Position numbers and translations under genes: made by a program. The notes beneath the pieces were generated by a model. It was not told where the DNA came from. It was given only the letters and a program-made list of their open reading frames with translations, and searched no databases. Shown in pieces: positions 1 through 64,000 of a stretch of 64,000 nt of DNA; positions within the stretch are counted from its first letter, which is position 1; the number at the start of each line of letters is the position of its first letter. This stretch comes from Verrucomicrobiota bacterium (GTDB lineage: Bacteria > Verrucomicrobiota > Verrucomicrobiia > Verrucomicrobiales > DEV007). Location of the stretch: NCBI GenBank assembly GCA_003402735.1, contig QQNE01000002.1, forward strand, positions 1 through 64,000, written 5' to 3'.

Positions 1-2
1 CC

Positions 3-1508
3 AAATACGGCCTCACCGCTCCGGTCACCCTGGAGGCGCTCAGTCTCTACACCCGATCCCTCTCCCTGCGGAATCAGCATACCCAAGCCATGGCCTACGC
101 CAACGAAATGGTCCAACGCTGGAGTTCTCTGCCGCAGGATCCTGAGACTGCCAAAGCCACGTTCGACGCGCGCCATGAGCAAATCCAAATCATCCACCGA
201 GCCGGGCGCAAGGCCGAGGCCCTTGCGGCAGCCGAGGCCCTTGCCGCCTCGACCCCCGACGACCGAAAAAGCGACGCAGGTTGGGGCCTTTTCGCCCATC
301 GCTATGCCGAAATGCTCCGTGAATCGCAACGCCACGAGGAGGCCGACCGACTCTTGGACCAAACCCTGGCCACGGCCCGACAGAATTCCAACAAAGCGTT
401 GATCAGCGTCCTCCTACAGGAGAAATCCCGGCTCCAAAGAGACTTGGGCGACCTCGAAGGCTGCACCCAGAGTCTTCTGGAAAGCCTCTCGACCAGGATC
501 TCCTACGACGGCGAGAACCATCGCAACATTCCGCCGCTTCACGTGGAAGTTTCCCGACCGCTCGATGTGCGGAACTTGAACGAAGCCGCGGTGGAGCATT
601 GCCAAAAGGCGGTGGAAATCTCGAGAAAAATCGGGCGCCAAGCCAAGCTGCTCGCCTCCATGCGCGCCTTGGCTGAAAACTTGGAGAATGCCTGTCGGTT
701 CCTCGAATCCGCCAAAGCCAACGAGGAGGCCGCCGCTCTGGGAACGGAACTGGACGAACCGCTCGGGAAACGTCTCACCGACCTCGTCTTCGCGGCCCGG
801 AACCTGTCCCGGGCCGGGCGAGATCGGGAGGCGATGGCCTTGGCCCATGAAGTTGCATTGCAATTGCCAAACCTGCCCCAGGATTCTGAGGAGAGCTTCC
901 GCCGCAAGATCATTCGGACCGCTTTGGCTTATGTCCAGGCGCGGGACAGGCTCGGTCGCAACGAACCTGTTCCCGAGGACTGGCGCCTCATGGTCTCCCA
1001 GTTGGCCGAAGCGGATCTGCAAGCGTTTGAAACCGCCCCGAAACATGAATCCCTGCCTCCGCGGGTGCGGGCGACGCTGGCCAAGCGCCGCTCCACTGGC
1101 CAAGACGCTGCGGCGAACTGGACGCCGGGCGCAGCGGATTTGCTGGCGTTCGACCGTGCGATCAACGATCGGTGGCTTGAATACGATCCGACCGGTACCC
1201 TCTTGCACTTGGCGGCTTGTTTGCGGCTCCGACAACGACCTGATTTGGCTGCCGAGATCTACCAGGAAATCATTGAAATGCCTTCCGCCGCGATCCGCAT
1301 CCCCGGACGACACACCTTGGCCAGACTGCATCAGGCGAGCTCTCTGCTCTCGATGAATCGGCTCGGAGAAGCCGGGACCCGGCTGGATGAAGTCGAGAGA
1401 CGGCTGAGTCGGGACGGCCAGGTGCTGGTCAGCCCGATTACCGTGGAATTGTTTCGAAACCTGCGGTCCCAACACGCTCTCCTCGCACAAAATTCTCGGA
1501 GGAAATGA
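3..1508 (+). CDS. TPR-like helical-repeat protein, C-terminal part (5' end outside window)
   Basis: The frame is open from base 3, so the ATG at 90 is internal and the gene begins upstream of the window. The visible ~500 residues are almost entirely amphipathic helices rich in Ala, Leu, Arg and Glu, with paired-helix segments such as EEADRLLDQTLATAR and AVEHCQKAVEISRKIGR, the pattern of tetratricopeptide repeats. No catalytic motif is visible. In PVC bacteria such repeats often form the tail of large Ser/Thr kinases or regulators, but the kinase part, if any, is not in the window, so the function is unknown. The gene ends 44 bp before the next one on the same strand, which could be co-transcribed. 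Confidence 0.7.
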   Translation, partial: KYGLTAPVTLEALSLYTRSLSLRNQHTQAMAYANEMVQRWSSLPQDPETAKATFDARHEQIQIIHRAGRKAEALAAAEALAASTPDDRKSDAGWGLFAHRYAEMLRESQRHEEADRLLDQTLATARQNSNKALISVLLQEKSRLQRDLGDLEGCTQSLLESLSTRISYDGENHRNIPPLHVEVSRPLDVRNLNEAAVEHCQKAVEISRKIGRQAKLLASMRALAENLENACRFLESAKANEEAAALGTELDEPLGKRLTDLVFAARNLSRAGRDREAMALAHEVALQLPNLPQDSEESFRRKIIRTALAYVQARDRLGRNEPVPEDWRLMVSQLAEADLQAFETAPKHESLPPRVRATLAKRRSTGQDAAANWTPGAADLLAFDRAINDRWLEYDPTGTLLHLAACLRLRQRPDLAAEIYQEIIEMPSAAIRIPGRHTLARLHQASSLLSMNRLGEAGTRLDEVERRLSRDGQVLVSPITVELFRNLRSQHALLAQNSRRK

Positions 1509-1552
1509 ACGAAAGTTTGTAACGCTGAAGGCCTCAATCGGCAATTACACGA

Positions 1553-2041
1553 TTGAAAGGAGCGCGTTACGACTTGAATGACGATTTCTACAATCTGCCC
1601 TGGCAAATGAATCCATCCGGGGACCGACCGAGCGATAGCAGCCTGTCGGCCGCCGACGTCCTGGAATCGTTGGAATGGATGCAATTCCTCGATCCCGCAG
1701 CTCACCGCGAATTCAAGAACCGGAGAAACCCGTGGCCCGCCCTGCCGGAAAACCAAGCCCCGGTCTTCCTCAGCGATTTGCTGAAATTTGGCAACGTCAA
1801 GGTGGGCCCCCAAGCTCATCTCGCGGTCAACTGGGGAGACGGCAGCGCGGTGGAATATTTCGGGCCGGACCGGGAAGCCCTCAAGGCCGATCATCTCCAC
1901 TACTTTGCCTCCAGCGGCCAATATCACGTCCTGTTGGCTGTCTGCTCGCGGAAGGTCCCGGCCAATCTGCTCCGCCTCATCGTCCAAGTGCGCTACGAAT
2001 CCGGCGAAGTGAGCGTGATGCATCCGACCGACCGGGATTGA
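1553..2041 (+). CDS. hypothetical protein with a PKD-like segment
   Basis: A 162-codon frame with no recognised family assignment. Its middle holds NWGDGSAVEYF followed ~20 residues later by FASSGQYHVLLAV, which resembles the W-x-F/W-G-D-G ... G-x-Y-x-V pattern of PKD domains (immunoglobulin-like folds usually found in surface proteins). No signal peptide is visible, so export is not supported. The start is uncertain: the track uses TTG at 1553, another TTG lies six codons later, and the first in-frame ATG is near residue 18. It lies between the TPR-like gene and opgG, all on the plus strand. Confidence 0.55.
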   Translation: MKGARYDLNDDFYNLPWQMNPSGDRPSDSSLSAADVLESLEWMQFLDPAAHREFKNRRNPWPALPENQAPVFLSDLLKFGNVKVGPQAHLAVNWGDGSAVEYFGPDREALKADHLHYFASSGQYHVLLAVCSRKVPANLLRLIVQVRYESGEVSVMHPTDRD

Positions 2042-2129
2042 CCTCCAGAATGCGGGGGATCCGAACGCTCCCTGGCAATTCCAGGTTGCCACTCTGCACT
2101 TTCTGCCTACTGCAAGGTCTCGCCTTGCG

Positions 2130-3692
2130 ATGAAACGTCTCTTCCATCTCGCCGCTTCCGTTCTTTTCCTCACCGGCATCTGCCCAATCCCGGGCCGGGC
2201 CGATGAACGCTCTCTCAATCTGCCCAGGCTCGGGACGGCCCAACCCTTCACCTTCGATCTTCTGGTGGAACGAGCCAAGCGCATGGCTTCCGCCCCCTAC
2301 GAGGATGGAGCGGCACCGCGATCCGCGGACACCCTCGAACAGATCGATTACGATGCCTTCGGAAAAATCTCGTTCCGTCCTGAACGCACCCTTCGCATCG
2401 GCAAATCCGACATCCGCCTGTTTCACCTGCAACGCTACGCCAAAAAACCGGTGGGCATCCACCTGATCCAGGACGGAGCCTCGCAGGAAGTGCTCTTCTC
2501 CCCGGAGTTCTTCAACACGCCAACCGACAGCCCCGCCAGAGACCTGCCCGAGGACATCGGGTTCGCTGGGTTCCGCGTCCTCGAAGCCGGCAAAGAAGCC
2601 GACTGGATGGCCTTCATGGGCGCGGCCTATTTCCGGACATCCGGGGAATTGAACCAGTTCGGCCTCTCCGCCCGGGCCCTGGCCGTGGGCACCGCGATGC
2701 CTGAGCCGGAGGAGTTTCCGCGTTTCACGAACTTCTATTTTGCGCCCTCCCCGACAGGTGCGTTGGTCATTCATGCCCTGATGGACAGCCCGAGCGTGAC
2801 CGGAGCGGTGCGTTTTGATGTCGCCCGTCCCGGCGGCGTGATCATGCACATCAATGCCCGTTTTTTTGCCCGCAAAGAGATGCCGCGGATGGGGCTGGCC
2901 CCGCTGACCTCCATGTTTTGGTTCTCCGAATTCAGTCGGCGCCAAGCCACCGATTGGAGGCCCGAAATTCACGATTCCGATGGGCTCGCGATCTGGACGG
3001 GAAACGGAGAACGGCTTTGGCGTCCGCTCAACAACCCGTCCCGGGTCATGACCTCCAGCTTCCTGGACCGCGATATCAAAGGGTTCGGGCTGGCCCAGCG
3101 CGACCGGGACTTTGATCATTACCAGGACGACGGTGTGTTTTACGAACGCCGCTCGACTTGCTGGGTGGAACCGCTCGGAAATTGGGGACCGGGCATGGTG
3201 CAGCTGGTGGAGATCCCCACGGATGACGAGATTTACGACAACATCGTGGCCTATTGGCTCAGCGAAAAACCGGCGCTGGCGGGTCAGGAAGTGCGCTTGG
3301 ATTATCGGCTGCATTGGGTGAAAGATGAGCCTTACCCGCCCTCCGTTGGCCGCGTCTTCTCCACCCGCACCGGAGCTGGCGGAGTTCCCGGCCAGCCGCG
3401 TCCCCCCGGGGTGGTGAAATTCGTGATCGACTTCGAGGGCCAAAACCTGGCCGACCTGGGACGGGAAGACGGGGTCGAGGCGGTGGTCTCGGCCTCTTCG
3501 GGCAAAATTTCTGGCACCTACTCCCTTCCGGTGGTGGGAACGAATCGTTGGCGCGCCGTTTTCGACTTGGCCCCGGTGTCCCTGGACCCGCTGGAGTTGC
3601 GTCTCTTTCTGAAGCGCGACGGAGTGGCGCTCACGGAGACTTGGCTCTCCCAATATCATCCGGAAAAGCTGGCGCCAACCGCCCGGAAATGA
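2130..3692 (+). CDS. opgG: OpgG/MdoG-family periplasmic glucan protein
   Basis: Predicted periplasmic protein of the MdoG/OpgG-OpgD family, which acts in synthesis or trimming of osmoregulated periplasmic beta-1,2-glucans; the family is now also known to contain beta-1,2-glucanases (GH186). The 520-residue length fits the family. A signal peptide covers about residues 1-24 (MKRLFHLAASVLFLTG..). Family signatures are visible: FDLLVERAKRMA near the N terminus, DYDAFGKISFRPERTLR, and RDFDHYQDDGVFYERR with WVEPLGNWGPGMVQLVEIP in the middle, then a C-terminal immunoglobulin-like part. No opgH glucosyltransferase is adjacent, which is unlike the enterobacterial opgGH operon. OpgG and OpgD cannot be told apart from sequence reading alone. 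Confidence 0.9.
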   Translation: MKRLFHLAASVLFLTGICPIPGRADERSLNLPRLGTAQPFTFDLLVERAKRMASAPYEDGAAPRSADTLEQIDYDAFGKISFRPERTLRIGKSDIRLFHLQRYAKKPVGIHLIQDGASQEVLFSPEFFNTPTDSPARDLPEDIGFAGFRVLEAGKEADWMAFMGAAYFRTSGELNQFGLSARALAVGTAMPEPEEFPRFTNFYFAPSPTGALVIHALMDSPSVTGAVRFDVARPGGVIMHINARFFARKEMPRMGLAPLTSMFWFSEFSRRQATDWRPEIHDSDGLAIWTGNGERLWRPLNNPSRVMTSSFLDRDIKGFGLAQRDRDFDHYQDDGVFYERRSTCWVEPLGNWGPGMVQLVEIPTDDEIYDNIVAYWLSEKPALAGQEVRLDYRLHWVKDEPYPPSVGRVFSTRTGAGGVPGQPRPPGVVKFVIDFEGQNLADLGREDGVEAVVSASSGKISGTYSLPVVGTNRWRAVFDLAPVSLDPLELRLFLKRDGVALTETWLSQYHPEKLAPTARK

Positions 3693-3699
3693 GCGGGCT

Positions 3700-4155
3700 T
3701 TACGGTTCCGCGCGGAAGTGCTGCAAGAGCCGGGGCCCCTCCACATGAATCAGATCGCTGGGGAGATTGCTCGTCAGCCGTTCCCGGAGATGTGGATCAA
3801 TTTCTTTGAGAATGGCCGCGTTGATTTCCGGCGGCGCGGCAAAACCCCAGGCTCCATGATGTTCCGTGAGCCATGAACTCATTTGCACCGCCAAATGCCG
3901 AAAAATGCGGGTCTCTTCCTCCGTCTCCATGGACATCCTCTCTCCGATCGAATTTCCCTGACCTGCTGTGCCTCCCGTCGGAAAAGCCCCCGCCTGGTCA
4001 CTGAACTTGTCCCGGTATCTCCCGTGAGCGGCATCGATCCGCACCGTTTCCAGGAGATGCACTTTGCGGCCAAATGAGGGCGTCTCTTCCAAACGGAACA
4101 ACTTCAAACAGCCGCGATCGGCCACAATCAGGAGGGAGGGGATTCGCTTCGACAC
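3700..4155 (-). CDS. Host_attach / bacterial eRF1-like (baeRF) protein
   Basis: Small protein resembling the family once named 'protein required for attachment to host cells', now viewed as bacterial relatives of the archaeo-eukaryotic release factor eRF1. It starts with a beta-strand segment PSLLIVADRGCLKLFRLE, has a glycine-rich linker, and ends with PPEINAAILKEIDPHLRERL then LPSDLI, matching the family pattern of an AAP..L..LR....V....KDL tail. The track start is TTG at 4185. GTG at 4155 is preferred because it places the first strand at the N terminus and leaves a 15-bp palindrome upstream. Divergent from ppc; tail-to-tail with opgG, 7 bp apart. The molecular role is unproven; ribosome-linked stress functions are inferred for relatives. 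Confidence 0.7.
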   Translation of the reverse strand: MSKRIPSLLIVADRGCLKLFRLEETPSFGRKVHLLETVRIDAAHGRYRDKFSDQAGAFPTGGTAGQGNSIGERMSMETEEETRIFRHLAVQMSSWLTEHHGAWGFAAPPEINAAILKEIDPHLRERLTSNLPSDLIHVEGPRLLQHFRAEP

Positions 4156-4168
4156 ACCCAGAGAGAAG

Positions 4169-4183
4169 GGCACGGACCGTGCC
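4169..4183. promoter_or_regulatory. 15-bp palindrome upstream of the baeRF-like gene
   Basis: GGCACGG-A-CCGTGCC is a perfect inverted repeat with 7-bp arms around one base, 13 bp upstream of the preferred GTG start at 4155. Its geometry fits a dimeric repressor operator or a short RNA hairpin. No known regulator motif was matched. Confidence 0.4.
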
Positions 4184-4213
4184 AACCCGGTTCCCCGAAG
4201 ACCGGAACGGCTG

Positions 4214-4261
4214 CTTGCAAACCGCCCGGGATGTTTGCAAGGTGGCGCACGAAATCGTGCG
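4214..4261. promoter_or_regulatory. two inverted repeats in the ppc 5' region
   Basis: CTTGCAAAC (4214-4222) and GTTTGCAAG (4233-4241) are perfect 9-bp arms around a 10-base spacer. Five bases later CGCACG-AAAT-CGTGCG (4246-4261) forms a second 6-bp stem. The track's ppc start (4231) lies inside the first repeat, which favours the downstream ATG at 4330 and makes this region a leader or operator. Which protein or RNA mechanism uses it is unknown. Confidence 0.45.
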
Positions 4262-4329
4262 GGAAATCAGGGGACAACCCGGCACCCTTCCTGCTACGGG
4301 GTTGCCAGCGTCCACGATTCACATTGCTC

Positions 4330-7083
4330 ATGTCCGAAGCTCCGCCTCCCAATCTTCGCGAACACGGTTTTCAAATCCTCGAGGAAGATCTGCGCTTCCT
4401 CATGAACGCGTTTGCCACCGTTTTGCAACGGCTCGGCGAACCGGGCTTGGCCGCCGCCCTGCCCTGGGTGGGGGGCGACGAATCCCGGCAACCGAATCGA
4501 TCGTTGGGCCAGGCCTACTCGATCGCCTTCCAGCTGCTCAACATCGTCGAAGAACGCGCCGCATCGCAAACCCGGCGGCTCCGCGAAAAGCTGCACGGAC
4601 CTGCCTCGGAAAAAGGGCTCTGGGCGCACAACCTCCGACGCCTCGGCGCTGCGGGCCTGGGCGAGGCAGAAATCCTCGCTGTTCTCCGAGAGGTCTGCGT
4701 CGAGCCGGTCGTCACCGCGCATCCCACCGAGGCCAAGCGAGAGACCGTTCGCGAACTGCACCGGGAAATCTACAGCTTGATGAATCGGCACGAGAATCCC
4801 GCCTACACGCCCCGGGAACTCAACCGCATCGAAAGCCAGCTGCAGACCCAATTGGAAAACCTGTGGCGCACCGGCGAGATCCAGGTGACCCGGCCGACGA
4901 TCGAAGCAGAACTGCAAAATGCCTTGTATTACCTCCGCGAGGTCTTCCCGGAAGCTCTGGCCCGCGCCCATGCCCATCTGCGCGAGGCCTGGATCGCCGC
5001 CGGTTACAATCCCGCCTCGCTCGATTCGCTTCCGCCGCTCCTTCGGTTCGGTTCCTGGATTGGCGGAGACCGGGATGGCCACCCGTTCGTCACCGCCGAC
5101 GTCACCCGGCATGCCCTTCTGGCCATGCGCAACAATGCCCTGCGCGTGCAGCGCCGCGGACTGGAATCGCTCGCGCATCATCTCCCCCTCAGCTCCCTTT
5201 TCCAGGCCACTCCCGCTCGCCTGGCCGCCCTCACCGAAAGCCTGGCGTCCTCACTGCAGGAGGAACCCCATAGCGATGTCGCCTACATCCTGCAACGCAA
5301 CCGGGAAGAACCTTGGCGCGCCGCCGTCTTCCTCATGCGGGCCAAAGTTGTCCTGGCCATCGAAAAACCGTCTTCGCCCGCCGCTTACGTCCAACCCACG
5401 GAACTCCTCGGCCACCTCGACACCCTTTCGGAAACCCTGGTGGAGGTGGGGGCCGACGCCATCGTGGACGAGCAGATCATCCCGTTGCGGCGCACCTTGT
5501 CGGCCTTCGGATTTCATTCCGCCGCGCTCGATGTCCGTCAAAACTCCGCCTTCCACGAGCGCGCCCTGGACCAGCTTCTCCGCGCCGCCGGCCTGCTCCC
5601 ATCCGGTTCCTTCGCCGACTGGAGCCCCGGGGAAAAACGCGCCCTGCTGGATCGGGAACTCCTCTCGCCACGCCCCTTCCTCGCCCCCGGCATGTCCGCG
5701 GGCGGGGACGCGGACACCGTGATCGCCTGTCATCAGGTCCTCGCCGAACATCGCAAACGGTTTGGCAGCGCCGGGCTTGGATCGCTGATCGTTTCGATGA
5801 CCCGCAGCGTCGAGGATCTCCTCGTGGTTTACCTTTTGGCCAGGGAAGCCGGGCTCATGGAGTGGGGGCCGGAAGGGCTGGTCTGTCCCGTCCCCGTGGT
5901 GCCGCTCTTCGAGACCATGGCGGACCTGGAAGCGGGCCCGGAGATCGTCGATGCCTTTCTCGCCCATCCCATCACCAAACGCAGCCTGCTCGCCTGCGCC
6001 GGAGACAATCAACCCGGCTTTCAGGTCATGGTCGGGTATTCGGATTCGAACAAGGATTGCGGGATCGTCGCCAGCCAGTGCGCCCTGCACCGGGGCCAAA
6101 CCGAGCTTGCCGCCACCATTGAAAAACACGGGGCTCGGCCCATCTTTTTTCACGGCCGGGGTGGCACCGTGGGTCGGGGAGCCGGTCCCACGCACTGGTT
6201 CATGGAAGCCTTGCCCCACGGCTCGCTCCACGGCGCCATGCGCATGACGGAGCAGGGCGAAACCATCGCGCAAAAATACGCCCACATCGGCTCTGCAGTC
6301 TACAACGCCGAACTGCTCATGGCCTCCGCGACGGCGGCCACCGCATCGCATCGCAAGACCCGATCCCAAGAGCAGCCGGACCTCGGCGGATTGCTGGAAC
6401 AGCTCGCCAACACCAGTCGGGACGCCTACCGCGCCCTGCTGCACTCCCCGGACTTCATCCATTTCTATCGCCAAGCCACGCCGATCGACGCCCTGGAAAA
6501 TGCGAGGATCGGTTCCCGTCCCGCCCGTCGCACCGGTCAAGCGTCTCTCGATGACCTTCGCGCCATTCCCTGGGTCTTCTCCTGGACACAATCCCGGTTT
6601 TATCTCCCCGGCTGGTATGGCGCCGGAAGCGCGCTGCGCGCCCTGAAGGAAAACGGTTCCAACGGATTCAACGCCCTCGGTGCCGCCCTGCCCAGTTCCC
6701 CCTTCCTGCGCTACGTCCTGACGAATATCGAAAGTTCCCTCGTCAGCGCCAACACCGACCTGATGGGAGCCTATGCCGGGTTGGTGCAGAACGAAGCCGT
6801 GCGGCATCGCTTCCTCGAGATCATCCTCGCCGAATTCGAAGAGACCCGGATCCTCATCGAAGAGCTTTTCCAGGGACCCTTTGCGGAACGCAGGCCGCGC
6901 CTCGCCTACACCCTGGAGATCCGGGAAGCACCGCTCCGGGTCTTGCACCATCAACAAGTCGCCCTCTTGCGCGACTGGCGCCAACTCCAAGCCTCCGGCC
7001 AAAACGAGGCGGCCGAGGCGCTCATCCCAGATCTTCTGATCTCCATCAACGCCATCGCTTCCGGCCTGCGGACCACCGGTTGA
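4330..7083 (+). CDS. ppc: phosphoenolpyruvate carboxylase
   Basis: Cytosolic enzyme that adds bicarbonate to phosphoenolpyruvate to give oxaloacetate, refilling the TCA cycle. All main signatures are visible: VVTAHPTEAKRE with the catalytic His near residue 131, GSWIGGDRDGHPFVT, ALDVRQNSAFHE, VGYSDSNKDCG near residue 568, and the mobile loop FHGRGGTVGRGAGPTHW near 607. The protein ends in ASGLRTTG; the canonical PEPC end is QNTG, so the C terminus is slightly divergent. Start ATG 4330 (MSEAPP..) is chosen over 4231 because the extra 33 residues are not family-like and lie across an inverted repeat. Length from 4330 is 917 residues, normal for the family. No obvious Shine-Dalgarno sequence. 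Confidence 0.96.
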   Translation: MSEAPPPNLREHGFQILEEDLRFLMNAFATVLQRLGEPGLAAALPWVGGDESRQPNRSLGQAYSIAFQLLNIVEERAASQTRRLREKLHGPASEKGLWAHNLRRLGAAGLGEAEILAVLREVCVEPVVTAHPTEAKRETVRELHREIYSLMNRHENPAYTPRELNRIESQLQTQLENLWRTGEIQVTRPTIEAELQNALYYLREVFPEALARAHAHLREAWIAAGYNPASLDSLPPLLRFGSWIGGDRDGHPFVTADVTRHALLAMRNNALRVQRRGLESLAHHLPLSSLFQATPARLAALTESLASSLQEEPHSDVAYILQRNREEPWRAAVFLMRAKVVLAIEKPSSPAAYVQPTELLGHLDTLSETLVEVGADAIVDEQIIPLRRTLSAFGFHSAALDVRQNSAFHERALDQLLRAAGLLPSGSFADWSPGEKRALLDRELLSPRPFLAPGMSAGGDADTVIACHQVLAEHRKRFGSAGLGSLIVSMTRSVEDLLVVYLLAREAGLMEWGPEGLVCPVPVVPLFETMADLEAGPEIVDAFLAHPITKRSLLACAGDNQPGFQVMVGYSDSNKDCGIVASQCALHRGQTELAATIEKHGARPIFFHGRGGTVGRGAGPTHWFMEALPHGSLHGAMRMTEQGETIAQKYAHIGSAVYNAELLMASATAATASHRKTRSQEQPDLGGLLEQLANTSRDAYRALLHSPDFIHFYRQATPIDALENARIGSRPARRTGQASLDDLRAIPWVFSWTQSRFYLPGWYGAGSALRALKENGSNGFNALGAALPSSPFLRYVLTNIESSLVSANTDLMGAYAGLVQNEAVRHRFLEIILAEFEETRILIEELFQGPFAERRPRLAYTLEIREAPLRVLHHQQVALLRDWRQLQASGQNEAAEALIPDLLISINAIASGLRTTG

Positions 7084-7089
7084 TCCCCC

Positions 7090-8484
7090 TCACCGATTCC
7101 TGCGCCTGCCCTTGCCCTGGCCCTTGCCGGGCAAATCGTCGGCCTCTCTTTGCGGAAGATACGCCGCCAGGCGGGCCTTGGTCGGGATCTGCTCGGGATG
7201 GCTTGCCAGGTTGATAGACTCGAGCGGATCCTTGCCCTGATCATAGAGTTCCTCACTGCCATCCGCATAACGAATGTAACGATAATCGCCCAGGCGGATC
7301 GCATGATTTCCCCGACCGTGCGTGGTCATGGCAGGGGCATCCCAGCTCGCGGCGGGATTCTCCAGGAGGGAGGTCATATCAAACCCCTCAAGATGAGCGG
7401 GCCGCGGCAGCCGGGCCAAGGAGACCAGTGTCGGGTAGATGTTGAGATAATCGACCGGCCACTGACAAATCCCTCCCTTTTCCGGAGTGAGGCCCGGGAC
7501 TTTCCAGATCAATACCGTGCGGGTCGGTTCCTCCCAAAGCGCGAACTTTCGCCAATGAGACTTCTCCCCCAAGCTCCAGCCGTGATCGCTCCACAGGCAG
7601 ACGATGGTATCCTGGCTCCGCTCGGAGCCCTCCACCGCTTCGAGCAGACGACCGATCTCGAAATCGCAAAAGGCGATCGTCGCCAGATAAGCCTGAACGG
7701 CTTCTTTCCATCGCCCCGAGGCAATGATTTTCGCATGATCCCCTTCCGGCCCGGCCATCTTGACCCCTGCGGGCGGCACGTCCATCAGATCGTCTTCCCG
7801 ATGCGGCGGCAGCTGAATCGAATCCAGCGGAAACGCATCAAACCACGCCTTCGGCACGCTGAAGGGCATGTGCGGCTTGACCAGACCGCACGCCACAAAA
7901 AACGGCTTGTCGCTCTCCTCCGCCATGCGCTGGATGCACCAATCCACCACGTGGTGGTCCGGCATCTCCTCATCGCGATTCGCCAACGGATAGAATTCGA
8001 TCCCTCCCACTCCGTTGTCTTTCGCTGAGGGATGACGGACCAACTTCTCTTCCCGACCACTGAAATAATCGGTCCAGTCCCCTCCCCGGTCGGCGGCTCC
8101 GTGGTAAATCTTGCCCGCGCCGTAAACCCGGTATCCGTGACGGAAAAAGTGACTGTTCAGCAGTTGGTCTTCGGGAATGCCCGGTCGCCAATTCTGCGCG
8201 TTGGTGTAACAGCCGGTCGAACTGGGACGTCTCCCTGACATCAACGCAGCACGAGATGGATTGCAGGCCGGGGCCGCGCAATAGGCATGCGCGAAGGCAA
8301 CGCTTTGCCCGGCCAATCGGTCCAGGTTCGGCGTCCGAGTTTGCGGATTGCGGCCGAGAAATCCCACCCAGTGATTCAGATCATCAATGGCGATGAACAG
8401 CACATTGGGCGCCTTCGCTTCCGCCCCGGCAACCGGGCCGAACGCAAAAAGACACGACAGGAAAAAACGGAGAGACCTCCTCAT
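7090..8484 (-). CDS. secreted type I sulfatase, iduronate-2-sulfatase-like
   Basis: Exported sulfate-ester hydrolase. A signal peptide covers residues 1-23 (RRSLRFFLSCLFAFGPVAGAEA). The metal-binding start APNVLFIAIDDLNHW and the formylglycine signature CNPSRAALMSGRRPSSTG (modified Cys at residue 74) are intact, as is the second metal motif LWSDHGWSLGEKSHWRK. The closest recognisable relatives are iduronate-2-sulfatase-type enzymes; the real substrate cannot be read. Start ATG 8484 overlaps the upstream sulfatase stop by 4 bp (ATGA), so translation is probably coupled. The C terminus is basic (GKGQGKGRRRN). No maturase (FGE or anSME) is in the window, so one must be encoded elsewhere. Confidence 0.92.
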   Translation of the reverse strand: MRRSLRFFLSCLFAFGPVAGAEAKAPNVLFIAIDDLNHWVGFLGRNPQTRTPNLDRLAGQSVAFAHAYCAAPACNPSRAALMSGRRPSSTGCYTNAQNWRPGIPEDQLLNSHFFRHGYRVYGAGKIYHGAADRGGDWTDYFSGREEKLVRHPSAKDNGVGGIEFYPLANRDEEMPDHHVVDWCIQRMAEESDKPFFVACGLVKPHMPFSVPKAWFDAFPLDSIQLPPHREDDLMDVPPAGVKMAGPEGDHAKIIASGRWKEAVQAYLATIAFCDFEIGRLLEAVEGSERSQDTIVCLWSDHGWSLGEKSHWRKFALWEEPTRTVLIWKVPGLTPEKGGICQWPVDYLNIYPTLVSLARLPRPAHLEGFDMTSLLENPAASWDAPAMTTHGRGNHAIRLGDYRYIRYADGSEELYDQGKDPLESINLASHPEQIPTKARLAAYLPQREADDLPGKGQGKGRRRNR

Positions 8485-10097
8485 CTGGAATCGCGGGTTG
8501 GTGCAGTGGAACGCTGACGCAAAGCCTTCATTTCCAGGACGGATGCGTCCCATTTCTTCTCCAAAGCAGCGGCGATCTCCGGGCGCTGCTCCACCAGATT
8601 GGTCGACTCCGCCCGGTCCTTGGAAAGGTCGTAGAGCTCCCACGGCTCGCCACGGGCGGCCACCAGCTTCCAATCCCCGACGCGGATCGCCCGATTGCCC
8701 TCATGAAGCCACCACAACGAATCGCGTTGGATCGGGGCGTCTTGCGCGAAGGCCGGAACCAGGCTGCGCCCCGGAGCGGGTGGAATCGGCTGGCCCTCCC
8801 AAGTGGTCGGTTTGGAGATGTTCGCGACCTCCAGCACCGTCGGCACAAGGTCGATGAGGTGCACCGGGGTGTGGCGGAGTTCTCCCCGGGCGCGGATCCC
8901 GGCCGGCCAATGGACAATGAGCGGCGTGGCGATGCCCCCTTCGTGGACCCAGGTTTTGTGGCGACGGAACGGAGTGTTGGCCGCGCTGGAAAAACCCGGT
9001 CCAAGACAGAGATAACTGGCGGCACTGCCGGGCGCGGCCTTCGGATCATGACCGCCGTGGCGAACCATGATTTCCGCGCTGGCCCCGTTGTCGGAGGCGA
9101 AAAAAATCAGGGTGTTCTCCAACTGCCCGGAGTCCTCGAGAGCCTTGAGCAAGCGCCCGGTCTCACGATCCATCCGGTCCACCATGGCCGCGTGAATGGC
9201 CATTTTGGTGGCTTGGAAACGATGCTGCTCCTCCGTCAGTTCCGCCCAGGGCAGTGGGCGATCCACTTCTCCGGGACCGAGCTTGGCGATCGCCTCTGGA
9301 AACGCGTAGGGCGGCCCGACATTCCGCTCCAGGGCGGACAACGGCGTGGTCACCAAGCCGAGCGCCAGTTGCCTCGCGTGGCGTTCCGAGCGCAGCGCTT
9401 CCCAACCGGCCAGATATCGGTCCCGATAGCGCGCGATGTCTGCGGGCAACGCGTGCAGGGGAAAGTGCGGGGCGATGAAGGCGATGTATTGGAAGAACGG
9501 CTTCCCGGCGTGATTCAGCTGGTGATCCCGGAGGCAATCCAGGGCGTGATCGATCGTGGCCGTGGTCGCGTAGTAACCCGTTTCCTGCGCCGGAACCGTC
9601 ACCGGCACGTCGTCGATCGCGTTCCCTTTGGCGGTGAAAAAACTGCCCTGATTCTGCATGTTAAGGGAGCGATCGAACCCGCCCTCGAGGACTTTGCCGT
9701 CCACGTGCCACTTGCCGCTGTGATACGCCCGGTATCCGTGAGGCTTGAGAAAATCGGGAAGCAACCTGGCCCAGGCCGGGCGTCGATTCTGGTTCCCGCC
9801 ACCGCCGCCCTTGCTCTCCGGAAAGGCATCGCGATTGACCGACTGGGCGTAGTAGCCGGTCAACAGCGCGGCCCGGCTCGGCCAACACCGGGCGGTGTTG
9901 TAAGATTGACTGAATCGCAGGCCTCCCGCCGCCAGCCGGTCGAGATTGGGCGTTGCAATCTCCCCACCGTAACAGCCCAGGTCCGAGTAGCCCAGATCAT
10001 CGGCGAGGATGATGAGAATGTTGGGCCGGATCGCGCTCCACCCGGACCCAGTCAAAAAAGGGGCGAGAAGAAACAGACAGATCGTCCGGAAGGCCAT
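8481..10097 (-). CDS. secreted type I sulfatase, arylsulfatase-like
   Basis: A 538-residue exported sulfatase. The signal peptide is residues 1-21 (MAFRTICLFLLAPFLTG..). RPNILIILADDLGYSDLGCYGGE carries the Asp pair of the metal site, and CWPSRAALLTG at residue 71 carries the Cys that becomes formylglycine. FFASDNGAS is the second metal motif and the tail RVGDWKLVAARGEPWELYDL is the usual C-terminal subdomain. It is the first gene of a two-sulfatase operon: its stop overlaps the ATG of the next sulfatase by 4 bp. The two enzymes share little outside the motifs, so they probably act on different sulfate positions of one polymer (inference). A hairpin-forming repeat lies just upstream of the start. 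Confidence 0.93.
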   Translation of the reverse strand: MAFRTICLFLLAPFLTGSGWSAIRPNILIILADDLGYSDLGCYGGEIATPNLDRLAAGGLRFSQSYNTARCWPSRAALLTGYYAQSVNRDAFPESKGGGGGNQNRRPAWARLLPDFLKPHGYRAYHSGKWHVDGKVLEGGFDRSLNMQNQGSFFTAKGNAIDDVPVTVPAQETGYYATTATIDHALDCLRDHQLNHAGKPFFQYIAFIAPHFPLHALPADIARYRDRYLAGWEALRSERHARQLALGLVTTPLSALERNVGPPYAFPEAIAKLGPGEVDRPLPWAELTEEQHRFQATKMAIHAAMVDRMDRETGRLLKALEDSGQLENTLIFFASDNGASAEIMVRHGGHDPKAAPGSAASYLCLGPGFSSAANTPFRRHKTWVHEGGIATPLIVHWPAGIRARGELRHTPVHLIDLVPTVLEVANISKPTTWEGQPIPPAPGRSLVPAFAQDAPIQRDSLWWLHEGNRAIRVGDWKLVAARGEPWELYDLSKDRAESTNLVEQRPEIAAALEKKWDASVLEMKALRQRSTAPTRDSR

Positions 10098-10104
10098 CGG
10101 TCCT

Positions 10105-10124
10105 CATCGCTAAACCAAGCGATG
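10105..10124. promoter_or_regulatory. inverted repeat upstream of the sulfatase operon
   Basis: CATCGCT-AAACCA-AGCGATG has perfect 7-bp arms and lies 7 bp upstream of the sulfatase ATG at 10097 (minus strand). It would form a stem-loop at the ribosome binding region or serve as an operator. No known regulator motif recognised. Confidence 0.35.
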
Positions 10125-10232
10125 GGCGCAGGCCAGACAGAAAGTGCCGGTCCACGAAAATAAGGATTGTTCCAACCCCTCAAAACGGCTAGACACGGGG
10201 AGGTCGAACCCCGACTCCACCCCCGGCCGCCC

Positions 10233-12218
10233 ATGCATTCATCAACCCGAACGGCTCTCCTGATGCCCTTCGCGATCGGTATTCTGATCGCCACCAGCCA
10301 CGCCCAAACCAACCGGAGGGGCGAGAACTTTCCTGCGGTGAACTTGCCGCGGAAGGCCCAGGGCGCCGCGATTCCCCTCGCCTTGGGTGCCAACCTGCCC
10401 CGAGTGGCGGCTTGGTATGAGCGGTCGGAAGCGGAACTTCGCGCCCTCTGCAACCGGGACCGCTCGCTTCAGGCGGATCGCCAGGGACGACTGCACTATG
10501 TTTGCGCGGGCCTGGGCGTCCAAGCCGGCGGAGCCGTCAACGCTTCCACCGCCTCCGGCACCACGATTGCCCAGGGACCCTTCCCGGCGGCAGACACCTT
10601 CTTCCTCCACAGCAAGGCCGGAGCTTCCAAGGTCATCTACCTGGACTTCAACGGGCATGTGACCAGCGGCACCTCCTGGAACTCCAGTTTCACCGGCGGC
10701 GCCAACATCGTCACGCCCGCCTACTCGACGGATGCCGACCCCTCCACCTTCTCCACCACCGAGTTGGACAACATTCAGTCCATCTGGCAACGCGTCGCCG
10801 AAGACTATGCGCCGTTTGATGTGGATGTGACCACGCAAGATCCCGGGCTCGAGGCGCTGCGCAAGACGACGACTTCGGACACCGCTTTCGGGGTGCGGGT
10901 CTGCATCGGCGGCAGCAGCTACGACTGGTATGGGGCTGGGGCCGGCGGCGTGGCTTATCTCGGCTCGTTCAGCTGGAATTCGGACACCCCTTGCTTCGTC
11001 TTCACCGCCCAACTCGGCAACGGCAACGCGAAATACACGGCCGAGGCCACCAGCCACGAGGCGGGTCACACCTTCAATCTGAGCCACGACGGACAGACCA
11101 CCGGGGTGGAATACTACGAGGGTCATGCCAACTGGGCTCCCATCATGGGCGTCGGCTATTACAAAGACGTGGTTCAATGGAGCCGGGGCGAATACGCATC
11201 CGCCAACAACACCCAGGACGATACCCTCCTGATCTCCAACATCACCGGATATCGCATCGATGCCCATGGCGATTCCATCGTCAACGCCACGCCGCTCAGC
11301 GGGACCAGCCTGAGCGCTTCCGGCATCATTGAACGCCGCACGGATGCCGATCTTTTCGGTTTCAGCACCGGTGCCGGTCCCATTTCGTTCTCCGCCGTTC
11401 CGGCCGCCCCCTCCCCAAACCTCGACATCCTTCTCGGACTCTACGACGGGGTGGGCAATCTCGTCACTTCCTCCTCTCCAACCACCCTCGGGGCCACCCT
11501 CTCCACCACGGTTTCCCAAGGCACCTACTACCTCGCCGTGGAAGGCACCGGAACCGGAGACCCGGTCACCGCTTACAATGATTACGGAAGTCTGGGGCAA
11601 TTCTCCCTCACTGGAAGCCTGATCCCGTTGAACGGACAGGCACCGGTCGCCGTGGCCGATGCCTCTGCGCCGCTCACCGGCCTGACACCTCTGGCGGTGA
11701 ATTTCTCAAGCGTCGGCAGCAGCGATGCCGATGGAACCATCGTGTCCTACAGTTGGGATTTCGGCAATGGTGCAACCTCCACGTTGCCCAACCCGGCTTA
11801 CACCTACACCGCGCCCGGCACCTACGTGGCCTCCTTGGTTGTCAAAGACGATAGCGGTCTCTCTTCCGCCGCCGATACGGTGACCGTGGTCGTCCAGAAC
11901 AACACCGTGGTCTACGTGTCAAACATCACGATGTCCCTCACCAATTCCAAACAGGGTTATCAAGCCACCGCGACGGTCACGGTCCGGGATCAAACCGGTG
12001 CGACGAAGTCGGGGGCGACCGTTACCGGCACTTGGTCCGGAGCAGTCAGCGGCACGGTGTCCAAGAGCACCGATCGCCAGGGCAACGCTTCCCTCACCTC
12101 CCCACGGACCCGGAACACCGGCAGATTCACCTTTACGGTCACCGGCATCACCCTGAGCGGGTTCACCTACGCACCGACGCGCAACACGGAGACTTCTGAC
12201 TCCATCTCGACTCCGTGA
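10233..12218 (+). CDS. secreted metzincin-like metalloprotease with PPC, PKD and Ig-like domains
   Basis: Predicted extracellular zinc protease. From the ATG at 10233 there is a signal peptide (TALLMPFAIGILIATSHAQ). The catalytic part has YLDFNGH, then HEAGHTFNLSHDG near residue 275, which is the HExxHxxNxxHD metzincin zinc signature, and a plausible Met-turn in WAPIMGVGYY. A bacterial pre-peptidase C-terminal domain follows (DADLFGFSTGAGPISF ... GTYYLAVEG), then a PKD domain (YSWDFGNGATSTLPNPAYTY .. GTYVASLVV) near residues 480-560, and a last Ig-like domain with TVRDQTGATKSGATVTG. The start chosen gives a clean signal peptide; the longer track start at 10167 does not. Divergent from the sulfatases, so it may be part of the same secreted degradation programme. 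Confidence 0.88.
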   Translation: MHSSTRTALLMPFAIGILIATSHAQTNRRGENFPAVNLPRKAQGAAIPLALGANLPRVAAWYERSEAELRALCNRDRSLQADRQGRLHYVCAGLGVQAGGAVNASTASGTTIAQGPFPAADTFFLHSKAGASKVIYLDFNGHVTSGTSWNSSFTGGANIVTPAYSTDADPSTFSTTELDNIQSIWQRVAEDYAPFDVDVTTQDPGLEALRKTTTSDTAFGVRVCIGGSSYDWYGAGAGGVAYLGSFSWNSDTPCFVFTAQLGNGNAKYTAEATSHEAGHTFNLSHDGQTTGVEYYEGHANWAPIMGVGYYKDVVQWSRGEYASANNTQDDTLLISNITGYRIDAHGDSIVNATPLSGTSLSASGIIERRTDADLFGFSTGAGPISFSAVPAAPSPNLDILLGLYDGVGNLVTSSSPTTLGATLSTTVSQGTYYLAVEGTGTGDPVTAYNDYGSLGQFSLTGSLIPLNGQAPVAVADASAPLTGLTPLAVNFSSVGSSDADGTIVSYSWDFGNGATSTLPNPAYTYTAPGTYVASLVVKDDSGLSSAADTVTVVVQNNTVVYVSNITMSLTNSKQGYQATATVTVRDQTGATKSGATVTGTWSGAVSGTVSKSTDRQGNASLTSPRTRNTGRFTFTVTGITLSGFTYAPTRNTETSDSISTP

Positions 12219-12232
12219 GCGGTCCTCAGCGG

Positions 12233-12260
12233 GCGGGGATTGCGCAATTTGCAACCCCGC
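12233..12260. terminator. stem-loop after the metalloprotease gene
   Basis: GCGGGG-A-TTGC and GCAA-CCCCGC form a 10-bp stem with one bulged A and a 7-base loop, 14 bp after the stop codon. The U-tract expected of an intrinsic terminator is missing (TCCTGCATTT follows), so it may be a transcript-end stabiliser or a weak terminator. Confidence 0.4.
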
Positions 12261-12381
12261 TCCTGCATTTCGCTCGATTGAAGCCTGCGGATTGGCGCTC
12301 TTGCCAGGAGAAGCTTGCATGGCACGGTGAATGCTTGGTAGTGATGTTGGGGGGAATTCATCGACAACCAACCTCCATCTT

Positions 12382-12774
12382 ATGCATGCAAAACTACCAA
12401 TCGGTCTGCTGATCGGCCTGCTTCTGGTCGCCAGACCCGGCCTCTCATCAGCCGCGAAACCCGACGATTGCCACGGTCGATATCACTATCGAGGCTACGC
12501 GCCCATCGGCTACTATGGCGGATACTACCCTGGCCGATATTATGGCTACCAAACCAGGGTCTACAGCAGTCCGTTCTTCTACCGATCTGGTTTTGGTTGG
12601 AACTCCCCGCGCTTCGACTGGTATCAAAGCTCAAGACCTGTCTTCGCCACCCGTTACGTGGTGTGGAAAACACCGCCCCGGTATTCCCGTCGGACCTACC
12701 ACCAAGTCACTTACAAATCCGCAGGTTCCTGGAAAAAAGGGAACTATCGCTACCATCATCGTTCCTATCGATGA
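12382..12774 (+). CDS. small secreted Tyr/Gly/Arg-rich protein
   Basis: From ATG 12382 the 130-residue product has a signal peptide (HAKLPIGLLIGLLLVARPGLSSAA) and a mature part dominated by Tyr, Gly, Arg, His and Ser, for example GYYGGYYPGRYYGY and GNYRYHHRSYR. No catalytic motif or known domain is seen. Low-complexity aromatic and basic exported proteins of this kind are usually surface or matrix components, but that is only a suggestion. The track start at 12331 would bury the signal peptide behind 17 polar residues, so it is not used. The gene ends at a strong terminator shared with the convergent coiled-coil gene. Confidence 0.7.
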   Translation: MHAKLPIGLLIGLLLVARPGLSSAAKPDDCHGRYHYRGYAPIGYYGGYYPGRYYGYQTRVYSSPFFYRSGFGWNSPRFDWYQSSRPVFATRYVVWKTPPRYSRRTYHQVTYKSAGSWKKGNYRYHHRSYR

Positions 12775-12800
12775 ATCAGCGGTGACGCCAAAAAGAGTTC

Positions 12801-12838
12801 ACCCGCGCCCTTCTCCCAGGAGCGGCGCGGGTCCTTTT
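12801..12838. terminator. bidirectional intrinsic terminator
   Basis: ACCCGCGCC (12801-12809) and GGCGCGGGT (12824-12832) are perfect 9-bp arms. On the plus strand the stem is followed by CCTTTTC; on the minus strand it is followed by GAACTCTTTTT. It sits between two convergent genes and can end transcription from both. Confidence 0.75.
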
Positions 12839-15159
12839 CAGCTCCGGCTCAGGCTCATCGACTTCTTCTCCAGGCGGGTGATCCGTTCGTGCAGATCCCG
12901 TTCCCGGTCCTCAAAGTGGCGAAGCCTCTCGGCGGCCCGTTCTTTCAGGGCCACAACCCGCTCGCAATCGGCCATCGCTTCGCCAAGATCCCGCTTTTGC
13001 GCCAACAGGAAATCCAGCTTGGCAGAGGTTTCATTGACCAGGCACAGCTTGGTGGCCAGATCATCCTCCGCTTTGACCCGGGCGGATTGAAGTTCATCCA
13101 TCCGGGACTGGAATGAGGCTTCCAGCTCCCGATAGCGTTCCTCCAGCCCACCGAGAAACTCCCGATATTGGGACACGCCGGCCTCCAAATCCGACAGTTC
13201 CCGGTGGCGCTCGGCGATCTCCTCTTGCAACCCGTCACGGACCGATTCAAGGGCGGCCAGTTCCACCCGACGCTCTCCCTCGAACGCCTCGCCCCGGGCT
13301 TCTTCGAAGGCGATCCGATCCCCGATGACCTCGAGCGCGGTGTTGGCTTCTGAAACCTTCCCCAACAATTTCTCAAGTTGCGACCGATGCGTTTGGATCA
13401 CCTCCTCGTGCCCGGTCTTCAAATCGTTCAACCGGCCCTCGGCCTCCTTGAGCTCCCGTTGTCGCGTCGCCGCCATGGACTGCAGAGACCCAAAGCGACT
13501 CTGCAACGCTGCCAGGGAATCCCGTTGCGCAGCCAACTCCTCCTCGCGAATGGCGCACTGCTTGCCGAGCCGTTCCCGTTCCCCGGCGGCTTCCTCGATT
13601 TCTTCCGTCAGCTTTTCCCGACGGGCTTGCATCGCCTCGAGTTCAACGGCATGTCGGCTCAGCTTCGTCTCACGTTCCGCCACCGCAGACTCCAACTCCT
13701 CAAGCCGTTGCCGCTCTCCGGCCGCCTTTTCCCTGGCTTGGCGCTCCTGCTTCTCGTGGCGGTCGGTTTCCGCCTGCAAGGCCGTCAGGCTCTCCCGGCT
13801 CCGCGCCAGGCTGAGATCGAGCGCTTCCACTTCGTCCTGGCCCATCCGGCGCATCTCGTCCAATTCTTCCACGGCTCCGCGCAAGGCCGCCAGGTCCGCC
13901 ACGGTCCGCTCCCGTTCCCGCACGACTCCCTCCAACGCCGCCAACTTCTCACTCTCCACCTTGACCCTGGCCGAGAGATCCCCCAACTCGGCCCGGGCCT
14001 GCTCGACGCCCGACTGGGCCTCGCCGTGTTCCTTGACGAACCGGGAAACCTGGCCAGTCAGCTCTTCCAGTTTCCTGGTTTCGATCAAACACTTCGCCTC
14101 CACTTCCTGCGCGGCCGCGCAAAGACGGTCCCCCTGGTCGCGATAGGCATTCCGTCGCGACTCCGCTTCGTTCTTCTCCTGTTGCAGGGTCGCAACCACA
14201 CTCCGCAACTCGTTCACCTCCCGGGTCAGGTCTTCGAATCCGGAGCGCTCTGCCCCCAAGGTTTCCCGCAGCTGATCCAGCTGGGATCGGACCGCTTCCG
14301 TCTCGACGGCTTCTGCTTCCCGACAGCTGCTCAGGCTTTGCAATTCCCCGCGCAGTTCTGCCAACGCCACGCGTTCGCTCTCCAATTGCGACACCACCCC
14401 GTCCCGCTCGCGCCGACAAGTGGCCAGCTTTTCCAACTCCATCGGAATGACTGCCTCATAACCATCAACGTCATTTTGCAGCCGCCGCATCCACCCCTGC
14501 AATTTGTCGACCGACTCCCGCAATGTCTGCTCCTCCTCCTTCAATCGCGCCAGCTTTCGGGCCCGCTCCCCAAAGCTGCGCTCCGCGTCCTCCAACTCCG
14601 CGATTCGTTCCTGAAGTCCCACCCGGATTCCTTCGAGCCGCCCGATTTCCGCCTTGGACGAGTTCATTCTCCGGGCCACATCCCTGGCCGAGGAAACCTC
14701 CAGGCGCAACTGCTTCAACTCACGCGACTTCTCGGAGATCGCGGAATCGAGCGCCGTCAACCGACGGACGGGGTTCATCCCAAGAAGAGTCATCCCAAGC
14801 CAAGCGGGCGCCTCTCCGGCCGAAGCCCTGACTTGATTCAATTCCGCACGGGTCTCTTCCAACTCCCGGCGCAAGCTGGCCATTTCCACCGCTGCATCCG
14901 GCGGCGTGCGCGGCCCATCCAACACGCCGGTCGGTCCGTCCGCGACCAACTCCAAGACGCCGTCGATCTCGCCGAAATGCAGCGGATCCTCACCAGAACC
15001 CGCTCCTCCCGCGGCCCGATCCCTCATCACTGACCCACCGTTTCTGCCCGCCGGATCGATCGGGCCGGAACGACCGGAGAGGATCGGAGCATCCGAAAGA
15101 GATGCCAATTCGGCTGGGGCATCATCCGCATCAGGTTCTGGGAGGGCTTTGTGAAACAT
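12838..15159 (-). CDS. long coiled-coil protein (SMC-like rod, no ATPase head)
   Basis: A 773-residue protein. After a disordered acidic N terminus (~100 residues) it is almost one continuous coiled coil from about residue 95 to the end, with heptads rich in Glu, Arg, Leu and Ala (ELEETRAELNQVRASAGE, LEELESAVAERETKLSRHA). No Walker A, no membrane segment and no signal peptide are visible, so it is a cytoplasmic structural or scaffold-type protein rather than an SMC ATPase. A short break around APAWLGMTLLGMNPVRRL interrupts the coil. Similarity searches with such sequences give many false hits, so no name is offered. Start ATG 15159 is preceded by an unusually AT-rich promoter region. Confidence 0.8.
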   Translation of the reverse strand: MFHKALPEPDADDAPAELASLSDAPILSGRSGPIDPAGRNGGSVMRDRAAGGAGSGEDPLHFGEIDGVLELVADGPTGVLDGPRTPPDAAVEMASLRRELEETRAELNQVRASAGEAPAWLGMTLLGMNPVRRLTALDSAISEKSRELKQLRLEVSSARDVARRMNSSKAEIGRLEGIRVGLQERIAELEDAERSFGERARKLARLKEEEQTLRESVDKLQGWMRRLQNDVDGYEAVIPMELEKLATCRRERDGVVSQLESERVALAELRGELQSLSSCREAEAVETEAVRSQLDQLRETLGAERSGFEDLTREVNELRSVVATLQQEKNEAESRRNAYRDQGDRLCAAAQEVEAKCLIETRKLEELTGQVSRFVKEHGEAQSGVEQARAELGDLSARVKVESEKLAALEGVVRERERTVADLAALRGAVEELDEMRRMGQDEVEALDLSLARSRESLTALQAETDRHEKQERQAREKAAGERQRLEELESAVAERETKLSRHAVELEAMQARREKLTEEIEEAAGERERLGKQCAIREEELAAQRDSLAALQSRFGSLQSMAATRQRELKEAEGRLNDLKTGHEEVIQTHRSQLEKLLGKVSEANTALEVIGDRIAFEEARGEAFEGERRVELAALESVRDGLQEEIAERHRELSDLEAGVSQYREFLGGLEERYRELEASFQSRMDELQSARVKAEDDLATKLCLVNETSAKLDFLLAQKRDLGEAMADCERVVALKERAAERLRHFEDRERDLHERITRLEKKSMSLSRS

Positions 15160-15300
15160 AATCGTAACATCAATTTTTATTGATATTAATGCTTAATTAC
15201 TACAACCACCCTGCCCGTCAACTGAAAATTATAGTAAAGAGAGAAAATAGAAATTCTATGACTAGCGAAGTGCGCGATCGAAACGCTCACCGTGTCATCC
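15160..15300 (-). promoter_or_regulatory. AT-rich promoter region of the coiled-coil gene
   Basis: This intergenic stretch is far more AT-rich than its surroundings. Read on the minus strand it holds a perfect TATAAT hexamer (15233-15228) but no good TTGACA 17 bp upstream, and a TTGACG further downstream. Next to the start codon, ATCAAT-TTTT-ATTGAT (15169-15184) is a perfect inverted repeat that could be an operator. The transcription start cannot be fixed by eye. Confidence 0.45.
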
Positions 15301-15360
15301 CTGACCTTCCTCCCACGGGCCAGTGAAATCCGACCCTCCCTGACATCCCCCCAACGACTC

Positions 15361-16581
15361 TCAGCTGTCCAAACCGCTCCGGGACTGGCGCGCCAGGTTC
15401 AGACTCTGACGGACCGCCGACCCCACGAACGCCGCTTCCACCCAATCCGGGATCCGATCCCCAATGAGCCGCCGGGTCGCCCAGGCAGGGCGCCAATCGA
15501 TGGCGACCTTGCGATCTCGCACACTGCGCGCGAGCGTTTCCCCGTCGATCGCATGTTTCGCGGGATGCGCGTAGTAAGCGGAGAGATCTTCGCTCCCGGT
15601 CCGCGCCTCCCGTTCCCAACGGGACATCAGTTCGGCAAGGACCCTCACGTCATGCAAACCCTTGCGGAGCCCCAAGGGCCCGGAAGGCGCGGTGGCGCCG
15701 CAGGCATCCCCGGCCGACACGATCCCGCTCTCCTCCGGATTTTCCGGTTGGCTGAGGTCCGCCACGGTCTCCTCAATCGGAGACATCATCCGGAACGGAC
15801 CGGCATACGGAATCAATCCTTCCACGGTCCGGGCCACGACCGAAAGGGCATCGCCCTCGAGGAGCTCGCGCCGCCGCTTGTCCCCGGAAGACCAGTAGGT
15901 CAGAAAATTCGCCCGGACCCGACCCTCACCCAAATCGAACAATTTCAGTGCGTGATAGCCATGAGCCGAATGGGTGGTCTGAAATACGAGCGCCGGGTGA
16001 GTCATGCGATCCGTGTCCTCGAATTCCAGGTCCCAGGAGAAGGTGCGAGAATACTCCGGGCAAATGGTCCGCACCGGGCCTTCCGTCAGGGGGTCCACCC
16101 CACCTGCTTGAACAGCGCCGTTGGCCAGAACCACGATCCATCCGCAAACCACCTGCCCGGACTCCAGGCGAACGCTCTTGATACGGCCCTGGACTGAGAC
16201 CTGCACCGCGCGTTCCCAAATCACGGTGGCCACCTTGACCAGACGCGGCCGCAAAGATTCAACCAGCCGATCATAGGAAACCACGTAGGGCCCCTCACTG
16301 GTCCCCTTGACCAAATGGCCGTTTCGGAAATGCGCCACGGAATCCAGCGGCATCAACACGGGCCGAAGAACTTCCAAGAGACCCAACTCCCGGAACAAAC
16401 TCAACACCGGATGCGACAGGGCGTCCAATCGCAAGGACTCGGGCACGCTCTGGTTCTGCTCACAGACACAGACACGATATCCCTCAGCCGCCAATTTCCA
16501 GGCCAGCGCCGTGCCCACCGCGCCGGCGCCGACGACCACGACGTCATAAAGCTGGCCCTGAGAAATGCTTGACCGATCCAT
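15361..16581 (-). CDS. FAD-dependent monooxygenase (PHBH/UbiH type)
   Basis: Flavoprotein of the p-hydroxybenzoate-hydroxylase fold. VVVGAGAVGTALAWKL at residues ~14-30 is the GxGxxG dinucleotide-binding site, and SAGDACGATAPSGPLGLRKG is the second FAD contact (GD motif) about 285 residues later. The middle has the substrate domain pattern (SYDRLVESLRPRL ... VVLANGA). Members hydroxylate or epoxidise aromatic or isoprenoid substrates, and some reduce prenyl chains; the substrate is not readable here. The track start is TTG at 16596; ATG 16581 (MDRSSISQG) is preferred. Its neighbours give no pathway clue. Confidence 0.82.
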   Translation of the reverse strand: MDRSSISQGQLYDVVVVGAGAVGTALAWKLAAEGYRVCVCEQNQSVPESLRLDALSHPVLSLFRELGLLEVLRPVLMPLDSVAHFRNGHLVKGTSEGPYVVSYDRLVESLRPRLVKVATVIWERAVQVSVQGRIKSVRLESGQVVCGWIVVLANGAVQAGGVDPLTEGPVRTICPEYSRTFSWDLEFEDTDRMTHPALVFQTTHSAHGYHALKLFDLGEGRVRANFLTYWSSGDKRRRELLEGDALSVVARTVEGLIPYAGPFRMMSPIEETVADLSQPENPEESGIVSAGDACGATAPSGPLGLRKGLHDVRVLAELMSRWEREARTGSEDLSAYYAHPAKHAIDGETLARSVRDRKVAIDWRPAWATRRLIGDRIPDWVEAAFVGSAVRQSLNLARQSRSGLDS

Positions 16582-16678
16582 AATGTAAACAAACAATAAT
16601 CAAAAGCCCGCCAGAGGCAATGCTTTTTGAGGTGTCTGTCAGGGCCACCTCACCGGGCGCTTGGTCCCGGCCTCCGCC

Positions 16679-19252
16679 TCACCAAGCCCCGATCGGCCCG
16701 ATCCACAACAACTGGAGCCAAGGGGTGCGCAGCTCATCCGAGCGCGCCAGATCCACCATGAGTCCGATCGACCAGTCGTTGGCCTCGTCCGGATCGAGCA
16801 GACCCTGCTCAATCCACCAGAGACCGCGCTCTTGGTCCACCCCTTCGCGAATGCGGGTGTAGGGCAGGCTGCGCGCCTCGGGATCCAGCCGGATCCTCTC
16901 GTGACCCTCGCGGTATTCCGCCATCACCGCTTCGAGTCGCGCCGCAGTCCAGACCGTGCCCTCACGATCCTCCAACCCGCCGAGATGTTCCAGCACCAGA
17001 GACCATTGCCGCCGATCGAGCGCCTTCATCAGTTCAAAAATGTCCGCGCGCACCAGCCGCGTGAAGGCGTGCCGGTCCCGGGTCAACGGTGGCAGATGGC
17101 CCGGTTGATCCCTCCCCTCGCTGGGCGCTGACACGGGAAGACCGGAAGCAGCCTCCCGCATCCTCACCCACTCATCGAGCAGGCTGGAATCGACCCCGCG
17201 AAGCATCGCCTCGAAGAACCCGATGGCCTCATCGACCGCCAGAGTCTTCCGCAAGGCGGGCACGGTCTGGTCCAGCACCTTGTAGAGGTCTGCGAGATGC
17301 CGCAGGAGCACCCCCTCACTCCGCTCCAACCCGTATCGCTTGATGTAATCCTCGAACGAGGACCACGTCTCAAACATTTCCCTACCGATCGACTTGGGCC
17401 GAATATTCCCTTTGTCCACCCAGGGATGGGTTTCACAAAACCGGTTGAAGGTGTGATAAATGAATTCCTTGCCCGGTTTGGGCCACTCCACTTCCTCGAG
17501 CCGCAACAGCCGTTCCTCATACTCGACGCCCTCCGCCTTCATCTCGGCCATCAGCTCGTTCTTCAGGGCATCAACCTGCCGGCGCAGAATCACGTCAGGA
17601 TTTTCCAAAATGGCCTCACACAACGTGATCACCTGCAACCCATAATCCGGCGATTCCGGCTCCAATTGCGGGATGGTATCGATCAACCAAAGCCCAAGCG
17701 CATGGAACAAGGAAAAATCCTCCTGCAAATCCACATGCAGACGCACCTTGGCCGGCCCGGTCCGTTGGGCGGGCGGGAGGATGGTCAGAATGTGTCCCTT
17801 TACCAACCCGCGAAAACAACGGAACGCCTCCTTGCGCAACTGCTTGCGCCTCGAGGGCGGCTCGTGGCAACGGCTGATCAGCAGGCGCAACGCGGCACAT
17901 CCATCCTCCTGGCGCCGCGACAGCGTCTGCAGCAGCATCGCATGGGTGACACGGAAACTCGATGTCAATTTCTCGGGAGGGGATCCGATGAGGCGGCGAA
18001 AGGTGTTCTCGTCCCAAGCCACATATCCTTTCTCAGGCGGCTTCTTCTTGACGAAATTGTGCTTCTTGCCGGGGTTGGCCGCCGCCTTTCGTTCCATCCG
18101 CAGATTCTCAATGACATGCTCCGGCGCCTGGGCAATCACATAGCCGATGGTGTCATATCCGCGCCGTCCCGCGCGACCGCAGATCTGCTGGAAATCGCGC
18201 ACCGTGAGGATCTTAGTGCTGTTGCCATCATATTTGCATAATTGGGTGAAGAGAACGGTGCGGATCGGCACATTGATGCCGACGCCGAGCGTGTCCGTCC
18301 CACAGACCACCTTGAGCAAACCGCGTTGCGCCAGCTTCTCCACCAGGACCCGGTATTTGGGCAGGAGACCGGCATGGTGAATGCCGATGCCGTGTCGCAA
18401 CAATTTCTGGATCTCCTTGCCATACGGACTGCGAAAGCTGGCGCCTTGCAAGGCCTCGGCGATCTGTTGTTTCTCTTCCTTCGTACAGAAGTTCTGGGAC
18501 AAAAGATTCTGCGCAGTTTCGGCACAGGCCAATTGGGTGAAGTGGACCAGATAAATGGGCGCCCTGCCCTTCCCCACCAACTCCGTCACCTTTTCCTCGA
18601 GGGTGATTTCACTGTATTCATACTCCAACGGCACCGGCCGATCCGCGGATTGCACCAACACCGTTGGTGCCTGGGTCAGGTCCGTGAGCGCCTTTTCAAA
18701 AAACGCGGTGTCGCCCAGGGTGGCGGACATCAAGAGAAACCGCGCTTGTGGCAGAGCCAGGAGGGGAATCTGCCAGGCACTGCCGCGGGCGCTGTCCGAG
18801 TAATAATGAAACTCGTCCATGATCACATCGTCCACCGGTGCCCGGGCTCCATCGGCCAGGGCCAGATTCGCCAAGATCTCCGCCGTGCAGCAAATCACGG
18901 GCGCTTCCCGATTCACTGCGGCGTCTCCCGTGATCATCCCCACCTGGTCCGGTCCGAAGATGCGGCACAACGAAAGAAACTTCTCGTTCGCCAGCGCCTT
19001 GATCGGCACGGTATACCAGGAGCGTCGGCCCAGACAGATCGACCGGAAATGCATGGCCAAGGCCACCAGGGACTTCCCTGAACCGGTCGGCGTGTTGAGG
19101 ATGACGTTCTTTCCCTCATACAACTGCAAAACCGCCTCCTCCTGATGCCCGTAGGGCTCGATCTTTTCGGCGGCCAGATAGTCGAGAAACGCGCCAAGGC
19201 AGTCGTCCGAGGTCGGGGCGGCAGGGACAAGATCACGGGTGAGTTGAGCCAT
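16679..19252 (-). CDS. Ski2-like superfamily II helicase with DUF3516-type C terminus
   Basis: An 857-residue DExH helicase. Visible motifs in order: TPTGSGKS (Walker A, residues 54-61), [12 protein letters not shown] (motif Ib region), [13 protein letters not shown] (DEFH Walker B), LMSATLGD (motif III), a second RecA-like domain with [10 protein letters not shown], and [12 protein letters not shown] (motif VI). This layout is that of Ski2/Mtr4-like helicases; the long helical C-terminal half matches the DUF3516 helicases found in actinobacteria and some PVC bacteria. Probable role is ATP-driven RNA unwinding in decay or ribosome-related processing (family inference). Start ATG 19252. Two short hairpins lie after the stop (16635-16670) but without U-tracts. 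Confidence 0.88.
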
Positions 19253-19310
19253 GGAATGAGGTTTCGGGACCGGTCGTGGATTCCGCCAGGCCGGTCCTGA
19301 CGATGTCCCG

Positions 19311-20297
19311 TCAAAGTTTCAAGCTCATCACCAGGTCCCGGTTGTCCAGGTGCCACTGCACGGTGGCGTCCAGGCCCTCGTCGAGACTGGTCCGCGGTTC
19401 CCAATCGAGCAGCCGCTTCGCCTTCTCAATGTTCGCCCACGTGTGCGCCATGTCAGCCACATGCGCCGGTTTGTGATCGATGACGGCTTTTTTCCCTAGC
19501 CGTTCCTCCAGCTTGCGGATCAAGGTGTTCATCGTGACCGGTTGATTCCCGGCGCCGAGATTGATGATCTCATACCCGAGCGGTTTCATGGCCGCGATCG
19601 TGCCCCGGGCAATGTCGTCCACAAAGGTGAAGTCTCTCGATTGCTCGCCATCGCCAAACATCTCAATCGGCGTGCCCTCATCGATCCAACGGATGAATCG
19701 CAGCATCGCCATGTCCGGACGACTGGCGGGTCCATACACCGTGAAATACCGGCACACGGTGGAATCGATCCGGTAGAGATGGTGATAGGTGTAGGCCATC
19801 ACCTCGGCCGCTTTTTTGGAAGCCGCATAGGGCGAAATCGGCTCATTCACCGGCGCGGTCTCGAGATAAGGCATCGGCTGTCCGGCATACAGCGAAGAGG
19901 TGGAGGCGAGAACGTGCTTCCTGATCCCGAACTCACGCATCAACTCCAGCACGTTCAGAGTCCCCATCGCGTTGGCGGTCAGGTAGATGAATGGATTCTC
20001 CATGCTGTAACGCACACCGGCGCGCGCCGCGAGGTTCAGAACCGCCGCGAACGGCTCTCCCGAAGCCGCCGACTCCGCAAAAACCGTGCGCAACGCCGCC
20101 AAGTCCGCGATATCGATCCGGTGAAACGTGAACCCGGGCCGCTTCCCGAGCCCACCGAGCCGGTGTTCCTTGAGCCTTGGATCATAGGCGTCGTTGACGC
20201 AGTCCACACCCACCACCGCATGGCCATCCTCGAGAAGAAGCGCACAAACCCGCGACGCGATAAAACCCGCCGCCCCCGTTACCAAGATTTTTGCCAT
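19311..20297 (-). CDS. NAD-dependent sugar-nucleotide epimerase (UDP-glucuronate 4-epimerase-like)
   Basis: Extended short-chain dehydrogenase/reductase of 328 residues. The N-terminal [15 protein letters not shown] holds the NAD-binding glycine motif, STSSLYAG the catalytic Ser/Thr, and [11 protein letters not shown] the YxxxK pair. [12 protein letters not shown] and the tail [10 protein letters not shown] are typical of UDP-sugar 4-epimerases of the GAE/WbpP group, which make UDP-galacturonate and related precursors for surface polysaccharides. The exact substrate is not determinable. It is upstream of the helicase on the same strand with a 58-bp gap. Confidence 0.88.
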
Positions 20298-20511
20298 ACG
20301 TTGTTTGTCTGTCAGTGCCGACGCTCTTTGTGGAACCGGAGAACCAGCTTTCCGGATGCCTTCGGAGAGAGCGCAAATTTCACCGCCTCACGGGAAATTC
20401 AACTCCGAGGTTGATGGGACGTCCGTCCTGCGGTCTTTCCGCCGCCCATCCGATGCCGACTCCCTCGCAAGGAAAGAAATCCGAAGGCCCGGCCCATCCG
20501 TAACTCAGGGT

Positions 20512-21063
20512 ATGAACGCCGCTCTCGCTTCCTTCCCTGCCCTGACTCGCGGAGGTGCCGGACCTGCCTTGGCCGTGCTTGCCCTGCTCTGCTCCGGCTC
20601 TCCGTCCCCGGGTTTCGCTGGGGAGCGTTTGCCCAAAATCGCGTTGATCGATCAGTTTGACCGATTGCACCGCCATCAGGGACCTTTTCCGCGGCCCCTG
20701 CTCGTGGTGATCGCCGACCGCCGGGGCGCGTCCCAAATCGAGGGCTGGGTGAGCAAACTCTACCAGAGCCACGGCACGACCGCGGACATCGTGGGCGTGG
20801 CGGACTTGCGAGGCGTTCCTTCGTTCATGAAAGACACCCTGCGCAAGGCTTTCCGCAAACAGTGCGCCGACTACCCGATCCTGCTGGATTGGGAGGGACA
20901 AACCACGACCGCCGTTTCCCGGGGACAGTCCGGTATCGACATCTTCGCGGTCAGCCCCGGGGGAGAAATTGTTGCCACCGTGTCGGGATCCCTCACCGCC
21001 GCCAAAATGGAGCGCCTTGGGAGCTCGCTCCAAACCGGTGGGATCGTGGCTTCGGCCCCGTGA
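20512..21063 (+). CDS. secreted thioredoxin-like protein
   Basis: From ATG 20512 the 183-residue protein has a long signal peptide (ALAVLALLCSGSPSPGFAGE). The mature part fits a thioredoxin-like fold: LPKIALIDQFDRLHRHQGPF (the segment where redoxins carry IxFxDQxGxx), PLLVVIADRRG as the next strand, PILLDWEGQTT and IDIFAVSPGGEIV as the last strands. The CxxC redox pair is missing, so it is not a classical disulfide enzyme. It resembles YtfJ/redoxin-like exported proteins of unknown role. Its stop lies only 4 bp from the stop of the convergent ThuA/cytochrome gene. Confidence 0.6.
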   Translation: MNAALASFPALTRGGAGPALAVLALLCSGSPSPGFAGERLPKIALIDQFDRLHRHQGPFPRPLLVVIADRRGASQIEGWVSKLYQSHGTTADIVGVADLRGVPSFMKDTLRKAFRKQCADYPILLDWEGQTTTAVSRGQSGIDIFAVSPGGEIVATVSGSLTAAKMERLGSSLQTGGIVASAP

Positions 21064-21067
21064 ATCC

Positions 21068-24000
21068 TTACTTCGCCAAAGATTCCAAGTAATCGATCAA
21101 CGAAGCGAATTCCCGAACGCTGAAGCTGAGCATCAGCCCCGGGGGCATCATCGAAACCGGCAACCTCTGCCGCTCTTTGATTTCGGCAGTTTGAAAGGTG
21201 AATTCCTGAGCCGCCACGTTGCGAATCTTCACACTGCCCGCACTTTCAAGCGTGACGAACCCCACCTGTTGGGTTCCATCCTTCAGGGTGATCATCTCCG
21301 AGGCGAAACCCTGGGCGATCGTTTTGTTCGGATCCAAAATGTTCTGCGCCAGGTCAGCCCGTTTGTAGGTCTGTGCAATGTTCCCGAGATAGGGTCCCTT
21401 TTGTGCTTGGGATTCGTTCGTGGTGTGGCAGGCGCTGCAGGTGGCCCGGTTGAAAACCTGCTCTCCCAAAGCCACGTCTCCCTTGGCCTGAATCACCGCC
21501 GCCAGCGCCTCCTCCACTTTGAGACTGCCAATTTTCGGGGTTTTGTCTTCGGCCCGGACCAACCGCATCTCCTTGGCGACCCTTTGCGCGGCCGCCCGCA
21601 CCTGCGGGTCTGCATCCTCCAGCGCCACCAAAACCCGGGACGCGCTGCCCTGATGCTTCACGGCACCGATCGCCTCGATGATTTGCCGACGGCGCGCCAG
21701 ATCCGCCCAGCCACGATCGAGCGCCTTGCGCGATAGTTCGGCCGATTCGGGGCTGCCTGTCTGCCGCACCGCCAAGTGGAGAAGGGCGGCGTCGGCAGAT
21801 CGGGACCGGTCCCCGTCCATCGTTTCGGCAATTTCCTCGAACAGCTGGTGATGATTCTCCAGAGACGGCGCATTGAAGAACGCCTGGGCCGCAGCCTCGT
21901 AGGCTTTCTGTGCATCAGGCATCTTTCGCAAATCCGCCAACGCCTTGAGACTGGCTGCCGCCCCGGTCGCGCTGTCCGTCTTGGAAAGGGCCACGATCAC
22001 GTGACCGACGGTTTCCGGCTTCAGGGATGCGCCTGCCTCCAGGGCTTGCAACAGCAAGGACACGGCGGAGGCGGGAACCTCCTCGGCGACGGCAAGCTGA
22101 GCCGCGGCATCCGGAATCACCGCCGGATCTGTCTTGGCCAACTCCAGGATGCGTTCCAGTGCCTGGTTGGATTGGATCCGATTGCGATTCATCTCGCGAA
22201 CCAAAAACCCGGTCTCGGCGGGCGAAGCCTTTTCCAGAGCCCCGGCGAGTGCCGCCGCGATCCTGGGCGTCTCGCTCCAGGGTTCGGGCTGGTAAAACGG
22301 GCCACGGGTGTCGGGACGCGTGCCCCAGGAATCTCCCTGCCACGCGCCATCATGAAAATGAAGTCGGCAGAGAGCGGCCAAGAGACCCTGACGTTTCGTT
22401 GGATCCGCCGTCGCCTGGAGCCGGTCGATCAACCCGGTCACCACCTCCGGTCGGTGCATCAAGGCCAGGGCGCGAACGAAGACCGTGGTTGTTCCCGTCG
22501 CCTTATCGAACGCCGCAAACACCGGCCCTGATGCCTGCAAGGCGGCCAGGGCCCGCGCCGCCGCGTGAGCCACCACCGGATCCGGGTTGCCTGCCTGCGC
22601 CAGAATCTCGTCCACCGCTCCCATGTCCCCGGCATCCGCGATTTCCTTGAACCGGGCGATCAGATTGCGTTCGGCGGTCCGGTTTTGCGCGATCCTCTGC
22701 ATCGCCTCCCCGGCGGCGGGATGACCGCGACGGGCCAGCTCGCGTTGGGATTCGATGCGGCGCCGGTAACTCGGAGAATCGAGCAACTTCACCAACACCG
22801 AATCCTCGGCCTTCGCGAAATCGGGCAACGCCTCGGACACAAAGCCCTTGGGCTTCACACAGACGATGTAGCCGACATCCGGACCTTCCCATTTGAAGGT
22901 GGCACCTTTCCAGCTCGCGCAATAAATGCGGCTCATGGCATCGACATCGGCGTCGGTTGGCCGGGTCAACTTCACCAATGGCTTGGGTGCCGACGTTTCC
23001 ACAAACGTCGCTCCCTTGGCCTGGACGGTGTGATGATACAGCGCGCCGGTTCCCCAATCGCAGGTGAGCGGCGCATGATTCCACGCACCAAACCCTGGCT
23101 CATCAAGGTAGACCGCCCCGCACCCGGAGCCGCCGCCATAGTCCGCCAGGGGCGCGATCGCCTCGTCGGCGAAATTCTTGTAGAGCCGGGGATATCCGTG
23201 ATCGTCCAGCCCGGTGAAATGGTGAAACCGAACGTTCCATCCACCCCCGTCATTGGTGTTGTCCCGGGCGAAAATCTCCAACTCGGGACTCACGGCCACT
23301 TCGAGGATGTTGCGGGTGCCGGTCGAAACCATCTCCAGGCCGGTGCCATCGGGGCGAACCCGGATGACCCCGCCTCCGCGATGGGTCAACTTGCGGCCAT
23401 CGGTCCCCTCAGCCTCCATGAATCCAAAGTCCCCACCGGCGAGGTAAAGCCAACCGTCCGGTCCCAGACTAACTCCGTTGGTGGTGTGGTCCGCCGGGCG
23501 CTTGTCGTAACCAAAAGCCAAATTTTTCACCAGGATCTCACGGCTCTCGGAAACGCCGTCGAGATCCTTGTCCAGGAACGCGCTGAGGTGCGGCGGATGC
23601 ATGACGTAAAGCCTGTCCTTGTCCCAGACCAGACCGCGCGGCGCGTCCACCTCACCAAACACCTTGGTCTCGTCCGCATGGCCATCGCCATCGAGATCCC
23701 GCAAACGAATGATCCGGCCGCGCTTCGGATCACGGCCGAGGGACCCGTTGCCGTCGCTGCTCACGTAAACGGTCCCATCCGGCGCGGCCGCCACGAAGAC
23801 CGGATAATTCACCATCGGCGGCGCGGCAAAAACGGTGACTTCAAATCCCTGGGCCACGTGCACATCGGCCAAAATCGCCGCCTCCTGCGCGGCGGACGGC
23901 TTTTCCGCCCGGGGAGGGACGTTGCCTTCCTTGGCGTATGGATCCGCAGCCGCTTCGGCCAGTTTCCGGGCGGTGGCGGCCTGGGCCTCGTTCAGTTTGG

Positions 24001-25270
24001 GATGGAGAACCTTGATCCCCTCCCCCGTGAGAGTCACTTCCCGAATGCTGGCCCAGCCGCCGCTGCTGCCGAGCGCTTGGATCCGCACGAATCGAACCGC
24101 CATCGGCGTGGCCAACCGATCGGCGTAAGGAGCGGTCCGGATGTTGCCTGAACCATCCACCAGCGTGGTCCAGGCCGAGCCGTCCGTGCTACCTTCGATT
24201 TTGTATTGATAGACCGCTTTGTTCTCCCACGCCGTGGTGACCCCGCTCAACAGGTGCGGTTTTTCGAGCTCGAGTTGCAGCCACTGGGGATACGAACCGC
24301 CGCCGGCACACCAACGGGTCGCCTCGTTGCCGTCGACCGCACACCACGAAACATTGTTCTTGCCGCTTTCCTCGCTGCTGGCGGTGGCCATGACCAGCGT
24401 TGCGTCCTTCGGCGCCGCTCCAGGCACCAATGCCGCCGGAGCCGGCTTTGCGGGCAGTGGGTTGCCCTTGCCGAAGGTGATCTTGTTCGGGCCGGTGAAG
24501 GCTTTGCCGAGATGATCCGCATCCAGCTTGCCGCACGCCCAAAGCAATCCGCGGGTCACCAAATCGAGATAACGCGGATCGCCCACGGTCCCGTTGTTGT
24601 GCCCCAGACTGGTGCTAAAACTCCGCGCGCCCTGAGTCTCGTTGGTCCAGACGACCACCGAAACCACTTCCTTGCTGCTGCCGTCCTTGTTTTTCACCCG
24701 CTGAGTTCCGGTGGCGAGCGGATGCGCGCCGAGGATCTGCACGTTGTTGTATAGCTCCTCCTTGATCGTGGTCCAATCGCTGAGCGACTTGGTCACCGGG
24801 TGGGTCGGGTCGACGAAATCGATGTCGATCGGCTCCTGAGGTCCGTGGGAGGAGGATTGCAGACCGAGGTGTTTGAACCAGCCATCCGTGCCGTTGCGGA
24901 AACTGTGCATGGCGCAATGCAGATGGACCGATGGAATCGTTCGATGAACGTCGACGATGCGTTGGAACGCCTTGAGGTCCTTGTTTCCGGCCGCGCACTC
25001 GTCGTGAATGATCACATCATACCCCGTGGCCCAATCCGCGCGGTCATACAGGCTGAGGGGAGGATTGGTCGATTTGTCGTCCGTCCACCAGACATCCACC
25101 TGGACGAAGGCACGAGCCTGGATCCCCTCGAACAGGAGCTTGTGTTGCGCGGCGTAATCGTGACAACAACCGCCGGCCACCAACAACGCCTTCAAGGGCC
25201 GACCCTCCTCACCGGCGGCCAGGGCGATGCTCATCAAGAAGGCGGAGGGAAGAACGATACGGAAATTCAT
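21068..25270 (-). CDS. giant PVC-type protein: ThuA + discoidin-like + beta-propeller dehydrogenase + HEAT + cytochrome c
   Basis: A 1400-residue exported multidomain protein. Order from the N terminus: signal peptide (1-19); ThuA/trehalose-utilisation-like glutamine-amidotransferase fold (about 27-265, KALLVAGGCCHDYAAQHK .. VIIHDECAAGN); F5/8 type C (discoidin, CBM32-like) domain (about 290-415, NEATRWCAGGGSYPQWLQLELE); a 6-bladed propeller of the 'membrane-bound dehydrogenase' PVC family (about 460-860, FVAAAPDGTVYVSSD, DGDGHADETKVF); HEAT-like helical repeats (about 870-1240); and a C-terminal cytochrome c with one haem site CSACH near 1280 and a distal Met candidate in PVSMMPPG. Probably a periplasmic or surface sugar-oxidising enzyme passing electrons to its own haem. 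Divergent from leuA. Confidence 0.9.
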   Translation of the reverse strand: MNFRIVLPSAFLMSIALAAGEEGRPLKALLVAGGCCHDYAAQHKLLFEGIQARAFVQVDVWWTDDKSTNPPLSLYDRADWATGYDVIIHDECAAGNKDLKAFQRIVDVHRTIPSVHLHCAMHSFRNGTDGWFKHLGLQSSSHGPQEPIDIDFVDPTHPVTKSLSDWTTIKEELYNNVQILGAHPLATGTQRVKNKDGSSKEVVSVVVWTNETQGARSFSTSLGHNNGTVGDPRYLDLVTRGLLWACGKLDADHLGKAFTGPNKITFGKGNPLPAKPAPAALVPGAAPKDATLVMATASSEESGKNNVSWCAVDGNEATRWCAGGGSYPQWLQLELEKPHLLSGVTTAWENKAVYQYKIEGSTDGSAWTTLVDGSGNIRTAPYADRLATPMAVRFVRIQALGSSGGWASIREVTLTGEGIKVLHPKLNEAQAATARKLAEAAADPYAKEGNVPPRAEKPSAAQEAAILADVHVAQGFEVTVFAAPPMVNYPVFVAAAPDGTVYVSSDGNGSLGRDPKRGRIIRLRDLDGDGHADETKVFGEVDAPRGLVWDKDRLYVMHPPHLSAFLDKDLDGVSESREILVKNLAFGYDKRPADHTTNGVSLGPDGWLYLAGGDFGFMEAEGTDGRKLTHRGGGVIRVRPDGTGLEMVSTGTRNILEVAVSPELEIFARDNTNDGGGWNVRFHHFTGLDDHGYPRLYKNFADEAIAPLADYGGGSGCGAVYLDEPGFGAWNHAPLTCDWGTGALYHHTVQAKGATFVETSAPKPLVKLTRPTDADVDAMSRIYCASWKGATFKWEGPDVGYIVCVKPKGFVSEALPDFAKAEDSVLVKLLDSPSYRRRIESQRELARRGHPAAGEAMQRIAQNRTAERNLIARFKEIADAGDMGAVDEILAQAGNPDPVVAHAAARALAALQASGPVFAAFDKATGTTTVFVRALALMHRPEVVTGLIDRLQATADPTKRQGLLAALCRLHFHDGAWQGDSWGTRPDTRGPFYQPEPWSETPRIAAALAGALEKASPAETGFLVREMNRNRIQSNQALERILELAKTDPAVIPDAAAQLAVAEEVPASAVSLLLQALEAGASLKPETVGHVIVALSKTDSATGAAASLKALADLRKMPDAQKAYEAAAQAFFNAPSLENHHQLFEEIAETMDGDRSRSADAALLHLAVRQTGSPESAELSRKALDRGWADLARRRQIIEAIGAVKHQGSASRVLVALEDADPQVRAAAQRVAKEMRLVRAEDKTPKIGSLKVEEALAAVIQAKGDVALGEQVFNRATCSACHTTNESQAQKGPYLGNIAQTYKRADLAQNILDPNKTIAQGFASEMITLKDGTQQVGFVTLESAGSVKIRNVAAQEFTFQTAEIKERQRLPVSMMPPGLMLSFSVREFASLIDYLESLAK

Positions 25271-25320
25271 GGGACAATTGCGCTTCGCGGAATCGCTCGC
25301 TTTGGAGCAAACGGCAAGAC

Positions 25321-25347
25321 AAAAAAGGGCGGGCCGGATTTGCCCGC
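25321..25347 (-). terminator. intrinsic-terminator-like hairpin in the leader of the ThuA/cytochrome gene
   Basis: Read on the minus strand: GCGGGC, loop AAATCCG, GCCCGC, then CCTTTTTT. This is a 6-bp GC stem followed closely by six T, 51 bp upstream of the ThuA gene start on the same strand. No minus-strand gene precedes it, so it either blocks antisense readthrough from the leuA side or conditionally stops the ThuA transcript. On the plus strand no U-tract follows. Confidence 0.6.
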
Positions 25348-25397
25348 TTGCCAGCCCCTGTAACGGAGGCTAGTCTGCCTTTCTTTCGGCAATCTCC

Positions 25398-25484
25398 GTG
25401 CAACGTCGGCTCCCACCTCTTCTTCTGCTGACCCATCGCCCCCTCCTGCTCCTCCTCGGACGGGCGGCCGGGCTCGCGCGGTAG
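25398..25484 (+). CDS. leucine-rich leader peptide of leuA (predicted)
   Basis: A 28-codon frame starting with GTG, too short for the ORF track, ending in TAG 94 bp before the leuA ATG. It holds 11 Leu codons, including a run of four (PPLLLLT) and a run of five (PLLLLLG). Leucine-rich leaders before leuA are the hallmark of ribosome-mediated attenuation in enterobacteria and actinobacteria: ribosomes stall at the Leu runs when charged tRNA-Leu is scarce. Weak points: no Shine-Dalgarno sequence near the GTG (a GGAGG is 28 bp upstream) and the local sequence is pyrimidine-rich, which favours Leu codons by composition. Confidence 0.65.
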   Translation: MQRRLPPLLLLTHRPLLLLLGRAAGLAR

Positions 25485-25543
25485 ACGCTTGCTTTCCCGT
25501 CCGCCCCGTCCGATGTCCATGTCCGGTTCCACACCGGGCGGAC
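25457..25543 (+). promoter_or_regulatory. candidate leucine attenuator with competing hairpins
   Basis: Segment 1 CGGACGGGCGG (25457-25467), at the end of the second Leu run, can pair with segment 2 CCGCCCCGTCCG (25501-25512) through 11 bp with one bulge. Segment 2 with its two preceding bases, GTCCGCCC (25499-25506), pairs instead with segment 3 GGGCGGAC (25536-25543), 8 bp. Segment 3 can also fold locally (25521-25527 with 25533-25539). These pairings exclude each other, and a ribosome stalled at the Leu codons would cover segment 1. No U-tract follows, so control may be Rho-dependent or translational. Confidence 0.5.
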
Positions 25544-25578
25544 TCCCCCCGCATTCTGATTTCGTTACAGCCCATGCC

Positions 25579-27291
25579 ATGAACCCGAGTTCCCTGCACA
25601 AATACCGACCCTTTCCGCCGGTGCATCTGCCCGACCGGACCTGGCCGGACCGCCGCCTTGAGCGGGCCCCCATCTGGTGCAGCGTGGATTTGAGGGACGG
25701 CAACCAAGCTCTACCCATTCCCATGAGTGTGGAAGAGAAGATCGAGATGTTCGATCTGCTCGTGCGCATCGGCTTCAAACAGATCGAGGTCGGCTTCCCT
25801 TCCGCTGCGGATACCGAATTCAACTTCCTGCGCCGCCTCGCCGACGAAAACCGCATCCCGCCAGATGTCACCGTCCAGGTGCTGGTCCAGGCTCGCGAGC
25901 ACCTCATTCGCCGCACCTTCGAAGCTCTGGAAGGCATTCCCCGCGCCATCGTTCACCTCTACAATTCCACGTCCCCCCTGCAGAGGCGCGTCACCTTCCG
26001 GGACGCATCGCGCGAGGAGATCAAGAAGATCGCCACGGAGGGGACCGCCCTGGTGAAAGAATTGGCCGGCCGGGTGCCTCCCTCGCAGCGCATCGATTTC
26101 CAATATTCGCCGGAGAGCTTTTCCGACACCGAACTCGATTTCTCCCTGGAGGTTTGTGAGGCGGTCAAAGCGATTTGGCGCCCCACCCGGGATCAGCCCA
26201 TGATCCTGAATCTGCCGGCCACCGTGGAGTGGAGCACCCCGAATGTTCACGCCGACCAGATCGAATGGTTCTGCCGCCAGATCAGCCATCGCGACACGGT
26301 GATCATCAGCCTACACACCCACAACGACCGCGGCACCGGCATCGCCGCCACCGAACTCGGCTTGCTGGCCGGAGCGGACCGGGTCGAAGGCACTTTGTTT
26401 GGGAACGGCGAACGCACCGGCAACCTCGATCTGGTCGTGGTGGCCCTGAACCTGAACAGCCATGGAATCGAAACCGGTCTCGACTTCTCCGATCTCCCCG
26501 CCATCCGCGCCGTCTACGAACGCTGCACGCGCATGACCGTTCCCGAACGGCAACCCTACGCCGGGGAACTGGTTTTCACCGCCTTTTCCGGGAGCCACCA
26601 GGACGCCATCAAGAAGGGGTTCGATCGCCGCTCCGCCGAACTCGCCGACAATCCCCACCTTGCCTGGGGCGTGCCTTACCTGACCATCGATCCTCGGGAT
26701 ATCGGCCGCAGCTACGAGGCAATCATCCGAATCAACAGCCAGAGCGGACGTGGCGGTGTGGCCTACGTCCTTGACCGGGATCACGGGCTCGACCTTCCCA
26801 AGACCATGCATCATCAAGTCGGTCATGCGATCTACTCCCACGCAGACCGCTTGGGTCGGGAACTCTCGAGCGACGAAATTCGCGAATACTTCCACGAGCA
26901 CTTCGTGAACCTCAACGAGCCGTTTGCCTTGCTCGATTTCGAACTCAATCATCATGGACCGGGCAAACCTGGCGAAGTTCGCTGCCAAGCCACTTTCCGC
27001 GCCCATGGGAAGACGCTCCAACTTTCAGGCACCGGCAACGGCCCCATCAATGCGCTGGTGCGAGCGCTCGAGGCCGTCGGCCTCAAGACGTTTCATGTGA
27101 CGGATTACCGCTCCCACGCCGTCCGCGGCGGATCCGACGCCGACTCGGCGGCGTTCGTCCAACTCAATCAGACCGAAACCGGCGACCTTGTTTGGGGCTG
27201 CGGAATCGATCCCTCGATTGAGATGGCCGGGCTGCGCGCCCTGGTGAGTGCCATGAACCTTCTCGCCTCCGGGGAGAGACTTGGCGCCTGA
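25579..27291 (+). CDS. leuA: 2-isopropylmalate synthase
   Basis: First committed enzyme of leucine synthesis: condenses acetyl-CoA with 2-oxoisovalerate in the cytosol. The 570-residue form is the long type (LeuA type 2 as in actinobacteria). IWCSVDLRDGNQAL near residue 35 is the substrate/metal motif, LHTHNDRG near 245 holds the metal-binding His pair, GNGERTGN follows, and the C-terminal ~130 residues (TFRAHGKTLQLSGTGNGPINALVRAL) form the leucine-binding regulatory domain, so feedback inhibition is expected. ATG 25579 is chosen because MNPSSLHKYRPFPP matches the family N terminus; the TTG at 25489 overlaps the predicted attenuator. Stands alone here, with no leuB, leuC or leuD nearby. Confidence 0.96.
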   Translation: MNPSSLHKYRPFPPVHLPDRTWPDRRLERAPIWCSVDLRDGNQALPIPMSVEEKIEMFDLLVRIGFKQIEVGFPSAADTEFNFLRRLADENRIPPDVTVQVLVQAREHLIRRTFEALEGIPRAIVHLYNSTSPLQRRVTFRDASREEIKKIATEGTALVKELAGRVPPSQRIDFQYSPESFSDTELDFSLEVCEAVKAIWRPTRDQPMILNLPATVEWSTPNVHADQIEWFCRQISHRDTVIISLHTHNDRGTGIAATELGLLAGADRVEGTLFGNGERTGNLDLVVVALNLNSHGIETGLDFSDLPAIRAVYERCTRMTVPERQPYAGELVFTAFSGSHQDAIKKGFDRRSAELADNPHLAWGVPYLTIDPRDIGRSYEAIIRINSQSGRGGVAYVLDRDHGLDLPKTMHHQVGHAIYSHADRLGRELSSDEIREYFHEHFVNLNEPFALLDFELNHHGPGKPGEVRCQATFRAHGKTLQLSGTGNGPINALVRALEAVGLKTFHVTDYRSHAVRGGSDADSAAFVQLNQTETGDLVWGCGIDPSIEMAGLRALVSAMNLLASGERLGA

Positions 27292-27330
27292 ACCCGCAGC
27301 ACAAACCTCGCCGAACAGACCGTCCGCCCC

Positions 27331-28839
27331 TCAGTTCCCGGGCTTGCTGTGCGAAGCACGGGTGACTGCGGCTGCGGCCGCCGCCGGCTTGCTCCGGTCA
27401 TAACCGCCACCCAAAGCGCGGTAAGCCAGGATCCAGGCGCTCAACTGACGCTGCTTGAGTTCGATCAACTCCAGCCGAGCGTCCAGTGTATCCCGCTGCG
27501 TCAACAACACCTCGGTGTAATCGGCCCGGGCCGCGTTGAAAAGCTCCACGGAAGTCCCGATGGCGCCGGTTAGCGTCTCGACCTCCTTGGTCTTCAAATC
27601 GTAGCCGCTGCCAAGATTCCGGATTTGGGCGAGTTGATTCACCACCTCCACGTAGGCATTCAACATGGTCTGCTGGTATTGATAGAGTGCCGCCAACTGC
27701 CGAGCGTTCGCGCTTTGAAAGGCCGCCTTGATCGCGCTCCGGTTGATCAGGGGCGCGGCGAGGTCCGCCACGGCGTTGTAGGCCACGCTCTCCGGCGCCG
27801 TCAGCAGAGATCCCATCTGGAAGGCATTAAACCCGAGCGCCCCGCCGATATCGAGGGACGGGTAAAAACGGGCACTTGCAGCCTTCACCTCCAGCCCGGC
27901 CGCCTTCAATTCCAACTCCGCTCTCCGCACATCCGGACGATTCCGAAGCAGATCCGAAGGCACCCCGGCAGCGATCGATGCCAAGGAGAGGCGCTCAAAC
28001 CCGACGGATTTCCTCTGGATCGGCGTGGGGTAACGGCCCGCCAGGAAGTTGAGGCGATTTTCCAAAACCGTGATCTGCTGACGGATGTCGTAGACTCGGC
28101 TCTGGTTCTTGAGCACTTCCGCCTCAAACCGACGCACCGCCAGCTCGGTCACCTTTGCGGCCGCCTTCTGCAACCTCACCGCCTCCAACGCGCTTTGTTG
28201 CACCTCGATGGTCTGGCGAAGAATATCGGCTTGGTTGTCGAGCGCGAGAAGCTCGTAGTAGCTCCGCGCGATCTCCGATACCAAGTTGGTCACCATGAAA
28301 GTCCGGCCCTCCTGGGACGCCAAGTAACGCAAAACCGCAGCGTCCCGTTCATTGCGGAGACGCCTCCAGATGTCCACCTCCCAAGAAAAATCGGCCCGGA
28401 AATTGAAGTCCGACAAGGGGTCAGGGAACGCTTCACCCGGACGAATCTCCAGGTTTTCCTCGACGGCCCCACTCCGGGTGAACTCCCCGACCTTGTCGAC
28501 TCCGCCCCCGGCTCCCAGCCGAACGAAGGGGAAGACGGCCCCTTTGCGCTGAAGGACCTCGCTCTTGGACACGGCGATCTCCTGAAGCAGGATGTTCAAT
28601 TCCTGGTTGCGCGCCAGGGAATCGCTGATCAGCCCGGCCAACGTCTCATCCCGGAAATACTCTTTCCAGTCCAGCAACGCCGAATTGGCGCTCTCCTCGG
28701 CGACCGGGAAATGCTCGGGGACCGTCCAGTCCGACGCCGCGGACCCATCGGCATCCGTCTTCAGCAGCGCACAGCCCTGGGAAAGCAGCGCCAAACAGCC
28801 CACCCCCATCGCCCAGTTGATCGGAGTGTTTCGCTTCAT
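27331..28839 (-). CDS. RND efflux outer-membrane lipoprotein (OprM/NodT family)
   Basis: Outer-membrane channel of a tripartite efflux pump. From ATG 28839 it begins with a lipoprotein signal MKRNTPINWAMGVGCLALLSQGC, the Cys at the end of LSQGC being lipidated. The 502 residues show the two OEP repeats, with long coiled helices (ARSYYELLALDNQADILRQTI ... AAKVTELAVRRFEAEV and the second copy near SANARQLAALYQYQQT) and FSWEVDIWRRLRNE plus RPDVRRAELELKAAG, both family hallmarks. Divergent from the adaptor and pump genes (363 bp apart), so the three parts are probably co-regulated from the shared intergenic region. Convergent with leuA (39 bp). Confidence 0.93.
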   Translation of the reverse strand: MKRNTPINWAMGVGCLALLSQGCALLKTDADGSAASDWTVPEHFPVAEESANSALLDWKEYFRDETLAGLISDSLARNQELNILLQEIAVSKSEVLQRKGAVFPFVRLGAGGGVDKVGEFTRSGAVEENLEIRPGEAFPDPLSDFNFRADFSWEVDIWRRLRNERDAAVLRYLASQEGRTFMVTNLVSEIARSYYELLALDNQADILRQTIEVQQSALEAVRLQKAAAKVTELAVRRFEAEVLKNQSRVYDIRQQITVLENRLNFLAGRYPTPIQRKSVGFERLSLASIAAGVPSDLLRNRPDVRRAELELKAAGLEVKAASARFYPSLDIGGALGFNAFQMGSLLTAPESVAYNAVADLAAPLINRSAIKAAFQSANARQLAALYQYQQTMLNAYVEVVNQLAQIRNLGSGYDLKTKEVETLTGAIGTSVELFNAARADYTEVLLTQRDTLDARLELIELKQRQLSAWILAYRALGGGYDRSKPAAAAAAVTRASHSKPGN

Positions 28840-29202
28840 GAGAGATGATTCATGAGGTCCGCCGACCCGGTGAGTCCGCCACCAGACACTAACCGCAACA
28901 TCGTCCAGGGTTTCATTCTTGCGCGTGAATTTGAATGACAATGGCCACAAAGCCGTGCCGTCCCCAAGAGTCAACGCTTGGCGGAAATCCCGGCACCTCA
29001 GCGCTATCTATTGACACCGGCACCTCGCACCCGCAAGCAGGAATTCTGCGCTTCTGCCTCTTGCAACCTCACAACGCAGAGTGCCACCTCCCATGAGCAC
29101 TCGTCTTCCCGGAACATCGGGTCCCAAGGGTGAAAAAATACCCTGCCGAGGCGATGGCAATCGACGGCATCCTGTGATTGTGTCAACTTGGACCATCCTG
29201 CA
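28840..29202. promoter_or_regulatory. divergent intergenic region of the RND efflux genes
   Basis: This 363-bp region has no supported gene. It must carry promoters for the outer-membrane component (minus) and the adaptor-pump pair (plus). A TTGACA occurs at 29013-29018 on the plus strand without a recognisable -10 partner. AGGGT-GAAAAAAT-ACCCT (29127-29144) is a short inverted repeat. No TetR- or MarR-type regulator gene is adjacent. Confidence 0.4.
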
Positions 29203-30393
29203 ATGCCAACCGAATCCATTTCCAAAACCATCTTCTGCGCCGGATTTTCGGCCATCTTTGCCCTCACCGGCTGCCTCGAAAAGCCCCACGAAGCCACGAA
29301 ACACGGGGAACACGGCGAGCACGAAGGAACCGCGGAGCACGGCAAATCTGGCGGGCACGGGGAGGAAGCCGCCAAGCTTGTGGCCACGAGTCCCAAGACG
29401 ATGGATGTCGTGCTCACCCAGCCTTACGTCTGCCAGATCCATGCGCGCCGCCACATTGAATTGCGCGCGCTGGTCGAAGGATATTTGGAAAAAGTGGAGA
29501 TCAGAGAGGGTCAAACGGTGAAAGAGGGGGACATCCTCTTCAAGATCTTCCCACCTCTCTACGAGGCCAGACTGGCCTCCGCCAAAGCGGAAGTCCTCCG
29601 TGCCCAGGTTGAATACGACAACACCAAGAAACTCCTGGAAAAAGCCGTGGTCTCCGAGCAGGAACTCCGACTGAAACAGGCCGAACTTGCCAAGGCCGAG
29701 GCCGAGCTCAAACTCGCAGACGCAGAATTCAATTTCACCAGGGTCAAAGCCCCCTTTGACGGCATCATCGACCGCACCTATCAACAGCAGGGGAGCCTCG
29801 TCAAAGAGGAGGATCTGCTGACCACCCTTTCCGATACTCAGGTCATGTGGGTCTATTTCAACGTCCCCGAAGCCCGTTATTTTGAATTCAAAAATCGGCA
29901 GGCCAAGACCTCAGACTATTCCAGACTGGAGCTTAAGGATTCCACCATCGAACTGAAACTGGCCGACGGAACAAAATTCCAACACAGCCCTGGCAACACC
30001 GTCACCATCGAAGGCCAGTTCAACAATGAAACGGGCAATATCCCCTTCCGTGCCGATTTCCCAAACCCGGAGGGCCTGCTCCGGCACGGACAGACCGGCA
30101 CGATTCTGGTGAACCGAGCCATCAAGAATGCGATCGTGATTCCCCAGCGCGCCACCTTCGAAATTCTCGACAACCAATATGTTTGGGTCATTGGCGAGGA
30201 TCACGTGATCCGGCAACGGCCGATCGAAGTTGAGCACGAGCTTGAAGATGTCTTTGTGTTGAAAAGCGGGCTGAAGCTCGAGGACAAGTTCATTCTTGAA
30301 GGCATCCGCCACGTCCACGACGGACAAAAAGCGGAAGCCGAGTTCCTGCCGATGGAAGAGGCGCTCAAGCACCAGAAATTTCACGCGGAGTAA
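29203..30393 (+). CDS. RND efflux periplasmic adaptor lipoprotein with His-rich linker
   Basis: Membrane-fusion (AcrA/MexA-type) subunit linking the RND pump to the outer-membrane channel. ATG 29203 gives a lipoprotein signal ending LTGC (Cys near residue 24). Then comes an unusual ~30-residue linker with nine His (PHEATKHGEHGEHEG..), followed by the lipoyl half ELRALVEGYLEKVEIREGQTVKEGDILFKI, an alpha-hairpin (AKAEVLRAQVEYDNTKKLLEK ... LKQAELAKAEAELKLADAEF), the second lipoyl half FTRVKAPFDGIIDRTY, a beta-barrel and the membrane-proximal domain. 396 residues is normal. The His-rich part may bind metal or be only a spacer; its DNA resembles an interspersed repeat. 45 bp before the pump gene, so one operon. 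Confidence 0.93.
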   Translation: MPTESISKTIFCAGFSAIFALTGCLEKPHEATKHGEHGEHEGTAEHGKSGGHGEEAAKLVATSPKTMDVVLTQPYVCQIHARRHIELRALVEGYLEKVEIREGQTVKEGDILFKIFPPLYEARLASAKAEVLRAQVEYDNTKKLLEKAVVSEQELRLKQAELAKAEAELKLADAEFNFTRVKAPFDGIIDRTYQQQGSLVKEEDLLTTLSDTQVMWVYFNVPEARYFEFKNRQAKTSDYSRLELKDSTIELKLADGTKFQHSPGNTVTIEGQFNNETGNIPFRADFPNPEGLLRHGQTGTILVNRAIKNAIVIPQRATFEILDNQYVWVIGEDHVIRQRPIEVEHELEDVFVLKSGLKLEDKFILEGIRHVHDGQKAEAEFLPMEEALKHQKFHAE

Positions 30394-30438
30394 CCGGATC
30401 CCAACGATCACAAGGAATCCTCACAAGCTCCACCGACC

Positions 30439-33400
30439 ATGTTCACTCAGATTCTCTACCGGCCCGCGTTGGCCATTGTCATCTCCATCATCCTGCTCTT
30501 CCTGGGCCTGTTGGGGATCAAAACCCTGCCCATCGCCCAGTTTCCTGACATCGCTCCGCCAACGGTGATGGTCTCCATCGCTTATCCAGGGGCGAGCGCC
30601 AACGTGTTGGTCGATTCCGTTCTGATCCCCCTGGAGCAGTCGATCAATGGGGTCCAGAACATGCGTTATATGGTCTCCTCGGCCACAAGCGCGGGTGAAG
30701 CCACCATCACCATTTATTTTGAACCGGGCACAGACCCGGACATCAACGTGGTGAACGTGCAGAACCGCGTGAACATCATGCTGAGTCGGCTCCCGCCCCT
30801 CGTCGTTCGTGAGGGCATCCTCGTGAGTCAGGTCGTCCCGAGCATGTTGATGTATGTGAACCTGTTCAGCACGGATCCAAACGCCGACCAGAAGGATCTC
30901 TACAACTACGCCAACGTCTACATCATGCCGGAACTGAAGCGGATTCAGGGCATGGGTCTGCCGCGGAACCTGGGCAACCGCAGCTTTGCGATGCGGATCT
31001 GGCTGAACCCCGAGCGAATGCGCGCCTACAACATCTCCGTGGAGGACGTGATGAAGGCCCTGGCGGAACAGAGCATCATCGGGTCCCCCGGACGCCTCGG
31101 CCAAGCCACCGGGATGACCTCGCAGTCCAGGGAATACGTCCTGACCTACATCGGACGTTATAACAAGGCCGAGCAATATGGAGAAATCATTCTGCGGGCC
31201 AATCCCGATGGGGAGATTCTCCGGCTCAAAGACGTATGTGTTCCGCCTGAGTCCGCACAAGGCATGCCCGCCACTGCGGCTTCATCCACCGGACCCGCCA
31301 AGCACTATCACGAAGGAATTGAACTCGGCTCCGAATTCTTTGATATCTATTCGGACATCAACGGACACCCCACCGCCTCGATCGTCCTCAAGCAGGCCCC
31401 CGGCTCAAACGCCGCTCAGGTGATTGAACTGATCAAGGCGAAACTTGAGGAGATGAGAGAGTCGTTCCCTCCGGGAATGGATTATGAATTGGCCTATGAC
31501 GTCTCCCATTTCCTGGATGCCTCCATCGAAAAGGTGGTTCACACCCTGATTGAGGCCTTCATCTTGGTGTCGCTCGTCGTCTTCATGTTCCTCGGCGACC
31601 TCCGCTCCACCCTGATCCCCACCCTCGCCGTTCCCGTCTCTTTGATCGGGACTTTCTTCTTCCTGCAACTGATGGGTTTGTCAATCAACCTGATCACCCT
31701 CTTCGCGATGGTGTTGGCCATCGGGGTGGTGGTGGATGACGCCATCGTCGTGGTGGAGGCGGTGCACGCAAAGATGGCCGCCAAACATCTCTCCCCCTAT
31801 CGAGCCACCATGGAGGTGCTTCATGAGATCAGCGGGGCCATCATCGCCATCACACTGGTGATGACGGCGGTCTTTGTCCCGGTCACCTTCATCCCGGGCC
31901 CGGTCGGGCAGTTCTACCGGCAATTCGGGATTACGATGGCCACCTCGATCGTTCTTTCCGGTCTCGTCGCCCTGACCCTGACCCCCGTGCTTTGCGCGAT
32001 GATCCTCAAGCCTCACGACAATCACGCCAATGGCCATTCCGCTCCGGCCGGGGAGAAAAAAAACCGTGGCCTGTTCCACAAGATCCTGGTCGGTGCCGGG
32101 GGTTTGATCGTCCTCGCCGGCATCACCTACCTAGCCTATCACTTGTGGGGACCCATCGGATTCCTCTTCATCCTCTTGCCATTTGTTCGAGGCCCATTTG
32201 ACCGTGCCGTGGAAGCGATCACCCGCGGCTATTCAGGCTTTGTGCGAGCCATTGCCACCCGCCGCCTCTTTACGGTGGTGACGATCGGAGCCTTCACAGC
32301 GGCAATCGTTGCCGTGAACCTAAAACTTCCGACGGGTTTCATTCCCGGTGAGGATCAGGGGATTATTTATGCCGTTCTGCAGACACCCCCTGGTTCCACG
32401 CTGGAATACACCAACGCCAAGTCACAGGAATTGGAGAGCATCGCCAGAGGACTTGAGGAGGTGACCTCCATCACCTCACTGGCAGGATATGAGGTCCTGA
32501 CCGAGGGCCGTGGTTCCAACGCCGGGACCTGTATCATCAACCTGAGGGATTGGGATGAGCGCAAGCGCACGGCTCGCGAAATCATCCTGGAGCTCGAGGA
32601 GCGATGCCACAAGATGACCAACGTCAAACTCGAGTTCTTCGAACCACCGGCCGTCCCCGGTTTCGGTGCGGCCGGGGGTTTCAGCTTGGTGCTTCTGGAC
32701 AAAACCCAATCCAGCGTGGTCGACTACGCCAAGCTCGGAGTGATCACGGACAAATTCATCGCCGCCCTCAAGGAACGCGAGGAATTGAAAAACCTGTTCA
32801 CGTTCTATACCGCGAACTATCCCCAATACGAATTGGTCATCGACAATGACGTGGCCATGCAAAAAGGTGTGTCCATCCAGACCGCCCTGGATAACCTCAA
32901 CATCCTGATCGGCAGCACCTATGAACAGGGCTTCATTCTGTTCAACCAGTTCTACAAGGTCTACGTCCAATCATGGCCGGAATTCCGCCGCATGCCCGAG
33001 GACCTGAACAATCTGTTCGTCAAAAACGACCACGGGGAAATGGTCCCCTACTCCTCGTTCATGTCCATCAAGAAGCGCCAGGGCCTCAACGAGATCGACC
33101 GCTTCAATCTCTACCCAGCCGCCATCATCCAAGGCGCTCCCGCCCCCGGGTTCAGCACCGGCCAGGCCATCAAAGCGGTTCAGGAGGTCGCGGCAGATCC
33201 GAATGTGGTACCTCGTGGCTACGGGATCGACTGGTCCGGCCTCTCCTACGACGAATCCCGAAAAGGCAACGAAGCGATTTACATCTTCCTCATCGTGGTC
33301 GCCTTCGTCTATCTCGTCCTCGTCGCCCAATACGAGAGCTTCATCATCCCCCTCGCGGTCATCCTCTCTCTGCCTGTCGGCATCTTCGGCTCTTTCCTGT

Positions 33401-33858
33401 TCCTCAAGGTCATGGGCTTGGCCAACGATGTGTATGCCCAGATCGGTCTGGTCATGCTCGTGGGCCTCCTCGCCAAGAACGCCATCCTCATCGTTGAGTT
33501 TGCGGTGCAGCGCCGCCGCGAGGGCCTTTCCCTGCTCGATGCCGCGGTCGAGGGCGGAAGGCTGCGCTTCCGTCCCATCCAGATGACCTCGTTCGCCTTC
33601 ATTGCCGGTCTCATCCCGCTGGTCTTCGCCACCGGAGCAGGCGCCATCGGCAACCGCACCATCGGCACCACCGGGGCGGGCGGAATGATCCTCGGCACCG
33701 TGATCGGTGTCCTGCTCATTCCTGGCCTGTATTACCTGTTCGGCCGCATGGCGGATGGTCAAAAACTCCTCAAGGACGAAGTGGACGAACCCCTCACCGA
33801 ATCCCTGGAGCACGCGGTGTCGACACCTCCGCACAGTGACGACACCGAGCCTTCGTAA
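30439..33858 (+). CDS. RND multidrug efflux pump, HAE1 family (AcrB/MexB-like)
   Basis: Inner-membrane proton/drug antiporter of 1139 residues (AcrB is 1049). The N-terminal helix ALAIVISIILLFLGLLGIKTLPIAQFPDIAPP, the proton-relay motif AIGVVVDDAIVVVEAV in TM4, the conserved FIPGEDQG after TM7, and GLLAKNAILIVEFA in TM10 (relay Lys) are all intact. Two expansions are seen: ~25 residues in the porter domain (PESAQGMPATAASSTGP..) and a hydrophobic insertion between TM6 and TM7 (about 524-587) that could form two extra membrane helices (ILVGAGGLIVLAGITYLAY, IGFLFILLPF). Follows its adaptor gene in one operon. Substrates cannot be read; motifs are of the hydrophobic-drug type, not the heavy-metal (CusA) type. 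Confidence 0.95.
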   Translation: MFTQILYRPALAIVISIILLFLGLLGIKTLPIAQFPDIAPPTVMVSIAYPGASANVLVDSVLIPLEQSINGVQNMRYMVSSATSAGEATITIYFEPGTDPDINVVNVQNRVNIMLSRLPPLVVREGILVSQVVPSMLMYVNLFSTDPNADQKDLYNYANVYIMPELKRIQGMGLPRNLGNRSFAMRIWLNPERMRAYNISVEDVMKALAEQSIIGSPGRLGQATGMTSQSREYVLTYIGRYNKAEQYGEIILRANPDGEILRLKDVCVPPESAQGMPATAASSTGPAKHYHEGIELGSEFFDIYSDINGHPTASIVLKQAPGSNAAQVIELIKAKLEEMRESFPPGMDYELAYDVSHFLDASIEKVVHTLIEAFILVSLVVFMFLGDLRSTLIPTLAVPVSLIGTFFFLQLMGLSINLITLFAMVLAIGVVVDDAIVVVEAVHAKMAAKHLSPYRATMEVLHEISGAIIAITLVMTAVFVPVTFIPGPVGQFYRQFGITMATSIVLSGLVALTLTPVLCAMILKPHDNHANGHSAPAGEKKNRGLFHKILVGAGGLIVLAGITYLAYHLWGPIGFLFILLPFVRGPFDRAVEAITRGYSGFVRAIATRRLFTVVTIGAFTAAIVAVNLKLPTGFIPGEDQGIIYAVLQTPPGSTLEYTNAKSQELESIARGLEEVTSITSLAGYEVLTEGRGSNAGTCIINLRDWDERKRTAREIILELEERCHKMTNVKLEFFEPPAVPGFGAAGGFSLVLLDKTQSSVVDYAKLGVITDKFIAALKEREELKNLFTFYTANYPQYELVIDNDVAMQKGVSIQTALDNLNILIGSTYEQGFILFNQFYKVYVQSWPEFRRMPEDLNNLFVKNDHGEMVPYSSFMSIKKRQGLNEIDRFNLYPAAIIQGAPAPGFSTGQAIKAVQEVAADPNVVPRGYGIDWSGLSYDESRKGNEAIYIFLIVVAFVYLVLVAQYESFIIPLAVILSLPVGIFGSFLFLKVMGLANDVYAQIGLVMLVGLLAKNAILIVEFAVQRRREGLSLLDAAVEGGRLRFRPIQMTSFAFIAGLIPLVFATGAGAIGNRTIGTTGAGGMILGTVIGVLLIPGLYYLFGRMADGQKLLKDEVDEPLTESLEHAVSTPPHSDDTEPS

Positions 33859-33883
33859 GCCCTGCAAGCGGGGAATCCGCCGG

Positions 33884-35176
33884 TCACCGACTCACCGCAC
33901 CGCTTACGGCGGCGGGTCGTTGCGCACCGTTGAAATCGGTCTCCAACAAATACGTCGGGTCCGCGTGATCAAACGGGGCGGTCGGCACCGGTTTGGCGTC
34001 GTATTGGGCGCCATCCCAGCTCAACCCGACGAAGTCCTCGAGGCCGCGTCCGGCTGAGGCCCCCTGTTTGGGACTGTCGCCCAAAACGATATTCCCGGCC
34101 AGGATCACGCCCTCCCGACCGTTCGGAAAATTGATGGCGCTCCTGTCCCGGGAATAGAGGATATTGTTGGCCAGAATCATCCCCTCACGGCCATTCCAGG
34201 AGCCGCCCTTGAACGCATCCCCGGTATTGATGATGGTGTTGTGGAGCACTTGCAGATTCAGAGACTTGCCCTGGTGATCCGTGCTGACGAATCCCGAACC
34301 CTTGCCACTGATGAGCACATTGTTGCGCACGATCGCCTCACCTTGAACCTGCATGGCGCTGTCGGCACTGCGCCGACAGAGATTGCGCTCGATGATGTTC
34401 ACCGGTTTCCCCGCAGTGCCGTAAACGGTGATGCAGGGATACTGGGTGTCGTGCACATCGTTCTCGGCAATCAGGTTGCCCCAGGAGCCCTGTTTGACCT
34501 CGATGCCGTCCCCTTGCGAGCCTTTGCAATCATGGATGTGATTGAGGGCGATGACGCTCTCGCTCATGATGAACTCGCCATTGTTCGCCCCGAGATACAT
34601 TCCCTCGCCATGTCCGCCACCGTCATGCAGATGATTGCGGGTCAGAAAAAGACGATTGGAATTGGCGCTATTGGCGCTGAGGCAGACGGCCCCGGTGTGA
34701 TGGATGTGGCACCGATCAATCCAGACCTCGCTGCATTGGCCGAGCCGCAGACCATGACTGCCGCCGGTGATCTCGACCCCTCGCACACACAGGTGATGGA
34801 CGGGCGCAGCCGAACCGATGTTCATCACGTTCTGGTTCGCATCCGCCCGGGTGAGCACCACCTTGGCCCCTTCCTCCGCCACGATCCAGATCGGCGCCTC
34901 TGCGGTGCCACTCACGCTGATTTCCCAGCGCCGCCCCAGCAGATAGGTGCCCGCCGCAACGACCAATTGATCGCCCGGTTGCAACGCCGCCACGGCCTTG
35001 GCAAGCGCGTCCTCCCCGGTGTCGGTGTGCTTCAGGATGCGCTTGGGAACCGCATCGGCCCAGGCCGGAGCATAGCGCGCATCCGCCGCATGCAGGATCG
35101 CCACGGAGGCGAGCCAGAGCACTCCGACGCCGCGAAACTGGGAAAAAGCGAAAATCGATGATGGCTTGGGGATCAT
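33884..35176 (-). CDS. secreted right-handed parallel beta-helix protein
   Basis: A 430-residue exported protein with a signal peptide (GVGVLWLASVAILHAADA). After ALAKAVAALQPGDQLVVAAGTYLL, the standard start of pectate-lyase-like beta-helices, there are repeated rungs with short strands and Asn/Gly turns (SVIALNHIHDCKGSQGDGIEVKQG, LIAENDVHDTQYPCITVYG, NIIERNLCRRSADSAMQVQG). Such folds occur in polysaccharide lyases (PL1/PL6-like) and in right-handed beta-helix binding proteins. No definite catalytic site was recognised, so lyase activity is not claimed. It is divergent from the Tat-exported gene (133 bp) and lies in a carbohydrate-like neighbourhood. Confidence 0.8.
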   Translation of the reverse strand: MIPKPSSIFAFSQFRGVGVLWLASVAILHAADARYAPAWADAVPKRILKHTDTGEDALAKAVAALQPGDQLVVAAGTYLLGRRWEISVSGTAEAPIWIVAEEGAKVVLTRADANQNVMNIGSAAPVHHLCVRGVEITGGSHGLRLGQCSEVWIDRCHIHHTGAVCLSANSANSNRLFLTRNHLHDGGGHGEGMYLGANNGEFIMSESVIALNHIHDCKGSQGDGIEVKQGSWGNLIAENDVHDTQYPCITVYGTAGKPVNIIERNLCRRSADSAMQVQGEAIVRNNVLISGKGSGFVSTDHQGKSLNLQVLHNTIINTGDAFKGGSWNGREGMILANNILYSRDRSAINFPNGREGVILAGNIVLGDSPKQGASAGRGLEDFVGLSWDGAQYDAKPVPTAPFDHADPTYLLETDFNGAQRPAAVSGAVSR

Positions 35177-35309
35177 AATGCGCCATCGTCACGGAGTGGG
35201 CGGTCCGTTTCAATAGACAAAAATGGGCCAGCGCTGAAATCCCGAAACTTTCGCGAAACATGCCGAGGTGGATGGCAGTGTCATCGGGGCAGATCATCCC
35301 AGGAACCCG

Positions 35310-36704
35310 ATGAACGGCGAACAACTCCCCGACCGTGGCCATCTCGCGGCCCAATCACGCCGACACTTTCTCCGAACCGCCGGTGCAGGCGCGGCGATCC
35401 TGGCAACGGGCGGACGCGCGGAGGAAGGGATCACCGCCAGGGTGCGCAACCCTCTGCTGCGCACGCCGTTGGCGCTGCTGATCGACGACTCGTGCCCGGT
35501 GATCAACCTGGGTTGGCATTGGATCCAACAGCGGCATCGGTGGCGGCAACGTCTGCACCCCGGCACGGAAGCCTCGGGCTGGGAACGATTCCACGACAAG
35601 CTCGGAAGCATGGAGCGCACCGTGCCCGCAGATTTCGCACGCGAATGGGGCGAGTGGTGCGGAGAACAAGGCATTCGCGGAAAGTTCAGCATGGTGCCGT
35701 TTCCTGCCGGTGCGGGGCGCATTGACCAAAGCTTTCCCGGCCATCCCGCGGGTGAACTGAGAGAGTGGCTGCGAGTGACGCGGGAGATCATCCAACCAAA
35801 CTTCGACATCACGCCGGAAATCCTTTCCCACACGGGCGTGGTGGATTTGAAGACGTGGCAGCTGACAGATGCCTGGGAACAATACGAATGGGTCGATCCG
35901 CCGGTGGACCAATTGACCGATTACCTCACCGCCTCCCTGCAACTGCTCAAAAATGCCGGGATCGCTTGCGATGGCATCACCAGCCCCGGAGCTTTCGGAA
36001 AGAAAAAGGAAGAGGCCTATGCCCGCGCGGCGCTGGAGGCCGCCGTCCAGGTCACCGGCAACCTTCGGCCGTTTTATTTCCTTTGGGTGCGCGACAAGGA
36101 GGATCCGGACACGCCCCTCTGGCATGTGGACAAAAACCGCGGTCGCGCCATCGCGAGCGTGATTCCCGGCACAGGCGATTGGTTCGGCGGCTCCGGCTAC
36201 GATCCGTCCGAGCCGGACCGATTCATCGCCGAAGACCTCGAACACGGGCGGGTGCCTGAACTGCTGAGAAAGGAATTGCCGACCATCCTGCTGGGTCACT
36301 GGCCTTGCTTTTCTGCGAACGGTGCGCCCGGCTTCAAAACGCTCAAAACCGTGAAGCGCCGTCTCGATGCTCTGGATCCCGATCGCACGCACACCCTCTG
36401 GGTGAAGACGAGCGAAATCGGACGTTACGAAATGGCAAAGAAGCTCAGCGAGATCACCATCGCCCCGACCACCGATCCGGCCGCGTCCAGCCTGACCCTT
36501 GTCACAAAGTTCCCGACCGCCAACTTCACCCTCACCTTGAATCGAACCGCGAAACGGTTCCAGTTCGGTTCCACCGACCTGCGCCAAGTCAACTCGATCC
36601 GCGACTTCCGCGCCGGCACCTTCCTGACAGACGGACCGACCACGCACGTCGCGTTCGATTTGCCGGAGGGCATCACGAACCTGCTTGCGACCTGGACAGG
36701 ATAG
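35310..36704 (+). CDS. Tat-exported protein, polysaccharide-deacetylase-like (tentative)
   Basis: From ATG 35310, preceded by AGGA at a proper distance (one of the few visible ribosome sites here), the 464-residue product has a twin-arginine signal SRRHFLRTAGAGAAILATG. The mature start TPLALLIDDSCPVINL, the later GKFSMVPFPAGAG, FDITPEILSHTG and DGITSPGAFGKKKEEAYARAALEAA are like the strand-end motifs of a (beta/alpha) barrel of the NodB/GH57-like deacetylase superfamily, with an Asp pair and a conserved His. This is fold-level guessing; no specific family is recognised. Tat export suggests folding or cofactor loading in the cytoplasm. 43 bp upstream of the DUF5009 gene, so probably co-transcribed. 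Confidence 0.65.
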   Translation: MNGEQLPDRGHLAAQSRRHFLRTAGAGAAILATGGRAEEGITARVRNPLLRTPLALLIDDSCPVINLGWHWIQQRHRWRQRLHPGTEASGWERFHDKLGSMERTVPADFAREWGEWCGEQGIRGKFSMVPFPAGAGRIDQSFPGHPAGELREWLRVTREIIQPNFDITPEILSHTGVVDLKTWQLTDAWEQYEWVDPPVDQLTDYLTASLQLLKNAGIACDGITSPGAFGKKKEEAYARAALEAAVQVTGNLRPFYFLWVRDKEDPDTPLWHVDKNRGRAIASVIPGTGDWFGGSGYDPSEPDRFIAEDLEHGRVPELLRKELPTILLGHWPCFSANGAPGFKTLKTVKRRLDALDPDRTHTLWVKTSEIGRYEMAKKLSEITIAPTTDPAASSLTLVTKFPTANFTLTLNRTAKRFQFGSTDLRQVNSIRDFRAGTFLTDGPTTHVAFDLPEGITNLLATWTG

Positions 36705-36747
36705 AATCTCCGGGCTCCCGCCTGTCGAATCACCTTTTTTCAGACCC

Positions 36748-37950
36748 ATGACCACCGCTCCCGAAACGAATTTGCCCACCGACCGTCTGCTCTCACTCGA
36801 TGCCTATCGAGGTTTCATCATGATCTGTCTGAGCTGGGGCGGATTCGGATTGGGAAAGTTCAGCGAACTGAAGATGCAGGCTCATCCCGCCTCGGGTTGG
36901 TGGCGGTTTTTCCATGCGCAATTTGATCATGGCCCATGGGCCGGCTGGGGTTTTTGGGATCTCATCATGCCCGCCTTCCTCTTCATGGTCGGCATGGCCA
37001 TGCCCTTTTCCCAGACCAGACGCGAACGCGACGGCCACAGCCGCGGCCAGATCCTGCGCCACACGATGATCCGAACCTCGGTGCTCATTCTTCTCGGCCT
37101 TTTCCTGGCCTCCCACAGCAAGCCCGACGCCGCATGGACCTTGACAAACACCCTGGCGCAGATCGGCCTCTGTTACCCGATCGCCGCGCTTTGCGTGGGA
37201 CGCGGATTGCGGACCCAGGCCCTCGTCTCGGCAGGGGCGCTGGCATTCACGTGGTTGCTTTTCGTGGGCCACGGAGGCTCGTCCCAACCCGGCCCCGGCA
37301 TCACACCGGAATGGGCCGCCGCAAACCATGGCGGAATCTCCCAAGCCTGGTGGAAATGCTCGAATGTGGCCCATGCCTTCGATGTCTGGTTCCTCAACCT
37401 ATTCCCGCAAAACGCCCCGTTCGTGGCGAATGACGGGGGCTATCAGACCCTCAATTTCATCCCCTCACTCGCCACCATGATCGCGGGCATCATGTGCGCG
37501 GATTGGGTCCGTTCCCGCGAGATCGATCCCCCGCGCAAACTGCGTGTCCTCTTGATCGCCGGGACGGCGCTGGTGTTCTTGGGAGAAATCATCGGCCACA
37601 GCGGCTTGTGCCCAATCATCAAACGCATCTGGACGCCCAGTTTCGGACTCGTATGCACTGGCATGTGTGTGCTCATGCTCGGCGCGTTTTATTGGATGGT
37701 GGACGTGCGTGGATGGAAGCGCTGGACCTTTCCGCTCCTGGTCGCCGGAGCGAATTCCATCGCCCTCTACCTGATGTCCCAACTTCTCAAACCGTGGGTC
37801 GGTGGCCTCTGGCAACGCTACCTCGGCAAAGAGATCTTCCTCAGCGCGGGGCCCGAAATGGAATCCGTGCTCCGCTACTCGGCCATCGGCTTCACGTTCT
37901 GGCTCGTGGTCTACTGGATGTATCGAAACAAATACTTCGTGAGGATTTGA
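36748..37950 (+). CDS. DUF5009 / heparan-alpha-glucosaminide N-acetyltransferase-like membrane protein
   Basis: Polytopic inner-membrane protein of 400 residues. RLLSLDAYRGFIMICLSWGGFGLG at the N terminus (the RxxSLDxxRG signature), FWDLIMPAFLFMVGMAMPFS and IGLCYPIAALCVGRGLR are typical of the COG4299/DUF5009 acyltransferase group, related to human HGSNAT, which moves acetyl groups from cytosolic acetyl-CoA across the membrane onto terminal glucosamine. About ten hydrophobic helices are visible, the last being FTFWLVVYWMY. It is convergent with an N-sulfoglucosamine-sulfatase-like gene, an interesting pairing because SGSH and HGSNAT act in sequence in heparan sulfate degradation. The substrate is not proven. 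Confidence 0.85.
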   Translation: MTTAPETNLPTDRLLSLDAYRGFIMICLSWGGFGLGKFSELKMQAHPASGWWRFFHAQFDHGPWAGWGFWDLIMPAFLFMVGMAMPFSQTRRERDGHSRGQILRHTMIRTSVLILLGLFLASHSKPDAAWTLTNTLAQIGLCYPIAALCVGRGLRTQALVSAGALAFTWLLFVGHGGSSQPGPGITPEWAAANHGGISQAWWKCSNVAHAFDVWFLNLFPQNAPFVANDGGYQTLNFIPSLATMIAGIMCADWVRSREIDPPRKLRVLLIAGTALVFLGEIIGHSGLCPIIKRIWTPSFGLVCTGMCVLMLGAFYWMVDVRGWKRWTFPLLVAGANSIALYLMSQLLKPWVGGLWQRYLGKEIFLSAGPEMESVLRYSAIGFTFWLVVYWMYRNKYFVRI

Positions 37951-38020
37951 CGCCCTGCCATCCCTCCCGGGTCCAGAACACGGGAATCACATGGCCACGA
38001 TGATTCGGTGACGGGCGCAG

Positions 38021-39466
38021 TTATTTCCCCTCGACCGCCCACCGCTTCATGAGCGCAATGTTGGCCTCGATCTCCGGTCGCAACCCATTCTTCCGGCTCT
38101 GCCCGAGATACACGGCCATATCGCTGTCGTATTGAGCTTCCGGCTCCGGTTGACGACCCTGGTCGGCGGTGCGCTCCATCCAATCTTCCAGGCGCCCCCG
38201 CATCTCGGTCAGGACCTTGGCAAATGCGGGGTCCGCGGCGAGATTTTTGATTTCCCAAGGATCCACGCGCGTGTCGTAGAGCTCCTCGGCGGGCCGTTCC
38301 GGAGCGAAGAGCGATTCCTGCAAGGGCGTGAGCAGGCCCTCGGCCCGGGCCTGGCGCAGCGCGATGGAGCAGGGCTTGTGATCCTTGTAATTGTTCGGCT
38401 GAAGATGCGGACGCTTCGGCAAAAAATTGCGGATGTAGAGCCAATCAGCCGTCCGCACAGAACGCAGGTGATCGACCGTCTCGTCGGCCCTGTCCCGGGC
38501 GGCGAAAATGGCTTCGCGCGGCGGGTAATCCCTGGCAAACACATCGCGCGACTGCATGCCGGGCGGCTTCGCAATCCCAGCCAGCGCCAGGGAGGTTGCG
38601 GCCAGGTCGATGTGTTCCACGAGATCCTCACGGACGCGCCCTGACGGAATGCCTGGACCGCGGACCACGCAGGGAATCCGGGTGCCCTCGGCATAGAGAT
38701 ATTGCTTGCCCCGGGCGTGACTGACTCCGTGATCCGTGATGAAAAAAACCACGGTCTGATCCAGAATCCCCTCCCCTTCCAACCGGGAACGAATCTCGCC
38801 GATCTGTTGATCCACGAGGCGGCAGGCATCGAGCGTGAGCGCCCAATCCGCACGCAGTGCCGGGGTGGCGGGATAATAAGGCGGCAACGTCAGGGTTTCA
38901 GGATCGGTCAGGCGGCCCAGCTTTTCGGTGAAAACTTTGGCCGCATTGGCACCGTCGCGCACTTTTCCGCCGTGCAATTGGATCTGGGCGAAAAAAGGTT
39001 TTCCGGGAGGGCGCCCCGCCCAATCGTTGGCATCGTAGAGACCCGGGTCCCACTCAAAATTGTAGTCAGTCTTGGCAATCCCCTTGCCTTTGCCGGGCCA
39101 ATCCCCGTTGCAAGTCCAATACCCCGCCTCTTGAAAAAGACGGGGCACCGGTGTCACGTCTTCAGGCAGCCGAATCTTCACCGTCCCTCTTCCGCTGCGG
39201 TGATGATGAGCTCCGATGGAGGTCTGATACATCCCGGTGATCAACGCGGAACGCGAAATGGAGCAGATGGGAGCGGTGACGTGGGCGTTGGCGAATCGGG
39301 TGCCCTCGGCGGCAAGACGATCCACGTTCGGCGTGGTGATCGCCGTCTCACCGTAGCAACCGAAGTGCGGGGACATGTCCTCGCTGATGATCCAGAGGAT
39401 GTTGGGACGCTCCGCGGCGCGAGCGCTGAGGAAGATGGCGAAAAAGGCCAGGATCAACAATTTCAT
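38021..39466 (-). CDS. secreted type I sulfatase, N-sulfoglucosamine sulfohydrolase-like
   Basis: From ATG 39466 it has a signal peptide (KLLILAFFAIFLSARAA) and 481 residues. PNILWIISEDMSPHFGCYGE carries the metal site in the E-D form seen in heparan N-sulfatase-like enzymes. The formylglycine site is CSISRSALITG at residue 68: the usual third residue Pro is Ile, so maturation should be checked. FFITDHGVSHARGKQYLY is the second metal motif. The rest of the track ORF (39467-40258) is a shadow of glcF. Its ATG overlaps the glcF stop by 4 bp (ATGA), making it the third gene of a glcD-glcF-sulfatase operon. Confidence 0.9.
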   Translation of the reverse strand: MKLLILAFFAIFLSARAAERPNILWIISEDMSPHFGCYGETAITTPNVDRLAAEGTRFANAHVTAPICSISRSALITGMYQTSIGAHHHRSGRGTVKIRLPEDVTPVPRLFQEAGYWTCNGDWPGKGKGIAKTDYNFEWDPGLYDANDWAGRPPGKPFFAQIQLHGGKVRDGANAAKVFTEKLGRLTDPETLTLPPYYPATPALRADWALTLDACRLVDQQIGEIRSRLEGEGILDQTVVFFITDHGVSHARGKQYLYAEGTRIPCVVRGPGIPSGRVREDLVEHIDLAATSLALAGIAKPPGMQSRDVFARDYPPREAIFAARDRADETVDHLRSVRTADWLYIRNFLPKRPHLQPNNYKDHKPCSIALRQARAEGLLTPLQESLFAPERPAEELYDTRVDPWEIKNLAADPAFAKVLTEMRGRLEDWMERTADQGRQPEPEAQYDSDMAVYLGQSRKNGLRPEIEANIALMKRWAVEGK

Positions 39467-40776
39467 GGAGAAACTTCGCGACGATAGGCCTCGGCCAGCA
39501 GGACCACGGGTTGCACCACCTGGACCGGCAAATCCCGCTGCTGCAGACCCCGGGCAAGTTGCAGATGACAGCCGGGATTGGCGGTGGCCACGAGCTCCGC
39601 GGCGGTCCCGGCAATGCGCCCGGTCTTTCGTTCGAGCAGCCGCTGGCTTTCCTCCGGTTGCAGAATGTTGTAAATCCCGGCGCTGCCGCAGCACAGGTCC
39701 GATTCCGGGAGTTCCACAAGCTGGAAGCCGGGAAGGGCACGCAGAATCTCGCGGGGCGGGTTGCGGATGCCCTGCCCATGCGACAAGTGACAGGACTCGT
39801 GATAGGTCAACCGGACAGATTCGGATTCCGCGGCGAGGTTCCGGGGCTTGCGAAACCCTGTGCCCACCAGGAACTCGTGGATATCCTTCACCTTGGCGTC
39901 CCAAGCCCGTGCCTTGGTGGCGAGATCTCCCTCCGCAAAGAGTCCGGCATAATGCTTGAGATGGGAGCCGCAACCTCCGGCATTGGTGATGATCGCATCG
40001 AGCCCGTCCAGTTCGAACCGCTCCATCAAGGCTTTCGCGGCCCGGCGCGCCAACTCCGGAGCACCGTTGTGGGCATGCAGCGAACCGCAACAGGATTGCA
40101 GCCGGGGCGTCACCACTTCCCATCCATTCGCCAGGAGAACATCCGCCGTCGCCCGGTTCACGGAGCCAAAGGCCAGCGATTGAATGCACCCGCTCAACAG
40201 GCCGACCCGGCCGCGCACCGGAATTCCTGCGGGCGGCACTTCCACCTCCGCGATGCACCCGTCACTGAACGGCGACTCCATCCCCGGAGCCTGCGGTTCC
40301 AGGTCCCCGATTTTGCGGCCGAGCAGGTAGGGCAACTTGAGCCGCCGCACCCAGTCCGCCAAGCCTGTCCGCTGGTAGGTCCGCAACAGCCATCCCACCA
40401 GCCGAAGCCGCCGCGGAAACAAAAAAATCTGTTCCAGGACCAGCCAACGGTAAAAGCGCCGCATCGGTCCCCCAGAGCTGTGATTCGCTTCGGTCTCGGC
40501 CCGGGCCGTTTCGAACATCGTGCCGTAATCGACCCCGGCCGGACAAGCCGTGGTGCAAGCCAGGCAACCGAGACAATAGTTCATCTCCCGGGCCAAGTCC
40601 TGACCGGCTTCGAATCGCCCGTCCGCCACCGCCCGCATCAGGGCGATGCGTCCCCGCGGACTGTGCCGCTCCAGCTTGGAACTGATGTAGGTCGGGCAGG
40701 TGGGCAAGCACATCCCGCAGTGCATGCATTGTTGCAGCACCTTGTAGTCGAGATCACGAAGAGAAGCCTTGGCCAT
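39463..40776 (-). CDS. glcF: glycolate/lactate oxidase iron-sulfur subunit
   Basis: Electron-transfer subunit working with GlcD to oxidise glycolate or D-lactate. Two [4Fe-4S] ferredoxin motifs are near the N terminus: CMHCGMCLPTCP (residues 17-28) and CLGCLACTTACP (about 68-79). Two CCG domains follow (LQSCCGSLHAHNG and DLCCGSAGIYN), the usual haem-free quinone-linked architecture of GlcF/LutA-like proteins. Length 437 is normal. It starts 3 bp after glcD and its stop overlaps the sulfatase ATG. GlcE is absent, as in many bacteria. Some members act on D-lactate, so the substrate is not fixed. Confidence 0.94.
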   Translation of the reverse strand: MAKASLRDLDYKVLQQCMHCGMCLPTCPTYISSKLERHSPRGRIALMRAVADGRFEAGQDLAREMNYCLGCLACTTACPAGVDYGTMFETARAETEANHSSGGPMRRFYRWLVLEQIFLFPRRLRLVGWLLRTYQRTGLADWVRRLKLPYLLGRKIGDLEPQAPGMESPFSDGCIAEVEVPPAGIPVRGRVGLLSGCIQSLAFGSVNRATADVLLANGWEVVTPRLQSCCGSLHAHNGAPELARRAAKALMERFELDGLDAIITNAGGCGSHLKHYAGLFAEGDLATKARAWDAKVKDIHEFLVGTGFRKPRNLAAESESVRLTYHESCHLSHGQGIRNPPREILRALPGFQLVELPESDLCCGSAGIYNILQPEESQRLLERKTGRIAGTAAELVATANPGCHLQLARGLQQRDLPVQVVQPVVLLAEAYRREVSP

Positions 40777-40779
40777 GGC

Positions 40780-42165
40780 TCAGGCGGGTTCGAGGTCGAA
40801 GATTTTCCCGGGATTGAGAAGATTTCCGGGATCGAGGGCACGTTTCACGCAACGCAGAAGGCCGTAGCTGGCATCGTCAAACTGCCGTTTCAAGTAATCC
40901 TTCTTGGCCAGGCCCACCCCGTGTTCGCCGGTCACCGTGCCGCCGAGGGCGATGGTCTTGTCCACGATCTCGGAAAGGGCATGATGAACCCGTCGCATCT
41001 CCTCCAAATCCCGTTCATTGGTCAGGAACGTCGGATGCAGGTTTCCGTCGCCCATGTGACCAAAGGTGGCAATTTGCAGGTTGTGGCGCTGCGCCGTCTC
41101 CGAAACAAATCCCACCATTTCCGCCAAGCGACTCCGCGGCACGGTCACATCTTCAAGAATCGTCGTCGGTCGGACGCGCGCCAGGGCGGAAAATGCCTGA
41201 CGCCGCGCCATCGCCAGCTTGGCTCCGTGCGCTTCGTCGGCGGCGACCTGGACCTCATCCGCTCCGTGGCGACGGACAATCTCTTCCATGCGCGCCGCTT
41301 CATCAGCCACGGCCGCGGGATGGCCATCGGTTTCGATGAGCAGAACCGCGGCGGCGTGGGTCGGCAGGCCGATGCGGGTGTAATCCTCCACGCATTGCAG
41401 CGTGGTTTGATCGATGAATTCCAGGGTGCAGGGAATGATGCGCGCAGCGATGATCGCGGAGATGGCTTCGGCCGCGGCGCGCATCGAAGAAAAGGTGGCC
41501 AACATGGTTTTGCGGGCAGCCGGCCGCGGCAGCAATTTCAACAGAACCTCCGTGATCACGCCCAGCGTTCCCTCGGATCCGATGAACAGATCCTTGAGCG
41601 AATACCCGGCCACGTCCTTCACACAGGCGTTTCCGAGCCGGGCGATCTGGCCATCCGCCAACACCACCTCCAACGCCATCACGTAGTCCCGGGTCACGCC
41701 ATACTTCAATCCCCGCAACCCCCCGCTGTTTTCCGCCACATTGCCGCCGATCGTGGAAATCTTCATCGATCCCGGATCCGGCGGATAAAAAAGCCCCTGA
41801 CGGGCCGCCTCGTCATCGATCTCCTTGGTGATGACGCCCGGCTGGGCCCGCAAGGTAAGATTCAACGGATCCACCTCCAAGATTTTGTCGAGACGAGCCA
41901 AACAGAGCACCAGACAGCCCGGCAAAGGGACACTTCCCCCACTTAAACCGGTGCCAGATCCCCGTGTCACCACCGTGACCCCGTTTTCCCGGGCCCAACG
42001 CACGCAGGCCGCGACCTGGGCGGTTTCCGATGGAAGTGCCACGGCGAGAGGAAGCTGATACAACTCAGCCGTGCCATCGAACGAATAGGGAATCAGATCG
42101 ACACGATCCGTCAACAATCCGCCGGGGCCGACGATGTCCTGAAGAGCACGCAGTGCAGGGGTCAC
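40780..42165 (-). CDS. glcD: glycolate/D-lactate dehydrogenase, FAD-binding subunit
   Basis: A 461-residue flavoprotein of the GlcD/DLD group: an FAD_binding_4 (PCMH) domain near the N terminus with VVTRGSGTGLSGGSVP and GGNVAENSGGLRGLKYG, and an FAD-oxidase C-terminal domain ending GTVTGEHGVGLAKKDYLKRQ, with the catalytic HxH-type segment ATFGHMGDGNLHP. It oxidises 2-hydroxyacids such as glycolate or D-lactate to the 2-oxoacids and passes electrons via GlcF to the quinone pool. First gene of the minus-strand operon; start ATG 42165. Lactate is also a product of deoxysugar (fucose, rhamnose) breakdown, which would fit with the downstream sulfatase, but this is inference. Confidence 0.95.
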   Translation of the reverse strand: MTPALRALQDIVGPGGLLTDRVDLIPYSFDGTAELYQLPLAVALPSETAQVAACVRWARENGVTVVTRGSGTGLSGGSVPLPGCLVLCLARLDKILEVDPLNLTLRAQPGVITKEIDDEAARQGLFYPPDPGSMKISTIGGNVAENSGGLRGLKYGVTRDYVMALEVVLADGQIARLGNACVKDVAGYSLKDLFIGSEGTLGVITEVLLKLLPRPAARKTMLATFSSMRAAAEAISAIIAARIIPCTLEFIDQTTLQCVEDYTRIGLPTHAAAVLLIETDGHPAAVADEAARMEEIVRRHGADEVQVAADEAHGAKLAMARRQAFSALARVRPTTILEDVTVPRSRLAEMVGFVSETAQRHNLQIATFGHMGDGNLHPTFLTNERDLEEMRRVHHALSEIVDKTIALGGTVTGEHGVGLAKKDYLKRQFDDASYGLLRCVKRALDPGNLLNPGKIFDLEPA

Positions 42166-42266
42166 AAGAGGCGAACCCTAACCCCGAAGTCCGCAACGCC
42201 GCAAGGCCCTTTTGGGAGAGGAACGCGACGATGAACCACCCGGCGAACCCGGGCCAGACCGGTCGC

Positions 42267-43271
42267 TCAGGCGGGAACCAGACCTTGCGCGGAGGCACCC
42301 AAGGCGGAGGCGACCCGTTCGTGCACTTTGCCCTCCCGCCGCGGAATGCGAAATTGCGCCAGGAGCGTGTTTCCCGTCTGGTAAATGGAGAGCTTTTCCC
42401 CGAGCAACCCCGCTTCGTGACGGAGCACGAAGGGACGATCCGAGGGCAACTCCGCGCTGAACGTGCGTCCCCACGATTTTCCGATGAAAAAGATCCGGAC
42501 ACGATTCGACGGTTCCTGAACCGCCACCAATCGACCGACGATCCAGGAGCGAACCTGAAACCATCCCTTCCCCCGCCCGGTGACCGCGGAAACGCTCCAG
42601 AGCGGTTTCGAATCGGGCGCTCGGGCCAACAGCGCCGCGTGCTGCTCCGGAGACAGATCCTCCCGGGAGTCGGCCGCAAAGTTCCTCCAAATCAGCCAGC
42701 CACAGGCATGAACACGACGGAAAATCTTGGGCAACAGGATGAAACAGAGGAGGAGAAAGACGATGCAGAGTCCGGCGAAAAATTTCGGATCCGCCTTCAT
42801 CAGCGCGAGCCCTCCGATCACCGACATGTCCTCCATCGTGCTGACCACGAAATTGCTGACCGGTTCCGGGGAACCGTTCACGACGACCCGGGTTCCCGCC
42901 TTCATTCCGTGACTCATCAGGGTGGCGCTCCCGGCCAACAGCGCGATGACCACATCATATTCCGGTTGCGTGGTTCCGATTGCGGAAAGCGCCAGCAGAC
43001 CACCCCCCACCGGGCGGATCACCGTGTGCACAGAATCCCAAAAGGTGTCCACCCACGGCACCTTGTCAGCGAAGAACTCCACGACCAGAAAGACCCCGGC
43101 CACCGCGAGGACCGGGGTGGACCCGAGCACCTGAAGATCGCTGAACCGCTCATCCAACAGCAGCCAGTTCAAGCGAATCGCCAAACCGGTGACGAAAGTG
43201 ACCAGATAGAGGTTGATGCCAGCCAAGGTGGCGAAGCCCAGGCCCACCGCGAGTTGATCAAGGATTTCCAT
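42267..43271 (-). CDS. DUF4126 membrane protein
   Basis: A 334-residue protein. The N-terminal half (about 1-200) is the DUF4126 domain: MEILDQLAVGLGFATLAGINLYLVTF, DKVPWVDTFWDSVHTVIRPVGGGLLAL and LLAGSATLMSHGMKAGTRVVVN, with four or five membrane helices, the last FFAGLCIVFLLLCFILLPKIF. The C-terminal ~130 residues are soluble and unusual for the family (VSAVTGRGKGWFQVRSWIVG, FIGKSWGRTFSAELPSDR), with beta-rich character. The family function is unknown. A short non-coding gap of 101 bp separates it from glcD. Confidence 0.85.
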   Translation of the reverse strand: MEILDQLAVGLGFATLAGINLYLVTFVTGLAIRLNWLLLDERFSDLQVLGSTPVLAVAGVFLVVEFFADKVPWVDTFWDSVHTVIRPVGGGLLALSAIGTTQPEYDVVIALLAGSATLMSHGMKAGTRVVVNGSPEPVSNFVVSTMEDMSVIGGLALMKADPKFFAGLCIVFLLLCFILLPKIFRRVHACGWLIWRNFAADSREDLSPEQHAALLARAPDSKPLWSVSAVTGRGKGWFQVRSWIVGRLVAVQEPSNRVRIFFIGKSWGRTFSAELPSDRPFVLRHEAGLLGEKLSIYQTGNTLLAQFRIPRREGKVHERVASALGASAQGLVPA

Positions 43272-43320
43272 GGCGAACGCGCTGAATCCTTTCTTCCATC
43301 ACGCCCCCGACTGCGTCCAC

Positions 43321-43343
43321 TACAAAGCAACCGACTCTTTGTA
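43321..43343. terminator. stem-loop between adenylate-kinase-like gene and DUF4126 gene
   Basis: TACAAAG (43321-43327) and CTTTGTA (43337-43343) are perfect 7-bp arms around a 9-base loop, just after the stop of the minus-strand kinase gene. It is AT-rich and has no U-tract, so it is at best a weak terminator. Confidence 0.3.
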
Positions 43344-43364
43344 AAGACACCCCAAATCAACGCC

Positions 43365-43985
43365 TCAAACCGCCATTCGGGACAGCTCTTTCCAGCAATC
43401 CAATGCCATGATTTCGGTGAGAATATCGTTCAAGATCTTCACGGGTGATTGCGAGGCATCGATGTGGACGGCCCGGTCCCCATAATGCTCGAGGATCGGT
43501 TTGGATTCGTTGTCGTAAATCTCGAACCGTTTCTGGATCACGGCCTCGTTGGCGTCGTCCAGACGATTCTGTTTCAGGGCGCGCTTGCGGATGCGCCGGG
43601 CCAGTTCATCGCGGTTTGGGCAGGAAAGATGAAACACTTTCAGGACTTCGCAAAACGGTTCCAGCATTTGCGCCTGTTCCACATTGCGGGGAATGCCATC
43701 GAGCCAGAGGAAATCGATGTCCGGTTTGAACGCCGCGCTCGAGATGCGGGCCTCGATCTGGCTCTTCCAAAGTTCAATGGTGAACTCGTCCGGCACCAGC
43801 TGTCCCTTGCTGGAATACTCCACGAACTTTTGGCCGAGCGGGCTGCGCGCCTCGAGAGCCCGAAAGGCATCGCCACACGAAAAGTAGTGGAAGCGCGGAA
43901 TGTGCGCGATGATGGATCCTTGGGTTCCCTTGCCACAGCCAGGTGCGCCAAAAATCAGAAACGTACGATATTTGGAAGGACGCAT
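43365..43985 (-). CDS. adenylate kinase-family nucleoside monophosphate kinase
   Basis: A 206-residue P-loop kinase. FLIFGAPGCGKGTQG is the Walker A loop, HYFSCGDAFRALE the NMP-binding part, WLDGIPRNVEQAQML the DG(F/I)PR motif and ELARRIRKRALKQNRLDD the LID start, with the conserved Arg residues. There are no Zn-binding cysteines in the LID, so it is the short or non-zinc type. It interconverts AMP/ADP/ATP or another nucleotide; a variant DGIPRN (usually DGFPRT) and a divergent LID leave the nucleotide specificity open, and a housekeeping adk may be elsewhere. ATG 43985 is chosen because the track extension adds an unrelated N terminus. Divergent from the LolC/E-like pair. Confidence 0.82.
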   Translation of the reverse strand: MRPSKYRTFLIFGAPGCGKGTQGSIIAHIPRFHYFSCGDAFRALEARSPLGQKFVEYSSKGQLVPDEFTIELWKSQIEARISSAAFKPDIDFLWLDGIPRNVEQAQMLEPFCEVLKVFHLSCPNRDELARRIRKRALKQNRLDDANEAVIQKRFEIYDNESKPILEHYGDRAVHIDASQSPVKILNDILTEIMALDCWKELSRMAV

Positions 43986-44090
43986 GAAACAGTCGCCGGC
44001 AAACTTGTGGCCGGGGTCGGAGCGATCCTTTCGATGCAAGTCCTGCGGAATTCAACTTCCGCCTTGGTGGAACCCTGCTAGCATGTTGTT

Positions 44091-45407
44091 TTGCGGTCGC
44101 TTTTGAAAGCTCTCATCGCCCAGCTCCCGTTCAGCCTGTTCCTGAGCCTGCGTTATCTGCGGCCAAAGCGGACCTTCGTCTCCGTGATCACGTTGATCTC
44201 GGTGCTGGGGGTCACCCTGGGCGTTTGGATCCTGACCACGGTCATTGCCATCATGACCGGGTTCAACATCCAGATGCGCGAACGAATTCTGGGCACCCAG
44301 GCGCACCTGACCCTGCAACTTCCCCGGGCAGCCCCAATCCAAACCTGGCCAGAGTTGTGCAAGGAACTTCTGGCGGTCCCGGGCGTGAAGGACGTGGCGC
44401 CATTCGTGGAGGGTCAGGCGGTGCTCGACTACCACAACATCGTTTGGGTGGTGCGTGTAGTGGGCGTCGCACCCCGGCCAGGAGCCATCCAGAACAAGTT
44501 GCAAGCCTTGATTCCGCCTCCGGAATCTTTCCGCACCTTCGGCGCGTTTGATCTCTCGGACGATTACGTCATCCTCGGTCGTTTGCTGGCCGATGGCATG
44601 AGCATTCCCGTGGGCGAAACCATCATCCTCCATTCCGTGGCCAACGGCCGCGAAATCCTCGATGCCAGCAACGAAGGCCGTGAGCCGCGCCAGATGATTC
44701 TACCGGCGGAACTGAAGGTCACCGGCATTTATCAAAACGACGACGAAGAACCGGATTCCCCGATGGTCTACGTGCCGTTGGAAGTGGCGCAACCGCTCTT
44801 TGAAAATCCCGGCACCGTCAACGGCGTGGACGTGGAACTGGAAAATCCCTACCAGGTGCAACTGGTCAAGGCCACCCTAACCAAACGCTTCCCCGACTAC
44901 GAGTGGACCAGTTGGATCGACCGCAACGCCGCCGAGTTCAACGCGGTCGCCCAGGAACGCACCAACATGTATTTCCTGCTCTTCATGATCATGGTGGTGG
45001 CCGCTTTCTGCATCACGAACACAATGATCACGGTGACCACGCAAAAACGGCACGAGATCGGCCTCATGCGCGCCGTGGGCGCCCACAAAAATCAAGTCGT
45101 CGCGGCGTTCCTCTGGCAGGGATTTTCGGTCGGGCTCATCGGAACCGGAACCGGTCTGTTCCTGGCTTTCGGCACGCTCTGTTTTCGCCGCTACATCGTC
45201 CGGGGCCTCGGCTGGGCTTTCGGCATGGATCCCTACGATCCCGGCCTGGCCTTCCTCTGGAATCTGCCGGCCAAAATCACCGCCCTGGATCTGAGCGTGA
45301 TCAGCGCCGGAGCTTTCCTCGCCAGTGCCGTGGCCGCCCTGTTGCCGGCCACCCTCGCCGCGGACCTGGACCCCGCCTCGGCCTTGCGAAACCAGACCAC
45401 CGCCTAA
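44091..45407 (+). CDS. LolC/LolE-family ABC transporter permease, first of a tandem pair
   Basis: Inner-membrane permease of the lipoprotein-releasing type. SLFLSLRYLRPKRTFVSVITLISVLGVTLGVW is the family N terminus (LRYLRAKR.. then TM1). A periplasmic domain of ~220 residues follows, then three C-terminal helices (FLLFMIMVVAAFCITNTMITV, QGFSVGLIGTGTGLFLAFGTL, LSVISAGAFLASAVAALLPA). A stop lies just upstream of the TTG at 44091, and no in-frame ATG precedes the conserved start, so a TTG start is likely. The partner ATPase LolD is not next to it. 13 bp before a paralogous gene, with which it should form a heterodimer. Confidence 0.88.
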   Translation: MRSLLKALIAQLPFSLFLSLRYLRPKRTFVSVITLISVLGVTLGVWILTTVIAIMTGFNIQMRERILGTQAHLTLQLPRAAPIQTWPELCKELLAVPGVKDVAPFVEGQAVLDYHNIVWVVRVVGVAPRPGAIQNKLQALIPPPESFRTFGAFDLSDDYVILGRLLADGMSIPVGETIILHSVANGREILDASNEGREPRQMILPAELKVTGIYQNDDEEPDSPMVYVPLEVAQPLFENPGTVNGVDVELENPYQVQLVKATLTKRFPDYEWTSWIDRNAAEFNAVAQERTNMYFLLFMIMVVAAFCITNTMITVTTQKRHEIGLMRAVGAHKNQVVAAFLWQGFSVGLIGTGTGLFLAFGTLCFRRYIVRGLGWAFGMDPYDPGLAFLWNLPAKITALDLSVISAGAFLASAVAALLPATLAADLDPASALRNQTTA

Positions 45408-45420
45408 TCCACCTCCGCCG

Positions 45421-46704
45421 ATGCCTCGCCGCTGGTTTCCTCCTTTCAGCCTGTTTCTCGCCCTTCGCTTTCTCCGGCCAAAACGGAACTTCGTCTCGTT
45501 GATCACCATCTTGTCGATCATCGGTGTGGCCCTCGGAGTGCAGGTGCTCGTCTTCGTCGTCGCCATCATGACCGGCTACGATGTCCGAATGCGCCAGACC
45601 GTTCTCGGTTTTGAACCTCACCTGGATCTCCAACAACCGCGACCGATCGAGAACTGGCCGGAACTTCTCGAGCTCGTCCGGAAAAACCCCGAGGTCACCG
45701 ACGCCGCGCCGTTCACAAGGGGTCAACTGGTTCTGGACGTCCATCGCCAATTGCGCGCGGTTCGCGTCCAAGGATTGGAACCGCAACCGGGCCCCATTCT
45801 GGATCGGCTCAAACGCCTGGTCCGCGAAGGAGAGGGAACCTTCGACCTCTCCGGAGACACCGTGGTGGTCGGCAGGGCGCTGGCGCGGAAATTGGGGATC
45901 AAAGTGGGCGACACGGTCATCCTGCATTCCTTGGCCAATGGCCGCCAGATGCTCGAAGCACAACGGGAGGGCCGGCAACCGGAAGATCTCATCGTCCCCG
46001 CGGAACTCACGGTCTCGGGGATCTTCGATTCCGGTCGTTACAGTTACGACGTGCAGACCATTTTCATCCCGCTTCAAACCGGTCAAACCCTCTACAGCCT
46101 GCAAGGCGCCGTTCACGGGCTCATCGCCCAGGTGCGAAATCCTTACGAGGCCGGCCTGGTCCGGGACCAACTGCGCCTGGCCATCCCGCCACCGCTCGAA
46201 ATCTACAGCTGGATGGATCGCAACCGGGCCAAGTTCGAGTTCATTGCTTCCAACCGTCTGCTGATCTATTTTCTGATGTTCATGATCGTCATCGCCGCCG
46301 GTTTTTCGATCATGAACACCATGATCACCGTGACGACACAAAAACGCCGGGAGATCGGCATCATCAAAGCGGTCGGCGCGCGCATGGATCAAATTGTCCA
46401 CGTGTTTCTGGGGCAAGGACTGGCCGTGGGCGCCATCGGCACGGCGTTGGGCCTCCTCATCGGAATCCTGCTTCTCGCCTTTCGCCAGCCCCTTCGGGAA
46501 GGCCTGGCCCAATTCACCCAACGCGAAATTTTCTCCGCCGAAGTTTATGATTTTTACGATCTTCCGGCGCACCTCGCCGCCACCGATTTGGTGGTGATCT
46601 GCGGGGGCGCTTTTTTCGCCTGTGCGTTTTCCTCATTGCTTCCAGCGTATCTTGCGGCACGGCTGGATGCCGCCCGAGCCCTTCGCAATGAATCCTCGGT
46701 TTGA
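45421..46704 (+). CDS. LolC/LolE-family ABC transporter permease, second of a tandem pair
   Basis: From ATG 45421 (PRRWFPPFSLFLALRFLRPKRNF) the 427-residue protein repeats the plan of its neighbour: TM1 LITILSIIGVALGVQVLVFVVAIMTGYD, periplasmic domain, and three C-terminal helices beginning LIYFLMFMIVIAAGFSIMNTMITV. The two proteins align along their whole length and come from a gene duplication. LolC and LolE move lipoproteins from the inner membrane to LolA using LolD ATP hydrolysis; alternatively the pair may belong to a MacB-like exporter. The track start at 45325 is read from the end of the upstream gene and is not used. Confidence 0.9.
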   Translation: MPRRWFPPFSLFLALRFLRPKRNFVSLITILSIIGVALGVQVLVFVVAIMTGYDVRMRQTVLGFEPHLDLQQPRPIENWPELLELVRKNPEVTDAAPFTRGQLVLDVHRQLRAVRVQGLEPQPGPILDRLKRLVREGEGTFDLSGDTVVVGRALARKLGIKVGDTVILHSLANGRQMLEAQREGRQPEDLIVPAELTVSGIFDSGRYSYDVQTIFIPLQTGQTLYSLQGAVHGLIAQVRNPYEAGLVRDQLRLAIPPPLEIYSWMDRNRAKFEFIASNRLLIYFLMFMIVIAAGFSIMNTMITVTTQKRREIGIIKAVGARMDQIVHVFLGQGLAVGAIGTALGLLIGILLLAFRQPLREGLAQFTQREIFSAEVYDFYDLPAHLAATDLVVICGGAFFACAFSSLLPAYLAARLDAARALRNESSV

Positions 46705-46725
46705 TCCTTCCCTTCCCCAGAGCGC

Positions 46726-47571
46726 ATGCAGATTTACGTCGGAAAAAACGGTCAACAGCTCGGTCCATACACCCTCTTGCAGATCAACGAGATGCTGGAA
46801 GCCGGGGAGGTTAACGGGGACACCCTCGGTTGGATGCCGGGTGAATCCGGATGGAAGCCGCTGCGGGAGTTGCCTCCGGTTCTCAGCTTGATTCAATCCA
46901 TCGAAAAAGGAAAACTCGATGCCGAGCTGGCCAGGTCAGATCGGCCCACCCTCCCCCCGCCTTCGTCCATTCCACCCCAGCGGCTGCCTTCCCACGCCAT
47001 CTCCCGGTTCGGCGCACGGATGATCGACCTGATGATTTTCCAGATCATCCTCAGTTCTGTCTGGATCTTGCCTGACCCGCCACAGAGCATGCCGAACCCG
47101 GACGATTATGAAAACTTCCGCGACTTCTTTGCCGCGCTCTGGAAGGTTTCCCAAGACACCAGCAATACCGAGCAACTGGAGTATGCATGGAAGGTGCTCT
47201 ACTTCCAGCTCGGCAGTGTGTTCGCCTGGCAATTGATCGAGCCGATCTTTCTGGCCCTGACCTCGACCACTTTCGGCAAATGGATCTTCCGGCTTCGCGT
47301 CAGCGGGCCCGACGGCGGCAGACCGGGCTTTTTCCGCTGCCTTTACCGTTCCGTCCTGTTGTTTCTCTTTGGAATGGGCGCGGGTTTTGAACCTTTGCGT
47401 TGGATCGCCAACTTTTTTGCCTTCTTTCGCATCCAAAACAGCGGCGTCGCGTTCTGGGATGAACAGGCACACACCCGGGTGGATCAAGACCCGGTCGGAC
47501 CAGGCCGATCCCTCCTCGTTCTCCTCGTCCTCATTGCTCTCATGGCCGCGGATTACTTTTTGCCACGATAA
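46726..47571 (+). CDS. GYF_2-RDD domain membrane protein
   Basis: A 281-residue protein with two parts. Residues 1-55 are a GYF_2 domain (YVGKNGQQLGPYTLLQINEMLEAGEVNGDTL.WMPG..GW). After a Pro-rich linker (RPTLPPPSSIPPQ) there is an RDD domain: ISRFGARMIDLMIFQIILSS (RxxARxxD start), TTFGKWIFRLRVSGPDGGRPGF and FRCLYRSVLLFLFGMG, with three or four membrane helices, ending SLLVLLVLIALMAADYFL. This fusion is common in PVC bacteria; the function is unknown. 21 bp after the LolE-like gene, so possibly the end of the same operon. Confidence 0.87.
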   Translation: MQIYVGKNGQQLGPYTLLQINEMLEAGEVNGDTLGWMPGESGWKPLRELPPVLSLIQSIEKGKLDAELARSDRPTLPPPSSIPPQRLPSHAISRFGARMIDLMIFQIILSSVWILPDPPQSMPNPDDYENFRDFFAALWKVSQDTSNTEQLEYAWKVLYFQLGSVFAWQLIEPIFLALTSTTFGKWIFRLRVSGPDGGRPGFFRCLYRSVLLFLFGMGAGFEPLRWIANFFAFFRIQNSGVAFWDEQAHTRVDQDPVGPGRSLLVLLVLIALMAADYFLPR

Positions 47572-47601
47572 ATCCCCAAGCCAGGTGCGGTGCTTTGGGT
47601 G

Positions 47602-48801
47602 ATGCCCCGTCACCCTGCTTCCCTCTACGCCAAGGCGACCCTCGCGCTTGCCTTGCTCTCCATCTCCACACCGTTTCCGACTTCGGCGGCCACGGCTGAG
47701 GTGCTGGAAATCAAGACCATCAGCTGGCAACCCGAGCTCTACCACGGCTGGCCGACCCTGGTCCGGCGAACCAACGGCGATCTCTGGGTCTCCTGGTCCG
47801 GCGGCAGGGAATCCCATGTCTGTCCCTTTGGGCAGGTCCATTCCATGCTCTCCCGGGACGATGGCCACACCTGGAGTTGGCCGCGCATCCTCTTGGACAG
47901 CCCCATCGACGACCGAGACTCCGGCATCGCCGAAACAGCCAAGGGCTCCCTGTTGGTCACCACTTTCACCTCGCTCGCTTACGAAGATTCCCTGAAAAAG
48001 GCGCTCCAACTGGCGGAGCACACGGACAAAGGATGGATCCACAAATCCATGCCAGCCGCCCAACTGGCGCGGTGGCAGGCAGTTCACGAACGGTTGGATG
48101 ACCGGGCCCGCCAAGCCGAACTCGGCCAGTGGCTGATCCGCTCAACCGATGGAGGCATCACGTGGTCCGCCCGGATCCCAACCCTGGTGAACAGTCCGCA
48201 CGGCCCCATCCAACTGCGAGACGGACGGCTCCTTTATGCCGGCAAGGAACTTTGGAACAAAGAGCGCCGCATCGGCGTTTGTGAGTCTCTCGATGACGGA
48301 CAAACTTGGCGTTGGCTGGCGGAAATCCCAGCCCGTCCCGGGGATGATGTCCGCAATAGCTACCATGAACTGCATGCCGTGGAAGCCGCCGACGGCACGA
48401 TTTTGGCCCAGATCCGAAACCACAACCAAGCCAACGCCGGTGAAACGCTGCAGTCGGAATCCTCGGATGGCGGAAAAACCTGGACCCAGCCGCATCCCAT
48501 TGGAGTCTGGGGATTGCCCTCCCATTTGCTGCGACTTCGTGACGGACGTCTGCTGATGACCTATGGACACCGGCGCCCACCTTACGGAAATCAGGCGCGT
48601 TTGAGCGCCGATCACGGCAAGACATGGGGACATCCCATGATTCTGTCCGCAGACGGAACCGGGGGAGACCTTGGATATCCCAGCAGCGTTGAGTTGGGAG
48701 ACGGAACGCTGCTGACGGTGTGGTATGAGAACTCGATCCGGACCGAACCGCAACCGACGCGAGCGGTGCTCCGTCAAGCCCATTGGAAGCTGGTGCCGTG
48801 A
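47602..48801 (+). CDS. secreted sialidase-like protein with Asp-boxes
   Basis: A ~400-residue exported six-bladed propeller. Signal peptide ALALLSISTPFPTSAAT. Five Asp-box motifs (SxDxGxTW) are spread through it: SRDDGHTWSWP, STDGGITWSAR, SLDDGQTWRWL, SSDGGKTWTQP and SADHGKTWGHP. These mark sialidase/neuraminidase-type folds (exo-alpha-sialidase/BNR family); the catalytic Tyr/Glu pair was not located with certainty, and an Arg triad is not obvious, so enzyme activity is likely but not shown. The start could be GTG 47590 or ATG 47602. It may remove terminal sugars from host or algal glycans as part of the window's secreted set. Confidence 0.85.
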   Translation: MPRHPASLYAKATLALALLSISTPFPTSAATAEVLEIKTISWQPELYHGWPTLVRRTNGDLWVSWSGGRESHVCPFGQVHSMLSRDDGHTWSWPRILLDSPIDDRDSGIAETAKGSLLVTTFTSLAYEDSLKKALQLAEHTDKGWIHKSMPAAQLARWQAVHERLDDRARQAELGQWLIRSTDGGITWSARIPTLVNSPHGPIQLRDGRLLYAGKELWNKERRIGVCESLDDGQTWRWLAEIPARPGDDVRNSYHELHAVEAADGTILAQIRNHNQANAGETLQSESSDGGKTWTQPHPIGVWGLPSHLLRLRDGRLLMTYGHRRPPYGNQARLSADHGKTWGHPMILSADGTGGDLGYPSSVELGDGTLLTVWYENSIRTEPQPTRAVLRQAHWKLVP

Positions 48802-48847
48802 GGTGAAATTCAGTGGCATGGGTGGGGCTGTTAGGATATCGGAGCCC

Positions 48848-49420
48848 ATGGCACGCGATATCGTGTATTTTGACTTGGAAACCCAACGCACCGCGGGAGA
48901 CGTCGGCGGCTGGTCCGGAAAGGCCAAGATGGGCATGTCCATTGGCGTAACCTACAGCACCGCCGCCGGCCAATACCGGATCTTCAGGGAAAAAGACGCG
49001 GACGCCCTCGTGCAACAACTCCTGGCCGCGGATCTGGTGGTCGGGTTCAACCAGATCAATTTCGATTACGAGGTCCTCATGGCCTACACCATCTTCGACC
49101 TGCGGGAACAGTTGCGCAGCCTCGATCTCATGGTTGAGCTGGAACGCAGTCTCGATCACCGGCCCAAATTGGAAGCGGTTGCCATCGCTTCCCTCGGCGT
49201 TGGCAAAACCGCCGACGGCCTGCAAGCGATTCGCTGGTGGCAGGAAGGCAACCTCAGGGAAATCGCCCGTTACTGCTGCTTTGACGTGAAGGTCACCAAG
49301 ATGATCCACGAATATGGGGTGCAACACGGTCACGTGAAATACGTGGACAAATTCGGGCGGGTCCAGGCCATCCCGGTCGACTGGGGACGCACTGCCAAGG
49401 CCCAGACGCCCTCTTCGTAA
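48848..49420 (+). CDS. DEDD-type ribonuclease H-like exonuclease (YprB/DnaQ-like)
   Basis: A 190-residue protein from ATG 48848. ARDIVYFDLETQR gives the first DxE acid pair, AADLVVGFNQINFDYEVL the middle Asp, and IARYCCFDVKVTKMIHEYG the last conserved Asp, which is the DEDD pattern of 3'-5' exonucleases as in the YprB-like ribonuclease H group. The tail (YVDKFGRVQAIPVDWG) is not part of the catalytic core. Single-domain, cytosolic; the substrate (DNA or RNA) is unknown. The track start at 48725 lies inside the preceding gene and is not used. The gene lies 46 bp after the sialidase-like gene. Confidence 0.82.
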   Translation: MARDIVYFDLETQRTAGDVGGWSGKAKMGMSIGVTYSTAAGQYRIFREKDADALVQQLLAADLVVGFNQINFDYEVLMAYTIFDLREQLRSLDLMVELERSLDHRPKLEAVAIASLGVGKTADGLQAIRWWQEGNLREIARYCCFDVKVTKMIHEYGVQHGHVKYVDKFGRVQAIPVDWGRTAKAQTPSS

Positions 49421-49489
49421 GAGTCTGGTTGAACAGCGCAGCGATCATCGGAATGTTGTCCTTCCCGCTCTTCTCTGGGATACTGACCG

Positions 49490-51610
49490 ATGCCACTCAT
49501 GAAACCCCGCCTGCCCTTGGCGCTCCTTGCGCTCCTGTTCGCCAGCCTGACCAAGCCAGTCACAGCCGCCGACACCTATGATCTGGTAATTTACGGTGGA
49601 ACCTCCGCCGGCGTGATCGCCGCCGTGCAAGCCAAGCGGATGGGCAAAAGCGCGGTGATCGTTGGTCCCGACCGTCACCTCGGAGGTCTCTCCAGCGGTG
49701 GCCTAGGTTGGACCGATACCGGCAACAAGGCAGTGATCGGGGGCCTTTCCCGAGACTTCTATCATAGGATTTGGAAAGAATACCAAAAACAAGAAACTTG
49801 GAGATGGCAGAAACAGGAGGAATACGGAAACACGGGACAGGGCACACCCGCCATCGACGGTGCCAATCGCACCATGTGGATCTTCGAGCCACACGTTGCC
49901 GAAAAGGTATTCGAGGATTACGTCCGAGAATTTGAGATCCCCCTTTTCCGGGACGAATGGCTCGACCGTGAACATGGCGTCCGTGTGGAAAACGGTCGAA
50001 TCCAGGAAATCGCCATGCTGAGCGGCAAACGTTTTGCCGGACGCATGTTCATCGACGCCACTTACGAGGGCGATCTCATGGCCTCCGCCGGGGTTTCTTA
50101 TCAGGTGGGCCGCGAGGGAAAAGAGGTCTACGGCGAAGAATGGAACGGCGTCCAAGTGGGCATTCTCCATCACCGCCACCACTTTGGAGCCGTGGAGAAA
50201 CCGATCAGTGCCTACAAAACTCCCGGCGATCCCACGAGCGGCGTCCTGGCCCGCATTTCCCCGGAACCTCCCGGAGAACGCCACGCCGGGGATAAGCGCA
50301 TCCAGGCCTATTGCTTCCGCATGTGCCTGACGGATGATCCAAAAAATCGCATCCCCTTTCCGAAGCCTGACGGTTACAACCCCGCCCATTACGAATTGCT
50401 TGTCCGGGTTTTCGAAGCCGGTTGGCGGGAAACCTTTGAGAAATTCGACCCGATCCCGAATCACAAGACCGACACCAACAACCACGGCCCGTTCAGCACG
50501 GACAACATCGGGTTCAATCACGACTACCCGGAAGCGAGTTATGAGCGGCGCCGCGAAATCATCCGGGAACATGAGACCTACCAAAAAGGCTGGCTCTGGT
50601 TCATTGCCAATGATCCCCGCGTGCCGCCGGATGTGCAGCAGGAGATGAACCGCTGGGGATTGCCCAAGGATGAGTTCACCGACAACGCGAACTGGTCTCA
50701 CCAACTTTATATCCGCGAAGCGCGGCGCATGACCGGTAGCTTTGTGATGACCGAGCACGAACTGCTCAAGAAACGACCCACGCCCGATTCCGTGGGCATG
50801 GGTTCCTACACGATCGATTCTCACAACGTGCAGCGTTACATCACCCCAGAAGGAACCGTGCAGAACGAGGGCGATATCGGCGTCCACACCCGTGGCCCTT
50901 ACGAGATCGCTTATGGCTCTCTGATTCCCAGAAAAAACGAATCCACGAACTTGCTGGTTCCCGTCTGTGTCTCCAGCTCTCACATCGCTTTCGGTTCCAT
51001 CCGGATGGAACCGGTCTTCATGATTCTCGCGCAAAGCGCGGCCACCGCGGCGGTCATGGCCATCGATGCCAATCTGCCAGTGCAGGACGTTCCTTACCCT
51101 GCCTTGCGCGCCAAATTGGAAGCCGAAGGACAAATTCTTCATCACACCTCAACCACAACGGAAGCCGGGGCATCGCGCGCCATCGATCCAAAAACACTCC
51201 CGGGAATCGTGGTCGATGATGAAGATGCCGAGCTCCCGAGTGCCTGGAAACCGAGCCGCGCCGCATCCAGCTTCGTGGGCCAAGGCTACCGTCATGATGG
51301 CAAAAACAACGCCACCACCCTCTCCGCCCGTTTCCAAGCAACCCTTCCCAAACCCGCCCATTACGAGGTCCGCCTTTTTTGGCCCCCCAACGCCAACCGC
51401 GCCAGCAAAGTTCCGGTCACGATTGAACATGCTTCCGGCAAGAAAACCCAACTCATCGACCAACGGACCTCACCGGATCCGAAACGCCCATTCCTTGTCC
51501 TCGGAAAATTTCCCTTCGCCCCGGACCAACCGGCGGCAGTAATCATCAGCAACGAAGGCGCAGATGGCTACGTGGTCATCGACGCCGTTCAATGGGTCGA
51601 AGTGCCCTGA
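49490..51610 (+). CDS. secreted FAD-dependent oxidoreductase with golvesin-like C-terminal domain
   Basis: A 706-residue exported protein. Signal peptide PLALLALLFASLTKPVTAAD, then YDLVIYGGTSAGVIAAVQAKRMGKSAVIVG (FAD-binding start of the FAD_oxidored family) and GGLSSGGLGWTDTG, with the later ATYEGDLMASAGVSYQVG. The last ~130 residues (VVDDEDAELPSAWKPS ... AAVIISNEGADGYVVIDAVQWV) form a beta-sandwich like the golvesin/xanthan-lyase C-terminal domain, often used for carbohydrate binding. Such fusions are characteristic of Planctomycetota and Verrucomicrobiota and are linked to polysaccharide breakdown, though no reaction has been firmly assigned. The start could be ATG 49490 or 49499. Confidence 0.88.
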   Translation: MPLMKPRLPLALLALLFASLTKPVTAADTYDLVIYGGTSAGVIAAVQAKRMGKSAVIVGPDRHLGGLSSGGLGWTDTGNKAVIGGLSRDFYHRIWKEYQKQETWRWQKQEEYGNTGQGTPAIDGANRTMWIFEPHVAEKVFEDYVREFEIPLFRDEWLDREHGVRVENGRIQEIAMLSGKRFAGRMFIDATYEGDLMASAGVSYQVGREGKEVYGEEWNGVQVGILHHRHHFGAVEKPISAYKTPGDPTSGVLARISPEPPGERHAGDKRIQAYCFRMCLTDDPKNRIPFPKPDGYNPAHYELLVRVFEAGWRETFEKFDPIPNHKTDTNNHGPFSTDNIGFNHDYPEASYERRREIIREHETYQKGWLWFIANDPRVPPDVQQEMNRWGLPKDEFTDNANWSHQLYIREARRMTGSFVMTEHELLKKRPTPDSVGMGSYTIDSHNVQRYITPEGTVQNEGDIGVHTRGPYEIAYGSLIPRKNESTNLLVPVCVSSSHIAFGSIRMEPVFMILAQSAATAAVMAIDANLPVQDVPYPALRAKLEAEGQILHHTSTTTEAGASRAIDPKTLPGIVVDDEDAELPSAWKPSRAASSFVGQGYRHDGKNNATTLSARFQATLPKPAHYEVRLFWPPNANRASKVPVTIEHASGKKTQLIDQRTSPDPKRPFLVLGKFPFAPDQPAAVIISNEGADGYVVIDAVQWVEVP

Positions 51611-51770
51611 TCCATTCCACACCAAAAGATGGACGCAGAGGTTGCGGCGGACACTCCCCTCCCCTGCCGCCAAAATCGGCAAAGTTCGGACCAGAGGATG
51701 CCGGGTCATGAATTCCTGGGATCTTTGATCTCAAATCACCCGGTGATTCACCGTTCCTGCGGCAGGGGTC

Positions 51771-52040
51771 CGGCGACGATGAAAGATTCCTGTCCAGCGA
51801 CAATTAAACCTAGATTCCGGAATGTTCTGGGCTCGCACGAAGGCGCAAAGACACAAAGAAAGCGGAGGGAAACGAAGTTTGGGAAACCTGCCGATTCACC
51901 CTGAATGGGCTCTGGACTTACTGCCCGAAAGCTCTGTGAACCGGCTTCCGCTTCGTGCCTTAGTGGCTTTGTGCGAGCCTTTCAATGTCCTTTCTAGGCT
52001 AAAAATTCCCCCAGCGACAATGAAAACCGACCCCTGGCGA
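51771..52040 (+). repeat. degenerate direct repeats flanking the MITE-like element
   Basis: CCAGCGACAAT occurs exactly at 51794-51804 and at 52011-52021, one copy on each side of the palindromic element. Looser copies (CCGGCGACGATGAAA from 51773; CTGGCGACC near 52034) lie next to them. The pattern suggests an older short repeat array that was interrupted by the element. Confidence 0.5.
51809..51998. mobile_element. MITE-like palindromic repeat element (~190 bp)
   Basis: The two ends form an imperfect terminal inverted repeat of about 50 bp. The left end starts CCTAGA and reaches GGCTCGCACGAAGGCGCAAAG; the right end, reverse-complemented, also starts CCTAGA and reaches GGCTCGCACAAAGCCACTAAG. 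Both continue with a CACRAAG-type unit and CGGAGG/CGGAAG. No transposase is inside, so it is non-autonomous or a REP-like interspersed repeat. Similar 'cacgaaggcacgaag' sequences are common intergenic repeats in related genomes (recollection, not checked). Confidence 0.6.
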
Positions 52041-52294
52041 CCCTTCCCAATGCAACGCAACAAACTCCGGTTCTGACAGCGCGCGCTTGCGGCGGAGGGA
52101 GAGAGCGAGCCTGGCGCCGCTAATTGAGCGACCGACCGAAGACCCTGAGCCTCCGCGAAAAGCGATCCGGCCCTGCCACTCACCCGAGCGACAGAGCCGG
52201 AATCGTTGCGTATAGCGCCCCCCGGTCCACCACACCATGGGGGCTTACCATGAGAAAAAGCCAAAGGAAGAGACGCGTTTCACTGACGCCACCT

Positions 52295-53407
52295 TCACTT
52301 TTTCTTGTTCGCGGCCAGCTCGTCCAGTTTGGCTTTCACCGCCGTTTCGATGTCGGCATACAGGACCGGATCCGCCTTCAGCGCATCCTTGGCGGCATCC
52401 CGCCCCTGGGCGACCTGGGTTCCCTTATAACTGAACCAACTCCCGCGCTTTTGGATGATTTCATACTCCAGCGCCAGATCGATGAGCGAACCCACGGAAG
52501 AAATTCCCTCCGCATACATGATATCGAACTCAGCTTCCGTGTAAGGGGCCGCCACCTTGTTCTTGACCACCTTGATCTTGGTGCGGCTTCCGGTGACTGT
52601 GCCATCCGAATTCTTGATGCTGCCAATGCGCCGGATATCCACCCGGATGGATGCGTAGAACTTAAGAGCACGGCCGCCCGGCGTGGTTTCGGGGCTGCCG
52701 AACATCACCCCCACCTTTTCACGAATCTGGTTAGTGAACACGGCGCACGTTCGGGCCTTGGAAATCATCGAAGTGAGCTTCCGAAGCGCCGCGCTCATGA
52801 GTCGTGCCTGGGCCCCGACGGTGGTGTCCCCGATTTCACCATCCAATTCCGCTTTGGTCACCAGGGCCGCCACCGAGTCGAGGACGATGATGTCCAAGGC
52901 GTTGGACCGGACGAGCGTTTCCACGATGCGAAGCGCCTCTTCCCCAGAACTAGGTTGAGAGACAAGAAGCTCTTCCATGTTCACCCCAAGTTGCCGGGCG
53001 TAGGTCGGATCTAACGCATGTTCCACGTCGACGAACCCGGCCAGACCACCCGCTTTCTGTGCCTGGGCGATCGCGGTCAATGTGAGAGTCGTCTTCCCGG
53101 AGGATTCCGGTCCAAAGATCTCCACGATGCGTCCACGAGGGAAACCACCGACCCCGAGGGCCCGATCAATGAGCACATTGCCGGTCGGGATGACTTCGAT
53201 ATCGGCGTGACTCTCGTCACCGAGGCGCATGATCGCGCCCTCACCGTAATCCTTTTGGATCTGCGAAATCGCGAGATCGAGGTTTTTGGCCCGAGCCTCA
53301 AAAAGACGCTTGGAGTTGGGATCGTCCGCAGGCGGATTGACTTTCGGATTCACCATGGAAATCGGTGCGATGTTGGGAATGACTGGAGGTTCGATGACGG
53401 CGGTCAT
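52295..53407 (-). CDS. recA: recombinase RecA
   Basis: Homologous recombination and SOS co-protease. GPESSGKT (Walker A) is at residues 99-106, [10 protein letters not shown] follows, [31 protein letters not shown] contains the loop L2 region, and the C-terminal domain is present. The 370-residue protein carries a Pro-rich N-terminal extension of ~30 residues ([24 protein letters not shown]) compared with E. coli RecA. The C terminus is less acidic than usual and ends in Lys (ELAANKKK). Start ATG 53407; the track ORF above this is read through the promoter. The 101-bp upstream gap has LexA-like half-sites. Confidence 0.98.
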
Positions 53408-53438
53408 GATTCTTTCGTTGGTATAGGTTGAGGATGCA

Positions 53439-53481
53439 AGTTGGATTGAACAGATGTTGGATACATCGCATGAACACGTTC
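53439..53481 (-). promoter_or_regulatory. possible LexA-type operator of recA
   Basis: On the minus strand TGTTC-AATC-CAACT (53452-53439) lies 31 bp upstream of the recA ATG. It matches one half of the TGTTC-N4-GAACA LexA motif recalled for Verrucomicrobia exactly and the other half at three of five bases. GAAC-AC-GTTC (53472-53481) is a nearby palindrome. Neither is a perfect site. Confidence 0.35.
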
Positions 53482-53508
53482 GCCCGTCTAGTGATAAATT
53501 GAACAATT

Positions 53509-54504
53509 TTACATCGATCTCTCCAAATTCTTCAACAGCTCCCCATAAGTCGCCGCCTGGGTCTGGATGATTTGCCAACCCACGTAAACCGCCACCATCG
53601 CAAAGATCGCTTTTGGAACCCAAACGCCAATCTGGTCCAGACGATCGGCGACCGTCTGTCGATAATGGGCTGTCCATCGGCCCAAATCCTCCTCGAGTCC
53701 GCCAACTCGTTCCGCATTGGCCAAGGACCTGGCAAAATCCGTCGGAAAAACACGGTTCGCCTGCAGGTGTTCCCCGATCGCTTCACCGGCCTCGGCACGA
53801 GAGGCCAGATCGTCTGCCGCTTTGGCTAAGACGGCGCTCTGGGTGGCCTCCCCCGCGCCATCGAGCGCAACCGAAAACGTGCTGCCACAGCGCAGATACA
53901 CCTGGAAGATGCTGGCGAAGCGTTGCAAACAGAGATCCCGACGGGCACCTCCGAACAAGGGCAATCGGCGGAGAAAGCGATCGGACGCCACGTCGGTCTG
54001 GGCGCGATCCATCAGGCTCAGGACCCATTGAAACAGGCCGAACCCAATGCCATAAATCCAGCCAAGCGTCCACAGGGCCCGCATCAGCCCATCCTGAAAC
54101 GCACCTCCGGTAAACAGCGGCGGGATCACCGGAACCAAGGCGGCGAAGTGCAGAAGAAACACGGGATAGGCCAATCGTCCCAAAACGCTCTGCCAGAGCT
54201 TCCAGGCGGCCTGATATTCGTCCCGAAGATAGCGCAACCCTTCCGGAAGAACGCCCCCGGATTCCGTGGCCCGCAAAATCGAGACTTCAAGGCCGGAAGG
54301 AGTCGGCTTGGCCTGGGCCACAGAATCGGCAAAGGAAAAACCGCATCGCAAGCCGTCACGGATGCCCCTGGCAAATCCCGCAATCTGTCCGTGCGGCATC
54401 TGTTGCGAAAGAAGCTCGGTGGATTTGTCGATTCCAAATCCGGCCGCGACCAGTTTGGCGAGTTCAGCATAGAGAAGAAACTTCTCGCGATTGGAGAGTT
54501 GCAT
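53509..54504 (-). CDS. type II secretion / type IV pilus GspF-PilC-like inner-membrane protein
   Basis: A 331-residue member of the GspF/PilC family. [67 protein letters not shown] and the second half [31 protein letters not shown] ... [18 protein letters not shown] show the two family repeats. Hydrophobic helices occur after each repeat ([22 protein letters not shown]; the C-terminal [15 protein letters not shown]). It is shorter than standard GspF (~400) because the first repeat starts close to the N terminus. No other secretion or pilus genes are adjacent, so it is an orphan here. 101 bp upstream of recA on the same strand. Confidence 0.85.
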
Positions 54505-54692
54505 AAGGGCAATGGGTTCGAGAGGCTTCGTTCCCGCGTCAGGTCATGGGATTTGTTTGGTGTAGGAGAAGCGTTGGCCTCCCGCAAGCCCATCCTGGTG
54601 TTTTGCTTTCCTGCGATCCCGCGCAGCCGATGCCACCGGAGAAAACTGTGGATCGCTTGATGCGTGTTTTGTCGGGCGGATTACACTTCGGG

Positions 54693-55736
54693 ATGGCGCC
54701 AAAACAGGGAGATTCCGCGGACGAAGCCCGGATGCGGCTCGCGTTGGAGGAAGCTCGGAAAGGTCTGGGCAAAACGAGCCCGAACCCGCCGGTGGGCGCG
54801 GTGCTTGTGCGGGACGGCAACGTATTGGGGCGTGGCCATCATGAGATTGCGGGAGGGCCACACGCGGAGGTGCAGGCTTTGCGCGACGCGATGTCGGCTG
54901 GGATGAACCCGGCCGGAGCCACGATGTATGTCACCCTGGAACCGTGTTCCACGACCGGGAGGACCCCTCCCTGTGTGGACGCCTTGATTGGCGCGGGCCT
55001 GTCTCGGATCGTTGTGGGATCCACCGATCCAAATCCGCGGCACGCTGGGGGTGGGCTCGAGGTTTTGCGTCGGGCCGGGCTGGTGGTGGAAGCGGGCGTT
55101 TTAGAGGAGCCTTGCGATGCCTTGATCCGTTACTTTCGCAAACACATCCTCACGGGCAATCCGTTCGTGGTGGCCAAGAGTGGCATGACCTTGGATGGAC
55201 GAATCACGCCGCTGCCAGGCCAACCGCCATGGATTACTGGCGAAGAAGCCCGAGAGGACGTGCAACGGTTGCGTGGAGAAATGGACGCCATCCTGGTGGG
55301 GGGCGAGACCGTGCGAAAAGACAACCCACGGCTCACCCTGAGAGGATCGCACGCGCTCGGCCGCAGCCAACCGTTGCGAGTGATTGTCACCCGATCCGGA
55401 GATCTTCCGGGGGACGCGTTGCTGTTCACGGATGACCACAAGGAGCGGACCCGCGTGTTCCACGTGGAACATCTGGAGCCGGTTTTTGCGGCCCTGGGCA
55501 AGGAAGGCGTTTGCAGTGTGTTGCTGGAATGCGGCGGTCGACTTCTGGGAGAGGCCTTTTCCCGCCGATTGGTGGACGAGGTGGTGATGTATCTGGCCCC
55601 GGTGATCGGCGGCGGGCCGCGTCGAGCCGTTGAAGGCGATGGTTTCCGGGCCCAATTGATTTCTCCAGAGATTGCCTGGTTCGGGAGCGACATCCGTTAT
55701 CGGGCTGCAGTCCGTTATCACGAAGACGAAACATGA
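54693..55736 (+). CDS. ribD: bifunctional riboflavin deaminase/reductase
   Basis: Carries out the second and third steps of riboflavin synthesis. N-terminal deaminase: MRLALEEARKGLGKTSPNPPVGAVLV, zinc ligands in HAE (57-59) and PCSTTGRTPPC (Cys 85 and 94). C-terminal reductase: SGMTLDGRITPLPGQPPWITGEEAREDVQRLR and GRLLGEAFSRRLVDEVVMYLAP. Length 347 from ATG 54693 is normal; the longer track start adds a non-family segment. An FMN riboswitch was looked for upstream and not seen. The gene carries a perfect parS site at 55456-55471 that encodes FHVEH in a variable loop of the reductase domain. Its stop overlaps the next gene by 4 bp (ATGA). Confidence 0.94.
   Translation: MAPKQGDSADEARMRLALEEARKGLGKTSPNPPVGAVLVRDGNVLGRGHHEIAGGPHAEVQALRDAMSAGMNPAGATMYVTLEPCSTTGRTPPCVDALIGAGLSRIVVGSTDPNPRHAGGGLEVLRRAGLVVEAGVLEEPCDALIRYFRKHILTGNPFVVAKSGMTLDGRITPLPGQPPWITGEEAREDVQRLRGEMDAILVGGETVRKDNPRLTLRGSHALGRSQPLRVIVTRSGDLPGDALLFTDDHKERTRVFHVEHLEPVFAALGKEGVCSVLLECGGRLLGEAFSRRLVDEVVMYLAPVIGGGPRRAVEGDGFRAQLISPEIAWFGSDIRYRAAVRYHEDET
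55456..55471. promoter_or_regulatory. parS site 1 (inside ribD)
   Basis: TGTTCCACGTGGAACA, a perfect 16-bp palindrome identical to the parS form used in Pseudomonas and close to the general ParB consensus TGTTNCACGTGAAACA. Sites of this kind are bound by ParB to segregate chromosomal origins. Confidence 0.85.
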
Positions 55737-56278
55737 TCCGACCGGCCTTCTTCTTCGACCGCGATGGCGTGGTCAATCTTGATCCCGATCCGGAACCTTA
55801 CGTGGTCTCTTGGGACCAATGGAAGTGGACCCCGGGTCTCTTCGACTTGCTCGCGGATGTCAAAGCTCGAGGATTTGCGACGATTCTGGTCACAAGTCAG
55901 CGGTGTGTTGGCAAGGGTCTGCTTTTGCCTCAAGACTTGGAGATCCTGCATGGCCGGATGCAAGAGATCTTGGGAGACCTGGCGTTCGACACCATCCGCG
56001 TGCACACGGGATTGCCGAATGATCCGATTCCGCCCAAACCCGATCCGGGAATGATCGTTTCCGCGATGGAAGAACACGCATTGGATTTGAGCCGCTCCTG
56101 GCTTATTGGCGATGCCGATCGCGACATCGCCATGGCGAATGCCGCGGGGGTGCCCCACACCATTCGGGTTCTCGGGCTCAAACCGGTGACGGTCCCGGCC
56201 TTGCACGCGGTGCGGACGTTGATGCAAGTGCAGCCGCTCCTGGAAACCATCCTCGGACCACGACCCGCCCGTGCGTGA
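55733..56278 (+). CDS. HAD-IIIA phosphatase, GmhB/HisB-N-like
   Basis: A 181-residue HAD hydrolase. IRPAFFFDRDGVVNLDPDPEPYV has the catalytic DxD pair (Asp 9 and 11), ILVTSQRCVGKGLLLPQ the motif II Ser/Thr, KPDPGMI the motif III Lys, and WLIGDADRDIAMANAAGV the motif IV acids. It looks like the D-glycero-D-manno-heptose 1,7-bisphosphate phosphatase / histidinol-phosphatase group, but the Zn-binding CxH..CxC loop of GmhB is missing (PNDPIPPKPDP instead). The substrate is unknown; co-transcription with ribD (4-bp overlap) leaves open a role as the missing pyrimidine phosphatase of riboflavin synthesis. Confidence 0.88.
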   Translation: MIRPAFFFDRDGVVNLDPDPEPYVVSWDQWKWTPGLFDLLADVKARGFATILVTSQRCVGKGLLLPQDLEILHGRMQEILGDLAFDTIRVHTGLPNDPIPPKPDPGMIVSAMEEHALDLSRSWLIGDADRDIAMANAAGVPHTIRVLGLKPVTVPALHAVRTLMQVQPLLETILGPRPARA

Positions 56279-56279
56279 C

Positions 56280-56295
56280 TGTTCCACGTGGAACA
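56280..56295. promoter_or_regulatory. parS site 2 (fills the ribD operon-mnmG gap)
   Basis: TGTTCCACGTGGAACA again, perfect. It occupies all but one base of the 17-bp gap between the stop of the HAD gene (56278) and the stop of the convergent mnmG gene (56296). Confidence 0.9.
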
Positions 56296-58176
56296 TCAGT
56301 CGCCGGGTTCAACCCGGGTTCGCCGACCTTTTTCGAGGAAAATCAAAAGGATGGAGATGTCCGCTGGGGTGATGCCCTCAATCCGTGAAGCTTGTCCCAA
56401 GGTGGCTGGACGCACCGAACTGAATTTTGCTTTGGCCTCGCGCTTGAGTCCGCTGATTTCATCATAGTTGATCCATGCCGGGAGCGTCTTCTCTTCCAAC
56501 CTGGCGGTGCGTTCGACCTCGCTTTCCTGGCGACGGATGTAGCCCTCGTATTTCAAATCGGTTTCCGCCATCTCCCAAATCTCGCCGTCATACCGAGCCA
56601 ACCATTCGGAAGGAAGGTTGCGCCACGAGGATTCAGGTCGACGCAACCATTTGCCCAACGTGACTTCGCCAAAGCGCTCGGTATCGGCCATCTGCAAAAC
56701 TTCCGCCAGCTCGGCGGCTCGTCGCCTGGTCCGGTCCCGACGAAAACCATCGACCAAACCATATGCTTCGCCGAGGGGCGTGAGGCGCAGATCAGCGTTG
56801 TCTTGACGAAGCAACAAACGAAACTCGGCGCGGCTGGTGAACATTCGATATGGTTCCGTGGTTCCTTTGGTGACCAAATCGTCGATCATCACGCCGAGAT
56901 AAGCCTCGGATCGCTTGAGAAGGAGCGGAGATCTTCCATGGAGTTTCAGGGCGGCGTTGGCCCCGGCGATGAGCCCCTGCCCGGCCGCTTCCTCATACCC
57001 GGAGGTGCCGTTGATTTGGCCGGCGAAGTAGAGATTCTCGATCCGCTTGGTTTCGAGCGTCGGGAAGAGTTGCGTCGGAACACAATAGTCGTATTCCACC
57101 GCATAGCCCGGACGAATGATCTCGCAGCGCTCCATTCCCTTGATGGAACGGAGGAAATCGAGTTGCACCTCAAACGGCAAACTCGTGGAAACGCCGTTCA
57201 CGTAGAATTCGGTGGTGTGACGGCCTTCGGGCTCAAGAAAGACCTGGTGCCGCTCCTTTTCCGCAAACTTCACCACTTTGTCTTCAATGCTCGGGCAATA
57301 CCGCGGACCAATCCCCTCGATGCGCCCGGCATACATCGGCGACTTATCGAGGTTGGAGCGAATCAAGTCGTGCGTTTGCGGATTCGTGTAGGTGATCCAA
57401 CACGGCAGCTGACGGATGCGGAACTCCGGGTCGCCCCAGGGATTGAGGGTGAAAATGTCGTCGCCCTCCCGGGTCAGCGTGTCTGCCAAGTAGCTGAACC
57501 GCGGCGCCGGATCATCGCCATCCTGGCGTTCACAGACGTCAAAATCGAGCGAACGTCCGTTGAGACGAGCCGGGGTTCCCGTCTTGAAACGTTCCACGTG
57601 GAACCCGAGATCCCGCAAGGAATCGCTCAGGGTCGAGGTGGCATCGCCCATGCGCCCGCCCTTTTGATTCTGCAAACCGACATGAAGAAGGCCGCGCATG
57701 AAGGTGCCGGTGGTGATGACCACGGCTTTGGCCCGAAAAGCGACCCCAAGGCTGGTGGAAACGCCGACGACGCGATCCTTTTCCACGGTGATCCCCGCGA
57801 TGTTGCCCTGGTGCAGATCCAAATTCGGCGTGCGTTCCAACAGCCACTTCATGCGGAATTGGTAGGCCTTCTTGTCGCATTGCGCCCTGGGCGCGCGCAC
57901 GCTCGGTCCCTTGGCGGAATTGAGCATCCGAAATTGAATCGCGGTGGCATCGGTGTTTAGACCCATCGCTCCGCCCAGCGCATCGATCTCCCGGACCATG
58001 TGTCCCTTGGCCAATCCTCCGATGGCTGGGTTGCAGCTCATCTGGCCGATGGTGTCGAGATTTTGCGAAATGACGGCCGTGACGGCGCCGAGACGTGCCG
58101 AAGCCAAAGCGGCTTCGATTCCGGCGTGTCCGGCGCCGATGACGACGACATCGTATGGTTTTGGAAACGTGAACAT
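56296..58176 (-). CDS. mnmG: tRNA uridine-5-carboxymethylaminomethyl modification protein MnmG (GidA)
   Basis: Flavoprotein that with MnmE modifies U34 of several tRNAs. YDVVVIGAGHAGIEAALASARLG (FAD motif, GAGHAG at 14-19), MSCNPAIGGLAKGHMVREIDALGG and MLNSAKGPSVRAPRAQCDK are diagnostic, as is GRYCPSIEDK-type GPRYCPSIEDKVVKF in the middle; helical C-terminal domain present. 626 residues is normal. ATG 58176 gives the family start; the track's extra 60 residues are non-conserved. In many bacteria gidA lies beside the origin with rsmG, parA and parB; here those genes are not adjacent, but parS sites lie next to and within it. Confidence 0.97.
   Translation of the reverse strand: MFTFPKPYDVVVIGAGHAGIEAALASARLGAVTAVISQNLDTIGQMSCNPAIGGLAKGHMVREIDALGGAMGLNTDATAIQFRMLNSAKGPSVRAPRAQCDKKAYQFRMKWLLERTPNLDLHQGNIAGITVEKDRVVGVSTSLGVAFRAKAVVITTGTFMRGLLHVGLQNQKGGRMGDATSTLSDSLRDLGFHVERFKTGTPARLNGRSLDFDVCERQDGDDPAPRFSYLADTLTREGDDIFTLNPWGDPEFRIRQLPCWITYTNPQTHDLIRSNLDKSPMYAGRIEGIGPRYCPSIEDKVVKFAEKERHQVFLEPEGRHTTEFYVNGVSTSLPFEVQLDFLRSIKGMERCEIIRPGYAVEYDYCVPTQLFPTLETKRIENLYFAGQINGTSGYEEAAGQGLIAGANAALKLHGRSPLLLKRSEAYLGVMIDDLVTKGTTEPYRMFTSRAEFRLLLRQDNADLRLTPLGEAYGLVDGFRRDRTRRRAAELAEVLQMADTERFGEVTLGKWLRRPESSWRNLPSEWLARYDGEIWEMAETDLKYEGYIRRQESEVERTARLEEKTLPAWINYDEISGLKREAKAKFSSVRPATLGQASRIEGITPADISILLIFLEKGRRTRVEPGD
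57590..57605. promoter_or_regulatory. parS-like site 3 (inside mnmG)
   Basis: CGTTCCACGTGGAACC keeps the central 14-bp palindrome and differs from the perfect parS only at the two outermost bases (14 of 16). It encodes FHVER in a usually conserved MnmG segment, where relatives mostly read differently. Confidence 0.6.
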
Positions 58177-58290
58177 GTAAGTGATTGCCTGTGAAAAACC
58201 GGTGAATCCCCCTGGGGTTTGGGGTTGCGCCAAGTGAATCCCTCGCAAATGGTTCCGGCGGGATTTTCCAAGAGACACTATCTCACCATT

Positions 58291-59379
58291 ATGTCCGCGA
58301 TACTGAAAAACGAACCCGGCACCGGCGCACAGTTCGCTCAGGAGGCCATCAACCAAACTTTGGAGCCGTCGGACAAGGTGCGCTTTCTAAGGGACATGGT
58401 CCGGATCCGAAACTTTGAGGAACGCTCCAACAAGGCCTACTCCCAGGGTCGCATTGGCGGATTCCTGCACCTTTACATCGGACAAGAATCGGTCGCCATC
58501 TCCGCCGCTTCCCTGATGGGACCGAACGATCACATGATCACCGCTTACCGCGACCACGGTCACGCCCTGGCCGTCGGGATGTCGATGAACGAGTGCATGG
58601 CGGAGCTTTATGGCAAAGCGACCGGTTGTTCCAAAGGCAAGGGTGGCTCCATGCATTACTTTGCTCCAGACAAGAATTTCTGGGGTGGCCATGGAATTGT
58701 CGGTGGGCAAACACCGCTCGGACTCGGGATCGCCTTCGCCTTGAAGTACCAGGGAAAAACCGGCAGCTGCCTCTGTTTCCTCGGAGATGGAGCGGTGAAC
58801 CAAGGAGCCTTCCACGAATCCCTGAATCTGGCCTCGCTTTGGGATATCCCGGTGATCTACGTCATCGAGAACAACGGATATTCGATGGGAACCAGCCAGG
58901 CTCGATCCTCCGCGTATCCGGAATACCTGGCGAAGCGGGCCGAAGGCTACAACATGGCGTGGGATGTCTTCAACGGCTGGGATGTCTATGAACTCCGTGC
59001 CGGATTCCATCGGGCGATGCACCGCGCCCATACGGAATCACGACCCACGATCGTGGAGATCGCCACCTACCGCTATCGGGGTCATTCGGTGGCCGACGCC
59101 AATTCGAAAGTCTACCGGACCAAGGAGGAGATCGAACAATACGAGAATCTCTTTGACCCGATCACCCGGTGGAAGAACACCCTGATCAATGAAGGGGTGA
59201 TCACGGAAGAAGACTATCGCCAACTCAACCACGAAGCGCTGCAGGAGGCTGAAGCCGCCGCCCAATTCGCCGAACAATCTCCTTGGCCGACCGAGGCCGA
59301 CATCACTGCCGACGTGTATCACGAGGTCGATCACCAAACGGAATCGGGCCTCACCGGAAAACATTTCTTCAACGACTGA
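58291..59379 (+). CDS. pdhA: pyruvate dehydrogenase E1 component, alpha subunit
   Basis: Thiamine-diphosphate-dependent E1 alpha of 362 residues. GFLHLYIGQESVAISA, ITAYRDHGHALA, KGGSMHYF and the ThDP motif FLGDGAVNQGAFHESLNLA ... VIENN (GDG-x(~26)-NN) are all visible, with YRYRGHSVADANSKVYRTKEE near the C terminus (phosphorylation-loop region). It decarboxylates pyruvate and passes the acetyl group to lipoyl-E2. The ATG at 58291 fits; the N-terminal ~20 residues are variable. Its stop overlaps the ATG of pdhB (TGATG). No E2 or E3 gene follows in the window. An acetoin or branched-chain role is possible but the sequence is closest to PDH. Confidence 0.94.
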   Translation: MSAILKNEPGTGAQFAQEAINQTLEPSDKVRFLRDMVRIRNFEERSNKAYSQGRIGGFLHLYIGQESVAISAASLMGPNDHMITAYRDHGHALAVGMSMNECMAELYGKATGCSKGKGGSMHYFAPDKNFWGGHGIVGGQTPLGLGIAFALKYQGKTGSCLCFLGDGAVNQGAFHESLNLASLWDIPVIYVIENNGYSMGTSQARSSAYPEYLAKRAEGYNMAWDVFNGWDVYELRAGFHRAMHRAHTESRPTIVEIATYRYRGHSVADANSKVYRTKEEIEQYENLFDPITRWKNTLINEGVITEEDYRQLNHEALQEAEAAAQFAEQSPWPTEADITADVYHEVDHQTESGLTGKHFFND

Positions 59380-60356
59380 TGAGCCGCCAAATCGACTACC
59401 GCACCGCCATTCGCGAAGCCCTTGCCGAGGAAATCGAGCGCGACCCGAACGTCTTCATCATCGGCGAAGAGGTGGCCCAATACAACGGGGCCTACAAAGT
59501 GACCCAAGGTCTGTGGGCCAAGTATGGCGACAAGCGCGTCATCGACGCCCCGATTTCCGAGGCCGGGTTCATTGGCATGGGCGTCGGTGCCAGCATGCTC
59601 GGTCTGCGTCCGGTGATGGAACTCATGTTCTGGAGTTTTGCTTACGTGGCCTTCGACCAGATGATCAACAACGCCGCCACGGTGCGTTACATGTCCGGCG
59701 GCTTGCTTCATTGTCCGATCGTGGTGCGAGGTCCGGCCAACGGCGGAACGAACGTCGGAGCGACCCACTCCCACACCCCGGAAAACCTTTTCGGCAACAT
59801 GCCCGGCCTGAAGGTGGTTTGCCCGGCCACGGCCTACGACGCCAAGGGCCTCATGAAGACCGCAATCCGCGACAATGACCCGGTTTACGTCATGGAGAAC
59901 ACCAAACTCTACGGGGAACTTTGGGACGTCCCGGAGGGTGAATACACCATCCCGCTCGGGGTGGCGGATGTGAAACGGTCTGGTTCCGATTTGACGCTGG
60001 TCGCGCATGGCCGCGCCGTGATCACCTGCCTCAAGGCTGCCGAGCTTTTGGAAGCAGAGCACGACATCAAGGCGGAAGTGGTCGATCTCCGCTCCATCCG
60101 GCCCCTGGATGAACAGACCATCCTTGATTCCGTCCGCAAAACCCATCGGGTCGTCGTGGTTGAGGAGAACAAGCCGTTCTGTGGCGTGGGTGCGCAAATC
60201 ACCGCCATGATCCAGGAAAAGGCGTTCGACGATCTGGATGCGCCAGTGGCCCGCGTTTCCGCCATCGATGCCCCGGCCATTTACAGTCCGCGCTTGGAAG
60301 AAGTGCAACTGCCCCGGCCCATGGATGTCGTCACGAAGGCTCTCTCGATTTGCTGA
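59379..60356 (+). CDS. pdhB: pyruvate dehydrogenase E1 component, beta subunit
   Basis: E1 beta of 325 residues. QIDYRTAIREALAEEIERDPNVFIIGEEVAQYNGAYKVTQGL is the classic start, FIGMGVGASMLGLRPVMELMFWSFAYVAFDQMINNAAT the central core, and ATHSHTPENLFGNMPGLKVVCPATAYDAKGLM, VVDLRSIRPLDEQTILDSV and the VAR.SA.D.PAIYSP tail complete it. It builds the alpha2beta2 E1 with PdhA. ATG 59379 shares one base with the upstream stop, so translation is coupled. No terminator hairpin is apparent after its stop, and E2 (lipoyl acetyltransferase) is not downstream, which is unlike common pdh operons. Confidence 0.95.
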   Translation: MSRQIDYRTAIREALAEEIERDPNVFIIGEEVAQYNGAYKVTQGLWAKYGDKRVIDAPISEAGFIGMGVGASMLGLRPVMELMFWSFAYVAFDQMINNAATVRYMSGGLLHCPIVVRGPANGGTNVGATHSHTPENLFGNMPGLKVVCPATAYDAKGLMKTAIRDNDPVYVMENTKLYGELWDVPEGEYTIPLGVADVKRSGSDLTLVAHGRAVITCLKAAELLEAEHDIKAEVVDLRSIRPLDEQTILDSVRKTHRVVVVEENKPFCGVGAQITAMIQEKAFDDLDAPVARVSAIDAPAIYSPRLEEVQLPRPMDVVTKALSIC

Positions 60357-60682
60357 AATCTGGAGGCCGATCGTCCACTTGTTCGCGTCTCTGAAGAAAG
60401 AGAGAACTTTGGGATTCAGACTTCATCTTCTTCTTCTGGGCGTGAACAAAGTGGATTTCTTGCCGCAACGTCTTCATTTGGAACAAGTTGCACGGATTGT
60501 GACACTGTGAGGAACTTGCCGGAATGGTTCGCAAGCCAGTGGATGAAGCCCAGCCCTGGGCGGTTTGTTCGCAGTTCTTCACCGACATTCACCAGTTCTT
60601 CACCGCCAGATTCAGTCTCCGCACAAAAACCGAGCGTTGCGGGTCCAACCGGGTCTTACACTTTGTGACGAGTCTCCGAGAA
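60357..60682. other. 326-bp intergenic region upstream of the cytochrome gene
   Basis: No gene is supported; the 5' part of the track ORF (from 60524) is upstream of the true signal peptide. It carries an exact 13-bp direct repeat CAGTTCTTCACCG at 60572-60584 and 60593-60605 (21-bp spacing, two helical turns), a possible activator or repressor site. No strong promoter hexamers recognised. Confidence 0.5.
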
Positions 60683-63019
60683 ATGAAGCTGGCAGTAGGA
60701 ATGATTCTCTCGATGTGGGCGTTGGCCGGTGGCGCACAGGCGGCCGACTATCGGGACCGGGTTGAACCGATTCTGGTCAACTATTGCTTCGATTGCCATG
60801 GGGACGGAGCCACCAAGGGCGATGTGTCGCTCGATTTTGCCGATGAAGCCGCAGCGGTGCGGGAGGTGACTCTTTGGGACCGGGTTTGGCACAACCTGGA
60901 AACGCATCTGATGCCGCCGGCGGAGAAGGATCAACCGAATTCCGCGGAACGGGAGGAGTTGGTGAAGTGGATTGAGCGGGATGTGTTCAAGATCGATTCG
61001 AAGAATCCGGATCCGGGGCGGGTCACGATTCGTCGATTGAACCGGGAGGAATACCGGTATTCGGTGCGGGATTTGCTGGGAGTCGATTTTTCGGTGGATG
61101 ACAATTTTCCACCCGATGACACCGGATACGGGTTCGACACGATTGGCGATGTCTTGAGCCTTTCGCCATTGTTGCTGGAAAAATACATGTCGGCAGCTCA
61201 GGAAATCGTTTCTGAAGCAATTCCTCTCGATGCGGGGCGTATTCCGCAGCGCGTGATCAAGAACGAGGAATTCATGGCGGAGAAAGGCTCGAAGAGCACA
61301 GCCAGTTACCTGCCTTTCAACAAACCGAACCGTGTGCGCGTCAGCAGATGGGTTCCCGCGACCGGGGATTTCAAGGTGGATTTGCGTTTCAATGTGACGG
61401 GCTCGATCGAGGCCACGGAAAATACTGCTTTGCTCCGGGTGAAGGTGGGGGACCAGGTGGTCAGCGAAAATGAGATTGGCTGGGACAGCAGCGAACGCAT
61501 TGTTCTGTTTGGCAAAACCAGACTCGAGAAGGGCAATAGGGAATTCAGCATAGAGTTGATTCCGGGCAATCCACCCAAGGAAGGGGAGAAGCCATTGGTG
61601 GCCCGGGTGGATTCGGTGCGCTTCGAAGGACCGCTGGATGGATCCGTCAAAGAGTACTCAAATGAATACAAACGAATCATGGTCGACGGCCCGCCACCGT
61701 CTTGGGAAGATCAGGCGGGGCGTCGCGCTTATGCCCGGAAGATTCTTGGCAATTTGGCTGAGCGCGCCTTTCGGCGACCGATTGACGATCTGACATTGGA
61801 GAAACTGGTGTCGATTGCCTTGACTACGGACAATCAGCCAGACACCAGTTTCGAGGAAGGGATCCGTCAAGCTGTCGCCGGGATTCTGGTGTCGCCGAGG
61901 TTTTTGTTTCGGTCAGAAACGCAACCTCAACCGGATGATCCGGATCGAATGGTGCCATTGGACGATTTCGCCCTGGCCTCGCGGCTCTCTTATTTTCTTT
62001 GGCGATCACTGCCCGATGCCACGCTGTTGGAAGAGGCGCGCAAGGGCACTTTGCGAAGCAGTTTGACCAGGGAAGTGGATCGAATGTTGAAGGATCCACG
62101 GTCCGAACGGTTTGTCGTCAGCTTTGTTGGTCAATGGTTGCAGGCTCGAGACGTGACCACGATCAACCTCAACGCGAGAGCCATTCTCAAATCCAAAGAT
62201 CTTGAAGAAGCCCTGAAGTATTTCAGCCATGATCTGCGACGGGACATGCAAAGAGAGTCTGAAATGCTTTTTGCCCACGTGCTTCGGGAGAATCGTCCCG
62301 TGACCGAATTGCTGACCGCGGATTATGCGTTTTTGTCGGAAAAACTGGCCCAATTTTATGGCATCGACGGGGTCGAAGGACGGGAAATGCGCAAGGTGCC
62401 GTTGAAAGGGCAACGGGGTGGGGTGTTGCGTCAGGCGACGTTTTTGATGGTCACCTCCAATCCGACTCGCACCTCGCCCGTGAAGCGAGGACTTTTCGTT
62501 TTGGAAAACATTCTGGGTGCGCCGGCTCCGCCGCCTCCGCCAAACATACCAGCTTTGGAAGCGGCGAAGAAGCCCGGATTGAAAAATCCCACGGTTCGTG
62601 AACTCATGGAATTGCATCGTCAAGAAGCACTGTGTGCATCGTGTCATGCCCGCATGGATCCGTTGGGCTTGGCCTTTGAGAATTACAATGCGCTCGGGCA
62701 ATGGCGGGAATCCGAAAACGGAAAGCCGATCGAGACGTCGGGGAAATTGATCACCGGTGAAACATTTCAAACGGCTGATGACTTGGTGAAGATTCTCGCC
62801 ATTTCGCGGAAGCGGGACGTGCATCGTGCCATGGTGGAAAAGGTCATGATTTATGCGCTGGGCCGCGGGTTGGAATATTACGACAGACCCGAGCTGGAGC
62901 GCATGGTGACTGCAATTGAGAGCAAGAATGCCACTTTGCGGGCAGTGATCGATGAGGTGATTGCCAGCACCGCTTTCCAGAACCGGCGCGGCGATGGGAA
63001 CCGGTTGGTTCGCCAATGA
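60683..63019 (+). CDS. DUF1587/1592/1588-type secreted cytochrome c protein (PSD family)
   Basis: A 778-residue exported protein of the planctomycete cytochrome type. Signal peptide AVGMILSMWALAGGAQAA. Haem site 1 CFDCH at residues 35-39 (PSCyt1-like). Then DUF1587 (TIRRLNREEYRYSVRDLLGVDF), a carbohydrate-binding-like stretch, DUF1595 (RKILGNLAERAFRRPIDD), DUF1592 (LASRLSYFLWRSLPDATLLEEA), DUF1588 with a second CxxCH (CASCHARMDPLGLAFENY near residue 650) and DUF1585 at the C terminus. These proteins are paired with DUF1552 proteins in PVC genomes, as here with an 11-bp gap; roles in extracellular polymer oxidation are suggested but not proven. Confidence 0.95.
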   Translation: MKLAVGMILSMWALAGGAQAADYRDRVEPILVNYCFDCHGDGATKGDVSLDFADEAAAVREVTLWDRVWHNLETHLMPPAEKDQPNSAEREELVKWIERDVFKIDSKNPDPGRVTIRRLNREEYRYSVRDLLGVDFSVDDNFPPDDTGYGFDTIGDVLSLSPLLLEKYMSAAQEIVSEAIPLDAGRIPQRVIKNEEFMAEKGSKSTASYLPFNKPNRVRVSRWVPATGDFKVDLRFNVTGSIEATENTALLRVKVGDQVVSENEIGWDSSERIVLFGKTRLEKGNREFSIELIPGNPPKEGEKPLVARVDSVRFEGPLDGSVKEYSNEYKRIMVDGPPPSWEDQAGRRAYARKILGNLAERAFRRPIDDLTLEKLVSIALTTDNQPDTSFEEGIRQAVAGILVSPRFLFRSETQPQPDDPDRMVPLDDFALASRLSYFLWRSLPDATLLEEARKGTLRSSLTREVDRMLKDPRSERFVVSFVGQWLQARDVTTINLNARAILKSKDLEEALKYFSHDLRRDMQRESEMLFAHVLRENRPVTELLTADYAFLSEKLAQFYGIDGVEGREMRKVPLKGQRGGVLRQATFLMVTSNPTRTSPVKRGLFVLENILGAPAPPPPPNIPALEAAKKPGLKNPTVRELMELHRQEALCASCHARMDPLGLAFENYNALGQWRESENGKPIETSGKLITGETFQTADDLVKILAISRKRDVHRAMVEKVMIYALGRGLEYYDRPELERMVTAIESKNATLRAVIDEVIASTAFQNRRGDGNRLVRQ

Positions 63020-63030
63020 TTTGATTTTCC

Positions 63031-64000
63031 ATGAAAACAATAGAAAGACGTAAGTTTCTTTGCGGCGTTGGGGCGATGGTGGCGTTGCCAGCGCTCGAAT
63101 GTTTTGGCGCGCCCAAACCGCTTTCCGGGCCGGTTGCCGGGCGGACTGCATCTGGAGCGCCGTTGCGAACGGCGTTCATTTACAAGCCGAATGGGATCAA
63201 TGTGGCTGCCTGGGAAATTGCGGAGGCCGGAAACGAGTATCAGATGAGTCCCATTCTGCATGGGCTGTCGGAACTCCGGCAGGATCTTCAGATCATCAAA
63301 GGTCTTGAGCAGAAAGCGGGATGGGGAATGCAAGATGGGGGAGGGGATCATGCCCGGGCGAATGCCACCTTTCTCACAGGTGTTCGTGCTTACAAGACGG
63401 CGGGAGCGGACATCAAAGTGGGTGTTTCCGTGGATCAGACGATGGCGAATCTGGTGGCGGATCAAACCCGGTTTGCCTCCCTTGAATTGGGCACGGAAGC
63501 GGTGCGCCGATCCGGAGTTTGTGATTCTGGTTATTCTTGTGCCTATCAATTCAATCTTTCCTGGCGTTCAGCCACCCAACCGATGGCACCAGAAGCCAAT
63601 CCGCGGCTGGTGTTTGAACGGCTTTTTGGAGTGGGCCGCGGGGAACAGCGCAAGGCCAATTTGGAAAGGGCACGGATCCGGCAGCGGTCCTTGCTGGATT
63701 TCGTGTTGGCTGATGCCAAACAGATGCACGGGGCGTTGGGTCGCAACGATCAACAAAAACTGGATGAATACCTGACCGGCATCCGTGAAATCGAACGCCG
63801 CATCCAGAACATGGAGAAATTCGGCCTTCCGCCGGACCCCGGGGTTCCGGCACCTGAGGGAATCCCGGAAAGTTACGAGGAACATCTCCGGTTGATGTTT
63901 GACATGATTTATCTGGCGTTTGTCACGGATTCGACCCGTGTCGTGACCTATCTGCAATCTCATGACGGGAACAACCGGACCATGCCGTCGATCGGGATCA
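63031..64000 (+). CDS. DUF1552 exported protein (3' end outside window)
   Basis: This gene is absent from the ORF track because its stop lies past the window. ATG 63031 opens a frame of 323 codons to the end. It starts with IERRKFLCGVGAMVALPALECFG, a Tat-like or ordinary signal with an Arg pair, followed by LRTAFIYKPNGINVAAWE, LQIIKGLEQKAG, DHARANATFLTGVRA, GVSVDQTMANLVAD, and ESYEEHLRLMFDMIYLAFVTDSTRVVTYL, all typical of DUF1552. The distal part of the family is missing only because of the window edge. It pairs with the preceding DUF1592-type cytochrome gene in one operon. Function unknown. Confidence 0.92.
   Translation, partial: MKTIERRKFLCGVGAMVALPALECFGAPKPLSGPVAGRTASGAPLRTAFIYKPNGINVAAWEIAEAGNEYQMSPILHGLSELRQDLQIIKGLEQKAGWGMQDGGGDHARANATFLTGVRAYKTAGADIKVGVSVDQTMANLVADQTRFASLELGTEAVRRSGVCDSGYSCAYQFNLSWRSATQPMAPEANPRLVFERLFGVGRGEQRKANLERARIRQRSLLDFVLADAKQMHGALGRNDQQKLDEYLTGIREIERRIQNMEKFGLPPDPGVPAPEGIPESYEEHLRLMFDMIYLAFVTDSTRVVTYLQSHDGNNRTMPSIGI

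Follow-up and report, generated by a model that had tools for sequence, protein, structure and literature searches.

The leuA gene in a 64,000-nucleotide stretch of verrucomicrobial DNA (the window) is preceded by a short Leu-rich leader frame and by RNA that can pair in alternative ways. We consider it likely, with a probability of roughly 0.82, that this arrangement works as a leucine-responsive, ribosome-mediated attenuator of leuA. The first-pass annotation of the region had proposed ribosome-stalling attenuation, and this reading is supported here by the Leu-rich frame, the alternative pairings and covarying relatives. The leader and its gene comprise the following features:

25398–25484, + strand: leader peptide frame, read from the sequence and kept in both congeners
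25419–25430, + strand: first Leu run, 4 codons, candidate stall site (from the sequence)
25443–25457, + strand: second Leu run, 5 codons, candidate stall site (from the sequence)
25579–27291, + strand: leuA, 2-isopropylmalate synthase of the yeast/actinobacterial type (NCBIfam TIGR00970 and NF002991)

The leuA product scored 739 bits against TIGR00970 (cut-off 697) and 793 bits against NF002991, and its ATG at 25579 occupies a position common to relatives. The large frames on either side (21068–25270 and 27331–28974) both lie on the minus strand, and the leader therefore serves leuA alone. The leader frame starts with GTG, has 28 codons and reads V/M-QRRLPPLLLLTHRPLLLLLGRAAGLAR before its stop codon. 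Leu occupies 11 of the 28 codons (5, 8–11, 16–20 and 26), with runs of four and five, and the stop is separated from the leuA ATG by 94 nt. The first-pass annotation had given the same start, length, Leu content, runs and spacing; re-reading the sequence returned all of them, which confirms that the Leu-rich leader before leuA is real. As in classical attenuators, a short frame rich in codons for the amino acid of the pathway thus lies upstream of a biosynthetic gene.

The spacer before leuA is pyrimidine-rich, and C/T-rich sequence favours CTN codons, so we considered whether the frame could be a product of chance. When the 250 nt before leuA were shuffled 5000 times with dinucleotides preserved, a Leu-rich frame of any kind (by the fixed rule given below) appeared in 0.4% of the shuffles and one with at least 11 Leu in 0.04%. 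An oriented alignment showed that both congeners keep the leader frame, with indels in multiples of three; one leader has 11 Leu (L004), the other only 6 and no run of three (L003). For a wider comparison, 90 of 115 related genomes yielded a leuA and a further 80 public loci were added, giving 148 usable upstream regions, which were oriented on the leuA start. A frame of 10–60 codons lying within 250 nt was counted as Leu-rich if Leu made up at least 25% of it, with five or more Leu in all and three of them in a run. This rule was passed by 42 of 110 verrucomicrobial loci, or 41 of 107 after removal of three duplicates, against about 1.8 expected from shuffles, and by none of the same upstream regions on the reverse strand. 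The rule is strict, for it passes over sister-genus leaders of obvious homology. These comparative data refute a chance origin. The trait is patchy in the phylum: leaders were absent or unrecognised in a substantial part of it, for example at L010, L021, L036–L038, L041–L044 and L046–L047. By inspection, no leader rich in branched-chain codons precedes ilvB of the same and related genomes (L152–L157), and the leader therefore tracks leuA.

The survey also brought out a decanucleotide, CTNCGACTTA, which occurs before leuA at 22 of the 148 loci, with about 0.2 expected, and mostly encodes Leu-Arg-Leu in the leader frame. The loci are L053, L058, L061, L067, L075, L076, L083, L097, L110, L113, L119, L121, L123, L127, L142–L144, L146–L149 and L151; the carriers belong to several verrucomicrobial classes and also include SAR86, Chromohalobacter and a Sphingomonas-labelled locus. 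The decanucleotide is absent from the window. Its codon choice (CGA CTT) is unusually uniform, which hints at a constraint on RNA or decoding.

A promoter-like pair of hexamers lies just upstream of the leader frame:

25348–25376, + strand: predicted promoter, −35 TTGCCA (25348–25353), 17-nt spacer, −10 TAGTCT (25371–25376), conserved in the family

Both congeners keep the TTGCCA-17-TAGTCT arrangement. Among 57 family members, 28 have a pair with the same hexamer pattern and a spacing of 16–17 in much the same relative position, whereas shuffles would give 0.14; a strict sigma-70 scan did not recognise the pair in the window. Because the conserved pair sits upstream of the frame, the leader is probably transcribed, with a transcript start predicted near 25383. 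The sequence lends no support to a start past 25484, which the first-pass annotation had named as an outcome that would speak against its reading. As judged from sequence, then, the leader frame lies downstream of a promoter, as it does in classical attenuators.

Folding of the leader end and the spacer gave these elements:

25458–25472, + strand: segment 1, leader codons that follow the second Leu run, pairing with segment 2 (minimum free energy fold; duplex in the window and its two congeners)
25496–25511, + strand: segment 2, partner of segment 1 or segment 3 (fold and duplex energies)
25512–25545, + strand: local hairpin of segment 3, alternative to the 2:3 pairing (−16.2 kcal/mol)
25536–25543, + strand: segment 3, pairing with 25499–25506 (8 bp) or locally (2:3 pairs in the window and its two congeners)

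The first-pass annotation had described a 1:2 pairing, an alternative 8-bp 2:3 pairing and a local fold of segment 3. All three were recovered, with 1:2 present in the minimum free energy structure as 12 + 4 pairs with small bulges, and with 25499–25506 of segment 2 alternatively joined to segment 3. The energies in the window were −36.3 kcal/mol for the 1:2 region and −19.3 kcal/mol for the 2:3 region. Folding of 25390–25580, the check suggested at first pass, gave a z-score of −3.2, and 1 of 200 dinucleotide shuffles was as stable. Across the window and its congeners the 1:2 duplex reached −32.2, −29.1 and −22.6 kcal/mol, beating 98.6–100% of shuffles, and the 2:3 duplex reached −19, −19 and −20 kcal/mol, beating at least 98% of shuffled partners. 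The RNA is able to form both 1:2 and 2:3, and both are conserved in the congeners. Folding the alignment of the three sequences returned 2:3 as the consensus, with one double change from U-A to C-G and additional wobble changes. Covariation of 2:3 within the genus appears weak: 169 of 500 shuffles matched the double change, with three sequences only. The mutually exclusive pairings of classical attenuators, one of them involving the leader frame, are thus found in these three sequences, and covariation is found in the sister genus.

The sister-genus leaders (23 genomes) all start with ATG, encode 23–24 amino acids and end at the same place with TGA or TAG, the stop codon being preserved through exchange of the two. 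Leu makes up 30.6% of their codons in frame compared with 7.0% and 7.5% in the two alternative frames. Since the ATG (L007–L030, L112–L117) mostly lies 10–14 nt past the −10 hexamer, the mRNA of these leaders is probably close to leaderless, a feature also reported for leuL1 of Streptomyces lividans (PMC8079986). We described the RNA by a model, R1, with four stems: an AGCACC/GGTGCT stem lies in the coding sequence, an inner hairpin spans Leu codons, a further hairpin holds the stop codon in its loop, and a hairpin with a G-rich and a C-rich arm stands ahead of a T-rich stretch. After realignment to 29 loci, 85.7% of cells paired and 12 of 21 pairs had changed on both sides. No measure of covariation was reached by any of 500 shuffles, and slid controls were far lower; these figures come from related sequences in an alignment fitted to the model. 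A search of 77 genomes with R1 returned ten matches, one per genome, each abutting leuA or just before it. R1 did not match the window or its congeners but did match the intermediate relatives L006, L028, L115 and L120; the RNA structures of the two genera thus differ in detail, and we claim no single RNA family. At the genus, family and phylum levels, the first-pass suggestion to look among relatives for a conserved Leu-rich frame and covarying stems was borne out.

We rejected a four-segment scheme of the sister-genus RNA that would pair the downstream G-rich arm with the 3′ arm of the stop-codon hairpin, since on inspection this pairing breaks in members with GCCGAG. Loci of other family genera (L129, L125, L130, L126 and L122) have a stronger stop-codon hairpin, for example CTCGGCC-TATA-GGCCGAG, followed in some by a T-rich stretch; this hairpin may itself be a terminator. 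We also considered that the leuA leaders of Verrucomicrobiales might form a new structured RNA class, defined by a covarying stem in the leader coding region and, after it, a hairpin whose loop holds the stop codon. What such a hairpin reports would be ribosome arrival or release at the stop codon, in place of stalling or in addition to it; the mRNA would be nearly leaderless, the output would not be intrinsic, and the window's genus would be a diverged form. We hold this proposal to be tentative and on balance rather unlikely.

Leaders with true terminators were found in subdivision 3, where eight public loci (L065–L071 and L073) have hairpins of 11–12 bp followed by T-runs before leuA. In the seven with alignable leaders (MNRNLNLLLTNALLNGAAVGF before the stop codon, and similar), pairing holds in 98.7% of terminator cells. 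In the six closest of the seven, the codons at the leader's end can pair with the 5′ arm of the terminator at −17 to −23 kcal/mol. The resulting antiterminator has 84% of its cells paired, with covariation not above shuffles in these seven sequences. This is an attenuator of plain design, and it offers the best indication of polarity: a ribosome that has reached the stop codon would leave the terminator free, whereas one stalled upstream on the Leu codons would allow the end of the leader to capture the terminator's 5′ arm. At three loci labelled Spirochaeta, Spirochaetaceae and Nitriliruptoraceae (L052, L056 and L059), a closely related leuA likewise has both a Leu-rich leader and a strong intrinsic terminator in front of it; horizontal transfer or mis-binning is possible.

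Comparison with subdivision 3, where the leader end can bind the 5′ arm of a true terminator, suggests that in the window leuA is ON when 1:2 forms and OFF when the 2:3 hairpin does. Transcription would begin just upstream of the leader frame, as the conserved promoter indicates, and the Leu-rich leader would be translated, as the conservation of the frame implies. When charged tRNA-Leu is scarce, the ribosome would stall at the Leu runs; segment 1 would then be open to capture segment 2, 2:3 would be blocked and leuA would be made. When leucine is plentiful, the ribosome would reach the stop and cover or disrupt segment 1, so that 2:3 could form and leuA expression would be reduced.

The same attenuator can also be read with the reverse polarity, as in E. 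coli: 1:2 together with local folding of segment 3 would be the default OFF state, and a ribosome held up in the second Leu run would mask segment 1, allowing 2:3 to form and turning leuA ON. The minimum free energy structure is indeed 1:2 plus the local hairpin, and segment 1 begins directly after the second Leu run, where a late-stalled ribosome would mask it. However, the earlier Leu run should stall the ribosome first, leaving segment 1 free; the local hairpin of segment 3 likewise has no U-tract; and in subdivision 3 the leader end has the terminator's 5′ arm as its direct partner. We therefore regard this polarity as possible but doubtful, and favor 1:2 as the ON pairing.

A terminator scan found no U-tract or intrinsic terminator on the leuA strand of the window and none in the congeners, so that the caveat on a missing U-tract in the first-pass annotation was right for this genus. 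For this reason the OFF step probably works through Rho-dependent termination, through pausing or at the level of translation. Intrinsic terminators, the output of classical attenuators, are present in the subdivision-3 relatives and lacking in the window and its congeners; we therefore do not file the window's device as a classical transcription attenuator, only as one that works like it. Occlusion of a Shine-Dalgarno sequence was rejected as the output, as some 34 nt separate the hairpins from the ATG and no such sequence is visible.

The leader might instead merely feed ribosomes to leuA by reinitiation or coupling, with no leucine sensing. It does lie between promoter and gene, and such frames can aid initiation (PMC4833913), but 94 nt is too far for ordinary reinitiation, and the enrichment in Leu and the alternative pairings would be left unexplained; we give this explanation very little credence. 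Control by a LEU element, as proposed for Actinobacteria, would have Leu codons pair with the leuA Shine-Dalgarno sequence (PMC1262725), possibly with a bound protein, in place of ribosome-stalling attenuation. Actinobacterial leuA leaders are also Leu-rich and leaderless and have no terminator (PMC1262725, PMC8079986), and the leuA of the window is of the TIGR00970 type, with actinobacterial leuA among its relatives. Inspection found no purine-rich Shine-Dalgarno sequence before 25579 with which the CTC/CTT codons could form the base stem of a LEU element; the pairings that we found join the leader end and the spacer, at least 34 nt before the ATG. Control of this kind is therefore highly unlikely, and we retain the attenuator.

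Leucine attenuation before leuA is known in enterobacteria. It has also been proposed for Shewanella (PMC2659441), and Actinobacteria have Leu leaders of unsettled mechanism (PMC1262725, PMC8079986, PMC4046766), among them leuL1 of Streptomyces lividans, whose leader mRNA is reported to be leaderless and without a typical terminator (PMC8079986). The window resembles the leu attenuator of E. coli and Salmonella (Leu_leader, RF00512) and its Shewanella counterpart in having a Leu-rich leader before leuA and alternative pairings of leader end, spacer and downstream arm. Unlike RF00512, it has no U-tract terminator, its peptide and RNA sequences are different, and its leuA is of the yeast/actinobacterial type. 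With the actinobacterial leaders it shares a Leu-rich leader before a related leuA, an mRNA predicted to be (nearly) leaderless and the lack of a typical terminator. The subdivision-3 leaders have the same order of Leu codons, distal leader segment, stop, segment 2 and segment 3, and the same pairing of the distal leader segment with the 5′ arm of the downstream hairpin, but the 2:3 stem of the window has 8 bp and no T-run, unlike their 11–12 bp hairpins with T-runs. Rfam, including RF00512, gave no match at gathering scores in the window and 20 related loci, and none at E ≤ 1 in 25250–25700. A literature search, with most subscription journals outside its reach, found no report of leuA attenuation in Verrucomicrobia, and we do not claim priority. 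What is new here is the phylum and the particular RNA architectures; the kind of device is already known from E. coli leu and Streptomyces leuL.

The finding widens the range of leucine attenuation to include a phylum in which our search had turned up no example. The relatives present natural stages, from the textbook leader with a terminator in subdivision 3, through a compact covarying RNA with the stop codon in a hairpin loop in one genus, to the terminator-less form of the window. Found ready-made in nature, these variants could help to show how attenuators acquire or shed intrinsic terminators. For those annotating these mostly uncultured genomes, the leader is a leucine sensor to seek.
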